Shown here one piece after another: positions 1 to 47,080 of a DNA stretch of 47,080 bases; within the stretch, counting starts at the first letter, position 1; the number at the start of each line of letters is the position of its first letter. The DNA comes from a virus. Position numbers and translations under genes: made by a program. Location of the stretch: positions 1-47,080 of the IMG/VR virus record IMGVR_UViG_3300045282_000196. One strand, 5' to 3'. Below the pieces are notes generated by a model. It ran no database searches and was not told where the DNA came from. It saw nothing but the letters and a program-made list of their open reading frames with translations.

Positions 1-69
1 CTCACGCAGAGATTTTTTTTTGCCACAGAATCCTGGGGGTTTTTGCCGGGTATTTACCGGGTAGGTATC
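1..69. other. Left genome end, upstream of small terminase
   Basis: This is non-coding sequence before the small terminase gene. It holds a run of nine T bases (11-19), a GGGGG-TTTTT junction and a short repeat of the form CCGGGTA. Together with the right end of the window it would form the stretch between the HNH nuclease and the small terminase, where cos sites lie in phages of this gene order. A TTG at 43 could extend the first gene, but the ATG at 70 is the better start. Confidence 0.4.
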
Positions 70-651
70 ATGGGCCGTCCCTCTTTCGATCCGTCAGAGC
101 AGCAGCGCGCCCAAGTCGAGGCCTGGGTCAAAGCTAAGGTTTCCATTGAGGAAATGGCGCGCCGCATGAAGTTGGCGGCCAAGACTTTTCGCAAGCACTT
201 CGCGCAGGAACTGGGATTGATCCCGGTCGAAACGGTAATTACCGCGCTAGAAACCGCGCGGCCGCGCACGAGCGTCTTCCGCCCGACGGACGAGCAGCGC
301 GAGATGGCGCTGATCCTCGCCGGCGCGCAGCTGTCGCATCCGGAGATCGCCCGCAAGCTCGGGCTTCCCGTGGAAGTGCTGCAGGAGCATTTCGCCGAGG
401 AGCTCGAGAAGGGCCCGATCAAGTGCAAGTCCGACATCCTCGCCGCGATGTTCTACGCGGGGAAGGGCGGCAACGTCGCCGCCGCGAAGGTCTACCTGCT
501 CTTCAACGGCCAGGAGCCGTCAGGCGGACCTGATCAACCGGCAGCCGCGGGCCTGAAGGGCAAGAAGGAGGTCGCGGCGATCGCGGCGCAGAGCGCCGAG
601 CGCGGAACCGGTTGGGAAGACCTGGTGCCCTCCGACGCAAAACCGAACTAG
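70..651 (+). CDS. Putative small terminase subunit with a duplicated HTH unit
   Basis: This 193-residue protein directly precedes the large terminase and would recognise phage DNA at cos. It contains two copies of one unit of about 55 residues. Each begins F-x-P-[ST]-[ED], has an AR-[KR]-[LM] helix-turn-helix-like core, and ends HFA-[QE]-EL (roughly residues 5-60 and 73-130). A charged, Ala-rich tail follows. I chose ATG 70 over the in-frame TTG at 43 because the first repeat begins right after it. The DNA-binding reading comes from the repeat and the position; no named small-terminase family was confirmed. Confidence 0.7.
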   Translation: MGRPSFDPSEQQRAQVEAWVKAKVSIEEMARRMKLAAKTFRKHFAQELGLIPVETVITALETARPRTSVFRPTDEQREMALILAGAQLSHPEIARKLGLPVEVLQEHFAEELEKGPIKCKSDILAAMFYAGKGGNVAAAKVYLLFNGQEPSGGPDQPAAAGLKGKKEVAAIAAQSAERGTGWEDLVPSDAKPN

Positions 652-657
652 GGCCGC

Positions 658-2382
658 ATGATCAATCTCGCCGTGCCGGACTGGCAGGACAGGATCCGTA
701 GCGGGCTCTCGCTGGTGCCGCCGGTCGACGTGAACCCCGACGAGCAGCGCCGCGCCGTCAAGATGTTCGAGCGCCTGCGCCTTCCCGACGTTGTCGGTAG
801 ACCCTCGTTCGAAACTGCATGCGGCGACTGGTTCAAGGAGATCGTCGGCGCCTTTCTAGGCGCGATCGATCCCGAGACGAAGGCGCGAGTGATCAGCGAG
901 CTGTTCCTGCTCGCACCGAAGAAGAGTTCGAAGACGACCTATGGCGCCGGCATGATGCTGACGGCGCTGCTGATGAACCGACGCCCGAACGGCGAGTTCC
1001 TGTTCACCGGCCCGACGCACGACATTTCGGAGATCGCCTACGGTGCTGCCGTCGGCATGATCGACGCCGACGACCAATGGCAGCGCCAGGAGAATGGCCA
1101 GGAGGGCTATCTCAAGAAGGTTCTGCATTCGCGCGATCACCTGAAGACGATCGAGCACCGCAAGACCGATGCGAGCCTGGCGATCAAGACCTTCGATATG
1201 GATGTCGCCACAGGCGTGAAGCCGGTCGGCGTCCTGGTCGACGAGCTGCACATCATCGCCAAAAACCGCAACGCCATGCGCGTGCTGGGACAGCTCCGCG
1301 GTGGGCTGATATCGAACCCGGAAGCTTTCTTCGCGATCATCACCACGCAGTCCGACGAGCCGCCTGTCGGCGCCATGGAAGTGGAGCTCAAGAAGGCCCG
1401 CGACATCCGCGACGGCAAGACGACGGGCGACACGCTCAGCGTCCTCTACGAATTTCCGCCGGAGATCGCGAAGCCAGCGTCTCAGGGCGAGAAACCGGCC
1501 TGGTACGATTCCTCGCTGTGGCCGATGGTGACGCCGAACCTGAACCGCTCGGTCACAATCCCGGTCCTCGAGCGCGAGTTCGGCAAAGCGCTGCTTAAGG
1601 GCGATGCTGAGATCCGCCGCTGGGCCAGCCAGCATCTGAATATCGAGATCGGAATTTCGCTGCGATCGGATGGCTGGGCCGGCGCGCCGCTCTGGCATCG
1701 CGGGATTGACCGTTCGCTGACCCTGGAGAGCCTGCTCGATCGTTGCGAAGTGGTCGATATCGGGATCGACGGCGGCGGACTGGACGATCTGCTCGGCCTT
1801 GGTGTCATCGGCCGCGAGCGTGAGACGAAGCGCTGGCTGGGGTGGTGCCGGGCATTCATCTCGCCGGAAGGGCTGGAGCGCCGCAAGGCGAACCGCTCGG
1901 TCTATGACGGGTTCAAAGACCAGGGCGATCTGATCTACGTCGCCGAGCTGCCGGACGATGTCTCGAAGCTGGTCGAGATCGTGGAGCAGGTGATGCTCTC
2001 CGGCCTTCTCGACAAGGTCGGCGTCGATACCGCCGGCCTCGGCATCATCGTCGATGCGCTTGGCGGTATCGGCGTGAGCGAAGAGGCGGAGAATCTCGTC
2101 GGAGTGCGTCAGGGGTTCGGCCTGATGGGCTCGTTCAAGAGCATCGAGCGAAAGCTCGCCGACGGTTCGTTCAAGCATGCCGGACAAGAACTTATGGCAT
2201 GGTGCGCGGGCAACGCGATCGTGCAGCCGACGCCGACTGGCATGCGCATCGTTCGCGACGCCTCCGGCTACGGAAAGATCGATCCGCTGATGGCGCTGTT
2301 CGATGCCGCGGCGCTGATGGCCATGAATCCAGAAGCCCAGGGCAGATCGTTCTGGGAATCGGATGTGGGGAGAGCGGCTTGA
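658..2382 (+). CDS. terL: Terminase large subunit (ATPase and nuclease)
   Basis: This is the packaging motor, which translocates DNA into the prohead and cuts it. The 574 residues have the usual length and order: an ATPase domain with a Walker A variant APKKSSKTT (86-94) and Walker B GVLVDEL with Asp195/Glu196, then an RNase H-like nuclease domain opening at IGIDGGG (Asp371) with further acidic residues and a later GVDTAG strand. This matches the HK97/Terminase_1 group. It starts six bases after the small terminase gene and its stop abuts the portal ATG, so the three genes are probably translated together. Confidence 0.95.
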   Translation: MINLAVPDWQDRIRSGLSLVPPVDVNPDEQRRAVKMFERLRLPDVVGRPSFETACGDWFKEIVGAFLGAIDPETKARVISELFLLAPKKSSKTTYGAGMMLTALLMNRRPNGEFLFTGPTHDISEIAYGAAVGMIDADDQWQRQENGQEGYLKKVLHSRDHLKTIEHRKTDASLAIKTFDMDVATGVKPVGVLVDELHIIAKNRNAMRVLGQLRGGLISNPEAFFAIITTQSDEPPVGAMEVELKKARDIRDGKTTGDTLSVLYEFPPEIAKPASQGEKPAWYDSSLWPMVTPNLNRSVTIPVLEREFGKALLKGDAEIRRWASQHLNIEIGISLRSDGWAGAPLWHRGIDRSLTLESLLDRCEVVDIGIDGGGLDDLLGLGVIGRERETKRWLGWCRAFISPEGLERRKANRSVYDGFKDQGDLIYVAELPDDVSKLVEIVEQVMLSGLLDKVGVDTAGLGIIVDALGGIGVSEEAENLVGVRQGFGLMGSFKSIERKLADGSFKHAGQELMAWCAGNAIVQPTPTGMRIVRDASGYGKIDPLMALFDAAALMAMNPEAQGRSFWESDVGRAA

Positions 2383-3615
2383 ATGGCAGCGTTCTCCGAC
2401 TTCATCCGCTGGGTAGCGGTCAAATCCGGCGCATTGACGCTTGAGGATTTTCCGGAATTCCTGCGCGCACAACCGAGCAAGTCCGGCGTTTCAGTCAATT
2501 GGAGCACGGCTCTCAGCGTTACGACCGTTCTTGCGGTGGCGCGTGTGCTTGCGGAAGGTGTGAGCCAGGTACCGCTCAAAGTGTTCATGCCGCGCGCGGG
2601 TGGGAAGGGCGCCGATCCGGCAACGGACAATCCGATCTACGATATCCTCTATCGCAGGCCGAACCCCTGGCAGACGAGTTTCGAGTTTCGCGAAACGCTG
2701 ATGTTCCATTTGGTAATGTGCTTCAACGCATACGCCTACAAGAACTTCGTCGGGGGCGAACTCAAAGAGCTTATCCCGATCGAGCCGAACCGCGTGTTCG
2801 TTCGGCGACATCCGGATATGTCGCTCACCTACACGATCACGATGGACAACGGTCAAACCCTGACCGACGTTCCGCAGAATCTGATCTGGCATCTTCGCGG
2901 GCCGTCTTGGAATTCGTGGTATGGTCTCGACGCTGTGAAGATGGCGCGCGAGGCGATTGGGCTTGCTGTCGCGCTCGAAGGCTCTCAGGCGTCGCTACAG
3001 AAGAACGGGGTTCAGCCGAGCGGTGCGTATTCGGTTGAGGGAAAGCTCGACGCGAAGCAACACACCCAGATGATGACTTGGCTGGAGCAGCAATACGCAG
3101 GCAACCTGAATTCCGGCAAGCCGATGGTTCTGGATCGCGCCGCGAAATGGATGAGTACATCCATGACGGGCAAGGATGCGCAGTCTCTGGAGCAGAGGCA
3201 GTTTCAGGTCGAAGAGATTTGCCGCGGTGCGCGCGTCTTCCCGCAGATGGTCGGGCACAACGGAAACACATCGCCGACATTCGCAAGCGCTGAGCAGTTC
3301 TTCATCGCCCATGTCGTTCATACGCTTGGGCCTTGGTTCGAGCGCATCGAGCAATCGATTGATGTGAATTTGCTGGGTGGAACTGACCTCTACGCCAAGC
3401 ACAACGTCACGGCGCTGTTGCGCGGTGACAATGCGAGCAGGGCGGCATTCTACGAAAAAGCATTGGGCGGCGCGCGTCCCGAGACGGCATGGATGGTCAA
3501 GAACGAAGTGCGCGGCCTTGAAGAGATGAACCCCGTCGACGGCGGCGATGAATTCCCGCAAGCCGTTATCGTTCCGCCGAAAGCGCCAGACGCCACGCCG
3601 GAGCCAGGAGCGTAA
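2383..3615 (+). CDS. Portal protein (HK97 family)
   Basis: This would form the dodecameric ring through which DNA enters and leaves and to which the tail attaches. The 410 residues fit the HK97-type portal length. Features typical of the family are the N-terminal stretch on a lone-standing scaffold, the segment ending in R-R-P-N-P-W-Q, the central 'L-I-P-I-E-P-N-R-V' strand followed by the 'IWHLRG' strand, and the 'GNTSPTFASAEQF' segment late in the protein. The ATG begins on the base after the terminase stop. The prohead protease follows two bases downstream, as in other HK97-like head modules. Confidence 0.93.
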   Translation: MAAFSDFIRWVAVKSGALTLEDFPEFLRAQPSKSGVSVNWSTALSVTTVLAVARVLAEGVSQVPLKVFMPRAGGKGADPATDNPIYDILYRRPNPWQTSFEFRETLMFHLVMCFNAYAYKNFVGGELKELIPIEPNRVFVRRHPDMSLTYTITMDNGQTLTDVPQNLIWHLRGPSWNSWYGLDAVKMAREAIGLAVALEGSQASLQKNGVQPSGAYSVEGKLDAKQHTQMMTWLEQQYAGNLNSGKPMVLDRAAKWMSTSMTGKDAQSLEQRQFQVEEICRGARVFPQMVGHNGNTSPTFASAEQFFIAHVVHTLGPWFERIEQSIDVNLLGGTDLYAKHNVTALLRGDNASRAAFYEKALGGARPETAWMVKNEVRGLEEMNPVDGGDEFPQAVIVPPKAPDATPEPGA

Positions 3616-3617
3616 CC

Positions 3618-4283
3618 ATGGACCATCTCAATTGCGCGGCCGAGTTCAAATTCGCGAACGAAGCGAAGGGCGAGTTCGAAGGCTATGCGTCCGTGTTTGG
3701 CGGTCGCGATAGTTATGACGATCAAGTTGCGCCCGGTGCATTCACGCGTACCCTTGCGGAAGCGAAGGCCAAGGGCCGCGTTCCGCCGATGTACATGCAG
3801 CATGGCCGCATGCTTGGCGCCGACCCGCGCCCCGTTGGCGTGTGGAACGTCATGTCGGAAGATAGCAAGGGCCTCAACGTCGCCGGCCGGCTTGTCGGGC
3901 TCGACACGGAGACGGGCAAATACAACAAGGCCCTCGTCGCGGAGGGCGCGATGCGCGGGCTGTCGATCGGCTTCAAGGCGATCAAGGCCGACTACCCGAA
4001 CAAAGTTGGCATGCCGCGCCGGATTCTCAAGGATGTGAACCTGTTCGAGGTTTCCATTGTCGATGATCCTGCCGACGCAAATGCGCGCATCACGTCGATC
4101 AAGAGCGCTAAGACAATTCGTGAATTCGAGGACTTCCTACGGGACGTAGGAGGTTTCTCGCATGCTGCCGCCAAGAGCATTGCTGCTGGCGGCTTCAAGG
4201 CCAATGCGGATCCTCGGGATGAGGACGTGGACGGCGAAGCAGCAGACCTCGTGAAGCGCTTTCGCGCGCTGCGAGCTGCGTAA
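3618..4283 (+). CDS. Prohead maturation protease (HK97 family, S78-like)
   Basis: This serine protease would trim the capsid scaffold domain during head maturation. The 221 residues include the family pattern: an N-terminal 'GEFEGYASVFG' strand, catalytic His62 in MQHG, catalytic Ser116 in RGLSIGF, and the 'L-x-E-V-S-I-V-D-x-P-A' strand near residue 145. The C-terminal 60 residues are charged and may be lost on self-cleavage. It sits between portal and capsid genes, its usual place. Confidence 0.93.
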   Translation: MDHLNCAAEFKFANEAKGEFEGYASVFGGRDSYDDQVAPGAFTRTLAEAKAKGRVPPMYMQHGRMLGADPRPVGVWNVMSEDSKGLNVAGRLVGLDTETGKYNKALVAEGAMRGLSIGFKAIKADYPNKVGMPRRILKDVNLFEVSIVDDPADANARITSIKSAKTIREFEDFLRDVGGFSHAAAKSIAAGGFKANADPRDEDVDGEAADLVKRFRALRAA

Positions 4284-4319
4284 CCCCAACCATTTCCATT
4301 CCTGAAAGGACAAACCGCC

Positions 4320-5669
4320 ATGGACGCGGAAATCAAGACTGTGCTCGACGAGCAGGCAAAGACTTGGGAGGAATTCAAGTCGGCGCACGCCGAGCTCGAG
4401 ACCCAGGTCAAGAAGATGGGCGCCGCGGATGCGGTGACCGAAGAGAAGCTGAAGAAGCTGAACGACGGCATGGACACACTGTCCGCCGCCAAGGAAGCGG
4501 CCGAAAAGTCGGCGAAGGAAGCCAAGGCTCGCACCGACGAACTCGAAGCCAAGTTCAACCGCATGAATCTCAACGGCGGCCAGAACTCGGAAGCAGAAAC
4601 CAAGCGCCTCGCCCAGTTCAACGCTTCGCTCAAGTCGCATGCCGCGTCGATGCAGCGCGCGACGCCGGCCGACGCGACCTTCGACGAGATGAAGGCCTAC
4701 AGCGACGGCTTCAAATCGTTCCTGCGCCGTGGTGATCGCGCCATGACACAGGACGAGATCAAGGCCATGACGGCCGGTTCGGACAACGAGGGCGGCTACC
4801 TCGTTACCCCCGATATGTCCGGCAAGATCGTCACGCGCCTGTTCGATACCTCGCCCATGCGTCAGGTTGCGGCGCAGATCACCATCGGCACGAATGAACT
4901 CGAAGGCATCTACGATACCGACGAGGCGACTTCTGGCGGATGGGTTTCGGAAACCGGCACTCGTGCTGCCACGGCTGCGCCGCAGCTCGGCAAGTACAAG
5001 ATCCCGGTGAACGAACTGTTCGCCATGCCGGAAGCCACCCAACAGCTTCTGGATGACGCCAACATCGACGTGGAATCGTGGCTCGCCGGCAAGGTTGCCG
5101 ACAAGCTGACGCGCGTGGAGAACACGGCGTTCGTTACAGGCACGGGCGTTGGCCAGCCCCGCGGCATCACGACCTACACCACGGTTGCGACTGGCGATGC
5201 GACCCGCACTTGGGGTCAGCTCGAAATGATCAAGACGACTGCGAACGGCGACTTTGCCTCTTCCAGTCCGGCGGACATTCTTTTCGACCTGATCGGCAAG
5301 TTCAAGCAGGGCTATCTCCCGAACGCCCGCTGGGCCACCAAGCGCGAAGTCATCGCGAAGGTACGCAAGCTGAAGGAAGCCACGACCAACGCCTATATGT
5401 GGCAACCGGGATTGCAGGCCGGCCAGCCGGATCGTCTGCTCGGTTATCCGATCATCATGTTCGAAGACCTTCCGGCGCTTTCGGCCAATGGTCTTTCCAT
5501 GGCGCTCGGCGACTTTGCGACCGCCTATCAGATCGTGGACCGTCAGGGTTTCCGCATTCTGCGCGACCCCTACACCAACAAGCCGTATGTCCGCTTCTAC
5601 ACGACGCGGCGCACGGGCGGTCAGGTCGTGCAGTTCGAGGCGCTGAAGTTCATTCAGTTCTCGTCGTAA
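4320..5669 (+). CDS. Major capsid protein (HK97 fold) with N-terminal delta domain
   Basis: This is the shell subunit. Residues 1 to about 130 are Lys/Glu/Ala-rich and predicted coiled coil, like the HK97 delta (scaffold) domain removed by the upstream protease. The shell domain starts near 'GSDNEGGYLVTP', a typical start of mature HK97-fold capsids, and runs to the C-terminal beta-rich segment around 'RFYTTRRTGG'. The length of 449 residues is usual for a capsid that carries its own scaffold. AAAGGA lies upstream of the ATG. A hairpin follows the gene. Confidence 0.94.
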   Translation: MDAEIKTVLDEQAKTWEEFKSAHAELETQVKKMGAADAVTEEKLKKLNDGMDTLSAAKEAAEKSAKEAKARTDELEAKFNRMNLNGGQNSEAETKRLAQFNASLKSHAASMQRATPADATFDEMKAYSDGFKSFLRRGDRAMTQDEIKAMTAGSDNEGGYLVTPDMSGKIVTRLFDTSPMRQVAAQITIGTNELEGIYDTDEATSGGWVSETGTRAATAAPQLGKYKIPVNELFAMPEATQQLLDDANIDVESWLAGKVADKLTRVENTAFVTGTGVGQPRGITTYTTVATGDATRTWGQLEMIKTTANGDFASSSPADILFDLIGKFKQGYLPNARWATKREVIAKVRKLKEATTNAYMWQPGLQAGQPDRLLGYPIIMFEDLPALSANGLSMALGDFATAYQIVDRQGFRILRDPYTNKPYVRFYTTRRTGGQVVQFEALKFIQFSS

Positions 5670-5685
5670 GCGCGAGCATGGCAAC

Positions 5686-5709
5686 GCAGCCGGGTTAAAA
5701 TCCGGCTGC
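5686..5709 (+). terminator. Hairpin downstream of the capsid gene
   Basis: An eight-base perfect inverted repeat, GCAGCCGG and CCGGCTGC, is separated by an eight-base AT-rich loop. No T-run follows, so it is not a classic intrinsic terminator. It may be a leaky terminator or a 3' stabiliser that raises capsid mRNA over downstream genes. Confidence 0.5.
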
Positions 5710-5755
5710 TCTCCATCCCCAATCTTAATTCTTTGGCTCGTAGGAGGGCCTGAAA

Positions 5756-6187
5756 ATGTCCGAACTTCAAAGCAATATCCGTCCGGTTCGTAGCATCTCG
5801 CCTGTTGCGGCGGGCACGACCGGCACCGGAAAGACCGGCACCATCGTAGACCGTCAGGGCTATGGCGGCGTCGAGTTCATCTTCGACTACGGCACCGTCA
5901 CCGCAACGAACGCGACCATCACCGTCACGGTTCTGGAAGGCGACGTCACCGGCACCATGACCTCGATTGCCGATGCGGACCTGATCGGCACCGAGGTATT
6001 GGCAAGCCTTGCCGCCGCCGCGACACGCACGTCCGGCGTCAGCAAGAACGTCAGCAAGCGCCTCGGCTACAAGGGCGTGAAGCGTTACGTGCAGGCCAAG
6101 ATGGTTCCCACGGTGACGGCGACAACGCCTATCGCCGCGACGGCCGTCCTGTTCAAGGCGCAGGTTGCGCCCACGCCGAACCCGTAG
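5756..6187 (+). CDS. Head-module protein of unknown function, possible decoration protein
   Basis: This 143-residue protein is rich in Thr, Val and Ala, with many predicted beta strands and no cysteine. It contains GTGKTGT near residue 22, but this is not a nucleotide-binding Walker motif in context. It directly follows the capsid gene and has a good ribosome site (GGAGG upstream of the ATG). The position and beta-rich make-up suggest a capsid decoration or stabilising protein. That is inference; I do not recognise the family. Confidence 0.75.
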   Translation: MSELQSNIRPVRSISPVAAGTTGTGKTGTIVDRQGYGGVEFIFDYGTVTATNATITVTVLEGDVTGTMTSIADADLIGTEVLASLAAAATRTSGVSKNVSKRLGYKGVKRYVQAKMVPTVTATTPIAATAVLFKAQVAPTPNP

Positions 6188-6194
6188 GCGGTCA

Positions 6195-6926
6195 ATGATT
6201 GTTCCAAACCACGTCGCAATTCTCGGCCTCGGCCCCTCTCTCGCGCAATTCATGTCTCTCGCGCGGGGGATGGGCGGAAGGGCCGCTTATTGCGACGAGG
6301 TTTGGGCGATCAATTCTCTCGGTGATGTTTTCCAGTGCGACCGCATCTTCCACATGGACGATGTTCGGATTCAGGAAATCCGCGCAGCCGCCGCACCGGA
6401 AAGCAACATCGCGACAATGCTGAAATGGATGCGCAAGCATCCCGGCCCGATCATCACGAGCCGCTCGCATCCGGACTATCCAGGCCTTGTCGAGTTCCCG
6501 CTCGAAGACGTCATCAACAATCTCGGCTTCGCATACCTGAACAACACTGCGGCCTATGCCGTCGCATACGCCGTCCACATCGGCGTCAAGAAGATCAGCC
6601 TCTACGGTTGCGACTTTACATATCCGAACGCGCACGATGCGGAGAAGGGCAGGGCGTGCGTCGAGTTCTGGCTTGGCTTCGCGAAGGCGCGCGGCATCCA
6701 GATTGCAACAGCCGCCACCTCGTCGCTCCTGGACGCGTGCATTCCGTGGCCTGAAAAACTCTATGGCTACGACACGCTCAACGTGAAGATCACGAAGCGG
6801 GACGACAGCGAAGGTCACACGGTTTCGTTCACGGAACGCGACGCGCTCCCGAGCGCGGCCGAGATCGAAGAAAGATATGACCATTCGGCCCACCCCAATC
6901 CACTTGTGAGCGGCGCTGCCGCGTGA
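6195..6926 (+). CDS. Rossmann-type protein resembling MptE/DUF115
   Basis: This 243-residue protein begins with a beta strand and a G-x-G-P-S loop (ILGLGPSL), followed by acidic strand ends and, later, 'ISLYGCDFTY'. That combination resembles the DUF115/MptE-like fold found in flagellin-modification proteins and a pterin pyrophosphokinase. It could be a nucleotide-sugar or sugar-modifying enzyme acting on virion or host glycans. It is not a usual head-assembly protein although it lies among head genes. I used ATG 6195; an in-frame TTG at 6165 overlaps the preceding gene. Family assignment is tentative. Confidence 0.55.
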   Translation: MIVPNHVAILGLGPSLAQFMSLARGMGGRAAYCDEVWAINSLGDVFQCDRIFHMDDVRIQEIRAAAAPESNIATMLKWMRKHPGPIITSRSHPDYPGLVEFPLEDVINNLGFAYLNNTAAYAVAYAVHIGVKKISLYGCDFTYPNAHDAEKGRACVEFWLGFAKARGIQIATAATSSLLDACIPWPEKLYGYDTLNVKITKRDDSEGHTVSFTERDALPSAAEIEERYDHSAHPNPLVSGAAA

Positions 6927-6936
6927 GGATTTTGCA

Positions 6937-7254
6937 ATGTCCAAAGTGAATTTCGATATGGGCGGCGACCGGATCAATATCGACGCCGGCGGCTCTATCA
7001 ATCTCAAGACTGGCGCAATGCTTACTCTCGATGGTGCCGCGCAGGCAGCGATGACGGCGCAGCTCACGACAATCACCTTCACCGCGCCGGGCACGCCCGA
7101 CTATGCGGTCCAAGACCTCACGCAAACATCGCCATTCGGTTTTGTCACGAAGGATGAGGGCAACAGCGTCCTGAAGGCCGTTGCAAACCTTCAGACGCGC
7201 CTCGCCGAAGTAGAGACAAGACTTAAAGCACTGGGCGTCGTTGCTTCGAGCTAA
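6937..7254 (+). CDS. Small structural protein of unknown function
   Basis: This 105-residue protein has a Gly/Asp/Ala-rich N-terminal half with repeated short beta strands (NFDMGG, INIDAGG, INLKTG). The C-terminal helix (about residues 78-100) is predicted coiled coil. A beta-repeat head with a coiled-coil end is typical of small trimeric virion fibres, so a head-fibre or joining role is possible. I do not recognise the family. Confidence 0.65.
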   Translation: MSKVNFDMGGDRINIDAGGSINLKTGAMLTLDGAAQAAMTAQLTTITFTAPGTPDYAVQDLTQTSPFGFVTKDEGNSVLKAVANLQTRLAEVETRLKALGVVASS

Positions 7255-7273
7255 TGGCAAAGTGAGGTAGGCC

Positions 7274-7897
7274 GTGGATTCGATCCTCACCGTCACCGAT
7301 GCGGCGACCGCCTTCGACCTGACGACGGTCTCGGATTTCAAGGCCGAACTGAAGATCACCGGCACCGATAGCGACACATGGCTGGCAGCGAAGATCACAA
7401 GGCTGTCGGTGTCGATCGCCGACGAGTGCAAGCGCACTTTCGCGGAGCAGGACTATTCACAGACGTTCCGGCTCGCATGGTGCGAGTGGCCGCGGGCTCT
7501 GCAGCTCAGCGAGTATCCTGTCAGCGAAGTGCTGGTGACGGAGAACGAGGACGATGCGCCACTCGATGATGCGGATATCGAGGTCGACGCCGGAACGGGC
7601 CTGATCTATCGGCTCTGCGATGGCAAGCGCACGACATGGAAATGCACGAAAGCCGTCGTGACGTATACGGCGGGATATGCCGAGGATGAAATTCCGGCAC
7701 CGCTTCAGGACGCGGCCATTCAGACTATGAAGGCGGCATGGTTCGAGCGCACGCGCGATCCGAACCTGATGTCGCAATCTTCTCAGAATGCAGGCGACCA
7801 ACGCTGGTATGTCGGAAGCCCTTCAGGTCAGGACAGTACACTTCCGCCGGATATCATGCCGATCCTTGACCGCTATCGGAAAGTGTTCGCCGGCTAA
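7274..7897 (+). CDS. Head-tail connector protein (phiE125 gp8 / gp6-like)
   Basis: This would be the adaptor ring below the portal. The 207-residue protein has the typical start of this family, with a helix containing 'LKAEL-x-I-x-x-x-x-D' followed by helices carrying 'DECKRTF', then a beta hairpin with 'YPVSEV' and the late segment 'VTYTAGYAEDEIP'. The start is GTG with GAGG upstream. Its stop overlaps the ATG of the next gene by one base. The order portal, protease, capsid, connector is standard. Confidence 0.82.
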   Translation: MDSILTVTDAATAFDLTTVSDFKAELKITGTDSDTWLAAKITRLSVSIADECKRTFAEQDYSQTFRLAWCEWPRALQLSEYPVSEVLVTENEDDAPLDDADIEVDAGTGLIYRLCDGKRTTWKCTKAVVTYTAGYAEDEIPAPLQDAAIQTMKAAWFERTRDPNLMSQSSQNAGDQRWYVGSPSGQDSTLPPDIMPILDRYRKVFAG

Positions 7898-8385
7898 TGG
7901 CGCAGGATTTTGGTGTTGTCGTCGGCGGTGACCGTAAGGTCGAGCTGCTATTCGACAAATTTCCGCAACAGCTTCACGGCCAATTGCTCGAACACATCAC
8001 GGCAAAGACGAAAGAGCTTGAGGCGCGTGTTCACGGCGCGGTTCCGAAGAAGACGGGCAAGCTGGCGAGCGAAATAGACTCCGCCGTCTTCGACGACAAA
8101 AACAAGATCACCGGAGCCGTGTTTGTTTCCGGCGACTATGCCAAGGCTGGTGCTCTCGAATACGGCGCGCACGCGACGTCGAAGGTCAAGGCGCATTCAG
8201 CAAAACTGGATCATGTGTTCTCACTAAGGCTCGACGCGCCCATGACTGTCGCTGTGAGTGCGCACACCAGGCAGATGGACATAGCAGCGCAGAAGTTCTT
8301 GCGCGGCTCGTTCCAGCAAATGGAGCAGGAGATCGAGGCCGACCTTCGTACCGTTGTCGACCAGACGATTGAGGCGACAGCATGA
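7897..8385 (+). CDS. HK97 gp10-like head closure / tail completion protein
   Basis: This 162-residue protein has the pattern of the HK97 gp10 family: a long N-terminal helix, the segment 'VPKKTGKLASEI', and 'YAKAGALEYG' in the middle. It would seal the connector or mediate tail attachment. It overlaps the connector gene by one base and the next gene by four bases (ATGA). Confidence 0.8.
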   Translation: MAQDFGVVVGGDRKVELLFDKFPQQLHGQLLEHITAKTKELEARVHGAVPKKTGKLASEIDSAVFDDKNKITGAVFVSGDYAKAGALEYGAHATSKVKAHSAKLDHVFSLRLDAPMTVAVSAHTRQMDIAAQKFLRGSFQQMEQEIEADLRTVVDQTIEATA

Positions 8386-8819
8386 GGACCAATCTTGAGC
8401 CCATTCTTGCGGCACTGCTGACGCATATCGGAGCGACGGCTACGTCGTTCAAGACGGTCAGCCGGCGCGTCACGTCGTGGACCGGAACGGACGCCCCGGA
8501 GCAGCCGGCGTTGATGCTGCGGCAGATTGCGGCCGACGACATCTTTAGCGGAGAGGGCCTGTCTCGGACCCTCATCGAATGTGAGATGTGGATTTACCAG
8601 AAGGCGAGCGTCGAGCCGACCGTTGCACCTGGTATCTCTCTCAATGCTCTCGTCGCCGAAGTTCGTGCAAGCTTTCAGCCCGACAATGAAGAGAACAACG
8701 AGTACACGATTGGCAGGCTTGCCTATTACTGCCGCATCGAGGGGCGCACCGAATATGCGCCGGGTGATGTAGGCGACCAGAGCATTGCGATCATCCCGGT
8801 GAAAATCCTAATCCCGTAA
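8382..8819 (+). CDS. Putative tail terminator protein
   Basis: This 145-residue protein lies between the gp10-like protein and the tail tube gene, where the tail terminator (lambda gpU-like) is found. It has mixed helix and strand content and a central segment 'CEMWIYQK' followed by helices. The function call rests on position, size and general fold. Confidence 0.6.
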   Translation: MRTNLEPILAALLTHIGATATSFKTVSRRVTSWTGTDAPEQPALMLRQIAADDIFSGEGLSRTLIECEMWIYQKASVEPTVAPGISLNALVAEVRASFQPDNEENNEYTIGRLAYYCRIEGRTEYAPGDVGDQSIAIIPVKILIP

Positions 8820-8831
8820 CAGGAGCCGACT

Positions 8832-9053
8832 ATGGCCCAATATGACGCCGACAGCATCTGCGCGACCATCGACGCGTGGTTCCGCGAAAAGATCGCCAAT
8901 GGAGCCATCGCGCGTAACACGGACGCCTACAATCAGGCGTACGCCGCGCGGGATGATCTGAAGTCGCGCTTCGTCAGCGATCCCGCCGAGCCGAAGACAA
9001 TCGTGGATAAGGCACTCGCCGAGTCTGACGCACAACCAACTTCTCAGGAGTAA
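8832..9053 (+). CDS. Small protein of unknown function before the tail tube gene
   Basis: A 73-residue acidic, mostly helical protein with a ribosome site (CAGGAG) before its ATG. It sits alone between the tail terminator and the tail tube gene and ends six bases before the latter. No motif recognised. Confidence 0.65.
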   Translation: MAQYDADSICATIDAWFREKIANGAIARNTDAYNQAYAARDDLKSRFVSDPAEPKTIVDKALAESDAQPTSQE

Positions 9054-9059
9054 CACGCC

Positions 9060-9833
9060 ATGACGACGCCTGCGACATCCAAGAAACTGTTCGGAGCAGG
9101 GCGCGTGTTCGGCGCGCTGAACTCCGCTGCCGTGCCCACGCCGATCCGCATGGGCATTCCGCAGGACGTGAGCCTCACGTTCAAGCGCGGTGTCAAATCG
9201 CTATCGGGCGAAGATCAGCTTCCCGCGGCGATTGCCTCGGGAGAGATGGATGTGTCCGGCAAGGTGACGATGGGCACGACCAACGCGCGCCTCATGGCGG
9301 AGCTTCTGTTCAATGGCTCGACTGCTGTCGGAAGAAACAAGGAAGCGGACAACGAGGTCGGCACAATTCCAGGCACTTCGACCTATACCGTCACCGTCAC
9401 GAATTCTGCAAACTATGTTGCCGATCTCGGCGTCCTGAACACGACGACCGGAAATCGCATGGCGCGTGTTGCGAGCGGCCCGGCGGTCGGGGAATATTCC
9501 GTATCGGCCGGAGTCTACACGTTCTCCGCGACGGATCATGGCGCGGGTGTGAAGATTTCCTACATCTATTCCGATTCCGGAACCGGCGAGACGGTCTCTC
9601 TCACAAACGTCAAGCAGGGCAATGTCGGCGGGTTCACATCGAACATCGTCTTGCCGTGGCAGGACTGGTCCGGCGTCGAAGAGCAGGACATCATCACCCT
9701 CAACTGGTGTCTCGCGACCGATCATGAAATCTCCACCAAGACCGGAGACTTCGGAAAGCCGACACTCGGCTTCATGGCCGGTTGCGACAACTCCGGCGTC
9801 CTGGGCAACGCCTACTTCGCATATCCGACGTAG
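9060..9833 (+). CDS. Major tail (tube) protein
   Basis: This 257-residue beta-rich protein would stack as rings to form the tail tube. It starts with a segment typical of tube proteins ('IPQDVSLTFKRGVKSLSG') and carries an inserted domain of about 75 residues (roughly 95-170) with Thr/Val-rich strands. Position after the terminator and before the chaperone genes supports the call. The insertion may be a surface-exposed Ig-like domain. Confidence 0.8.
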   Translation: MTTPATSKKLFGAGRVFGALNSAAVPTPIRMGIPQDVSLTFKRGVKSLSGEDQLPAAIASGEMDVSGKVTMGTTNARLMAELLFNGSTAVGRNKEADNEVGTIPGTSTYTVTVTNSANYVADLGVLNTTTGNRMARVASGPAVGEYSVSAGVYTFSATDHGAGVKISYIYSDSGTGETVSLTNVKQGNVGGFTSNIVLPWQDWSGVEEQDIITLNWCLATDHEISTKTGDFGKPTLGFMAGCDNSGVLGNAYFAYPT

Positions 9834-9836
9834 ACC

Positions 9837-10229
9837 TTGACCGAGGTTGAAAAAACCGGCGAGCGGCGCAGGCTTGTCTTCTCGAACATCGCCAATGGCG
9901 TTCCTCTTACGAGCGTCATGGCGGTGTTCAAGATGTCGGAGCTCGAGGTCACAAACGACCTCAAGTTCGTTCTGCGCAAGATCATGGAATACCGCTACGC
10001 GATGACGGTGAATGGCGGCTCGAAGACGTCACCCTTCGTCGCGCCGATCATTCCAGCGGACAGCCACGCCGACATCCTCGTGCATGGGAAGTCCATGCTC
10101 GTCACGCTGACCAAACTCGGCAACCAGACGCTGGGGTCCGACATCTTCATCTACAAGCCGATCAAATCGCAAAAGCTCGATCACCCGTCCGTCATCGGGG
10201 AGATGAGCCACAGGGTGAACCGCGCATGA
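9837..10229 (+). CDS. Tail-module protein of unknown function with an HTH-like segment
   Basis: This 130-residue protein begins at a TTG three bases after the tail tube stop; no ATG lies near enough to include the conserved-looking N-terminus. Residues 15-50 read as a helix-turn-helix-like segment ('IANGVPLTSVMAVFKMSE'). The rest is mixed. It overlaps the next gene by four bases (ATGA). A regulatory or assembly role is possible. Confidence 0.6.
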   Translation: MTEVEKTGERRRLVFSNIANGVPLTSVMAVFKMSELEVTNDLKFVLRKIMEYRYAMTVNGGSKTSPFVAPIIPADSHADILVHGKSMLVTLTKLGNQTLGSDIFIYKPIKSQKLDHPSVIGEMSHRVNRA

Positions 10230-10696
10230 TAGAGCCCGCAAAGCTCGATCCGGAAATTCCAACAATCGAATGGAACGGCAAGCAATATCCGGTCCCCGAA
10301 CTTGGGCCGAAGTGGCTCACCAGGGTGTGGACTGCAATCCCGGCGCTGACTAAGGCGCTTGCGGATCAAGAGCGCGGCGCCGAATTCGGTGATCGCGCTT
10401 TTTCTCTTTCCGAGGCCGAGGTCGCGCAGCTTTTCGATGTGGTCTATGTCGGGCTGACGCGCGCGCATGCGATCGCGCGCGAGGAATTCGACGAAGTGCC
10501 CATGACGCCTGGTGAAGCCATCATGGCGTTTTTCGTGGTGCGCAAGCAGTCCGGCATGTACGGGCGCTCGGCTTCGAAAAAGCAGGATGCCACGCCGGGG
10601 GAAGCGACAGCGGCAGGCAGCCCAACTGGGAACGGCTCATCGCCCGAGCCTGCCGCTACTTCGGATCAAACCGGGAATACTGGTGGGAACACCTGA
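10226..10696 (+). CDS. Tail assembly chaperone, short form (gpG-like)
   Basis: This 156-residue protein lies directly before the tape measure gene, the place of lambda G. The N-terminal 100 residues form a helical domain. The tail after residue 115 is Lys/Gly/Ser/Pro-rich and low in complexity, as expected if ribosomes often shift frame there. A second open frame, one base back, continues to 10863 without any start codon of its own. The short form would coat the tape measure during tail assembly. Confidence 0.8.
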   Translation: MIEPAKLDPEIPTIEWNGKQYPVPELGPKWLTRVWTAIPALTKALADQERGAEFGDRAFSLSEAEVAQLFDVVYVGLTRAHAIAREEFDEVPMTPGEAIMAFFVVRKQSGMYGRSASKKQDATPGEATAAGSPTGNGSSPEPAATSDQTGNTGGNT

Positions 10697-10863
10697 CGCT
10701 TCGCGTTCTTGAAGCCCACAACGAAGAACTCGCGATCCGTCCACCCATCGAAGAATTCGCGGCGAGCTATTTCCAGTACAAGCGCCCGCGGTTCGACGAT
10801 GAAGAGCCGGAAGCGATTGAAGACGGCGATCCGCATTCCGATCTCGAAGAATATTGGCCGTAG
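10226..10863 (+). CDS. Tail assembly chaperone, long form by -1 frameshift (gpGT-like)
   Basis: The -1 frame relative to gpG is open from 10516 to the TAG at 10861-10863. It encodes a well-formed helical, acidic domain, beginning near 'NWERLIARACRYFG' with 'REYWWEH' following, and ending DLEEYWP. The frame has no ATG, GTG or TTG before this domain, so it can hardly be made except by frameshifting. This matches the gpG-gpGT arrangement of long-tailed phages. The shift point is uncertain. I favour G-AAA-AAG at 10576-10582; the G-run at 10597-10603 and G-TTT-TTC near 10528 are alternatives. Confidence 0.75.
10576..10582 (+). other. Candidate slippery heptamer for -1 frameshift
   Basis: The heptamer GAAAAAG in the gpG frame reads AAA AAG. 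After a one-base backward slip, the A-site pairs perfectly with AAA and the P-site mismatches only at its first base. A second weaker candidate, five G bases followed by AA, lies at 10597-10603. Confidence 0.45.
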
Positions 10864-10870
10864 GTGATCG

Positions 10871-13336
10871 ATGTCGAATATCGAGATCAAGATCACAGCC
10901 GAGACGACGCAGCTTCAGGCGCAACTTGCCATCGCCAAGGCACAGTTCGCACAGACACAAAAGGCCCTGAACGATCTCGCCAAGGAGGCGCAGAAGAACG
11001 GCCTGAGTGACGGGCTGAAGGCCGACATGGCGAAGGCATCGGAAGCGATGCTTGCGGCGAAGAACAACGTCACTGGCCTCACAAAGGAAATGAAGACCGC
11101 CAGCGGCGGCGCGCATGAATTCGGTGGCGCCATCGGGGCTCTCGAAAGCGTGCTGGGCCCGCTCGTCGGGTTTCTGTCCGTCGAGAGCGTCATCCGGTTT
11201 GGCGAAGCTAACCTCGAAGCCGCCGCTCATATTGAGCATGAGGCACAAGTCCTCAGCATGGCGTCGACGGCCTATCAGGCGTTTTCGGAGTCTGCCCGGC
11301 TCGCACAGGTCGACACCGGCCTGGTCGAGATGGCGCTGCGCAAGTTCAACGCGGTCCAGGGCGCGGCGCTGGAAGGCACCAACGCGCAGAGCAAGGCGTT
11401 CCGCGAGCTTGGCGTCGACGCAAGCCTGCCGGCCGAGGAGGCCATCCCCGCCGTCGCCAGGGCGTTGTTGGACCTGCAGAACGAGGCCGAGAAGGCGCGT
11501 CTCGAAACCGAGCTGTTCGGCAAGTCCGGCGAAGAACTGAACCCCGTCCTTGAGCAGTGGGCGAGGGGAACCGGCGATCTAAAAAAACAACTTTCCGATC
11601 TCGGGGTCATACTGGATCCGACCGTCACAAAAGCGGCCGAAGAGACGGAAGGGAAATTTACCGAATTCTTCGATCGCATGAAAACTCAGTGGACCCCTGC
11701 GGCGGTCGCTCTTAGCGGCGCGCTGGCGGATATCCTTGAGTTCATGCAGGAAGACCCGGCTGCGGTGAATTTGCCGTTGGGCCACAAACCGTCGCAAGAT
11801 TGGTCGGGCAGCAGCGGCAATTTCGGTGGCTCCAGCCCCGGCGCTCAATTCTCCCGAACTCCCGAGCAGGTCACGGAGCAGGCCGACGTCGCGCGCCTGA
11901 TCGATCTCGACGCCAAGATGGCGCAGCGCCAGAAGCTCACCGAAGACATCGCCAAGGCGCAGAAGACGCTCAATGAGGCGCAGGCACAGGGCGACACGGC
12001 CGGGGTCAAGACTTCTGCGCAGGCTGTGGCTGACCTCAAGAAGCAGCTCGACGATCTCGACAAGGACCATGGTGCGGACAAGGCGCGCAAGGGCGCTGAC
12101 CAGCTCGTCCAGATTTACGCGCAATCGAACCTGAAGCGGATCGAAGGCGAGCAGGCGACCAACCAATTCCTTTACGACATGGGTCAGCGCTCGCTCGACG
12201 AGTTCACTGCGCAGGCGAAGAAACTCGAGAACGACCGCTATGCCATCGAACTGGATGGGCTGAAGAAGAAGGAAGCGATCGACAGGTCCAACGCCAACAT
12301 CTTCAAGCAGGATATGGCGAACGAGGCCGTCCTGGCGCAAGAGCACGCCAACCGTCTGACGCAGATCGAACAGCAGGCGCAACAGAAGAAGCGCCAGATC
12401 GCACTAACCGATCTGCAGGACTTCATCAGCGAAGAAGACGCACGCCTCGAGGCTGCGAAAGAGGCGTTCTCGAACGAACTGAAGAACCACCAGATCACCG
12501 AGCAGAAGGAACACGATCTCGAAGTCGCGCTCACCAAGGCAATTGAGGCTGAAATCCTGCGCCGCTTCGACGCGGAACATGCCGGTCTTGTGAAGGGCAC
12601 GGACGCCTACGCACAGGCGATGAAACAGCGTCAGGCCATCGTCCAGCAGTTCGACAAGAGCGTCCAGAAGGCCAATGACGCGCTCGTGACCGAGCAGATG
12701 GAGAAGTGGCACCAGCTCTCGCAGAGCATCTTCGGCTCGGTGAATTCGGCCATTCACGGCGTGATGTTCCAGGGCGACACCTTCGGCCAGTTCATGAGCA
12801 ATCTCGCGATCGGGATTGCGGATTCGTTCCTGCAGATGGGCGAGAAAATTCTCGAAGATCAGATCGAGAATTGGGTGATGACCGAGATCCTCGGCAAGGC
12901 ATCGGCGACGACGACGGCCGATGCCGCGATCATGGCTTCGGCTGCGGAGGCCGCAGCGGCGGCGTTCGCGTCCACTGCGGCCATCCCCATTGTTGGCCCC
13001 GAACTGGCGCCAGGCGCGGCTGCTGCGGCCTATGCCGCGGTTATGTCCATGACGGCGCTGGCGTCGGCTGCGGGCGGGCAATACAACGTGCCGTTCGACG
13101 GCCAAATCACAGAATTGCACCGCAATGAAATGGTGCTTCCGGCCAGCATCGCCTCGCCCATGCGCGAATATTTTGCGGGCGGCAAAGGCGGCGGGGGGAT
13201 CAGCGTCCACTTCGCGCCCGTCATCCACGGCAACGTCAATGCTGAAACAAGGGCACTGATCGACAAGATGCCGGGGCAGCTCGTGGCGGCGCTGAAGAAG
13301 GCGCGCAGGCTCGGCGTTCCTGTTAATGGAAGGTAG
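10871..13336 (+). CDS. Tail tape measure protein
   Basis: This 821-residue protein sets tail length and leaves with the DNA. It is mostly helical with long Gln/Ala/Lys coiled-coil stretches (about 10-80 and 330-620), a central hydrophobic region, and an Ala-rich hydrophobic segment near residues 690-740. It ends with the common tape-measure pattern 'GEFHRNEMVLP'-like (here LHRNEMVLP) and a basic tail. A length of 821 residues would predict a tail of roughly 120 nm by the usual helix ruler. It follows the chaperone genes. Confidence 0.93.
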   Translation: MSNIEIKITAETTQLQAQLAIAKAQFAQTQKALNDLAKEAQKNGLSDGLKADMAKASEAMLAAKNNVTGLTKEMKTASGGAHEFGGAIGALESVLGPLVGFLSVESVIRFGEANLEAAAHIEHEAQVLSMASTAYQAFSESARLAQVDTGLVEMALRKFNAVQGAALEGTNAQSKAFRELGVDASLPAEEAIPAVARALLDLQNEAEKARLETELFGKSGEELNPVLEQWARGTGDLKKQLSDLGVILDPTVTKAAEETEGKFTEFFDRMKTQWTPAAVALSGALADILEFMQEDPAAVNLPLGHKPSQDWSGSSGNFGGSSPGAQFSRTPEQVTEQADVARLIDLDAKMAQRQKLTEDIAKAQKTLNEAQAQGDTAGVKTSAQAVADLKKQLDDLDKDHGADKARKGADQLVQIYAQSNLKRIEGEQATNQFLYDMGQRSLDEFTAQAKKLENDRYAIELDGLKKKEAIDRSNANIFKQDMANEAVLAQEHANRLTQIEQQAQQKKRQIALTDLQDFISEEDARLEAAKEAFSNELKNHQITEQKEHDLEVALTKAIEAEILRRFDAEHAGLVKGTDAYAQAMKQRQAIVQQFDKSVQKANDALVTEQMEKWHQLSQSIFGSVNSAIHGVMFQGDTFGQFMSNLAIGIADSFLQMGEKILEDQIENWVMTEILGKASATTTADAAIMASAAEAAAAAFASTAAIPIVGPELAPGAAAAAYAAVMSMTALASAAGGQYNVPFDGQITELHRNEMVLPASIASPMREYFAGGKGGGGISVHFAPVIHGNVNAETRALIDKMPGQLVAALKKARRLGVPVNGR

Positions 13337-13344
13337 TTCGCGCG

Positions 13345-14019
13345 ATGCTCGAATATCCGCGCAATCTTCCGCTGCTTTCCGTCGAAGTCACCACGCGGAT
13401 GAAGTTCTCCGGCGTGATCCAGCCTCACGCATCAGGGTCGGAAGGGCGGCTGTCCTATTGGTCGGAACCGCTTTGGGAATTCGACCTCGCCTACAATGGC
13501 CTGCGGGAGGGCTTTTGGGGTGACAGGGCGTTCGATGAGCTTTCGCAGATCGAAGGCTTGTTCGGAAAATGCGCCGGCACGACAACCGGGTTCAAATATT
13601 ACCACCCGAGGCGAAACCGCGTGTTTCGCCAGTCCCTAGGATCGACGGACGGCTCGACAGCCGCGTTCGATCTCGTGCGCACCTATGGGCCGCCGTCGAA
13701 TTCAGCCCTTCAGGGGACGGAGCACATCGGCCTTCTCTATCAGGTCGAAGTGCCATTCGCGCTCTACATCGACAGTTCGGTGACGGCCGTTGCGCCCGGT
13801 GATGCGACCTACGGCTACACGCTGAGCACTGCGACGCCTGGCAAACAGCAACTGGTCTTCAACTCCGCGCCGGCCGCCACGCACACGCTCCACGCGGACT
13901 ACGGCTTTCACCATTATGCGCGTTTCGCGGAATCCCCTCTCGAATACATGAAGTTCGCGCAGAACCTCTTCGAAATGCAAAAGGTAACGCTCTGCACGTT
14001 GCGCGCGGAAAGCCTCTAG
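13345..14019 (+). CDS. Distal tail protein, DUF2460 family (GTA ORF12-like)
   Basis: This 224-residue protein lies after the tape measure gene, where the gene transfer agent has its DUF2460 distal-tail protein. It includes 'YNGLREGFWGDRAFDELSQIEGLFG' in its N-terminal part, read as the ring fold, and the late 'FHHYARFAESPLEYM' segment. It would form the ring joining tube and hub. Confidence 0.82.
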   Translation: MLEYPRNLPLLSVEVTTRMKFSGVIQPHASGSEGRLSYWSEPLWEFDLAYNGLREGFWGDRAFDELSQIEGLFGKCAGTTTGFKYYHPRRNRVFRQSLGSTDGSTAAFDLVRTYGPPSNSALQGTEHIGLLYQVEVPFALYIDSSVTAVAPGDATYGYTLSTATPGKQQLVFNSAPAATHTLHADYGFHHYARFAESPLEYMKFAQNLFEMQKVTLCTLRAESL

Positions 14020-14020
14020 A

Positions 14021-14875
14021 ATGCGCTCTGCGTCCGGGGGACTGATCGCTCTGCTTGCGGCACGAACGCCTTGCTTCAAGGCTGATGCGGTCACCTGCAC
14101 GTTGCTCGATGGCTCGCAAGATTTCTGGACGACGTTCGACCGGAACATCACCTATTCCGGAACAACGTGGACTGCAGGTTCGGCGCTTGTCTCGCGCAGC
14201 AAGATCGGCGTGCGCAACACGCTTGAAATCCCGGAAATGGATCTGGACTTCAGGGCCGCGCAATCCTTCCTCTATCGCGGCCTTCCATTTCGCCAACAGG
14301 TGATGAACGGCGTGTTCGATGGCGCGTCGTTTCGGCTCGACCGCTTTCTGATGCCGACGGCGGGCGATACGTCGCTCGGTCCTGTCCTGATGTTCCTCGG
14401 GAAAAAGGGACCCGCGAGGATCGCCGGCGACATCGTGACGATCACGGTGCGCGGCGGGAATATCCTGCTCAATCAGCAATGCCCGAAGAACCTCTATCAG
14501 ACGAACTGCCTGCACACCTTCTGCGACGCGGGCTGCACGCTTCTCGAAGCATCGTTCACCGTCTCGAAGTCGGTCGGCTCCGGTTCGACCTCGACATTCA
14601 TCAACTGGAATTCAACGCCCGCCAGTCCGACGAACTACACACTCGGCAAAATCAAGATGACGAGCGGCGCGGCACAGGGTCAGCAACGCATGATCCGCAG
14701 CGCCGATGCAACCGGGTGCCTGATCTCCTATCCCTTCGACGGCACAGTGAACACAGGCGACACGTTCGATGCGGTCCAGGGCTGCGACAAGAGTGTGACG
14801 CGATGCACCGCGCTGTCGAACATTCAGCACTATCGGGGTTTTCCATACATACCTCCCCCAACAATGGCCATTTAG
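14021..14875 (+). CDS. Tail hub protein, DUF2163 / BR0599 family (GTA ORF13-like)
   Basis: This 284-residue protein starts one base after the DUF2460 gene. The C-terminal third has a cysteine set typical of the family: a C-x8-C-x4-C-x3-C run (around residues 155-173), and GCDKSVTRC with 'HYRGFPYIPPP' at the end. Related hub proteins (lambda gpL, the gene transfer agent hub) hold an iron-sulfur cluster with such cysteines, so a cluster is likely here. It would join the tube to the tip. Confidence 0.85.
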   Translation: MRSASGGLIALLAARTPCFKADAVTCTLLDGSQDFWTTFDRNITYSGTTWTAGSALVSRSKIGVRNTLEIPEMDLDFRAAQSFLYRGLPFRQQVMNGVFDGASFRLDRFLMPTAGDTSLGPVLMFLGKKGPARIAGDIVTITVRGGNILLNQQCPKNLYQTNCLHTFCDAGCTLLEASFTVSKSVGSGSTSTFINWNSTPASPTNYTLGKIKMTSGAAQGQQRMIRSADATGCLISYPFDGTVNTGDTFDAVQGCDKSVTRCTALSNIQHYRGFPYIPPPTMAI

Positions 14876-14880
14876 GCGGC

Positions 14881-15351
14881 ATGACGGAGGACGAGGGCAG
14901 GGCCGCAGTCATTGCGGAAGCGCTGACATGGACCGGCACGCCGTTTCGCGACAACGCGCGCATCAAGGGCGCCGGGTGCGATTGCATCAATCTCGTCATC
15001 GCCGCATTTCTGAACACAGGGATCATCGAAGACCCGAAGGTCGAGAAATATCCGCCACGCTGGCATCTGCATCGCAGTGAAGAGCGGCTGCTGAACGGCG
15101 TGATGCGATTTGCCGTCGATACGGGTGAGGTCAAGCGGGGGAACGTGATCCTCTATCGCGAGGGCCGCTGCTTCAGCCATTGCGGCATCATCACTGGGGA
15201 TCTGAACCTCGTTCATGCATCGTGGCGGCGCGGCTGGGTGATCGTCTCGCCGCTTCATCAAAGCGACCTGATGTTCATGACGGACAGGGCCAACACGCCA
15301 AGGCCGCAGAAGATTTTTGACGTGTGGGCGAAGAGGGCCGCAGCGTCATGA
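14881..15351 (+). CDS. NlpC/P60 cysteine peptidase of the tail tip (GTA ORF14-like)
   Basis: This 156-residue protein has the NlpC/P60 pattern: catalytic Cys35 in CDCINLV, His100 in RCFSHCGI and a later His112 in LVHASW. In tails of this type it is thought to cut peptidoglycan peptides during DNA entry. I used the ATG at 14881; an upstream in-frame start at 14479 would lie deep inside the hub gene. Its stop overlaps the ATG of the next gene (ATGA). Confidence 0.85.
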   Translation: MTEDEGRAAVIAEALTWTGTPFRDNARIKGAGCDCINLVIAAFLNTGIIEDPKVEKYPPRWHLHRSEERLLNGVMRFAVDTGEVKRGNVILYREGRCFSHCGIITGDLNLVHASWRRGWVIVSPLHQSDLMFMTDRANTPRPQKIFDVWAKRAAAS

Positions 15352-17699
15352 TGAGCGCGATCACCGGCTTGCTGCCAGGCTCGCTCAAGGGCGGCTCGGC
15401 ATCCAACACGCCGAAAGCCTTCACCGGAATTCAGATCCAGACGTCCACGCAGGGCGTTCCGATCTCGATCATCTACGGCAAGTCCAAGCAGTCCGGAAAT
15501 ATCATCTGGGCGGGCGATTTCACCAAGACGGCCATCAAGGGCGGCAAGGGCGGCAAGGGCCTCGGCGGCGCTGGGAAGGGCAAGGGCGGGCAGACCTACG
15601 ATTACAAGACGGCCGGCATCATTGCGCTCTGCGAAGGGCAGATCGGTAGCATCGATCAGGTTTGGGCGAACGGCCAGCTTACGACGCTTTCCAAGCTCGG
15701 CCTGACACTCTTCACCGGCTCGGCAGGCCAGTCGGTATGGTCCTACCTGTCGATGAACCATCCGTCGGAGGCGCTGGCTTATTCCTCGACGGCGTATCTG
15801 GCGGCTGAAGCCTATGACCTCGGCCAGTCGGCGGCGCTTCCGAACCATGAATTCGAGATCGTCGGCAAGCTCTCCGGAACGATGCCGGGAACGGTCGATA
15901 TCAACTATGCCGATGCGATCTCTGATCTCGTCACCAACACGCAGTATTCGCTCGGCCCGCTCACGCTCGATTCAACGTCGCTGGCCTTCTACAAGACCTA
16001 TTGCCAGGCGCAGGGGCTGTTCTTCTCGCCAGCGATCAATCAGTCGAGCCAGTCGATTTCCGACGTCATCAACGGTTGGGCGGCGCTCTCGAACACCTGG
16101 GTATTCTGGTCGGAGGGGACGACCAAGTTCGTCCCGCTCGGCGACGTGGCGATCACGGCGAACAGCGTCACCTACACGCCGAACCTGACAATCCAATATG
16201 CGCTGACGAGTGCGGATTTCATCTGTGATCCTGGCGCGGTTCCGATCACCGTCGATCAGGCGGACCCATCAGACCTTCCGAACCACGTTAAGCTTGAAGT
16301 GCTGGACCGGGACAACAGCTACAACATCGCGAACGTCGAATGGCAGGACCAGGCGCTTGTCGATCAGTTCGGGCGCGTCGATGCCAACGTGCAGAGCGCC
16401 CACGATATCTGCGAACTCGCCGTTGCGAACATCGTCAAGATGCTGGTCGGCCAGCGCGCGGCCTACGTCCGAAACAAATATGCGTTCACACTCGGCTACG
16501 AGAAGTCGCTGCTTGAGCCCGGCGATCTCTGCTCCATCCTCGATGCGAACTCAGGCATTCCGTCCGCAAAGACTGTCCGCATCGTCTCGATGGACGAGGA
16601 CGAGAACGACAACTGGGCGGTGACGGCGGAGGATTTCATTCTCGGCGTCGGCTCGGTCTCGGCCACGACTGAGAATGGCAATGACGGCTTTTCGGTCGAT
16701 CTGCTTGCCGATCCGGGAAACGTCAACTTCCCGATGATCCTGGAGCCGACGGCGGATCTGACGAACGGTGTCCCACAGCTCTGGCTCGCGCTTTCGGGCG
16801 GCGAGGAATGGGGCGGCGCCACGATCATGTGCAGCTTCGACGGCGGTACGAACTACTCCGCAATCGGCATTATTGCTGCCCCGGCGTGGCAGGGCGGACT
16901 CACGGGCACACTCGCGTCTCATGCCGATCCGGATACATTGAACACGCTGTCGATCGACACGACGACAAGCGTTTCCGTTCTCGATACGACGGCAACGCAC
17001 GATGACGCCGACAAGCTCCGCACGCTGGCGCTGCTTGGCGATATCAGCACTCCGGGTCTCATTCCGAACGATCCGGAATTGATTGCCTATGGCAGCGTCT
17101 CGCTGACGGGAACGTACCTCTACGACCTGACCTATCTGCGCCGCGGGGCTTATGGGTCCACGATTTCGTCTCACGCCATCGGGACGAACTTCACGCGGTT
17201 CGACATACCGAACGACAACAGTCCGCTCAACACGGTGTTCATCTACAATCTCCCGCCGCAGTACATTGCGGCGACGCTGTATTTCAAATTCCCGAGCTTC
17301 AACAAGTTCGGCAATGCGATTCAGGACATCTCGACGCTCGACCCCTTCACCTACACGACCACGGGAAGAGGTTTTGGCAGTGCACCGCAGGGGCCTGGCC
17401 GCAGGACCATCACCATTGATGGCGTGACGGTCACCAGTCCCTACACGATGAAAAACCGCGATCGCACGCTGACGGTGAAGAACACCAGCGGCGCGGACAT
17501 GGTGATCCTGGCCCCGCCAAACCCGACCAACGGCCAGAAGATCGTCGTGAAGTACAAGAGCGACAATGCCGGAACTCACACGCTCACGCTCAAGGACAAT
17601 GCTGCCGCGGTAACTTTGGACGAGATCGTCGCAATCGGCGGTCGCACGATCCCGATGGTCTGGAACAAAGACGACAGCGAATGGGATGCAAATGAATAG
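15348..17699 (+). CDS. Large tail tip protein (GTA ORF15 / host specificity type)
   Basis: This 783-residue protein would form the central tip. Its N-terminal half follows the pattern of gene-transfer-agent tip proteins, with 'GVPISIIYGKSKQSGNIIWAG' as start, the 'LCEGQIG' strand and the segment 'LEPGDLCSILDAN'. The C-terminal part (from about residue 640) is fibre-like. It is shorter than the transfer-agent protein, and no TIM-barrel glycosidase domain is apparent. Gly/Lys-rich residues 63-80 look like a flexible linker. I used ATG 15348, overlapping the peptidase stop; GTG 15324 is less likely. Confidence 0.85.
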   Translation: MMSAITGLLPGSLKGGSASNTPKAFTGIQIQTSTQGVPISIIYGKSKQSGNIIWAGDFTKTAIKGGKGGKGLGGAGKGKGGQTYDYKTAGIIALCEGQIGSIDQVWANGQLTTLSKLGLTLFTGSAGQSVWSYLSMNHPSEALAYSSTAYLAAEAYDLGQSAALPNHEFEIVGKLSGTMPGTVDINYADAISDLVTNTQYSLGPLTLDSTSLAFYKTYCQAQGLFFSPAINQSSQSISDVINGWAALSNTWVFWSEGTTKFVPLGDVAITANSVTYTPNLTIQYALTSADFICDPGAVPITVDQADPSDLPNHVKLEVLDRDNSYNIANVEWQDQALVDQFGRVDANVQSAHDICELAVANIVKMLVGQRAAYVRNKYAFTLGYEKSLLEPGDLCSILDANSGIPSAKTVRIVSMDEDENDNWAVTAEDFILGVGSVSATTENGNDGFSVDLLADPGNVNFPMILEPTADLTNGVPQLWLALSGGEEWGGATIMCSFDGGTNYSAIGIIAAPAWQGGLTGTLASHADPDTLNTLSIDTTTSVSVLDTTATHDDADKLRTLALLGDISTPGLIPNDPELIAYGSVSLTGTYLYDLTYLRRGAYGSTISSHAIGTNFTRFDIPNDNSPLNTVFIYNLPPQYIAATLYFKFPSFNKFGNAIQDISTLDPFTYTTTGRGFGSAPQGPGRRTITIDGVTVTSPYTMKNRDRTLTVKNTSGADMVILAPPNPTNGQKIVVKYKSDNAGTHTLTLKDNAAAVTLDEIVAIGGRTIPMVWNKDDSEWDANE

Positions 17700-17708
17700 G
17701 TCTGCGCT

Positions 17709-18290
17709 ATGACGATCCTGATGCTCGCCCCCGCTGCAAGCAAATCCTATGTTTGCAGCAGCACGAACGTCTATGTTTCGGACAACAACTGCGTCGTCTA
17801 CATCACGAATGGGTCTGCCGCAGATCAGGCGGACTTAATCGCGGCAGGGCTTTCCACGCTCGTACCGACAGCGGCGGCATCTCTTGTTGCTGCATCTGGC
17901 GGAAACGTGGATGCAGTCACGACCGCTGCGCTCCCATCCTGCGTCTATGCGAATGGGACGAACGGCGTCGGAGCGACCCTCACAGGCTCGGCCAACGGCG
18001 CACTCTCCGCGCAGGATGGTGTGACGCTGACGGCCAACCAGCGTCTGCTCGTGCGTCGCCAGGTCGATATGACGCAAAACGGCCTCTACAAGGTGACGAC
18101 AGTTGGAACCGGCGGCACCAAATTCGTTCTAACCCGCGCTACGGATGCGGATGAAGCAAGCGAGCTCACGAACATTCTCATCACGGCAGGCGGCGGGTCC
18201 ACCTTGAGCGGGCGCAGGTTCATGCTACCGCTCCCCCAGGTATCGATCGTCATCGGCAGTTCGAACCTGCCGTTCGTCGCCGCAGATTAG
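17709..18290 (+). CDS. Tail fibre-associated protein with a common fibre module
   Basis: This 193-residue protein contains a module often seen in phage tail fibres: 'VDAVTTAALPSC-x-YANGT' followed by 'GALSAQDGVTLTANQRLLV' and a QNGLYKV strand (about residues 70-150). It is Thr/Ala/Gly-rich. It lies between the tip protein and the long fibre gene, so it may be a short fibre or a fibre adaptor. Confidence 0.7.
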   Translation: MTILMLAPAASKSYVCSSTNVYVSDNNCVVYITNGSAADQADLIAAGLSTLVPTAAASLVAASGGNVDAVTTAALPSCVYANGTNGVGATLTGSANGALSAQDGVTLTANQRLLVRRQVDMTQNGLYKVTTVGTGGTKFVLTRATDADEASELTNILITAGGGSTLSGRRFMLPLPQVSIVIGSSNLPFVAAD

Positions 18291-18315
18291 CGCCTCTCTC
18301 TTCTCAGGAAAATCC

Positions 18316-20715
18316 ATGAAACGGTTGCTCGGCACTACGCTGGCGATGGTGCTCGCGCTCGCGGGCGCGGTTGCGCTTGCGGGATCGGCGGGGAATTACC
18401 CCATCAATCTCGACAGCGCGCCAAGCACGTTCATGACGACGCACGGGCTTGTCGTCGCCACGAACAAGCAGGGCGCGAAAAGCCTCACGGATCTCGGAAC
18501 GACGTCGAAAGTTCTCATCGGCAACGCGATCGGCGATCCGACATGGGGAACGCTGCCCTCAGGCGCCTTCGGCCCGCTGACCGGCGACGTCACGTCCGCG
18601 GCCTATGTGACGACGGTTGCGGCCATTCAGGGCGTCACCGTCACCGGGAACACAGGAACCGGAAAGGTCGTGCGCGACACGTCCCCAACTCTGTCGGGGG
18701 TAACGATCACCGGCGCCGGCGGGACCTGCACCAATCAATTCGTAAAAGCTCTCTCCACGGCACTCGCGATCACATGCGCGACGATCAATCTCGCATCGGA
18801 TGTGACCGGGACGCTTCCGTCTGGCAGCTTCGGCCCGCTGACTGGCGATGTTACGACGAGCGGATACGCTGCTACGCTCGCGAAGATCAGTGGCATCGCG
18901 GCCTCGCGCGTCGTCGCTGTTGATGGTTCAAAGGCCCCGACAGGGTCGTTCGCATCCTCAGTTCTCTTGAACTCCTTGACAGATGAGACCGGGACTGGAG
19001 TCTCCGTTTTCTCGGCCAGCCCAACATTCACCGGGACAGCAATCTTCGCCGGCGTCACGATCACGGGCGCTGGAGGCACCTGCACCAATCAATTTGTCCG
19101 CAGCATCTCGACGGCCATGGTCGCGACTTGTGCGAGTGTGAACCTTGCGTCGGATGTCACCGGCACGCTTCCCGTCGGAAATGGCGGCACGGGCGCGGCG
19201 ACCTTTGCATCTAACGGCGTTCTCTATGGCAACAGCACCAGCGCGATACAGGCTCTCGCCGTCAACTCAACTGCGACGCACGAGTATCTCCAGCAGTTCT
19301 CCTCCGGCACACCCGCATGGGCGCAGGTCGACTTCACTGATCTGAGTGGAACGGCGGCCTGTACTCAGATTCCTGCTCCATCTGGAGATATAAATGGCAC
19401 GGGCGGATGCGGCCTTGCAGTCGTCGGAGTTGCCGGCGCGACGAGCGTCATCCGTTCTGCGACCACGACCTTGCCGCAGTTCGTCGTCGATACGGCGGCG
19501 GGCAATGCCAGAACATACGCTTTTGAGACTGGCGGACTTCTGCGGTGGGGTCTCCGAGCGGATTCTACAGCAGAGGGCGGCAGCAATGCAGGTTCGAATT
19601 TCGTTCTGCGCCGCTTTGACGACAGCGGCACCGCGATCGACAACCCGCTTACGGTCGCGCGCTCGACGGGTGTTCTGACGATTGCGGACGGCGTTGCCAT
19701 CACCGGAGCAGGCGGGACTTGCACCAATCAGTTCGTGAAGGCGCTTTCCACCGCCCTTGCCATCACATGCGCGACGATCAATCTGGCCACGGATGTGACC
19801 GGCACGCTTCCGTCCGGCAGCTTTGGCCCACTCACGGGAGACGTGACCACAAGCGGGTATGCCGCCACGCTCGCGAAAATCGCCGGCATCACGGCGTCGC
19901 GCGTCGTCGGAGTGGATGCGAGCAACAACGTAACATCGTCGTTTGCATCTGCGGCCCTTCTCGCGTCATTGAGTGATGAGACTGGCACAGGAGTTGCCGT
20001 CTTCTCCGCATCCCCGACATTCACGGGTACGGCAACTTTTGCAGCTGTCGTCATCACGGGCGCTGGCGGAACCTGCACCAATCAGTTTGTCCGCAGCATC
20101 TCGACGGCCATGGTCGCGACTTGTGCGAGTGTGAACCTTGCTTCGGATGTCACCGGATTGCTTCCATTCTCGGCGCTGACATCCCTGCCGACGACGCTTG
20201 CCGGATACGGCATCACGGATGGTCTCAAGACCACGAACAATCTTTCCGACGTCGCCAACCCGATCACCGCGATCAACAATCTCAAGCACTGGTCGATTAC
20301 GACCACGGCGCAGTTCGACAAGACCAACACCACGCCGGCAACGGTCACCGGACTTTCGTTCACTGGCGCGTCCGGCAAGACCTACAATTTCCGCGTCGTT
20401 CTCCATATCACCGGCGACGCCACCGGCGGCATTCGCGCTCGTATGGGCGGATCATCGACCGCGACGTCCGATATCTATTCGGTCTCCTACACCTGCGAAG
20501 GCTCCACAACCGCGATTGCTCCATCGCGCATCACCGACTGGGCGACAACAGGTCTTGTCTATACGGCGGGCTGCACGACGCTTAGGGCGGTCCTTGAGGG
20601 CAGCGTCGCGGTCAACGCCGGCGGGGTCATCGCGCCGCAATTTGCCGAAGGCAGTGCGTCCGGCACATCGAGCGTTCTTATTGGGTCGTCGATGACGGCG
20701 GACCAAGTGAACTAA
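18316..20715 (+). CDS. Repetitive tail fibre protein with an N-terminal signal-like segment
   Basis: This 799-residue protein is Thr/Gly/Ala/Ser-rich and built of repeated units, four starting ITGAGG-[T]-C-T-N-Q-F-V with a paired Cys about 18 residues later. It also has the fibre motif 'GYGITDGLKTTNNLSDV' near residue 635 and a C-terminal beta-rich head. Residues 1-24 read as a Sec signal peptide (Lys-Arg, 18 hydrophobic residues, Ala-x-Ala-like end), unexpected for a protein normally assembled in the cytoplasm. It is most probably the receptor-binding fibre, or alternatively a secreted phage-encoded protein. Confidence 0.75.
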   Translation: MKRLLGTTLAMVLALAGAVALAGSAGNYPINLDSAPSTFMTTHGLVVATNKQGAKSLTDLGTTSKVLIGNAIGDPTWGTLPSGAFGPLTGDVTSAAYVTTVAAIQGVTVTGNTGTGKVVRDTSPTLSGVTITGAGGTCTNQFVKALSTALAITCATINLASDVTGTLPSGSFGPLTGDVTTSGYAATLAKISGIAASRVVAVDGSKAPTGSFASSVLLNSLTDETGTGVSVFSASPTFTGTAIFAGVTITGAGGTCTNQFVRSISTAMVATCASVNLASDVTGTLPVGNGGTGAATFASNGVLYGNSTSAIQALAVNSTATHEYLQQFSSGTPAWAQVDFTDLSGTAACTQIPAPSGDINGTGGCGLAVVGVAGATSVIRSATTTLPQFVVDTAAGNARTYAFETGGLLRWGLRADSTAEGGSNAGSNFVLRRFDDSGTAIDNPLTVARSTGVLTIADGVAITGAGGTCTNQFVKALSTALAITCATINLATDVTGTLPSGSFGPLTGDVTTSGYAATLAKIAGITASRVVGVDASNNVTSSFASAALLASLSDETGTGVAVFSASPTFTGTATFAAVVITGAGGTCTNQFVRSISTAMVATCASVNLASDVTGLLPFSALTSLPTTLAGYGITDGLKTTNNLSDVANPITAINNLKHWSITTTAQFDKTNTTPATVTGLSFTGASGKTYNFRVVLHITGDATGGIRARMGGSSTATSDIYSVSYTCEGSTTAIAPSRITDWATTGLVYTAGCTTLRAVLEGSVAVNAGGVIAPQFAEGSASGTSSVLIGSSMTADQVN
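18706..19163 (+). repeat. Fibre gene internal repeat, copy 1
   Basis: This 458-bp segment recurs 993 bp downstream with most third-codon changes silent. It holds two ITGAGGTC half-units 354 bp apart. The reading frame is kept across both copies. Confidence 0.75.
19699..20156 (+). repeat. Fibre gene internal repeat, copy 2
   Basis: This is the second copy of the 458-bp segment at 18706-19163. The second half-unit is the better conserved part; a stretch of more than 60 bases around 'NLASDVTG' is nearly identical between copies. Confidence 0.75.
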
Positions 20716-20727
20716 CGCGGGGTCTTC

Positions 20728-21348
20728 ATGAAAAACGCGCTTCTCTGCGCGGCTGGCTTTCTGCTGGCCGCGATCACGTCCGCTCATGCCGTATGCTTCC
20801 CGGTGTTCGGGACGAACGGCGATGACACGATGGTTTGTGCCAACTGCGGCGACTGCAAGCTGATCGGGCTGGGCGGAAATGATTCTCTCACCGGCCTCGA
20901 CGGGAACGATGTGCTCTATCCCGATTCCTGCGGAGCGTCAGACGATCCGAAGGACTGCAAGAACGGTCAGGACACGATGACGGGCGGCCTCGGCAAGGAT
21001 GCCTTCCTGTTCAACAACAAGGGCGAGAGCCGCGGCGATCACATCGACACGATCACCGACTTCACGCCCGGCGATGATGTGATTGCGATGGCGGGGGTGC
21101 TATATCACGCCAACCAGGTGACGGGCTCGTTCATCGGGACGGCGCCATTCGACGGCACGCCAGGCGAGGTCAATTACCGCGTCGTCTATCTTCCGAGAAG
21201 TCATACACCCGCGCACAAATCCGGTCAGGCCGAGACCATCATTAGCGCCGATCTCGATGGCGACCTGCAACCGGACTTCGAGGTCTACCTCATTGGAAGC
21301 ATCGCCCTCACGGCGAACGACTTCCTGTTCGACAGCTATCCGCCGTAG
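20728..21348 (+). CDS. Exported RTX-like calcium-binding protein
   Basis: This 206-residue protein begins with a clear Sec signal peptide (cleavage near AHA, residue 21). It then has glycine-rich nonapeptide repeats of the hemolysin type: GTNGDDTMV (28-36), GLGGNDSLT (47-55), GLDGNDVLY (56-64) and GGLGKDAFLF (87-96). A segment like the C-terminal domain of serralysins follows ('DTITDFTPGDDVIAM'). Several Cys pairs lie in the repeat region. It may bind calcium outside the cytoplasm. It starts 13 bases after the fibre gene, so it is probably co-transcribed. A role in adhesion or surface change of the host is inference. Confidence 0.75.
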   Translation: MKNALLCAAGFLLAAITSAHAVCFPVFGTNGDDTMVCANCGDCKLIGLGGNDSLTGLDGNDVLYPDSCGASDDPKDCKNGQDTMTGGLGKDAFLFNNKGESRGDHIDTITDFTPGDDVIAMAGVLYHANQVTGSFIGTAPFDGTPGEVNYRVVYLPRSHTPAHKSGQAETIISADLDGDLQPDFEVYLIGSIALTANDFLFDSYPP

Positions 21349-22064
21349 TGGCAGCGAGCCACGACGGGCCCGATGACACGGCATCGCGAACTGGGCTAGT
21401 ATCCAAACGGGATATTGCGCAGATAAAAATGCCGAAACTCGACACCAACCTTCACCTCAAGAACATGGTCTATTGGCGCAAAGAGCCTCACGAAAAGGCT
21501 GACTTCTTCGGCCTGCACTGGGGTGACCCACAGAAGATGGAACCGCTTCGCCACGTCCGGGACCATTTTCTGCTTCCCTACGTCAACCCCGATCATGTTG
21601 CGGTGGAGATAGGCCCGGGAGGCGGGCGCTGGACACGCTACATGCTTGGCTTTGGTCATCTCTACGCCTTCGATTATCACCAGGAATCTCTCGATCAGCT
21701 TTCTCAAGAGTTCCGCGCGCCATATCTGTATTGCATCAAAAACAATGGCGGGGATTTTCCCGGCCTCGATGATGAGAGTGTGGACTTTCTCTTTTCCTTC
21801 GGAACGTTCGTGCATCTCGATTTTGAGATCATCGAAACCTACCTCACCAACATAGAGAGAATCCTGAAGCCGGGAGCGATTGCGGTAATTCAATATTCTG
21901 ACAAAACAAAAGAGGCGGCGCAGAAGAACGCCTCTTTCAGCGAGAACGACCCTGACCGCATGCGAGCCGCCGTGCTTCGCGCGGGCTATGTCATTCTGGA
22001 AGAAGACCTGACGACGATGCACCACAGTGCCATCGTTCGCTTTACCCGACGCAACCAGTCCTAG
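21348..22064 (+). CDS. Class I SAM-dependent methyltransferase
   Basis: This protein has a Rossmann methyltransferase core: motif I 'VAVEIGPGGGRWTRYML', an acidic strand end after 'LYAFDYH', 'FLFSFGTFVHLD' as motif IV, and 'ILKPGAIAVIQYSD' as motif VI. The target is unknown; small molecules, glycans or fibre residues are possible. The GTG at 21348 overlaps the stop of the RTX gene by one base. An ATG at 21429 begins where the conserved part starts and is a good alternative. It sits between fibre and lysis genes, a common cargo place. Confidence 0.75.
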   Translation: MAASHDGPDDTASRTGLVSKRDIAQIKMPKLDTNLHLKNMVYWRKEPHEKADFFGLHWGDPQKMEPLRHVRDHFLLPYVNPDHVAVEIGPGGGRWTRYMLGFGHLYAFDYHQESLDQLSQEFRAPYLYCIKNNGGDFPGLDDESVDFLFSFGTFVHLDFEIIETYLTNIERILKPGAIAVIQYSDKTKEAAQKNASFSENDPDRMRAAVLRAGYVILEEDLTTMHHSAIVRFTRRNQS

Positions 22065-22140
22065 TCGCCATCTCGCACACTGCCTTTCGAGAAGTGCGGC
22101 TAGCCCCACACAGCGCTATTTCCTGACAGAGAGGCATATC

Positions 22141-22599
22141 ATGACGGACGAGGACCTCCTCGCGCTGAACATTGCCCAAGAGGCAGGCGGAGAGATCATC
22201 GACGGCAGGGCGGCGATCGCGCGGATCGTAAAGAACCGCATGGCTCGCAAATTTCAGAGCGACGGAACGATGCCAGGGACCGTCCTGAAGAAGGATCAGT
22301 TCTCCTGGGCCTATTTCGAGATGATCGACGGGAAGTACACCCGCGTCTGCCACACGGTCGAGGAGGCCGCGGCACGGGCTGAAAAGCTTTGGGCCATGAC
22401 GCCTACAAGTGTTCGAACGGGCTGCCGCGCGGTCGCACAACAGGTCATGGACGGCACCTATCATGGGCCCGATTACGATCGCCTGACCGATGATGCGGTG
22501 AACTATCTTAACCCCGATATCATTCCGCATCTGCCCGCATGGGCGAGCGCAGACAAGCTCGTCTGCCGCATCGGACATCACAACTTCTTCCGCACATAA
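22141..22599 (+). CDS. Cell wall hydrolase (SleB / Hydrolase_2 type), probable endolysin
   Basis: This 152-residue protein has the SleB-like pattern: 'LNIAQEAGGEIIDGRAAIA' with a likely catalytic Glu, then 'IVKNRM' and 'KKDQFSWAY'. It would cut peptidoglycan glycan strands at the end of the lytic cycle. It has no signal peptide or membrane segment, so it needs a holin. GAGAGG lies upstream of the ATG at 22141; longer readings to 22027 run into the preceding gene. Confidence 0.85.
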   Translation: MTDEDLLALNIAQEAGGEIIDGRAAIARIVKNRMARKFQSDGTMPGTVLKKDQFSWAYFEMIDGKYTRVCHTVEEAAARAEKLWAMTPTSVRTGCRAVAQQVMDGTYHGPDYDRLTDDAVNYLNPDIIPHLPAWASADKLVCRIGHHNFFRT

Positions 22600-22606
22600 C
22601 GCCCTT

Positions 22607-22689
22607 CTGCTGGGCCGTCTGATCGTGCGCCCCTCCGGGTCGCAGCCGCTTTCGTTCATACGAGACTGGTTGGTCGGACGGTCCAGCAG
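22607..22689 (+). other. Long-range inverted repeat between endolysin and next gene
   Basis: CTGCTGGGCCGTC (22607-22619) pairs with GACGGTCCAGCAG (22677-22689), 12 of 13 bases plus one G-U pair. The 57 bases between could fold internally. The stretch has no plausible gene. It ends about 38 bases before the start of the next gene and could act as a leader or processing element. Confidence 0.5.
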
Positions 22690-22726
22690 TGCGGCGATTC
22701 CGCCGTGCTCAACCCGGAGAATGAAA

Positions 22727-23077
22727 ATGAACGGTTTTCTCGCAGCGCTTGGCGCGATGATCCAGCCTGCCATCAACTATGCCGAACAGAAGCTTGCATC
22801 AATCGGTGCCGCGCTCGCTGCCGGCATCGTTGTGATCTTCAACGGCTTCACCAACGATCAGCGCGGCATCGCCGCCAACATCATCGCCTTCTGGCAGGCG
22901 AAGTACCATGACGCCGTTGCGGCAGGCGCAACACCTCTCACTTCCGCAGAGCAGGCATCGACCGCAACACTCCAGGAGTTCTGCGCCGAGGAAGGCGCCG
23001 AGTTCCAGAAGGAAGGAATGGCGCTGATCACGCTGCTCTCGTCCTCGGTGAAGCAGAACCTGCCCACCACGTCGTAA
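22727..23077 (+). CDS. Small lysis-region protein with one hydrophobic segment
   Basis: This 116-residue protein has a hydrophobic stretch around residues 22-38 (IGAALAAGIVVIFNGF) and an otherwise helical, Ala/Glu-rich make-up. GGAGA is spaced well for the ATG at 22727, better than for the in-frame ATG at 22721. It lies between the hydrolase and a lipoprotein. It may be a holin or an accessory lysis protein; I do not recognise the family. Confidence 0.65.
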   Translation: MNGFLAALGAMIQPAINYAEQKLASIGAALAAGIVVIFNGFTNDQRGIAANIIAFWQAKYHDAVAAGATPLTSAEQASTATLQEFCAEEGAEFQKEGMALITLLSSSVKQNLPTTS

Positions 23078-23108
23078 CAGCGCCGTCGGCACAAACCGGA
23101 GATCCACC

Positions 23109-23489
23109 ATGCGCATTCTCGCCCTCGCGCTGGCATGCGCATGGCTCTCCGGTTGCGCGAACGCGCCGGCACCGCTCGCCTTCGAAGTCACGGATCCCGT
23201 CGCCTTTCTGCGTGATTTCGATATGTGCAAGGGCTACGCGGCGCAGGGACGGCAAAGTTTCAGCGTCGGCAGCATCGCGACGGCTGGGGCCAAGGCAGGC
23301 CTCGGCAGCGCTCCTGCTGCGGCGGTGAATCCGATCGTTCCAGCCATCGCCGCGCTTGGCGGCGCATCCGGCGAAGCGCTGGCAGAACTCAACCTTCTCG
23401 GCACGACCGAACGACGCCTCGTTACCCGCTGCATGGAACGCAAGGGCGACAAGAGCGGTGCGTACTTCGTGCTCGATCCAAACGACTGA
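23109..23489 (+). CDS. Small lipoprotein of the lysis region
   Basis: This 126-residue protein has an N-terminal lipoprotein signal ending in the lipobox LSGC (Cys16). An Ala-rich middle (about residues 55-95) is followed by a Cys/Arg-containing end. It could be an outer-membrane part of a spanin or a moron lipoprotein. A second lipoprotein gene lies 430 bases downstream. Confidence 0.65.
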   Translation: MRILALALACAWLSGCANAPAPLAFEVTDPVAFLRDFDMCKGYAAQGRQSFSVGSIATAGAKAGLGSAPAAAVNPIVPAIAALGGASGEALAELNLLGTTERRLVTRCMERKGDKSGAYFVLDPND

Positions 23490-23496
23490 GGTCCCC

Positions 23497-23925
23497 ATGA
23501 ACTTCCTCCGCAAGCTCCTGCAAATGGGCTTCGTCCGGACGCTGCTGCTCAAGCTACTTCGTCACGGCCTCACCGTCGGCGGCGGTGCACTGGCCGCGTG
23601 GCTGGCATCGAAGAACGCTGACCCGACACAGACGGCCTCGCTGATCCAATATCTCGTCGCCGCCGGCATGACGGCGGGAGGTCTCGCGCTATCGGCCATG
23701 GACGCGAACACCGTGGATAATCGCATCCAGGCATCGGCGGCCGTCGGGACACCCGTCACGGCCGCAGAAGCAAAGACGCTGGTCCAGTCTGGTGTGGTCG
23801 CACAGCACGACGTCGACCAGGCTCAAGCCGACAAGGTAAAGACCGCGATCGCCGTGGCGGACGCCGCTGCTCCGCCAGACAAGCCCGCGCTGCTGGCCGC
23901 CCTTTTGTCCGGAGGCCCCAAATGA
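23497..23925 (+). CDS. Putative holin, two hydrophobic segments
   Basis: This 142-residue protein starts with a basic amphipathic helix (MNFLRKLLQ...), followed by two hydrophobic segments at about residues 26-41 and 52-68 and then an Ala/Asp/Lys-rich soluble tail. Two short membrane spans next to an endolysin gene suggest a holin. Its stop overlaps the ATG of the following lipoprotein gene by four bases. Confidence 0.6.
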   Translation: MNFLRKLLQMGFVRTLLLKLLRHGLTVGGGALAAWLASKNADPTQTASLIQYLVAAGMTAGGLALSAMDANTVDNRIQASAAVGTPVTAAEAKTLVQSGVVAQHDVDQAQADKVKTAIAVADAAAPPDKPALLAALLSGGPK

Positions 23926-24218
23926 ACCGAGCCCTCGCACTCGCGGCCGCGATCGCGCTTGCGGGCTGTCAGTCCGTTCCCGGCGCTTCATGGTTCGGGA
24001 TGCACGATGCTCCTGTCGCCCAGCCAGCGCCTCAGCCCATCATCAAGACCGTCGTCAAGCAGGTCTGTCTGCCGTGGCGAGAGTGGAACAAGGACGATCT
24101 GACGGCGCTGCACGACGCGCTGGTGCCCGTTCCTGACGGCTCCCCGATCATCAAGGCCGTACGCGACTGGAAACGCTATTACGACGACGACAAAGCCTGC
24201 ATCGACGCTCAGAAATAG
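23922..24218 (+). CDS. Small Rz1-like lipoprotein
   Basis: This 98-residue protein has a signal ending in lipobox LAGC (Cys16) and then a Pro/Gln/Ala stretch (APVAQPAPQP). That layout is common in outer-membrane spanin subunits. The remainder has Trp and charged residues. An o-spanin role is inferred from size, lipobox, proline region and position. Confidence 0.6.
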   Translation: MNRALALAAAIALAGCQSVPGASWFGMHDAPVAQPAPQPIIKTVVKQVCLPWREWNKDDLTALHDALVPVPDGSPIIKAVRDWKRYYDDDKACIDAQK

Positions 24219-24254
24219 CCTGCACCTTCAACCCGGTCCGCGCGTTATGCCTGC

Positions 24255-24650
24255 ATGGGCGCGATCATCCAAGCAATCCAATGGGGCTGGAAATTGGCAG
24301 AGATCAATCCTGACGGCTCGAAAGCTACGCCGGGGCAAAGGCTCTATGCGTTCGCAACGAACGGCGGCGGGGCCATCACGTCGCGCATGGTTGTCGTAGC
24401 CATGTTTCCGATCCTCACGACAATCGTCGGTCTGATGTGGAGCGATCTGCGCGATGGTCAGCGCGAGGTCCTGAAAACCGTCACCGATCAAGGCAAGAGC
24501 ATTGTGGTGAATTCCGCACTCATCGATGGAATTAAGACTGGCCAGCAGCGCATGTGGGTCAAACTCGGGACCCACGATCAAATCATCGGTGAGATCGACC
24601 ACCGCGTGACGCGCCTAGAATCCTGCCAACCGAACTGCGCGCCGCGCTGA
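24255..24650 (+). CDS. Membrane protein with C-terminal helical domain
   Basis: This 131-residue protein has one strong membrane segment (residues 44-62, SRMVVVAMFPILTTIVGLMW) followed by a long helical region. A possible partner of the upstream lipoproteins as inner-membrane spanin, or a holin. It is the last gene of the rightward late operon before a terminator. Confidence 0.6.
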   Translation: MGAIIQAIQWGWKLAEINPDGSKATPGQRLYAFATNGGGAITSRMVVVAMFPILTTIVGLMWSDLRDGQREVLKTVTDQGKSIVVNSALIDGIKTGQQRMWVKLGTHDQIIGEIDHRVTRLESCQPNCAPR

Positions 24651-24673
24651 AGCTTCCTACATTGCTGGCTTGG

Positions 24674-24706
24674 AACCCCGGAGCGAGAAATCGCTGCCGG
24701 GGTTTT
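24674..24706 (+). terminator. Intrinsic terminator of the late operon
   Basis: A stem of AACCCCGG-AGCGA pairs with TCGCT-G-CCGGGGTT around a GAAA tetraloop, with one bulged G, and runs into TTTT. It lies between the late operon and the convergent gene at 24747-25481. On the other strand the T-tract is weak. Confidence 0.85.
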
Positions 24707-24746
24707 GTCATTTCTGGTCGATAGATCACGACCCGACCATCTCCGG

Positions 24747-25481
24747 TCAAGATGCGCCCAAAAACATGTGGTCGGTCAGGATCTCGGCCCAGCAAAGCAC
24801 GCCATACTTGGCGTTCATGTGCGTGAAATCGTCCACCTGGTGCTGCTTGTTGTCGGAGTGAAGTTTGGTCGAGCCGATGGAGAACATGGCCTTGGTGTGG
24901 AGCGGGCGTGCGATGGTGGCTAGCGGCTGCAGGTACAGCTGGAATCCGCGTTCCTCCGCCAATAGCGAAAGCGTGTCCTCATATTTCTGAGGAAGCTTTT
25001 GAAGCGCGCCCCATTTGAGTGTCACACCGTAGCTGTCTTCCGGTGCATCGTCCGAATGAAACGGCGTCGGGATCAGGCCGACAGGCGCCGTCATGGTCTG
25101 CTGCAACTGCTCCATCAACCGCATGCCGATCGTGTCCTTCAGCGCCTCGGCCGCCAGCATCTCGAAATCATCGCTCAGCGCCTGCTTGCGGTCCGTGTCG
25201 TAGAATTTTAGGAACTCCGGTGCGCCGACGCCGCAGCTGCAGACCAGAAAGCGGTCGTAGGTGTCCGTGATCCGGTCCAGCCCGCCCGAGGTGTAGGCCA
25301 TGCCCTCGCGCAATTGCGGCGTCGTCGCGACCAGCGCGCCGTCGATCGGTTTCAACCCGGGCCAGAAATTCCGCGTCGCGCCGAAGAACGTCACCTCCAC
25401 GCCGGGCTGTGTGTGCCTGACCATGTCCCAGCCGCCCTTGATGGCAGCGATTTGAGAATTGCCGATCACGCAGACGCGCAT
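24747..25481 (-). CDS. SGNH-like hydrolase family protein
   Basis: This 244-residue protein has an N-terminal strand ending in IGNSQ, which fits SGNH block I with Ser9 as nucleophile. Near its C-terminus it has DDFTHMNAKYG, fitting the D-x-x-H of the last block. Such proteins remove or add acyl groups on sugars and lipids. GGGGAGA sits about seven bases before the ATG at 25481; a further ATG at 25499 is less likely. It is in the leftward cargo cluster beside attP, so a lysogenic conversion role such as surface-polysaccharide change is plausible. Confidence 0.6.
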   Translation of the reverse strand: MRVCVIGNSQIAAIKGGWDMVRHTQPGVEVTFFGATRNFWPGLKPIDGALVATTPQLREGMAYTSGGLDRITDTYDRFLVCSCGVGAPEFLKFYDTDRKQALSDDFEMLAAEALKDTIGMRLMEQLQQTMTAPVGLIPTPFHSDDAPEDSYGVTLKWGALQKLPQKYEDTLSLLAEERGFQLYLQPLATIARPLHTKAMFSIGSTKLHSDNKQHQVDDFTHMNAKYGVLCWAEILTDHMFLGAS

Positions 25482-25551
25482 GAAAATCTCCCCGCCCATG
25501 GATGAATATCATCATGGCCGTGGGATTTGAAGCCGTGGTTGCAGCGGGAGG

Positions 25552-25866
25552 CTAATCCACTTCCGCGCGCTTGATTTTCGCCAGTTCTTTGCCGATTTCC
25601 GCGCGCGCGTGCCAGAGATCGAAGTCGGCCTGCAGCGTCAGCCACATCTCCGCCTGACTGCCCAGCAGCGCCGCTACACGCAATGCCATCTTCGGCGTCA
25701 TCGCAGACTTCCCCGAAAGGACCTTGGCAAGCGATTGTGGTGTGACGCCCATCGCGATCGCGGCCGAATTCTGATTGAGGCCTGCGCGGCGGATGGCGGA
25801 GGCCGCCACCTCTCCGGGGTGAGTTGGCTCCCGTTCGCGTTTCCCTGCCTTCAGTGCTGCCGCCAT
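25552..25866 (-). CDS. higA: HigA-type antitoxin (XRE family)
   Basis: This 104-residue protein has the VapI/HigA pattern: 'HPGEVAASAIRRAGLNQN' followed by helix-turn-helix 'AIAMGVTPQSLAKVLSGKSA' and 'WLTLQADFDLWHA'. It would bind the toxin and repress the promoter upstream of it. AGGA stands before the ATG at 25866. An in-frame ATG at 25947 would overlap the toxin gene by 53 bases and is less likely. It follows the toxin gene on the same transcript. Confidence 0.88.
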   Translation of the reverse strand: MAAALKAGKREREPTHPGEVAASAIRRAGLNQNSAAIAMGVTPQSLAKVLSGKSAMTPKMALRVAALLGSQAEMWLTLQADFDLWHARAEIGKELAKIKRAEVD

Positions 25867-25894
25867 GCCGTCCTGCGCGGCTTCCGCCCCGCCC

Positions 25895-26173
25895 TCAGTG
25901 GTATTGTTCAAGGTCAACACGATAGGCGTCTCCTTTATCGAATTCAAATGTCACCCGCCATTGGCCGCTGATCCAGATCGAGAAACGGACCGGCTTGAAT
26001 TGCTTGAGCTGGTGAAGGTTGAACCCGGCAACGTTTAACTGCTCGATATTGGATGCCGCGTTCACCACATCCAACACTTCCCTGCAGCGGGTATGAAAGC
26101 GCTTGTCGATGCGGGCTGTTTTGCCCTTCTCGAACAGTTCCTTAAGCCCCTTGTCTTTGTAGGTCTTGATCAT
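25895..26173 (-). CDS. higB: HigB-type toxin (RelE superfamily)
   Basis: This 92-residue protein matches HigB: 'FKDKGLKELFEKG'-like start, a 'GFNLHQLK' segment and the ending 'FSIWISGQWRVTFEFDKGDAYRVDLEQYH', with strands and His near the C-terminus. The family cuts mRNA on the ribosome. Toxin before antitoxin is the usual HigBA order. The start codon has no Shine-Dalgarno sequence and lies six bases after a strong -10 box, so the mRNA is probably leaderless. Confidence 0.88.
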   Translation of the reverse strand: MIKTYKDKGLKELFEKGKTARIDKRFHTRCREVLDVVNAASNIEQLNVAGFNLHQLKQFKPVRFSIWISGQWRVTFEFDKGDAYRVDLEQYH

Positions 26174-26179
26174 GAGTAG

Positions 26180-26208
26180 AATATAAACGGACAGTTGGTA
26201 TATGTCAA
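26180..26208 (-). promoter_or_regulatory. Strong promoter of higBA
   Basis: On the minus strand TTGACA (26203-26208), a 17-base spacer and TATATT (26180-26185) form a near-consensus promoter. The toxin ATG begins six bases after the -10 box. GACA...TGTC half-sites within it may be the HigA operator. Confidence 0.8.
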
Positions 26209-26239
26209 GTGTCAGTTGATAAGAAATGGCGATTATTTG

Positions 26240-26268
26240 GACCCGGTAGCCCGAAGGGTGGCCGGGTC
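26240..26268 (+). terminator. GC-rich hairpin followed by T-rich sequence
   Basis: GACCCGG (26240-26246) pairs with CCGGGTC (26262-26268), with an inner CCC-GAA-GGG. The plus strand continues CTTTGCCTTTT, giving terminator-like geometry in that direction. The neighbouring genes run leftward, so its use is unclear; it may insulate the toxin promoter from antisense transcripts. Confidence 0.5.
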
Positions 26269-26278
26269 TTTGCCTTTT

Positions 26279-26491
26279 CTAGGGCTTTGGCAGAGGCACG
26301 AGCCGGGCCAGATCGACCACTCTCTTGGCGTCTGCGATTGCTTCTTCGCGTTCGAACCGGGTCATGGTCTCATAGACCTCGAAGGTCTGGCGATCGATCC
26401 GGAAGCGGCGTCCGTCCTCGCGCCAGATCCTCGCGTTGAAGGCGCCGACGGTCGCCGGCGTCGAGATCGTGTATTTGCGGTAGATGATCAT
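26279..26491 (-). CDS. Small protein of unknown function
   Basis: A 70-residue Arg-rich protein ('NARIWREDGRRFRIDRQTF' in the middle). Its ATG overlaps the stop of the upstream gene by four bases, so both are probably translated together. No family recognised. Confidence 0.6.
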   Translation of the reverse strand: MIIYRKYTISTPATVGAFNARIWREDGRRFRIDRQTFEVYETMTRFEREEAIADAKRVVDLARLVPLPKP

Positions 26492-26715
26492 CGCGGACGG
26501 CTGTCCCTGATCACCCGCGCACCTTGGCGCAAAATGACCCGGTGTCGGTCCGGCCGGTAATGGACGAGCGTTTCTTCGTAGGCCGCGCAGGCGATCGAGA
26601 TTCCGACGGCCGCCGCCAGCACGCGCTCAGGGATATCCTTGGCGTCGTTCCAGAGAGTGACCTGGAATGCGAGATCGTCGCCGTCGAGTTTGAAGAAGGT
26701 CGCCATGGTGCGCAT
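26488..26715 (-). CDS. Small protein of unknown function next to attP
   Basis: A 75-residue protein with an Ala-rich helix in the middle and a basic end. Starts at ATG 26715, or at ATG 26706 (three codons later); neither has a clear ribosome site. First gene of the leftward cargo cluster. Confidence 0.55.
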   Translation of the reverse strand: MRTMATFFKLDGDDLAFQVTLWNDAKDIPERVLAAAVGISIACAAYEETLVHYRPDRHRVILRQGARVIRDSRPR

Positions 26716-26789
26716 TGAAGCGCGGAACAGCTGCGAACGTAAGCTGCAAAACTTCTGTAAAACCGTTCGCCTGATTTTTGCCTAAGCCA

Positions 26790-26835
26790 TGGAGCGGGCG
26801 ATGGGAATCGAACCCACGTATGCAGCTTGGGAAGC
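26790..26835 (-). other. attP core, identical in form to the 3' half of tRNA-Gly(CCC)
   Basis: Read on the minus strand this stretch runs from the anticodon loop (TTCCCAA) through the 3' anticodon stem GCTGC, the T-arm with TTCGA and its paired stem, and the acceptor strand CGCCCGC-TCCA. The 5' half of the tRNA is absent, so it is not a functional tRNA gene. Integration at this core would restore the host tRNA. It lies about 1.6 kb from the integrase start, with phage genes on both sides. Confidence 0.85.
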
Positions 26836-26944
26836 GCTATTGAATTCCTGTGAACACAATGCCTTGTCTGCAAAACAGTCAATATTCTGGCCTTGAAAAC
26901 ATTGTAGAATTCCGGCGATTGCAAAACGAAAGTTGAGCGCGGAA

Positions 26945-27376
26945 ATGCCTAAGGTTGATGATCCAGATTATCGCAAGGTCGCCGAAGAGATATATCGCCT
27001 GACGGTCGATAGAATGAAGCACGCCGCTACAATACAGGCGGACTATGGAAAATGGCTTCTCGTCACAGTGACCAGCATCCACCTGGGTGCCCTCTATGCA
27101 ATCTTCTCGAATCCGAAATTGACGATCTCTCCGCTGCCGTTCCTTGTCGGTCTGCTTCTCATTTTGGCGAGCGGGCTGTGCACATGGATAAATTTCACCA
27201 TAAGCATGAACGATCTCGACACATGGGCTGACCCTGCCATGATCATCGATTCCGATCGCTGGCCCAAACACATAAAGCACCCATGGCGATATCAACTGAC
27301 CATGTTTTCTGCATTGACGCTCGGGGTGGCGTCGGTCATCTGTATTCTGTTCGCGGTGCCCTTGCTCAAACCCTGA
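26945..27376 (+). CDS. Small membrane protein beside attP
   Basis: This 143-residue protein has an N-terminal helical part and two or three membrane segments (about residues 35-55, 62-85 and 117-140). It lies alone between attP and the integrase and converges on the integrase gene. I used ATG 26945; a TTG four codons earlier is possible. In a prophage it would be the first gene inside the attachment end, a common place for exclusion or other cargo genes; the function is unknown. Confidence 0.65.
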   Translation: MPKVDDPDYRKVAEEIYRLTVDRMKHAATIQADYGKWLLVTVTSIHLGALYAIFSNPKLTISPLPFLVGLLLILASGLCTWINFTISMNDLDTWADPAMIIDSDRWPKHIKHPWRYQLTMFSALTLGVASVICILFAVPLLKP

Positions 27377-27379
27377 ATT

Positions 27380-28390
27380 CTATTTGATCTTTTCGAGCCT
27401 TCTGATCCTGTCCCGCAGGATTTCATCGCGCTTCACGTATCGATCGATAAGCCGTTCGATCTTGTCTTCCGACCAAGCCATGATGCCGGCGATCTCGCGG
27501 ATGGTGAAATCGGCGCGATAGAAGTTCGTCGCGGCCGTGCCGCGCAGATCGTGGAAGTGCAGGTCGCGGCCGGCGAGCTTTGATGCGGTATAGGCCCTGT
27601 TCCAAGCCGTCCCGAAACCGTTGACTGTCCATGGCATGCCGCGCGTGGTCGTCAGAACTGTCGTCGCCTTCTTGGGAATCTCGTCGAGGAGCGTCCTGCA
27701 GGCGGAGGTCAGCGGGATCGTTGCCGTGCGCTTGCCGCGGCTCTTGCCGGTCCTGATCTCGATCGCCAGCTCGCTGACGCTCGACCAGCCAAGCTTGACG
27801 ATGTCGCCGCGTCGCAGGCCTGTATGGGCCGCCAGCTTCGCCGCCCAGACGATCTCTTTCGGCGCCGTGGCGCAGAATACCTTGAGGTCGTCAGGCGTCC
27901 ACACCAGCTCGGAGCGGTCGCTGCTGTAGAGGTTTGGGATGCCTTCGCATGGGTTGAACTGGATCGCACCCTCGGCCACCGCGAAGGACAGCACGCGCGA
28001 CAGGACCTGTTTGGCATAATCCGCCGATCGCGGCCGGTCCTTCCAGCGATCGCGCCAGTGGCGGATTGCGATGCGGATCTTCGGCCGGTCGAACTGGCGC
28101 ATCGACAGTCCGCCGAAATGTGTCTTCACCTCGTCGAGCCATGGCTGCCACACACGGCGGGTATCGTCGGCCAGCGCGGCGAACTCATCGCTCGCGCGAT
28201 AGAGTGTCACCCAAGCAGCGAGGCGGCCCCTGTCGACACCGCTGAGCGGATTGCGCGCTTCCTGGAACGAGGCGATGAACTCCGGCGAGCCAGGCGCGCC
28301 TTCGAGCCTCGGTCCGCCTCGCCAAGCGTAGTAATAGGTCTTTCCTTTGGACTGGACCTTGAACAGGCCCTTAAGCGCGACCATGACCAT
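27380..28390 (-). CDS. int: Tyrosine-type site-specific integrase
   Basis: This 336-residue recombinase would insert the phage at the tRNA-Gly gene. It has an N-terminal arm and core-binding domain and a catalytic domain with Arg193 (TGLRRGD), His280 and Arg283 (HDLRG) and the nucleophile Tyr318 (IDRYVKR). The second His of the usual set is not obvious ('MAWSEDKIE'). I used ATG 28390, overlapping the upstream gene; a further ATG at 28384 is equally possible. It is the last gene of the leftward operon. Confidence 0.93.
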   Translation of the reverse strand: MVMVALKGLFKVQSKGKTYYYAWRGGPRLEGAPGSPEFIASFQEARNPLSGVDRGRLAAWVTLYRASDEFAALADDTRRVWQPWLDEVKTHFGGLSMRQFDRPKIRIAIRHWRDRWKDRPRSADYAKQVLSRVLSFAVAEGAIQFNPCEGIPNLYSSDRSELVWTPDDLKVFCATAPKEIVWAAKLAAHTGLRRGDIVKLGWSSVSELAIEIRTGKSRGKRTATIPLTSACRTLLDEIPKKATTVLTTTRGMPWTVNGFGTAWNRAYTASKLAGRDLHFHDLRGTAATNFYRADFTIREIAGIMAWSEDKIERLIDRYVKRDEILRDRIRRLEKIK

Positions 28391-28592
28391 GTGCGTGAAG
28401 GTGTTCCTCCAGCTCCCTGTCAAGTTCGTCACGGTCATCCGGCAGAGTCAAATCCCGGCCCTCGGTCGTGATCAGGCGCACTCTGCCCGGCGTCACATCA
28501 ATCTCGGCCAGCTTTGCCCCGAGTGTGCGCATGAGGGTTGCCGCTCTGTCGAGATCGGCCTGCGTCACCTTTTGTGTACGATCCCGCTTCAT
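28371..28592 (-). CDS. Small acidic-basic protein upstream of the integrase
   Basis: A 73-residue helical protein ending in a His/Gly-rich tail (HLHAHGHGRA). The ATG at 28592 overlaps the upstream stop by four bases; the integrase start lies inside its end. Position beside the integrase would suit an excisionase, but no winged-helix pattern is clear. Confidence 0.55.
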   Translation of the reverse strand: MKRDRTQKVTQADLDRAATLMRTLGAKLAEIDVTPGRVRLITTEGRDLTLPDDRDELDRELEEHLHAHGHGRA

Positions 28593-28915
28593 CTGTTCGC
28601 GATCTCCAGCAGGACATCGGCGTGGCAGGGAGAGCCGTCGAGTGGGCACCAGCAGGCGAGGTTCTTGCCGCGCAACCGGACGGCCATCAGGCCAACGGCT
28701 TGTGGATCGACCTTCTGGGCCGTCTCTATGAATTTCCGGTGCTTCCAAACGCAGTATTCTCGATCACCGTCGATGCCGATGATGTATTGATTTCCGTCGC
28801 GGTTCGGCCGCGCGACGTTGATCGCGTCGAGCCCGTTTGTCGCGCGCGACAATGCCTGAAGGCTAAAGCCCTTTTTGCGGGAGAGCTGGAGGCGGACTGG
28901 GCGACCGGGAATCAT
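28589..28915 (-). CDS. DUF4326 family protein
   Basis: This 108-residue protein ends in the DUF4326 signature 'LRGKNLACWCPLDGSPCHAD', with closely set Cys residues and a terminal 'LLEIANR'. The family is common in phages; its function is unknown. I used ATG 28915 because upstream codons run through the divergent gene at 28930. Confidence 0.8.
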   Translation of the reverse strand: MIPGRPVRLQLSRKKGFSLQALSRATNGLDAINVARPNRDGNQYIIGIDGDREYCVWKHRKFIETAQKVDPQAVGLMAVRLRGKNLACWCPLDGSPCHADVLLEIANR

Positions 28916-28929
28916 GATACAATCTCTAG

Positions 28930-29655
28930 ATGTCGAACGATCCGTGGTGGGCCCAAAGTCCGATTTTCGTAGTGCCCTTGAGCTTCCTCGCTCTGGGCAT
29001 TGTTCTCGTTCCTTTCGCAGTGGCCGGAACGGATCATGCCGCCCAATTTTATGGGTCCTTCGTGGCTGCGATCGTCGCCGCTGGCGCTGTTGTAGGTACG
29101 ACCACCTTGCAGGCTCATCTTGCGCACAATGAATCTCGGCGAATTCGACGTGAAGCTTTCCTGTCGGAGGCCTTGGAATTGTATGCTTGGCTGTCTGAAC
29201 TCGCTGGCGCACTCAGCTACGTTGCGGACGTTCTGGATCGATGGACAAAAATAATCCCGGCCCCCACGCTTACGGCCGAAAGTCTTCGCAGCAATCTCCA
29301 CCCTGATGCCAGAGAAAGGTTGCGCGCTCATATTGGAATTGCATCGAGACTGCAAAGTCCCCTTGGACAAAGCACGCTCAATCTGCTGCATCGAATTGAC
29401 GGAGTATTGGACACGATCGCCTATCAACCCCTCGCGCGGCCGGAAACTGTCTTTGAAATTCCTGGCGTCAAGACCCGAGGTGAATTGGCTCTTTTTTACA
29501 GTCGTATGGTTCGATGGCATCGCGCCGAGCTCGGTAAATTTCTCGTGGAAAATGGCGTGATCAACAGTCTTGATCTCTTCGACATACAGGCGTTGGCGGC
29601 TGGACAGCCGAACCTGGTCCAAGCCAATGCGGTGTTCTCTGCTGCGGCGAACTGA
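28930..29655 (+). CDS. Membrane-anchored protein of unknown function
   Basis: This 241-residue protein has two N-terminal membrane segments (residues 12-32 and 38-60) followed by a helical soluble domain. It runs rightward inside the otherwise leftward operon, so it needs its own promoter and splits the operon. That is typical of a moron, possibly one expressed in the lysogen. No family recognised. Confidence 0.65.
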   Translation: MSNDPWWAQSPIFVVPLSFLALGIVLVPFAVAGTDHAAQFYGSFVAAIVAAGAVVGTTTLQAHLAHNESRRIRREAFLSEALELYAWLSELAGALSYVADVLDRWTKIIPAPTLTAESLRSNLHPDARERLRAHIGIASRLQSPLGQSTLNLLHRIDGVLDTIAYQPLARPETVFEIPGVKTRGELALFYSRMVRWHRAELGKFLVENGVINSLDLFDIQALAAGQPNLVQANAVFSAAAN

Positions 29656-29666
29656 GAAACGAAGTA

Positions 29667-29891
29667 TCACCCCCGCCACCTCGCTATCCCAACAGCATTG
29701 ATGACGGAGAACGTTGCCTGCATGGCAGCGAGGGGATAGTTCGCGGTCCAGAGTGCGATGCCGAGCCAGAGCGCGGCGCCAGGCAACATCGTCCAGTAGG
29801 CCTCACGAGGCGAGCACAGACGCGCAGCCAGACCTATGGCGCCGAAAATCTGGAGCATGGTCCCGAGCCATTCGAGGGCGAGCATGATCAT
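29667..29891 (-). CDS. Small membrane protein
   Basis: A 74-residue protein with two or three hydrophobic stretches (about residues 3-22, 33-50 and 52-70) and Trp-rich parts. Its ATG overlaps the upstream stop by four bases. It converges with the 28930 gene, whose stop is 12 bases away. Confidence 0.55.
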   Translation of the reverse strand: MIMLALEWLGTMLQIFGAIGLAARLCSPREAYWTMLPGAALWLGIALWTANYPLAAMQATFSVINAVGIARWRG

Positions 29892-30133
29892 GCCTCGAAC
29901 ACCCCTCGGACGGCATCCGCGATTTCTCGGGCTTCGGCTTCCGATAGACCGTCGCGCATCATATAGTTCGCGACCAGCTCGTCTTCCTGGTGAATGGCCA
30001 GACCGCGAATCTTGTTGGCGATGGTTTTGCCGAGTTCTCCATGCTCTTCATCGGCCGCGATTTCAGCGCATGTCGAGATCGCCAGAAGGACTGCCTCTTT
30101 GATCGCCGGGTCGATATCGCGCTTCTCAGCCAT
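29888..30133 (-). CDS. Small helical protein of unknown function
   Basis: This 81-residue acidic helical protein starts at ATG 30133, overlapping the upstream gene by eight bases. It contains the run ISTCAEIAADEE and two further helices. No function assigned. Confidence 0.6.
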   Translation of the reverse strand: MAEKRDIDPAIKEAVLLAISTCAEIAADEEHGELGKTIANKIRGLAIHQEDELVANYMMRDGLSEAEAREIADAVRGVFEA

Positions 30134-30566
30134 TGTCGCCCGCAGTCTCGGGCCCGCGGGTGATGGGCGCAGGCCCGTCAAGCTGAATGACGAGCGTGAC
30201 CGGCGATGGCAGTCGATCACACGCTACGGTCGTTTTGCCTTGGTCTATGTAGAGCGCGCGCTTTGCCCTAACCGTTATCCATTCGTCGGCGTTGGCCGTA
30301 ACAGCTTCTTGCGTGGATGGGATCGGGGCGGGGGATTTGAGTGCGTCAATAGCGGCGACTGCTCGCGCCTTGCCGAAGTCGAAACTCGCCCTTGCGTTCT
30401 GCCCCCACAGAAAATTCTCAGGAAGTTTCGCATTGCAAGCAGCATGCATCGCCGCATCAAACGCCGCATCCAGTATCGCCCGCGCGATCAAGTCCCGTGC
30501 TGCATCGTCCTCGCAGCAGTTGGCGTCGCGGAGAAGCTGGACGACTTGGGCGTGGGGAGAGGTCAT
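30126..30566 (-). CDS. Protein of unknown function
   Basis: This 146-residue protein has an N-terminal helical part rich in Ala and Asp and a C-terminal strand-rich part. The ATG at 30566 overlaps the upstream stop by four bases; longer readings are overlaps with the neighbour. No family recognised. Confidence 0.6.
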   Translation of the reverse strand: MTSPHAQVVQLLRDANCCEDDAARDLIARAILDAAFDAAMHAACNAKLPENFLWGQNARASFDFGKARAVAAIDALKSPAPIPSTQEAVTANADEWITVRAKRALYIDQGKTTVACDRLPSPVTLVIQLDGPAPITRGPETAGDNG

Positions 30567-30859
30567 CGGTTTAGCTCCTTGTCCAGATTGCAGCGCATCC
30601 AGCGATTCTTGAGAGATGCATAGGATTTGCGGTCGAGCGCGACAGTATGGAGCAGCGTGCAATCATCGCTGGTCAGAATGTCAGCGAAGTGGTCCTTGAT
30701 ATCGCCTTCCAATTCGACACGCCCAGAGATTGCCGCGCGGCGGAAGGTTGTGTCGATTGCAGGGGCACCATCTTTGAACTCGATAGCTTCACAGGCGATC
30801 AAATTGTCATTGACGATCTTGTAAAGCCGGACAACTTTGGAAGCGGGCGATAGCTCCAT
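30563..30859 (-). CDS. Protein of unknown function
   Basis: This 98-residue protein has mixed strands and helices and contains a C-x-L-L-H segment near residue 68. Its ATG at 30859 shares one base with the stop of the DUF551-like gene upstream. No family recognised. Confidence 0.6.
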   Translation of the reverse strand: MELSPASKVVRLYKIVNDNLIACEAIEFKDGAPAIDTTFRRAAISGRVELEGDIKDHFADILTSDDCTLLHTVALDRKSYASLKNRWMRCNLDKELNR

Positions 30860-31251
30860 CACTCCTCCCCCTTCACAGGCGCGGGGCCGCTCGGAAGCGG
30901 TTGCCAGTGGGTTATGCCGTTGAGACAATAACGCGCCGGATTTTCGTGGACGACATCTGCATCGCTTGGCGAAATCCACTCCTGATGATCGTCGTCCCAC
31001 ATGGCAACGGTGTATTCCCACGTTTCGCCATCTGCGAGCGGCCCCCATGCGAGAAAGTGAGAACCATCCCTTGGAGCCGTCGCAATATCTCGCCATCCCG
31101 AGGACGCGAGCACTCCCTCCGCCTCCTTCACCGCTGCCTCTATCGCCTCGCGCGGCGACAGGTGATCGGGCCCGGCGCTCTGCGTGCGGGCGTAGATGCG
31201 GTCAACGATCTCGTCGCGCTGCGCGTCGGTGAGGGGTGCTGTGTCAGCCAT
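30859..31251 (-). CDS. DUF551-like protein
   Basis: This 130-residue protein carries in its C-terminal half the DUF551 pattern: GWRDIATAPRDGS, a central Trp-rich part, and the ending 'GITHWQPLPSGPAP'. The N-terminal half is an acidic helical addition. The domain is common in phages and has no known function. Confidence 0.75.
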   Translation of the reverse strand: MADTAPLTDAQRDEIVDRIYARTQSAGPDHLSPREAIEAAVKEAEGVLASSGWRDIATAPRDGSHFLAWGPLADGETWEYTVAMWDDDHQEWISPSDADVVHENPARYCLNGITHWQPLPSGPAPVKGEE

Positions 31252-31463
31252 CAGATCAACTTCCCCTGTTCGGTTTTCCCAGATGATCCGCCTCTTCCCC
31301 GCCCGTAATAGACACGCTCAACCTTCTCCACCCAGGTAGGGTGACCGGTTTTGTCATGGTGCTGGGCGGCGAGGGGTTGAGCGTTGCGGGCGTCGAATGT
31401 CTTTGAGCACCGCTCGCATCCTCCGCGCGCGCTCACCAGCTCGCTGGACATGGTGCGGGTCAT
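31251..31463 (-). CDS. Small protein with a zinc-binding pattern
   Basis: This 70-residue protein has C-x2-C (CERC) followed some 20 residues later by QHH and a further H, fitting a zinc-finger-like site, with a Gly/Arg-rich end. ATG 31463 overlaps the upstream stop by four bases. Function unknown. Confidence 0.6.
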   Translation of the reverse strand: MTRTMSSELVSARGGCERCSKTFDARNAQPLAAQHHDKTGHPTWVEKVERVYYGRGRGGSSGKTEQGKLI

Positions 31464-31729
31464 GCTGCGTCTTCCCATGGTTGGCCGCGCAGAACGGTCA
31501 ACGGTGATGTCGCGCCGCCATGCATGGCGACGATCGCTGCAGCTTCCTCAACGCGACGCCGCCGCGAACGCTCGCGCCAGAAATCGCAGATCGCGACCTG
31601 TGCGCTCATCGGCACGAGCGAGAGCCCTTCCGGACGTGTGCGGCGCCAATATGCAAGCTGGATTGTCCAGCGCTGCTCGAGCGCAGCGAATTTAGCCGGA
31701 CTGAGCGAGGCGAGTTGCCAAGGCTTCAT
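31460..31729 (-). CDS. Small basic protein of unknown function
   Basis: This 89-residue Arg/Ala-rich protein includes the run 'FWRERSRRRRVEE'. It overlaps the Mom-like gene upstream by four bases and the gene downstream by four. It could bind nucleic acid; no family recognised. Confidence 0.55.
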   Translation of the reverse strand: MKPWQLASLSPAKFAALEQRWTIQLAYWRRTRPEGLSLVPMSAQVAICDFWRERSRRRRVEEAAAIVAMHGGATSPLTVLRGQPWEDAA

Positions 31730-32214
31730 GCAGCCTCCGGCATCTTAATCGGTGCAGGCATCGCGTCGGGCAGCATCTGCCACGCGATCAGGCCCTTCTT
31801 CGTTTCGCCGACGGCGCGGAACCCGGCCATCATGAAACAGAAGCCCTTCACCAGCTCGCCGCGGCGATGCACGCCGCGCACCTTCTTCGGATCGACAAAG
31901 GTCACGCAGCCGAGCGCTGGCACTTCGTAGAGCGTCTGCATGATGGCCATGGCTTCGCGGATCATGTCGGACGCGAGGGGGCCTGCATCTTCGTTCCGGA
32001 AGATTGACGTGACCCAGGCGCCGGCCCAGGCATGTTTCACGAATTCTGGCTTGGGGAAGCTGAGGCCGAATACGGCCTTCTGGTTGGCTGCGATCAGAAC
32101 GCGGCATGATCCAGCCGGCATGAACTGAGGCGATCCGGGCTTCTGTCGGCTGTAGTGCCGATCGGCGAGCAATCGCGCCGGCGTATGGAAGCGGTGAGAC
32201 GGGCGCCAGATCAT
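31726..32214 (-). CDS. Mom-like / GNAT-fold protein, putative DNA modification
   Basis: This 162-residue protein resembles phage Mom-like acyltransferases. It has RHYSR near residues 19-23 followed by G-S-P-Q-F, a central SIFRNE segment with a following helix, then 'VTFVDPKKVR' and 'AGFRAVGETKKGL', which fit the last strands of a GNAT fold. Mu Mom modifies adenines in phage DNA and protects it from restriction. Its ATG overlaps the stop of the cytosine methyltransferase gene by four bases, which fits a shared DNA-modification role. Assignment is from motif memory; an unrelated GNAT enzyme is possible. Confidence 0.6.
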   Translation of the reverse strand: MIWRPSHRFHTPARLLADRHYSRQKPGSPQFMPAGSCRVLIAANQKAVFGLSFPKPEFVKHAWAGAWVTSIFRNEDAGPLASDMIREAMAIMQTLYEVPALGCVTFVDPKKVRGVHRRGELVKGFCFMMAGFRAVGETKKGLIAWQMLPDAMPAPIKMPEAA

Positions 32215-34073
32215 GCGGCCCTCGCTTCCGCGCTGGCCGGGGCCGCGACCGGTTTCTTCTTCGGCGCGGCATCGGCCATGATGGCGCCGACACAGGCCTT
32301 CATCTTCGCGACCGAGACGGCGTTTCCGATCTGCTTGATCTGCTCGGTCTTGGTGCCGGCGAATTCGTAGGTCGCCTCGTCCGTTGTGAAACCCATGGCC
32401 GCTGCGAGCTCGTGCGGCTCGAGCATGCGGAACAGAATGTCGTAGTGCTGGCCATCGGAAACGGCCATCACCAGCCCTTCAGCGAGGTCGACGTGGCCGC
32501 TGGCGGCGATCGTCGGCGCCGGGGCGTCGACACTGTGCACGCGCGGCGCCTGCCCGCTGCGCTCGCCATGCTGCGCGGTGATGAAGGCCAGTTCGCCCCG
32601 ATGCGCACCGGTCACTGTCTGCAGCGGCTCTTCGTTCACGTCGCGGGGCCGGTGTTCGCCGGCGTGGGTGACCGGGATGACGATTCCGAACTCTCCGCCC
32701 TTGGCGGTCGTCATCGTCGGCACGGGATCGTCGACGCTGCGCGCCTTGTTGCCGCCATTGCCGTGCGTGACGGGCACGACGATGCCGAACCGGTCTTTGG
32801 TCGTGACCGTCGGCAAAGGTTCCTCGACGTTCTGACATCCGGTGCTGGCGCCGTAATAGGAGGAGACCAGCACATGGCTGTGCTTGGCGCATTGCGTCGG
32901 TGTCGGATCTTCCACGGAGCGCGGCGAGCCCTCGCCCTGGCGGGAGAGAATGAACGGCTCGACGATGGCCATCTGGCTGCCGCCCGCGGTGATTGTTGGT
33001 AGGGGCTGACCGACGTCTCTGGGTCTCGGGCCTGCACCGTCTTTGCCGTGCCGTGGCGAGACGATGACGGGCTCGGCCAGCATCGGCCGCGCGCAGCCTG
33101 GATGATCTTCCGCGGCAGCGCCGCCGGTCGTGATCGTCGGCAGCGGGTCATCCGTCGACCGTGGCGCGCCGGAATTGTGCTGTGATAGCGTGATGGGCTG
33201 CGCCAGGCCGATGTGCGTTCCGCCCGCCGCGATCGTCGGCACAGGCTGCTCGACGCTCTGCCCTGCCATGTGGTTGCGCAGGATGACGAGGAACGGCTCC
33301 GGCCATCCGAACTTCACCGCGCCGGCATGGATGCGCGCGAGCGTCTTCGGCGCCAGCGGCTTCTTGCGGTTGAAGATCGACTTGCCCTTGAGCGACCAGT
33401 CGATGATCTCGCGCGCAGGTCGCCATGGATGGACGCCCGGAAACAGCGCCAGCTTGCCGTCCAGCCGCTTCTGGTGCGTCGGCGCCGGGAAGATGACCGG
33501 CTTGCGATCGTTGCGCATCATGAGGATGAAGCGCTGGCGCGTCGTGGCGTCGCCGTAATCGGCGGCGTTCAGCTTCTTCCATTGCGGGTCGTAGCCGAGC
33601 CTGCGGATGGTCTCGATCCAGGCGTTGAAATATTCGCCCTTGCGGCTCTTGATCGGCTTGCCGGTGCGGGCGTCGACCGGCCCCCAGCCGGTGAATTCCC
33701 AGACATTCTCGATGATCGCGCGTTTCACGCGCAGTTCGGTCAGCCAGGTCACGATGTGCCATGGATCGCTGCGCTGCTGGTCGCTGGTCGGCTTGCCACC
33801 GCGCGCCACGGAATGGTGCGTGCACGTCGGCGAGGCCATCAGCAGGTCGAGATAGCCTTCCGGCACGATCAGGTGCGGCCGCACTGTCGCGATGTCCTGC
33901 ACATAGTGGCGAGCGTTCGGATGGTTCTTCGTGTGCGTCTCGATCGCGACCGGCCAGTGGTTGAGGCAGACCAGCTCCATCTCGAGGCCGAGTTCTTTGA
34001 GCGCACGCTCGCAGCCGGTGGACGAGCCGCCGGCGCCACAGAGAAGATCGGCCACGAGGATCTTGCGCGTCAT
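32211..34073 (-). CDS. C5 cytosine DNA methyltransferase with repeated variable region
   Basis: This 620-residue enzyme has motif I 'LLCGAGGSSTG' (10-20), IENV (121-124), TRQR (178-181) and, near the C-terminus, QIGNAVS (581-587). The expected catalytic Pro-Cys motif reads S-P-T-C-T (81-85), with one residue between Pro and Cys. Residues 270-525 hold eight repeats around [ST]-[VT]-[DE]-x-P-x-P-T-[IV]-T at about 278, 311, 358, 391, 420, 451, 485 and 519. It could methylate phage DNA against host restriction. The HNH gene overlaps its start by four bases and the Mom-like gene its end. Confidence 0.85.
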   Translation of the reverse strand: MTRKILVADLLCGAGGSSTGCERALKELGLEMELVCLNHWPVAIETHTKNHPNARHYVQDIATVRPHLIVPEGYLDLLMASPTCTHHSVARGGKPTSDQQRSDPWHIVTWLTELRVKRAIIENVWEFTGWGPVDARTGKPIKSRKGEYFNAWIETIRRLGYDPQWKKLNAADYGDATTRQRFILMMRNDRKPVIFPAPTHQKRLDGKLALFPGVHPWRPAREIIDWSLKGKSIFNRKKPLAPKTLARIHAGAVKFGWPEPFLVILRNHMAGQSVEQPVPTIAAGGTHIGLAQPITLSQHNSGAPRSTDDPLPTITTGGAAAEDHPGCARPMLAEPVIVSPRHGKDGAGPRPRDVGQPLPTITAGGSQMAIVEPFILSRQGEGSPRSVEDPTPTQCAKHSHVLVSSYYGASTGCQNVEEPLPTVTTKDRFGIVVPVTHGNGGNKARSVDDPVPTMTTAKGGEFGIVIPVTHAGEHRPRDVNEEPLQTVTGAHRGELAFITAQHGERSGQAPRVHSVDAPAPTIAASGHVDLAEGLVMAVSDGQHYDILFRMLEPHELAAAMGFTTDEATYEFAGTKTEQIKQIGNAVSVAKMKACVGAIMADAAPKKKPVAAPASAEARAA

Positions 34074-34462
34074 GGACAGATGTCCTCGTTCACGTCGCGC
34101 GCGTTCGATTGGTATGGCTGGAAGGTATTGCGGGATTGGAGTGGTCTGCCCTTTCGCGTTCTGATGCCGCGAGCCATCTTTTCCTGATGATCAGTCTTTG
34201 CGATCAGGGGCCGGTCACGGTTCGACGTTTTCCATCGATGACATGCGGGACAGGCGCAGCAGCAATTCTCAAGAGAATTGTCCCTGCTGTTCGCGTCCGG
34301 ATCGACATGGTCATATTCGACGCCGAGTTTCAGATCGCGATTGCAATGGACACCCTCGGGCAGGCCATAAATGGCACCGGCGGCCTCACAACGCCCGCCA
34401 GAGCGGTTCCACGCTGCTTCCTTCGTCTTGTCTGAAAACTCGCGTCGGCTCACGGCTGACAC
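34070..34462 (-). CDS. HNH endonuclease-like protein
   Basis: This 130-residue protein has an HNH pattern with zinc cysteines: GRCEA near residue 25, C40, 'VEYDHVDP' (Asp51-His52), Asn66 in SLENC and 'CPACHRWKTS' (71-80). A basic C-terminal tail follows. It starts 13 bases inside the end of the preceding small gene and overlaps the methyltransferase by four bases, so the two are translated together. It may be a nicking or homing-type nuclease or a partner in a modification/restriction pair. Confidence 0.8.
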   Translation of the reverse strand: MSAVSRREFSDKTKEAAWNRSGGRCEAAGAIYGLPEGVHCNRDLKLGVEYDHVDPDANSRDNSLENCCCACPACHRWKTSNRDRPLIAKTDHQEKMARGIRTRKGRPLQSRNTFQPYQSNARDVNEDICP

Positions 34463-34593
34463 GCCGTCGCGAGGAACAGGCAGAAGCCGACAAACGTCAC
34501 GAAGCCCAGAACGCAGAGGACTTCCTTGGCGAAGGGGGTCAGCAATGTCCCACGGTTGCGCCGGAAGCCGGCAAAGGGGATCAGGCCGTTCAT
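34450..34593 (-). CDS. Very small membrane protein
   Basis: A 47-residue protein with one C-terminal membrane segment ('VLCVLGFVTFVGFCLFLATA') and a basic N-terminus. Its ATG overlaps the stop of the Cys-repeat protein gene by four bases. The reading frame stays open far upstream through the 9-bp repeat, but that part is not coding in this frame. Confidence 0.55.
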   Translation of the reverse strand: MNGLIPFAGFRRNRGTLLTPFAKEVLCVLGFVTFVGFCLFLATACQP

Positions 34594-35330
34594 GCCTGCT
34601 CGCTCTCGGCGAGGCGCTTCATGTCGGCCAGCGCGTCTTCGTTGGTGTCGAAGAACCGGCACGGATTGATCGGCGATCCGCTCTCGCGATAGATCAATTG
34701 CGCGGCGAGAAGCGTTCCGTGGAAGCGTTCCAGCGCATATCCGGATTCGCCTGCCAGATGCACAACCCACCCGCCACGACAATGCGTTGTGTTGCAGGTA
34801 TGCCAGTCGCCCATGTTCAGCGCCTTCGGCTGTGACACGGCTTCGAAGACCTTGCCGTTGATGTTCTCGATCACCGGGATCGGCGGCACGCCTGGAGCGT
34901 CTTTGCTGTCGGGATTGCCCTTGAGGTCCTTCTTGTCGTCGAGCCACGCGATGTTGGAGCAGCCCGAGCAGTCCGAGCAGCCCGAGCAGTCCGAGCAGCC
35001 CGAGCAGCCCGAGCAGTCCGAGCAGCCCGAGCAGCCCGAGCAGTCCGAGCAGTCCGAGCAGCCCGAGCAGCCCGAGCAGCCCGAGCAGCCCGAGCAGCCC
35101 GAGCAGACCGAGCAGCCCGAGCAGCCCGAGCAGTCCGAGCAGCCCGAGCAGTCCGAGCAGCCCGAGCAGCCCGAGCAGCCCGAGCAGCCCGAGCAGTCCG
35201 AGCAGCCCGAGCAGTTCACGCAATTCTTGCAATCCACGAGGCTATCCAGTGCGCGCTGGGCAGCTTCTTTCGAGCCCCAATATTCGACGCTGCACTTGTT
35301 GCCGTTCGCATCTGTGAGCCATGTATTCAT
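34590..35330 (-). CDS. Cys-x-x repeat protein with a C-terminal domain
   Basis: This 246-residue protein has a short N-terminal domain ('GNKCSVEYWGSKEAAQ'), then 31 consecutive triplets of the form Cys-x-x (residues 34-126, nearly all CSG or CSD). A C-terminal domain follows with 'DWHTCNTTHCRGGWVVHLAG' and 'NEDALADMKRL'. The triplets are encoded by 9-bp repeats. A cysteine every third residue suits a regular solenoid or a metal-binding array. The N- and C-terminal domains look globular, so the repeat may be a scaffold or linker. I used ATG 35330, just before MNTWLTD. The function is unknown. Confidence 0.75.
   Translation of the reverse strand: MNTWLTDANGNKCSVEYWGSKEAAQRALDSLVDCKNCVNCSGCSDCSGCSGCSGCSGCSDCSGCSDCSGCSGCSVCSGCSGCSGCSGCSGCSDCSDCSGCSGCSDCSGCSGCSDCSGCSDCSGCSNIAWLDDKKDLKGNPDSKDAPGVPPIPVIENINGKVFEAVSQPKALNMGDWHTCNTTHCRGGWVVHLAGESGYALERFHGTLLAAQLIYRESGSPINPCRFFDTNEDALADMKRLAESEQA
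34957..35216. repeat. Tandem 9-bp repeat array in the Cys-repeat gene
   Basis: About 29 copies of GAGCAGCCC or GAGCAGTCC run without a break. On the coding (minus) strand they read [GGC or GAC]-TGC-TCG. Because the period is nine, all frames are open here, which produces false long ORFs on both strands. Copy number could vary between isolates. Confidence 0.95.
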
Positions 35331-35373
35331 GGTGTTTTCCTTTGCGATGGTTCGAGGATCGAGGGCGCGGTGG

Positions 35374-35655
35374 TCATGCGAAGGCCTCGACGGTTGCGAT
35401 GGCGGGATCGATCTCGCGCGCGCGGTCGATGCAGCGCTTGACGCGGTCTTTCGTGATGGCGCCGCGCGGCACATCCATGCGCAGGATGTCATCGACGCAG
35501 AGATTGCCGCCCTGTGGGACGCGGGCGAGGATCGCGTCGACGATGCGGCGGTCGATCTCGTCGGCTGGCAGAGCCTGGCTGTCGCGCGCGGCGATGGCGC
35601 TGCGCCGGAAGTTGGCGGCCAGAACGTCGCGGTGGCGTCTGATCCGCCGCTTCAC
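35374..35655 (-). CDS. Small protein of unknown function
   Basis: A 93-residue protein with a basic N-terminus (MKRRIRRHRD) and a helical rest ending in 'EIDPAIATVEAFA'. It overlaps the upstream gene by four bases. Its end lies 43 bases before the Cys-repeat gene start. Confidence 0.6.
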   Translation of the reverse strand: MKRRIRRHRDVLAANFRRSAIAARDSQALPADEIDRRIVDAILARVPQGGNLCVDDILRMDVPRGAITKDRVKRCIDRAREIDPAIATVEAFA

Positions 35656-35870
35656 TGGATCGTCTCCAGCAGCTGGGCGGCGCTGTCGCGAAGATCCTTG
35701 GCGATGTATTCCCAGGCCTTCTTCGCCTGCGGGTCGGGCTCATTGGCGGCACGAATATCGTAGCGCTGTGCTTCCGCGCGCCAGTCGGCCGCGACCGTCG
35801 TGCGGGCTGCGATCTCGTGCGGGCGGAAATCGATGGGGCCTGTGTTGGCAATCGCCTCGGCGCCACTCAT
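35652..35870 (-). CDS. Small helical protein of unknown function
   Basis: A 72-residue helical protein with 'ADWRAEAQRYDIRA' and 'KAWEYIAKDLRD' segments, acidic at the end. ATGA overlaps on both sides place it firmly in the leftward operon. Confidence 0.6.
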   Translation of the reverse strand: MSGAEAIANTGPIDFRPHEIAARTTVAADWRAEAQRYDIRAANEPDPQAKKAWEYIAKDLRDSAAQLLETIQ

Positions 35871-36052
35871 TGCAGGCCACCCAGCGAATCAGCCTGTGCC
35901 CTGCATTGCCCCGCGAGATCGCGATAGGTGAGACGCGTCGATCCCGGCAGATCGCGATCGTCGGCGAGACGTTCAAGCCGGTGTGCGCTGGTCAGAAGGC
36001 GGGACTGGATCGATGCGGCCCGGTCCGGAATTTCTGGAATTCTCGTATGCAT
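35867..36052 (-). CDS. First gene of the early-left operon, unknown function
   Basis: A 61-residue basic helical protein. GAGAGGGG lies just before its ATG. It follows the predicted leftward promoter by about 35 bases of leader, so it is the first translated product when the repressor releases PL. A regulatory role would suit its place but no motif is seen. Confidence 0.6.
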   Translation of the reverse strand: MHTRIPEIPDRAASIQSRLLTSAHRLERLADDRDLPGSTRLTYRDLAGQCRAQADSLGGLQ

Positions 36053-36093
36053 TGGCCCCTCTCATGTCGCATGGTGGCGAAGCAGTTGAAGGG

Positions 36094-36135
36094 ACGATTA
36101 CAAACAAAGTTGTAGAAGTCAACAAACAAACTTGG
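36094..36135 (-). promoter_or_regulatory. Predicted early-left promoter with two repressor operators
   Basis: On the minus strand TTGACT (36117-36122) is followed by a 17-base spacer that contains the operator (36100-36113, plus strand ACAA-n6-TTGT) and a weak -10. A second operator, ACAA-n6-TTGG, lies at 36122-36135 across the -35 box, 22 bases from the first. The layout equals that at 37844-37885. Confidence 0.65.
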
Positions 36136-36190
36136 ATAGCGCCATGGGCTGGGTGGGCGCAATCTTTGTCCCGAAACGGAGAGGTCCGCG

Positions 36191-36490
36191 ATGTTCAACG
36201 GCGTATTGTTTGTGCTGCATCCCATCGTGATGGGGATATTGGCGCAGCAGAAATACCGCAAAACCGGTATTCTATGGGCGCTTCTGACACTGTCACTCGA
36301 TGTCGTGGCGGGGCTCTTCAACGATTCGGTGATGAGCAGTCCGGGATTTTCCGATCAGATCCACGGTGGGACCGCTGAGACTGTGCAACTAGCGACCACT
36401 CTGGCGTTTGCAATTCTGACCTTTGGCGTGGTGACCGCGGTGGTGTGGGGTATTCTCGCGACCCTGCCAAAACCTCAGGCGCGGACCTGA
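36191..36490 (+). CDS. Small membrane protein, possible moron
   Basis: A 99-residue protein with membrane segments at about residues 4-20, 28-44 and 66-90. GGAGAGG precedes the ATG. It runs rightward from the region of the left operators, opposite to the operon, and converges with the 36503 gene. Exclusion of other phages or membrane change are possible jobs. Confidence 0.65.
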   Translation: MFNGVLFVLHPIVMGILAQQKYRKTGILWALLTLSLDVVAGLFNDSVMSSPGFSDQIHGGTAETVQLATTLAFAILTFGVVTAVVWGILATLPKPQART

Positions 36491-36502
36491 TAGACGGCCA
36501 GG

Positions 36503-36760
36503 TTATTCGTCTTCAATTTCAGCGTCTTTTTCCCCGCCGGCGCTCCAACCCCGCTGATCGTCGTGATCGATCGACCCTAGCGATGGTTCGAAGTCACCTT
36601 GAAATTCGCGTTCGTCGTCCTCGAGGTCTGGATCACCATCAACATTGTCGAGCTGGTCGATCGCCAGCTCGATAATCTCCTGCAGCGCCAGCGCGGCGTC
36701 GGTCGCGCGAGCAAGCATGCGGACAAGCAGCGGCGTCATCGCCGTTCTTCGCGTTGTCAT
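36503..36760 (-). CDS. Small acidic protein of unknown function
   Basis: An 85-residue protein whose C-terminal half is very acidic (Asp/Glu runs), with a helical N-terminus. ATG 36760, or ATG 36739 (seven codons later). It is divergent from the ribbon-helix-helix gene at 36925. Confidence 0.55.
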   Translation of the reverse strand: MTTRRTAMTPLLVRMLARATDAALALQEIIELAIDQLDNVDGDPDLEDDEREFQGDFEPSLGSIDHDDQRGWSAGGEKDAEIEDE

Positions 36761-36829
36761 CTATCTGTTCTGGCCGGGATTTTTGGCCCCATCCCCGCAT
36801 GAATGATCGGCCGCCATTCGTTAATTCTT

Positions 36830-36847
36830 CATGGACGATCCTCCATG
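36830..36847. promoter_or_regulatory. Palindrome upstream of the RHH gene
   Basis: CATGGA-n6-TCCATG, a perfect six-base inverted repeat, lies in the intergenic region between divergent genes. It is a candidate operator for the ribbon-helix-helix protein encoded 78 bases downstream. Confidence 0.4.
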
Positions 36848-36924
36848 TAAACCCTCGGTGTAGGCGGTGTTGGCGGTGCATCCGGTGGCTAGGCACCTGC
36901 GGCATATTTGCTACCGGTGGGGGC

Positions 36925-37107
36925 ATGAAGCGCAGCAGCAAGCCGCAGACGCGGCCCTATCATTTTACGGGCTCGGAAGAGTTTTTCAGGCAGATCGACG
37001 ATTGGCGGCGGCAGGAACCGGATCTTCCGAGCCGCGCCGAATCGATCCGGCGGCTGGTCGCGCTCGGGCTCGCGGTGCCGCGCAAACCACTGCCCAAAAA
37101 TCGCTGA
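36925..37107 (+). CDS. Ribbon-helix-helix-like regulator
   Basis: This 60-residue protein has an RHH pattern in 'FFRQIDDWRRQEPDLPSRAE' followed by 'IRRLVALGLA', with a basic N-terminus (MKRSSKPQTR). GGTGGGG precedes the ATG at 36925. It converges with the repressor gene (stops 6 bases apart). It may regulate its own promoter region or the neighbouring acidic gene. Confidence 0.65.
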   Translation: MKRSSKPQTRPYHFTGSEEFFRQIDDWRRQEPDLPSRAESIRRLVALGLAVPRKPLPKNR

Positions 37108-37113
37108 CGGCGC

Positions 37114-37806
37114 TCAGCAGCGCTTAAAGCAGGAGAAAACGTGGCCTACGACATGGAGCCGGTTCGGGTTCTTGATCGTCTGCGGCGGATATTTCGGGTT
37201 GTCCGATATCAGCGTCACGGCTTTGGTCTCAAGGTGCTGGGAAACCCTCTTCAGTAGCCCCTCGCCATCGAACACCATCGCGTAGATGCCGGGCGTTCCC
37301 AAGGTCCTGCGGCGCATGTCGGCCATGACCCAGTCCCGATCGCCGATGGTGTCTTCCATTGAATCGCCGCGGGCCTGGAAGATGGCGATGTCGCCCACAG
37401 GCGCATCGCTCAGCGTGCGCAGGAAATGCATGCTCATCATGTGATAGTCGACCGGTTCCTCGTCGTAGTTCACCGAGCCGGCGCCAGCTGCGAACCGGAT
37501 GTCGTAGACGGGTAGGCGGGCGAATTCCGATCCCGCGATCTCGACCAGATTGTCCCGTAAAACAGGCACTAAAGACCCAGCGGGTTCCCGGGCAGGGTCT
37601 TCCATGCGGCCTTTGCCGCTCTCGAGCCATTCGGAAGAAACCTTCAGCGCGCGCGCGATCGCGATCAGATATCGCGACGTCGCCGTTGGGCTGGCTTCCA
37701 AATGCTGGATCGCCTGAGGGCTGACCTTGATCGCTTTGGCGAGCTGGGTCTGGTTTAGACCCGCCTTTTCTCGTGCTTTTGCAACGCGCTCGCCGACCGT
37801 CGACAT
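37114..37806 (-). CDS. CI-type repressor with S24 (LexA-like) peptidase domain
   Basis: This 230-residue protein would hold the lysogenic state. Residues 5-60 form an XRE helix-turn-helix ('GLNQTQLAKAIKVSPQAIQH'). The C-terminal domain has the cleavage-type segment AAGAG (106-110), Ser149 in GDSM and Lys186 in LLKRVS, the catalytic pair of S24 self-cleaving repressors, so RecA-linked induction is likely. The ATG is at 37806; upstream extensions have no support. Three operator-like sites lie just upstream between it and the Cro-like gene. Confidence 0.92.
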   Translation of the reverse strand: MSTVGERVAKAREKAGLNQTQLAKAIKVSPQAIQHLEASPTATSRYLIAIARALKVSSEWLESGKGRMEDPAREPAGSLVPVLRDNLVEIAGSEFARLPVYDIRFAAGAGSVNYDEEPVDYHMMSMHFLRTLSDAPVGDIAIFQARGDSMEDTIGDRDWVMADMRRRTLGTPGIYAMVFDGEGLLKRVSQHLETKAVTLISDNPKYPPQTIKNPNRLHVVGHVFSCFKRC

Positions 37807-37818
37807 GGGCCGGAAGCT

Positions 37819-37885
37819 ACAAGCTGGCTTGTGGAATTGCCCTACAAGACTATTTGTTGACAAGAACAAATTTGTTTGTAACCCT
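37819..37885 (+). promoter_or_regulatory. Right operator-promoter region
   Basis: Three copies of ACAA-n6-TTGT occur at 37819-37832, 37844-37857 and 37866-37879. TTGACA (37857-37862) followed by 17 bases gives a -10 position at 37880-37885, where the sequence is a poor match. The third operator fills the spacer, as it does at the left promoter. The Cro-like ATG lies six bases after the -10 position. Confidence 0.7.
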
Positions 37886-37891
37886 TCACTC

Positions 37892-38173
37892 ATGCAAATC
37901 ACCGGCCTTCCAGCACTGAAGCGCGCCATCGAGATCATCGGGACACAGACCGCTGTGGCCCTGGTCGTCGGCGTTACGGCGCAGGCCGTCAGTGACATGG
38001 TGCGCAACGGCAAGCGCGTTCCTGCGGAATGGTGCCGCCCGCTGGAGATCGCGACGGCGAAAGCAGGCGAGAAAATTTCCGCGCATCAGCTGCGCCCCGA
38101 TCTCTTCGAAGCGCCGGCGAAGCGCGTGCGCCGTGCAAATCGCCCGCTGCGCACCGCCGAGGCCCGGGCATGA
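37892..38173 (+). CDS. Cro/YdaS-like transcription regulator
   Basis: This 93-residue protein has the YdaS/Cro-type pattern 'ALKRAIEIIGTQTAVALVVG' followed by 'TAQAVSDMVRNGKRVPAEWC', with a basic tail. It is divergent from the repressor and is the first gene of the rightward operon, which is the place of Cro. No Shine-Dalgarno sequence lies upstream of the ATG, and the predicted transcript would start at or near it. Its stop overlaps the next ATG by four bases. Confidence 0.85.
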   Translation: MQITGLPALKRAIEIIGTQTAVALVVGVTAQAVSDMVRNGKRVPAEWCRPLEIATAKAGEKISAHQLRPDLFEAPAKRVRRANRPLRTAEARA

Positions 38174-38622
38174 CCGATCTCCAACGCCACGCCCCACTTG
38201 CATCTCGGCTCCCCGTCGAGGCGCAAACCGTGGCTGTGGAGCGCGCGGGGGCCGACATGAGTGCGCTCCCGCGCGCGCCTCTCACCCTGGCGCATTCCGC
38301 ATCCGGCCGCCGGCCGCAGCGCGCGGAATCCCGGCGCCTCTCTCTCACCCGACAGCAGCTGAACGCCAAGACATTCATCCAGGCCTATGTCGCAGCGCAC
38401 GGGGTAGGCCCGACCTTCGGCGAAGTGATGGAAGGCCTCGGCCTCGCTTCCAAGGGAGGCGTTCACCGCCTGGTCAACGCGCTCGCCGATCGCGGCCACG
38501 TGACCTTCGTGTCGCGGAGCGCACGGTCTCTTCGTGTTGTCGATCATCACTGCCCCAATTGCGGCTGCGCACTTGATGCGGAGCCAATTCATCCCGCGGA
38601 CGAGAATGGAGCTTCCACGTGA
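38170..38622 (+). CDS. LexA-type winged-helix protein with a C-terminal zinc motif
   Basis: This 150-residue protein has a LexA-like DNA-binding domain in its middle ('LTRQQLNAKTFIQAYV', then 'PTFGEVMEGLGLASKGGVHR' and 'LADRGHV'). It ends with a CPNCGC zinc-ribbon half followed by acidic residues. No peptidase domain. It probably regulates early genes. ATG overlaps the Cro-like stop. Confidence 0.75.
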   Translation: MTDLQRHAPLASRLPVEAQTVAVERAGADMSALPRAPLTLAHSASGRRPQRAESRRLSLTRQQLNAKTFIQAYVAAHGVGPTFGEVMEGLGLASKGGVHRLVNALADRGHVTFVSRSARSLRVVDHHCPNCGCALDAEPIHPADENGAST

Positions 38623-39104
38623 GCAATCCATTGGGAAAAACTCACCATAGTCTTGGTGCCGAGAACCCCGGAACTGTCGGGAACTCGCAGCGCGGAAGTA
38701 TCAGGGGACAAAACCCGAAGAACTCTTCCGACCTTCGACCCATGACCACCCACGAGGTCATCCGGGAAGTGCAGGGCATCGTTCTGCAGTTTCCGATCAA
38801 GCAGATTGCCGCACAGGCGGGCTCGACGCCGCGCGCCATCGAGAATGTGCGCAACGGCGAGAGCGCCATGAGCCTGCGCAACTTCTTCAACCTCTGCCGC
38901 GCCAATCCGCGCATCCGTGCACTCGCGGCGCCCCTGATGGGCCTTGAAGAAACCGACCCCGATTTCGTGCAGGGCATGTCCCTGCTGATCAACTCGCTGT
39001 CGCGAAGCAGGGCGACGGAGAGCGTCTCCCCGGACGAGGACCACTCTGCCAGTGACGAGAATGATCCCGTCACTGGCGACCTTTTCGGAGGAAGCGTTCA
39101 CTGA
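38619..39104 (+). CDS. Putative DNA-binding protein
   Basis: This 161-residue protein starts at a GTG overlapping the preceding stop, or at ATG 38742 where the ordered part begins. Residues 55-85 read as helix-turn-helix ('IKQIAAQAGSTPRAIENVRN'). The C-terminus is acidic. It may regulate early transcription or replication. Confidence 0.65.
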   Translation: MSNPLGKTHHSLGAENPGTVGNSQRGSIRGQNPKNSSDLRPMTTHEVIREVQGIVLQFPIKQIAAQAGSTPRAIENVRNGESAMSLRNFFNLCRANPRIRALAAPLMGLEETDPDFVQGMSLLINSLSRSRATESVSPDEDHSASDENDPVTGDLFGGSVH

Positions 39105-39463
39105 TGGCCACCTGGCGCGACATCGAAGCGATCCGCGACGCGCACCCTGAATGGGGATGCTCGAGGATAGCGCGCGAGTTGCGCAAACTCGGCACCAACC
39201 TCACACATGAGAGCATGACCGCCTGGGTGCGCTCGACCTTTCAGCGCCGTGGCTGGCCAAATCCAAAATCGAACGATCCGACATTGCGCGCAGCTGCGAA
39301 AGCAGATGCCGACCGTCGTCGTCAGATCGCAGAAGAACAATTCCGGCAGCGCTGCGAATTCAAGATGCGCGAGCCGGAAACAGCAGCACCAGTAGAACCG
39401 CCGCCTGTCGGCGTGTTCTCACGAGCAGTCGAAAAAACAGAGCCTTACTGGCTGAGAGATTGA
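39104..39463 (+). CDS. Protein of unknown function with an HTH-like start
   Basis: This 119-residue protein starts with a helix-turn-helix-like stretch ('PEWGCSRIARELRKLG') and continues as a long charged helix and a Pro-rich end. Its ATG shares one base with the preceding stop. A DNA-binding role is likely but unproven. Confidence 0.6.
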   Translation: MATWRDIEAIRDAHPEWGCSRIARELRKLGTNLTHESMTAWVRSTFQRRGWPNPKSNDPTLRAAAKADADRRRQIAEEQFRQRCEFKMREPETAAPVEPPPVGVFSRAVEKTEPYWLRD

Positions 39464-39502
39464 CCGCGCGCCAAACGGCGTGACGGGCAGGAGAGGGGCG
39501 AC

Positions 39503-40162
39503 ATGGCAGAGATCATAGGCAAGAACACGCCGAGCGCGGAAATCCTGCGCAGCATCATCGAGCGCGTCGAGAACATCGATGAGCAGAAGAAGGGGCTGAC
39601 GGCCGATCGCGCGGCGGTGATGGCCGAGGCCAAGTCGCACGGGTTCGACACGAAGGCCATCGCTCGTCAGATCAAGCGCAGGAAGGCGAAGCCCCACGAT
39701 CTGCAGGAAGCCGACACGCTCGACGATCTCTACAGCCATGCGCTCGGCATGGACAACGAGCCGCCGCTGTTCCGCCAGATCAATGCGATGTCGAAGGACA
39801 CGGCCGGCGGAGAAAAACTGCTGGAAGCTTTCAAGCTGCTGGTTCCGCCATCGGGCGAGATCATCGTCACGATCGGCGGAAAGCGTCAGCGGCTATGGCG
39901 CGACAAGGACGGCGCTGCACGATCCGAGGACTACACATTGCCCGAGCGGCCGCAGCAATCGAGCCATGGCCAGATCCCGCCTGTTGTCGTGGCGGATGTT
40001 CCGAACTGCACAGAAGACGAAGCCGAGCAGCTCGGACGGCAGGCGTTCAAGGACAATCTGCCCATTACGAAGAACCCGTTTCCCGCCGGCGACAAGCGTC
40101 GGTCGCGCTGGGATCGCGGATGGCGCCTCGAAGGCGGCAACGACGGGATGGGTGACGACTGA
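39503..40162 (+). CDS. GapR/DUF2312-like protein fused to an RMF-like domain
   Basis: This 219-residue protein joins two parts. Residues 12-83 fit GapR, a nucleoid protein that binds overtwisted DNA ahead of forks and polymerases, with 'SIIERVENIDEQKKGL' and 'AEAKSHGFDTKAIARQI'. Residues 174-212 resemble ribosome modulation factor: 'GRQAFKDNLPITKNPF' and 'SRWDRGWRLEGG'. The middle has mixed content. A role in both phage DNA replication and translation control is possible. GGAG lies before the ATG. Its stop overlaps the AAA+ ATG by one base. Confidence 0.75.
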   Translation: MAEIIGKNTPSAEILRSIIERVENIDEQKKGLTADRAAVMAEAKSHGFDTKAIARQIKRRKAKPHDLQEADTLDDLYSHALGMDNEPPLFRQINAMSKDTAGGEKLLEAFKLLVPPSGEIIVTIGGKRQRLWRDKDGAARSEDYTLPERPQQSSHGQIPPVVVADVPNCTEDEAEQLGRQAFKDNLPITKNPFPAGDKRRSRWDRGWRLEGGNDGMGDD

Positions 40163-41097
40163 TGATGCACCTGGGGGACAAGACCCATTCCATCAGGGAC
40201 TTTGGCCTCGTGCTCATGCCGGACGAGGCGCAGGAACCTATCCTGTCGCGTGTTGTTCGGAGTGCGCTCGTCGAATGGCTTGAAGAAATCTGGCTTGAAG
40301 ACGAACTGAAAGCGGTGAAGCTCGCGCCGCGCAAGCGCGCTCTGGTCTCCGGTCCGCCCGGCGTCGGCAAGACGACGCTGGCGCACCACCTAGCCGCGCG
40401 CCTCGGGCTTCCGATGCTGGCGGTGCGCTCAGATCGCATCATCAGCCAATGGGTAGGCGCGAACACGCGCAATATGGGCGACCTGTTCGAGGCTGTTGAA
40501 GCTCAGAAGCAGCCGGTCCTTCTTTTCCTCGACGAGTTTGATTCCATCGCCGTCAAACGGCGCACCGTGACCGGCGGCGCTGGCGAACATGACAACATCG
40601 CGATGGTCAACGTCCTTCTGCAGCGCATGGATCAGCACAGTGGGTTCATCTTCGCAGCCACCAATAATCCGAAAGAGATCGACGAGGCCGTGTGGCGGCG
40701 CTTCGAAATCCAGATAGAACTTGGCCTGCCTGGACAGGATGAGATCGTACGCATTCTTCGGCGCTATCTCGCTCCGTTCCAGGTCCCAGCCGATGCCTTG
40801 CAGAAGCTCGCGACAGGATTCTCCGACGCGACGCCCGCGCTCATCAGGCAATTCTGTGAAGCGCTCAAGCGACAGATGGTTGTAGGGCCGAAGGTCGGGT
40901 GGAGCATGGAGAAATCCATCGTCATCGATCGCATTCTCAACGCCGTGCAGCCACACCCCGAGCTTGCGAAGCCGTCGCTGTGGTTGGCGAAGGGACGCCA
41001 TCCCTGTGTCAAATCGCTGCCGTGGCCGATGGCGCTCGGACGCGACGTTGGAGATCTCGCGGACGATGAAACTTCGACGCCGGCGAGGGCAGCATGA
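40162..41097 (+). CDS. AAA+ ATPase
   Basis: This 311-residue protein has Walker A GPPGVGKT (64-71), Walker B LLFLDEF (120-126), sensor 1 around AATNNP (165-170) and an arginine pair (179-180). It resembles small AAA+ proteins of the FtsH/spastin-like group without a protease or other obvious effector domain. It may load or remodel proteins during replication. The neighbour on the left is the GapR-like fusion, on the right a short membrane protein. Confidence 0.85.
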   Translation: MMHLGDKTHSIRDFGLVLMPDEAQEPILSRVVRSALVEWLEEIWLEDELKAVKLAPRKRALVSGPPGVGKTTLAHHLAARLGLPMLAVRSDRIISQWVGANTRNMGDLFEAVEAQKQPVLLFLDEFDSIAVKRRTVTGGAGEHDNIAMVNVLLQRMDQHSGFIFAATNNPKEIDEAVWRRFEIQIELGLPGQDEIVRILRRYLAPFQVPADALQKLATGFSDATPALIRQFCEALKRQMVVGPKVGWSMEKSIVIDRILNAVQPHPELAKPSLWLAKGRHPCVKSLPWPMALGRDVGDLADDETSTPARAA

Positions 41098-41246
41098 ACC
41101 AGATCGTCTTCCCCACCTGTGAGACTGGATACGAGGCTCTGTGCTTCGAGCGCGCGAGCCTGAGCGACATTCTGATCCGCTCCCGGTTCTTCTGGGCCGC
41201 TGGATTTTTCACCATTGGTGTGGCGCTGGGGGTGCTGATCGCATGA
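41094..41246 (+). CDS. Very small membrane protein
   Basis: A 50-residue protein with one C-terminal membrane segment (WAAGFFTIGVALGVLIA). ATGA overlaps at both ends (41094 with the ATPase stop, 41243 with the next start) support that it is translated. Function unknown. Confidence 0.6.
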   Translation: MNQIVFPTCETGYEALCFERASLSDILIRSRFFWAAGFFTIGVALGVLIA

Positions 41247-41803
41247 GCGATTGGGACTATCGGTTTAACACCCATGCGTCACTGCAGGGCACGGCAGTTC
41301 TCTCAGATTGCGGCCGCTATCGCTTCCGGCTGACGCGCGATCTGGGTGACGAGCCGAAGACCTGCTGCTTCATCATGCTCAATCCCTCGACGGCAGATCA
41401 CGCCGTGAACGACCCGACGATTGTCCGCTGCATGGGTTACGCGAAAGCTTGGGGCTGCGGAGCTCTGCATGTCGTCAATCTGTTCGCCTGGCGCACGCCC
41501 GATCCTGATGCGTTGAAGTCTGCCGCGCGAGACCCCCGCAATCTCGACATCGAAGGCGCGACGCACAATCGTCATTTTGTTGCGCATTCGGCAATCGTTG
41601 CACGCGGCACTAAAGGCCCGGTTGTCTGCGGATGGGGCATCGACGGCAGCCTCAAGAACGCAGACGTGCGCATGATGAGATGGCTGCGCGAGCATTACAT
41701 CAACCCGAAAGCGCTCAAGCTCACCAAAGACGGTTACCCTAATCATCCGCTCTATTTGTCCAAGACCCTGACGCCGATCCCCTACGAAGGGAGAGCCGCC
41801 TGA
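41243..41803 (+). CDS. DUF1643 family protein
   Basis: This 186-residue protein has the DUF1643 pattern 'RYRFRLTRDLG', 'FIMLNPSTAD', 'DPTIVRCMGYAKAWG' and 'VVNLFAWR-[TA]-P-D-P', ending with a small beta region that includes 'KDGYPNHPLYL'. The family is frequent in phages; its activity is not known. It starts inside the stop of the small membrane protein gene. Confidence 0.82.
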   Translation: MSDWDYRFNTHASLQGTAVLSDCGRYRFRLTRDLGDEPKTCCFIMLNPSTADHAVNDPTIVRCMGYAKAWGCGALHVVNLFAWRTPDPDALKSAARDPRNLDIEGATHNRHFVAHSAIVARGTKGPVVCGWGIDGSLKNADVRMMRWLREHYINPKALKLTKDGYPNHPLYLSKTLTPIPYEGRAA

Positions 41804-42468
41804 TGCGCGAGAAGCTTTCACCCCGCCGCGTTGGCATCACCGAACGCCTGACGTTCCGTCCCGGCGTACCGGGTGAGGTCACGTTCGACGTCACCTTCGG
41901 CTACGAGCTCGGCGGCCCGGTGAAGGAAGCCTTCACGCTCGCGTTCAAGCTGGGCAGCGACTACCAGGATCTGATGCACCAGGCGTGCATGCTGCTCTCG
42001 ATCGCGCTGCAGAGCGGCCAGAGCATGGCAGACATCGCCCGCGTGATGGGCGAGGACAATCCGGGGAACCCGGCGCATTCGATGATCGGCCTCGTGGTGC
42101 GCGCCGGCGTAGTGCTCGATGATTGGCTGACGGCGCAACATGCGCTCGTGCGCGGACCGTCGCCCATCGTGACGCCGCCGCCGGTGCTCGACGTCGAAAC
42201 CATCTTCGACGACACGAACGACGACGAGCTGGACGAGGGGATTTCATCCAGCGATCTCGCCGAAGAAGACGGCGGCACGCTGCAGGCAGCTGCGGATTGT
42301 CACGACGTCGGGATCGCGGCCGGGATGATCGATCGTCTCGTCCCGAGCCAGATCAACGGCATGCGCATTGGAGCGTCGCTGCATCTGGTCCCCGATGCCC
42401 CTGTGATCGATCTTGCGCGCGACATGCCCGCCTTCCTGAGGCGGAGTCCGGAGGCGTCGCCAGCATGA
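41803..42468 (+). CDS. Protein of unknown function
   Basis: This 221-residue protein begins with a beta-rich part ('GEVTFDVTFGYELGGPVKEA') and a helical segment, like the TSCPD-type domains of some phage proteins, but the match is weak. A very acidic segment follows at residues 125-150. It starts one base before the end of the DUF1643 gene and overlaps the ParB-like ATG by four bases. Confidence 0.6.
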   Translation: MREKLSPRRVGITERLTFRPGVPGEVTFDVTFGYELGGPVKEAFTLAFKLGSDYQDLMHQACMLLSIALQSGQSMADIARVMGEDNPGNPAHSMIGLVVRAGVVLDDWLTAQHALVRGPSPIVTPPPVLDVETIFDDTNDDELDEGISSSDLAEEDGGTLQAAADCHDVGIAAGMIDRLVPSQINGMRIGASLHLVPDAPVIDLARDMPAFLRRSPEASPA

Positions 42469-43331
42469 GCGCGCTTCAGGGCCTTCCGCGGCTTAATTTC
42501 CAGCCTGCACCGGTGCCGGCCGCCGACATCGGCGACAAGGGCGAGCTCGTTTGGCTGCCACTCAAGTCGCTCGCGATCGATCCCGTTTATCAGCGGGCAA
42601 TCCTCGATTCAGGCAAGGCGAACATCCGCCGCATGATCGAGGGATTTTCGTGGCTGCTGTTCGGCACGCTGGTCGTCGCGCGCCGGGGCAGGAGTACCTA
42701 TGCCGTCATCGACGGCCAGCACCGCGCCACCGCGGCGCTGATGCACGGACGCATCCGCGACGTGCCATGCCTAGTGCTCAAGGGCGGCATCGAGGCCGAG
42801 GCGCGGGCATTTTCTGCGATCAACGCCAATGTCACACGAATCCATGCGCTCCAATCGTTCCGTGCCAGCGTCGCGGCCGGCGATATCGTCTCGCGCAACC
42901 TCGTCGCGATCTGCGCGCGCGCAAATGTCTCGATCGCACCTTATCCGAAACCGGACCTCGATCCCGGCGAAACGATGGCACTCGGCACGGTGCGCATCTG
43001 CCTGCGCCGCCATGGTGAGAAGCTTCTTGTCGCGGCGCTCAAGCTGTTGCGCGCCGCCGATGGCGATGCAGGCCTCGGCGCCTCGTCGGTCATGGGAACG
43101 TGCGATGCGCTATCGAAGAACGAGGCTTGGGCGAAGGATCCCGAGCGCAGCGGCGCGTCGCTGACTGCACGTGGGGGAGGGCTTGCGGCGGTCGTCGAAC
43201 GCGCCCGCGCGCGCAAGGCTACGCGCGGTGGCCCCGAATGGGTCAATTTCTCCGCCGTCGTGAGCGAACGCCTTGGTACTGCACAGCGCAATTCGAACAT
43301 TCCCATGTCACGTCTAATGGCGGGGAGGTGA
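42465..43331 (+). CDS. ParB/Srx-fold protein (DUF6551-like)
   Basis: This 288-residue protein has a ParB/sulfiredoxin-like N-terminal domain: 'LPLKSLAIDPVYQR' and 'AVIDGQHRATAAL', the counterpart of the ParB G-E-R-R motif, followed by 'INANVTRIHAL'. The C-terminal half is helical and basic. The canonical CTP-binding arrangement and helix-turn-helix of chromosome ParB are not clear. Two parS-like palindromes lie 2.3 kb downstream. It could bind DNA or act as a nuclease. Confidence 0.75.
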   Translation: MSALQGLPRLNFQPAPVPAADIGDKGELVWLPLKSLAIDPVYQRAILDSGKANIRRMIEGFSWLLFGTLVVARRGRSTYAVIDGQHRATAALMHGRIRDVPCLVLKGGIEAEARAFSAINANVTRIHALQSFRASVAAGDIVSRNLVAICARANVSIAPYPKPDLDPGETMALGTVRICLRRHGEKLLVAALKLLRAADGDAGLGASSVMGTCDALSKNEAWAKDPERSGASLTARGGGLAAVVERARARKATRGGPEWVNFSAVVSERLGTAQRNSNIPMSRLMAGR

Positions 43332-43335
43332 GGGC

Positions 43336-43506
43336 ATGAACGCAGTACCTCGCACGCTCAAGCCACGAGAGATTGCGATCCTGAAGCGCGCGCGGGATTT
43401 CGCGTGTGGAAAGTTCGCGAATGGTGGAAAGCCGAACCGCTATCGCAAACCGGTGACGATCCGAGACTATTCGAAGCCTTCCTCAAACTTGGGGGGGCAC
43501 GCTTGA
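43336..43506 (+). CDS. Small basic protein of unknown function
   Basis: A 56-residue basic protein (MNAVPRTLKPREIA...), with a strong purine-rich site GGGGAGGTGAGGG before the ATG. Its stop overlaps the TTG start of the next gene. It was too short for common ORF cut-offs but its signals are good. Confidence 0.6.
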   Translation: MNAVPRTLKPREIAILKRARDFACGKFANGGKPNRYRKPVTIRDYSKPSSNLGGHA

Positions 43507-43826
43507 GCGAGTACTGGATAGTTTGTACCTGCGACCACACCGAGCACGACAACGCCGAGGATGCCCAGCGGGAGCACAAGGTGCTCTCCGCGCATTTCCC
43601 CGATCGGAAGCTGCGCCTGCACCGCTGCAAGCACTTCATGCAGCCGGCGCGACACTTCGACAAGATGGTCGAGCTGCTGGCCGACATCAAACGTGACGGA
43701 TTGACGGCGGCCAACGGAGATCGCGCCGATGTTCTGCTGACGACAATCGGCAACCGCACACCGCGGCTGAAGACGCTGACGGTGCCGAAGAAGCCTCTGC
43801 CATTGGTGGAGGTGTCCGCACCATGA
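43503..43826 (+). CDS. Protein of unknown function
   Basis: This 107-residue protein starts at a TTG that overlaps the preceding stop. It has two Cys near the start (VCTCDH) and a His/Cys-containing middle ('RLHRCKHFMQ'), perhaps zinc-binding. It ends Pro/Val-rich. Confidence 0.6.
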   Translation: MSEYWIVCTCDHTEHDNAEDAQREHKVLSAHFPDRKLRLHRCKHFMQPARHFDKMVELLADIKRDGLTAANGDRADVLLTTIGNRTPRLKTLTVPKKPLPLVEVSAP

Positions 43827-44023
43827 GCGGCGACCATACCCTTCTGCGTGAAGTCTCGAGCCGTTACGAGCGATCCCGCCGGATGTACGAGCAGGCCCAG
43901 GCTCGCGGCGACACCGATCGCGCCGATGAGCACTTCTCCGACATGCAGGTTATCGAGAAATCTATCCATGTGACCGAGGTCAACAGCGCGTGGCGGGCAG
44001 CGTCGGGGAAGGTTCGCCGATGA
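43823..44023 (+). CDS. Small helical protein of unknown function
   Basis: A 66-residue charged helical protein with ATGA overlaps at both ends. No motif recognised. Confidence 0.6.
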   Translation: MSGDHTLLREVSSRYERSRRMYEQAQARGDTDRADEHFSDMQVIEKSIHVTEVNSAWRAASGKVRR

Positions 44024-44508
44024 CGCTACTTAGGCTGGCCAACCCGATCGTTCATCAGATGCAGCCGACACCCGTTTGCTGCACTGCGACCTGCATTGCT
44101 ATGGCGCTGGGAATCCCGGTGACAGAAATGGGTGTAGACCTCGAGAAGGCATATAACTTCGACAAGACGGGACCTTGGTTGGCCGAGCGCGGCATATGGA
44201 TGAGGCCGCTGTATTTCTGGAACGGTTTTGGCGAGCGGCTAATGCCGGGCAGGGTGTATCTCGTCGGCATCCGTTCGCAGAACAAGATCGGCACGGATCA
44301 TGCCGTGTTGCTCGACACGCGCGGAGCTCCAAAACCCGACGGTCATGAACGTTCCGGCTGGCTGACATTTGACCCAAACGAGGGAATTGAAGGCAAAAAT
44401 TGGATAAGCTGGATAGATGAGCACGGCCTGCTAGATGCTGCCGAACTTGTGCAGCGCAACAGCATGCATGTCAGTTTTGGAATCCCCCCTGTCGCGGTGG
44501 GAACATGA
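44020..44508 (+). CDS. C39-like cysteine peptidase
   Basis: This 162-residue protein shows the papain-like C39 order: a Q-x-T-P-V-CC-T-A-T-C start (likely nucleophile Cys21 or Cys25), 'GTDHAVLLDTRG' with His94, and FDPNEG with Asp118. Its target is unknown. No signal peptide, so it acts in the cytoplasm. It lies among replication genes; it could process a phage or host protein, or disarm a host defence. Confidence 0.7.
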   Translation: MTLLRLANPIVHQMQPTPVCCTATCIAMALGIPVTEMGVDLEKAYNFDKTGPWLAERGIWMRPLYFWNGFGERLMPGRVYLVGIRSQNKIGTDHAVLLDTRGAPKPDGHERSGWLTFDPNEGIEGKNWISWIDEHGLLDAAELVQRNSMHVSFGIPPVAVGT

Positions 44509-45599
44509 CCAGCAAATCCGACAACCTGCGCTATTCGATCATCCCGGCGCGCGCGATCACGGATCCTGCGATCACGGCGCAGGCGCTGCGCGTGCTGGCG
44601 CTGCTGGGGCGCCACACAAACGACAATGGCTGGTGCCGTCGCAGCCAAGTGCAGATGGCCAAGGAATTGGCCTGCTCGCGCGGTACAATCCAGAATGCGC
44701 TCGATCTCCTGATCGGGCCAGTCAACGGCGATGGATACGTTGAACGACGCGAGGAAAATCGGCCCGGCGTCAGGCCAGAGGAAGGCCGTCATCCGCACTG
44801 CGCATATTCCTATCGTGTGAGACTGGACCTCGATGATGATCGCGGTTCGATCATTCGAGGTGCTAACCGGCTGGCACGGGACGTGCCAACGGAACAGCAG
44901 GCGGTGCCAGCCCAAGAAAAGCACGGGGTGCCAGCATCATTGGCACCCTTAACAGAACATACCCCTTTAGAACATTCCCCTCTCAAACAAGACGCGCGCG
45001 AGCGCGCCGGAGGTGTGGGTGATGCTTCGCCGGTTCGAAAGCAGAAATACTCCGACGCCTTCGAACGGTTCTGGGTCGAAGTCCGGAAATGGCCCGAGTT
45101 CTCGACGATCTGGTCGAAGCCTTCGGCCTGGGACGTCTGGGTTGTCCTCGACGGTGTCGGAGATTTGCTCAAGCCTGGCGACATGGTCGCCGCGGCGCGC
45201 GAATACGGGCGCGAGCGCGTCCGGCTGAACGCCGACGCGAAAACCGACCGCAAGACGCCACAGCACACGAAACACCCGGCAAACTGGCTTCGCGACAAGG
45301 TCTTCCTTGGCCTGCACGAAGCGCTGAACGACACCGGCTCTGCCGGCGCGTCAGCGCCGCCGCGGCCGATCTCGATCAGTCCTGACGACGTCGTCCGGCT
45401 GCGCGGCGCCGGCCTCAGCGACGAGGATATCGCGGCATGGTTCGGCGAAGGCGAATTTGAGGCCGGCCCGCCGCCCGTCTTCCGCGCGGCATCCCGCTTC
45501 AAAGCCGATTGGATTAGCCAGCGGTATTCCGCGCACCTGCAGCGCGCTTTCGGCGCCATTGTGATCGTCACGTTCAAAGCAGCGGAGCGCGCGGCATGA
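44505..45599 (+). CDS. Replication initiator-like protein (HTH_36 type)
   Basis: This 364-residue protein has an N-terminal winged-helix domain (residues 12-90, 'RVLALLGRHTNDNGWCRRSQ' followed by 'AKELACSRGTIQNALDLLI') like phage replication initiators such as lambda O and similar proteins. A low-complexity linker (about 125-170) leads to a second domain (180-270) with Trp-rich helices. An Ala/Pro-rich linker and a third small part follow. The ori is often inside such genes, but no iterons were found. Confidence 0.75.
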   Translation: MTSKSDNLRYSIIPARAITDPAITAQALRVLALLGRHTNDNGWCRRSQVQMAKELACSRGTIQNALDLLIGPVNGDGYVERREENRPGVRPEEGRHPHCAYSYRVRLDLDDDRGSIIRGANRLARDVPTEQQAVPAQEKHGVPASLAPLTEHTPLEHSPLKQDARERAGGVGDASPVRKQKYSDAFERFWVEVRKWPEFSTIWSKPSAWDVWVVLDGVGDLLKPGDMVAAAREYGRERVRLNADAKTDRKTPQHTKHPANWLRDKVFLGLHEALNDTGSAGASAPPRPISISPDDVVRLRGAGLSDEDIAAWFGEGEFEAGPPPVFRAASRFKADWISQRYSAHLQRAFGAIVIVTFKAAERAA

Positions 45600-45874
45600 G
45601 CGATGATGTTTCACATGAAACGCGATGTTTACCGGGAAACATTGTGTTGCAGATCGAGCAGCGAAGGCTCGGCAAGCGCAAGCACGTCCGGCATGGCGGG
45701 CTGCTGTGTTCAGGATGCCTCGAAAATCCGCCTGCGCCAGGGCAGCGCTACTGCGCCGGTTGCCATGCAGCGGCCAATGTTCGCCACCGCGCGCGTGTGA
45801 AACAGGAACTCAATCAATTGCGCGCTCTTCGTGGCCAAATGGGTGAATCCGCCGATAGGGCTGAACATGGCTAG
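45596..45874 (+). CDS. Small zinc-finger-like protein
   Basis: This 92-residue basic protein has 'CSGCLENPPAPGQRYCAGCH' (C-x2-C ... C-x2-C), a treble-clef-like zinc site, followed by a basic helix. Two parS-like palindromes lie within its first 50 bases. ATG overlaps the preceding stop by four bases. Confidence 0.65.
   Translation: MSDDVSHETRCLPGNIVLQIEQRRLGKRKHVRHGGLLCSGCLENPPAPGQRYCAGCHAAANVRHRARVKQELNQLRALRGQMGESADRAEHG
45607..45641. promoter_or_regulatory. Tandem parS-like palindromes
   Basis: Site 1, TGTTTCACATGAAACG (45607-45622), differs from the chromosomal parS consensus TGTTTCACGTGAAACA at two of 16 bases and keeps both arms GTTTCA/TGAAAC. Site 2, TGTTTACCGGGAAACA (45626-45641), matches at 13 of 16 and has perfect TGTTT/AAACA arms. 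The centres are 19 bases apart. They lie in the 5' part of a coding sequence. Confidence 0.6.
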
Positions 45875-46394
45875 GAAGACCAAAAAACCGTCACCGCCTC
45901 GCACGTTTGAAGGTCCAGCCAAGCAGGGCGAAGGCCAGGTTCTGGCCCTTGAGCGCTTCAACGAAGGGACAGCCGGAACCGCAAAGCGCGTCCGCAATGT
46001 CGCGTCGCATCCTCTGAGGCTTGCCTATCATCGCGGCCAGATCAGTGAAGCTCATTTTCAAGCCGGCGAGACCTATCGCATCATGTTCGAGAAGATGCGC
46101 AGATCAGGACTGGACAGTTCGCAGGCGCTCGATCGCTCCGGTGGTGGCGGAAACGGCGCGCCGTTCACCCAGACGCAGGTGGACGCGATCAACGGCATCA
46201 AGAAGATCGAAGCTGCAATGGGCCCGCGCGATAGGCGGATCATCCGCTACTTCTGCGGCGAGGGAATGAGCCCGGTTGAATCAGTGCAGCGCGTGACCTC
46301 AGTTCATCCCAGCAGTGTGCGCTATCGCATTGTTGAAGCGCTCGAGGGGTTAGAGGATGCACTTGAGCAGACGCGTATTCGAAAGGTCGCTTGA
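45867..46394 (+). CDS. Putative late regulator with a sigma-region-4-like end
   Basis: This 175-residue protein has a charged N-terminus and a C-terminal helical segment ('GPRDRRIIRYFCGEGMSPVE' onward to 'VHPSSVRYRIVEALEGLEDAL') that reads like sigma region 4 or an RinA/ArpU-type late activator. It is among the last genes of the early operon, before the packaging genes, where late activators usually are. I used ATG 45867, overlapping the preceding stop by eight bases. Confidence 0.6.
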   Translation: MARKTKKPSPPRTFEGPAKQGEGQVLALERFNEGTAGTAKRVRNVASHPLRLAYHRGQISEAHFQAGETYRIMFEKMRRSGLDSSQALDRSGGGGNGAPFTQTQVDAINGIKKIEAAMGPRDRRIIRYFCGEGMSPVESVQRVTSVHPSSVRYRIVEALEGLEDALEQTRIRKVA

Positions 46395-46466
46395 CAGTCT
46401 GATCAAATCGTACCACTAAATCGTCATCCTCACATCACTGTGCCTACAAGATCGCTGGGCAACCCC

Positions 46467-46679
46467 ATGGCCGAAGACTGCCGTGTCGCGCCTCCTGGCT
46501 ACACAGCGCACAGCATGACGGTGCGAGACGCATTGACGAGCCCAGATGCCGCAGTTCGTGAAGCTGTAGCCGTCCGCCTCAAGCAGGGCGCAATGCAGGC
46601 CTTAGACCTGGCGCTGCAGACCTACATCAAGGCAGCCATGGACGAGCAGTTCTCGTTCTACCGAGCGCAGATGAACTGA
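46467..46679 (+). CDS. Small protein of unknown function
   Basis: A 70-residue protein of mostly helical, Ala-rich sequence. ATG 46467 is the best start; GTG 46440 or ATG 46515 are possible. It lies between the likely late regulator and the HNH gene. The 72 bases before it carry TTGACA at 46391 without a good -10. Confidence 0.55.
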   Translation: MAEDCRVAPPGYTAHSMTVRDALTSPDAAVREAVAVRLKQGAMQALDLALQTYIKAAMDEQFSFYRAQMN

Positions 46680-46681
46680 CG

Positions 46682-47026
46682 ATGGTGTCTGTCATGCGAC
46701 CGCGCGTCTCGATGGGTCGCACCACCCGCATTGCCCCCGCGCCCAAGCAGGTTGATCCATACTACCTGACACCCGAGCATCGTGAATGGCGCGAGAAGGT
46801 GATCGCCAACGCGGGCGGCCAATGCCAAGCGGTGGACAGCACCGGTAAGCGCTGCTTCAAGACGATCCCTCATGTCCGCCTCTTCGCTGACCACATCGTG
46901 GAGCGACAGGATGGCGGTGACGAGCTCGACCCCCGCAATGGCCAAGCCCTCTGCGGCCAGCACCACACCATCAAGACAGCCCAACAGCGCGCCAAGCGTC
47001 ACGGCACGACCGGCACATCAGCATAG
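46682..47026 (+). CDS. HNH endonuclease of the packaging module
   Basis: This 114-residue protein has the HNH pattern of genes beside small terminases: zinc cysteines (GQCQAV, GKRCFKT), 'LFADHIVERQDGGDELDPRN' with the metal-binding His, and CGQHHTIKTAQQ. In related phages such HNH proteins work with the terminase in cutting cos DNA. It would lie directly upstream of the small terminase when the genome ends are joined. ATG 46682; ATG 46694 also possible. Confidence 0.85.
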   Translation: MVSVMRPRVSMGRTTRIAPAPKQVDPYYLTPEHREWREKVIANAGGQCQAVDSTGKRCFKTIPHVRLFADHIVERQDGGDELDPRNGQALCGQHHTIKTAQQRAKRHGTTGTSA

Positions 47027-47080
47027 GAAGGTCCACCCCCAGGGGGGAGGTCAAAGTCTACGGGTCCTGTGCGCGCAACA
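47027..47080. other. Right genome end, candidate cos region
   Basis: After the HNH gene comes a GC-rich stretch with CCACCCCC-A-GGGGGG-AGG and then GTCAAAGTCTACGGGTCC. Similar C-run/G-run stretches occur between HNH and small terminase genes of cos phages, so the cut may be here or between here and the left end. No direct repeat of the two window ends is seen. Confidence 0.45.

Follow-up and report, generated by a model that had tools for sequence, protein, structure and literature searches.

A temperate tailed phage encodes in its early left operon a 246-residue protein in which a cysteine recurs at every third residue, 31 times in succession, between two folded domains. The array varies in length among related phage proteins, its cysteines are held by selection, and behind two unrelated C-terminal domains it stands where other proteins carry pentapeptide or hexapeptide repeats. 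On these grounds it is probably a β-solenoid with a three-residue, Cys-only core repeat.

The gene, its domains, and its setting

The window (the whole stretch of viral DNA that was analyzed; 47,080 bases) carries terminase, portal, major head, and tape-measure genes together with those for an integrase and a CI-like repressor, a combination that identifies the contig as a temperate tailed phage. The gene in question, P0001, has its ATG at 35330 and its stop codon at 34590-34592, and lies in a minus-strand block between repressor and integrase, i.e., the early left operon. Downstream of it come, in order, a short open frame and the genes for an HNH nuclease and a DNA methyltransferase. The features are as follows.

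34590..35330, minus strand: whole gene P0001, 246 aa plus stop, with AAAGGA upstream
35338..35343, minus strand: putative ribosome binding site AAAGGA, read from the sequence, 7 bases upstream of the ATG
35232..35330, minus strand: N-terminal cap, residues 1-33 (MNTWLTDANGNKCSVEYWGSKEAAQRALDSLVD); AlphaFold2, alignments A1-A3, phrog_15341
34953..35231, minus strand: Cys-triplet array, residues 34-126, 31 x C-x-x; tandem-repeat call, register conserved across relatives
34881..34952, minus strand: linker, residues 127-150 (NIAWLDDKKDLKGNPDSKDAPGVP), present in only part of the family; alignment A2
34593..34880, minus strand: C-terminal all-helical domain CD1, residues 151-246; phrog_31265, AlphaFold2, dN/dS
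34779..34802, minus strand: HTCNTTHC motif, residues 177-184, a possible Cys/His site; conservation in 52 sequences
34070..34462, minus strand: HNH endonuclease neighbor; PF01844 (E 1.5e-4), phrog_333 (E 1.6e-8)
32211..34073, minus strand: DNA methyltransferase neighbor; phrog_116 (E 1.5e-66)
37114..38013, minus strand: CI-like repressor, same strand block, on the upstream side; phrog_4 (E 6.7e-41)
27380..28438, minus strand: integrase, at the distal end of this block; phrog_1 (E 4.9e-39)

Counted on the assembled sequence, residues 34-126 form 31 C-x-x triplets without interruption; the gene, the repeat call, and the relatives described below all confirm this layout, which had first been noticed in a sequence-only reading of the window. 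The first two triplets are CKN and CVN and the other 29 are CS-x, with G (19), D (8), N (3), or V (1) closing the 31 triplets, for a net array charge of -7. Tandem Repeats Finder calls a 9-bp unit in 28.7 copies (93% matches, score 453), the sole large tandem array within the window, and the 31 units reduce to 6 distinct 9-mers. The other open frames of the array would read EQPEQS, LLGLLG, and similar. That the array might be another repeat read in the wrong frame was rejected; since the conserved cap and C-terminal domain share the Cys frame and the Cys residues are selected, the Cys frame is the true reading.

Both ends had been described as conserved and globular-looking, and this holds. 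The flanks are under purifying selection: against the nearest relative (L003), dN/dS is 0.04 for CD1 and 0.22 for the N-domain, values that are approximate, dS being high. AlphaFold2 assigns a pLDDT of ~90 or more over most of the cap and C-terminal domain; the cap consists of short strands followed by a helix (89-95 over residues 1-40), with CD1 mostly at 89-97, falling to 71-78 at residues 171-190. The cap is conserved in alignments A1-A3 and matches phrog_15341 (E 2.2e-5), and a profile search carries the phrog_15341 match over cap plus Cys array (E 1.4e-21, residues 4-137). CD1 matches phrog_31265 (E 8.5e-24) at profile positions 149-248 of 264, the pentapeptide half of the profile being left unmatched by P0001.

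The CD1 motif is HTC-x3-HC-x-GGWVV (HTCNTTHCRGGWVV), correcting the x4 spacing reported earlier; across 52 sequences, H177 and H183 are invariant and C179 and C184 are at least 90% conserved. CD1 has no model in Pfam or NCBIfam and its fold has no match in the PDB, partly in line with the earlier suggestion of a new phage family, although the domain is already catalogued as phrog_31265, of unknown function. More broadly, array and domain both belong to catalogued families of unknown function, with single proteins bearing labels such as "cysteine rich." A C-x4-C-x-AG motif of CD1 (34593-34880) recurs weakly in phrog_889 (unknown function), and a wider family of small helical Cys-motif domains may exist.

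Relatives and copy number

More than 90 non-identical relatives share the same layout, with arrays of about 4-59 triplets; they come from phages both uncultured and isolated and from prophages in named bacteria. Conservation of the whole layout in so many relatives excludes a chance origin. It also contradicts the concern, raised in the sequence-only reading, that homologues might lack the repeat and that the array might be an artefact; an assembly or sequencing expansion was rejected, the array being present in independent contigs, isolates, and cultured phages. The length variability proposed there is borne out.

A query with the C-terminal part returned 76 viral-contig loci and 5 bacterial-genome loci, among the latter the isolates Kaistia dalseonensis and Methylobacterium variabile, and one with the N-terminal part returned 71 loci on contigs partly overlapping the first set; these counts are lower bounds, as the scans detect only sequences sharing short peptides with the query. 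In a further query, the L155 protein with a manually trimmed array, only the cap and first array residues matched. A relative is also carried by Flavobacterium phage FL-1, and the K. dalseonensis B6-8 genome contains relative L081. Among 65 distinct arrays the longest unbroken run spans 6-56 triplets; the shortest runs overall have 4 triplets (a few loci) and the longest has 59 (one locus). No preferred copy number modulo 2-6 was found in the array set. At least three cap types occur (TWLTDxNGN, TQIF..NGVS, and MRFES..GN). A search of 289 alphaproteobacterial genomes with phrog_15341 gave two matches, one being the query genome and one false, a result by which the Cys-triplet trait looks phage-borne. 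A distant match at L196 was discarded, as it resembles a misread frame of a collagen-like repeat.

Several loci depart from the common arrangement. Locus L026:2428-5460 encodes two Cys-triplet paralogues in tandem, one with 46 triplets and the other with 53; the third open reading frame behind them has a distant C-terminal domain (CGTAMCTAGH) after AGYTASD-type repeats, perhaps another swap. In L101, a cap and 17 Cys triplets lead into another kind of C-terminal domain (YTWLAIHEGGEWRIYAGCHTGATIEQARSHW), which may be a remote form of the second domain, CD2, described below. The array gene, or its junction with the C-terminal domain, is frame-broken in L002, L009, L017, L152, and L177, the broken genes including those of isolates (Flavobacterium phage FL-1 and Campylobacter phage CP20); such breaks might mark pseudogenes, errors in the sequencing, or genuine switching.

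Selection on the Cys register

In the 65 distinct first-search arrays, non-Cys residues occupy 3 of 1781 in-register positions, while position 2 of the triplet is ~16% non-Ser and position 3 can freely be Asp, Gly, Arg, Tyr, Asn, Ser, or His. These arrays are homogenized at the DNA level, their Cys codons usually being all TGC (almost all TGT in L058 and L063). The Campylobacter phage arrays (e.g., CKNCINCSNCKNCFDCEDC) mix TGT and TGC, with units only 41-44% identical at non-Cys bases; in P0004 and P0005, two divergent Campylobacter arrays, the units do not form DNA repeats. Across the divergent arrays, consecutive Cys residues are separated by 3 positions in 413 cases, by 6 in 7, by 9 in 3, and by 17 in 1; 10 of the 11 longer gaps are thus multiples of 3, though some are common to related phages and about six in-phase gaps are distinct. 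Where an in-register Cys is replaced in these arrays, Ser (7) and Leu (6) take its place, counts that include copies common to related phages. Closely related Campylobacter phages differ in array length at one site, between portal and DNA ligase. The register persists with mixed codons and diverged units; the triplet Cys is thus under selection, while copy number drifts.

The same data bear on a reading in which the array is a flexible or weakly structured spacer of free length, its Cys merely reflecting the DNA repeat. Near-identical genes do differ in copy number (42 triplets in L012, 37 in L013), and AlphaFold2 shows no fold for the array, as such a spacer would predict. Against it, Cys is retained in Campylobacter and Vibrio phages despite mixed codons and diverged neighboring residues, and position 2 varies freely where Cys does not, leaving the spacer unlikely.

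Exchange of repeats behind two C-terminal domains

The principal evidence for a solenoid is that the array changes places with known ones. CD1 lies behind Cys triplets in 97 open reading frames and behind pentapeptide repeats in 10, including a form on a Bordetella plasmid (WP_306230003.1) that matches Pfam Pentapeptide with an E value of 4.5e-57. The phrog_31265 profile is itself composed of pentapeptide-type repeats plus CD1, its first half being matched by pentapeptide proteins; P0001 has no match to the PF00805 (A(D/N)LxX) repeats of Pfam. On a CD1 tree, whose support is limited by its 100 columns, the change of repeat type takes two steps and the pentapeptide forms fall outside most Cys forms. 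A second domain, CD2 (phrog_20532/phrog_7964; GSR..T..Y..V.CGCF.G..EF; alignment A4), is unrelated to CD1 and occurs behind Cys triplets in L154-L156, behind hexapeptide-type repeats in 13 open reading frames (phages of Ruminococcus, Chryseobacterium, and Bacteroides being among the carriers), and, in Listeria phage LWP01, behind a stretch resembling pentapeptide repeats.

Repeats of the pentapeptide and hexapeptide kinds are well-known β-solenoids. Since the Cys array takes the place of either kind, and does so in front of two unrelated domains, it is most simply another solenoid, and from this exchange we infer that it would fold with its Cys in the core. Of the three options left open by the sequence-only reading (metal array, disulfide or thioether solenoid, or length-variable spacer), the solenoid as such, apart from any disulfide or thioether chemistry, is on this ground the best supported.

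CD1 pentapeptide proteins (L065-L078, L084) are found in several phages and on the Bordetella bronchiseptica plasmid, which also bears integrase, excisionase, and YqaJ genes. Among the CD2 phage proteins whose hexapeptide repeats (NARVSGDAxVYG) are hypervariable (L181, L184-L194), near-identical genes differ in copy number, a length drift like that of the Cys arrays.

Structure prediction and sequence comparison with solved structures

AlphaFold2 usually does better on pentapeptide proteins than it does here. The structure prediction proposed in the sequence-only reading is confident for cap and C-terminal domain, as described above; most of the array stays at a pLDDT of ~30, whether the input is 52 sequences or a gapless alignment of 22, and does not bear out the solenoid. 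In favor of one, the first array triplets show isolated bridge residues about every third position. The full P0001 model gave no significant fold match against the PDB or viral models. Outer residues showed no stable periodicity at 3, 4, or 5 triplets, and a lag-7 charge signal in the Campylobacter arrays was set aside as probably reflecting shared ancestry of related sequences.

The leading credible match among solved structures is an insect antifreeze protein (1ezg), a weak match with high composition-bias scores (E 0.003 for P0001, 0.009 for the Campylobacter array P0005, and 0.02 for alignment A3). Its chain repeats C-x-x S-x-x C-x-x A-x-x, with one inward residue per triplet, and it is taken here as a guide to geometry and does not prove homology. 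One relative, from a Vibrio phage, has a cap and Cys array and has been deposited as "insect antifreeze protein" (InterPro IPR016133); a Pfam search of P0001 gave no insect antifreeze match. An antifreeze function was rejected, as the arrays are without a Thr face: Thr fills 22 of 1761 positions 2 and is missing from the residues listed at position 3.

A proposed rod and the alternatives to it

We consider it moderately likely that P0001 is a phage accessory protein made of a cap, a Cys-core solenoid rod, and a small helical domain. In this model, the chain would wind into a tight solenoid with every third residue, Cys, pointing into the core, while the two residues in between (Ser, then mostly Gly, Asp, Arg, Tyr, or Asn) would face outwards. 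The Cys rod would replace the pentapeptide or hexapeptide β-helix of the sister proteins. Duplication or deletion of whole 9-bp units would vary rod length, with Cys retained by selection, and in the reducing cytoplasm the Cys would most likely be free thiols packed in the core. The rod would offer a surface or spacer that can be adjusted, specific binding of the partner would fall to the HTC-x3-HC domain, and the protein would probably act on a host or phage nucleic-acid process. Weighing against this rod are (i) the pLDDT of ~30 over the array, (ii) the lack of a preferred copy number and of a 4-triplet periodicity in the outer residues, (iii) antifreeze matches that are weak and composition-driven, and (iv) the partner swapping itself, which could mean that any length-variable linker suffices.

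The array might instead bind metal, with neighboring Cys thiolates holding Zn, Cu(I), or iron-sulfur as a metallothionein-like store or wire. CxxC pairs are common metal ligands, and the very high Cys content, strict spacing, and resemblance of the CD1 motif to a Cys/His site would all suit such a role. It is nonetheless doubtful: in divergent arrays Ser and Leu replace Cys in register, as in core packing; sister proteins have metal-free pentapeptide or hexapeptide repeats at the same place; and no metallothionein match emerged from Pfam, NCBIfam, or a PDB sequence search. A hybrid, in which the thiolate ladder in the solenoid core holds metal ions or clusters along an axis adjustable triplet by triplet, we regard as quite unlikely.

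The gene neighborhoods bear on the role of the protein. ERF genes are neighbors of 10, and YqaJ genes of 9 plus 3, of about 80 loci (some in both sets), counts that cover limited flanks (mostly ≤3 kb) and are uncorrected for background frequency; Pfam confirmed representative neighbors of both kinds. YqaJ genes also lie near the Bordetella pentapeptide relative, and the phiRM10 hexapeptide protein gene adjoins Gam-like and Rad52-type genes. Such neighbors would suit a protein of the early region devoted to recombination or host takeover. A RecT-like neighbor cluster was dropped, as Pfam gave no confirmation. In a phage contig, a CsrA-family regulator (PF02599; L033:2309-2500) lies directly upstream of the Cys-triplet gene, and small open reading frames similar to it cluster in two more loci.

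One possible function, compatible with the rod, is that of a DNA mimic, an acidic solenoid blocking a host nuclease or gyrase, as pentapeptide proteins such as MfpA do. The exchange with pentapeptide repeats, the net negative charge of the array in P0001 and 45 of 65 relatives, and the ERF and YqaJ recombination genes near relatives are consistent with mimicry; on the other side, 14 of the 65 arrays, L051 and L059 among them, carry a net positive charge, and we consider mimicry distinctly improbable.

Maturation of a Cys-rich substrate to thiazoles or thioethers is very improbable: the unit and its whole-triplet length variation match heterocycloanthracin, whose Cys-Xaa-Xaa repeat varies by whole triplets (Haft 2009, PMC2674419), and Campylobacter phages, alone among those covered, are rich in radical-SAM genes, but YcaO, on which such maturation depends, was found in 0 of 26 phage or plasmid records (window included), radical SAM in only 4 of the 26 (one weak, none in the window phage), and the array lies between two folded domains, not behind a leader peptide. 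No signal peptide is apparent by eye in P0001.

If the Cys-core rod is correct, the Cys triplet would be an extremely short solenoid repeat, with three residues and one fixed letter, which replaces helices of the pentapeptide or hexapeptide type in phages whose hosts range from Alphaproteobacteria and Flavobacterium to Vibrio and Campylobacter. It would offer a natural system for testing rod-length tuning and Cys-core folding in a reducing cell, and would re-file proteins now labeled "hypothetical," "cysteine rich," or "insect antifreeze protein."

Comparison with known systems

A literature search, which took in few subscription papers, found no account that treats the Cys-triplet arrays of phages as a class of repeat or describes them trading places with other solenoids, and the Cys proteins are not taken up in the published work on CP220 and IBB_35, two Campylobacter phages. 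The heterocycloanthracin precursor (PMC2674419) likewise gains and loses Cys-Xaa-Xaa repeats as units; it differs in its leader peptide, short Cys tail, and dedicated maturation enzymes, YcaO not being found here.

In insect antifreeze proteins of the Tenebrio type, the inward residues alternate Cys-Ser-Cys-Ala; the coils are 12 residues long, contain disulfides, and present ice-binding faces rich in Thr. In the proposed model, the phage arrays would resemble 1ezg in having an inward residue at every third position and Cys in the core. The phage arrays differ in having Cys in every triplet and almost no Thr, in their N- and C-terminal domains, and in showing no sign of export or ice binding.

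Members of phrog_15341 and the hypothetical proteins labeled "cysteine rich" in the Campylobacter phages CP220, CP21, and F379 have a homologous cap and Cys array; they are without a C-terminal domain, have diverged at all non-Cys positions, and are encoded between portal and DNA ligase. The hexapeptide proteins phiRM10 gp34 and MA9V-1 WIC41429.1 follow the same domain logic and have CD2 in common with L154-L156, but their middle is of the NARVSGDAxVYG left-handed β-helix type and CD2 is not the C-terminal domain of P0001. The phrog_31265 pentapeptide proteins (e.g., WP_306230003.1) differ in their A(D/N)LxG middle and N-terminal cap; like P0001, they have CD1, the order cap-repeat-domain, and a long, repeat-encoded middle.
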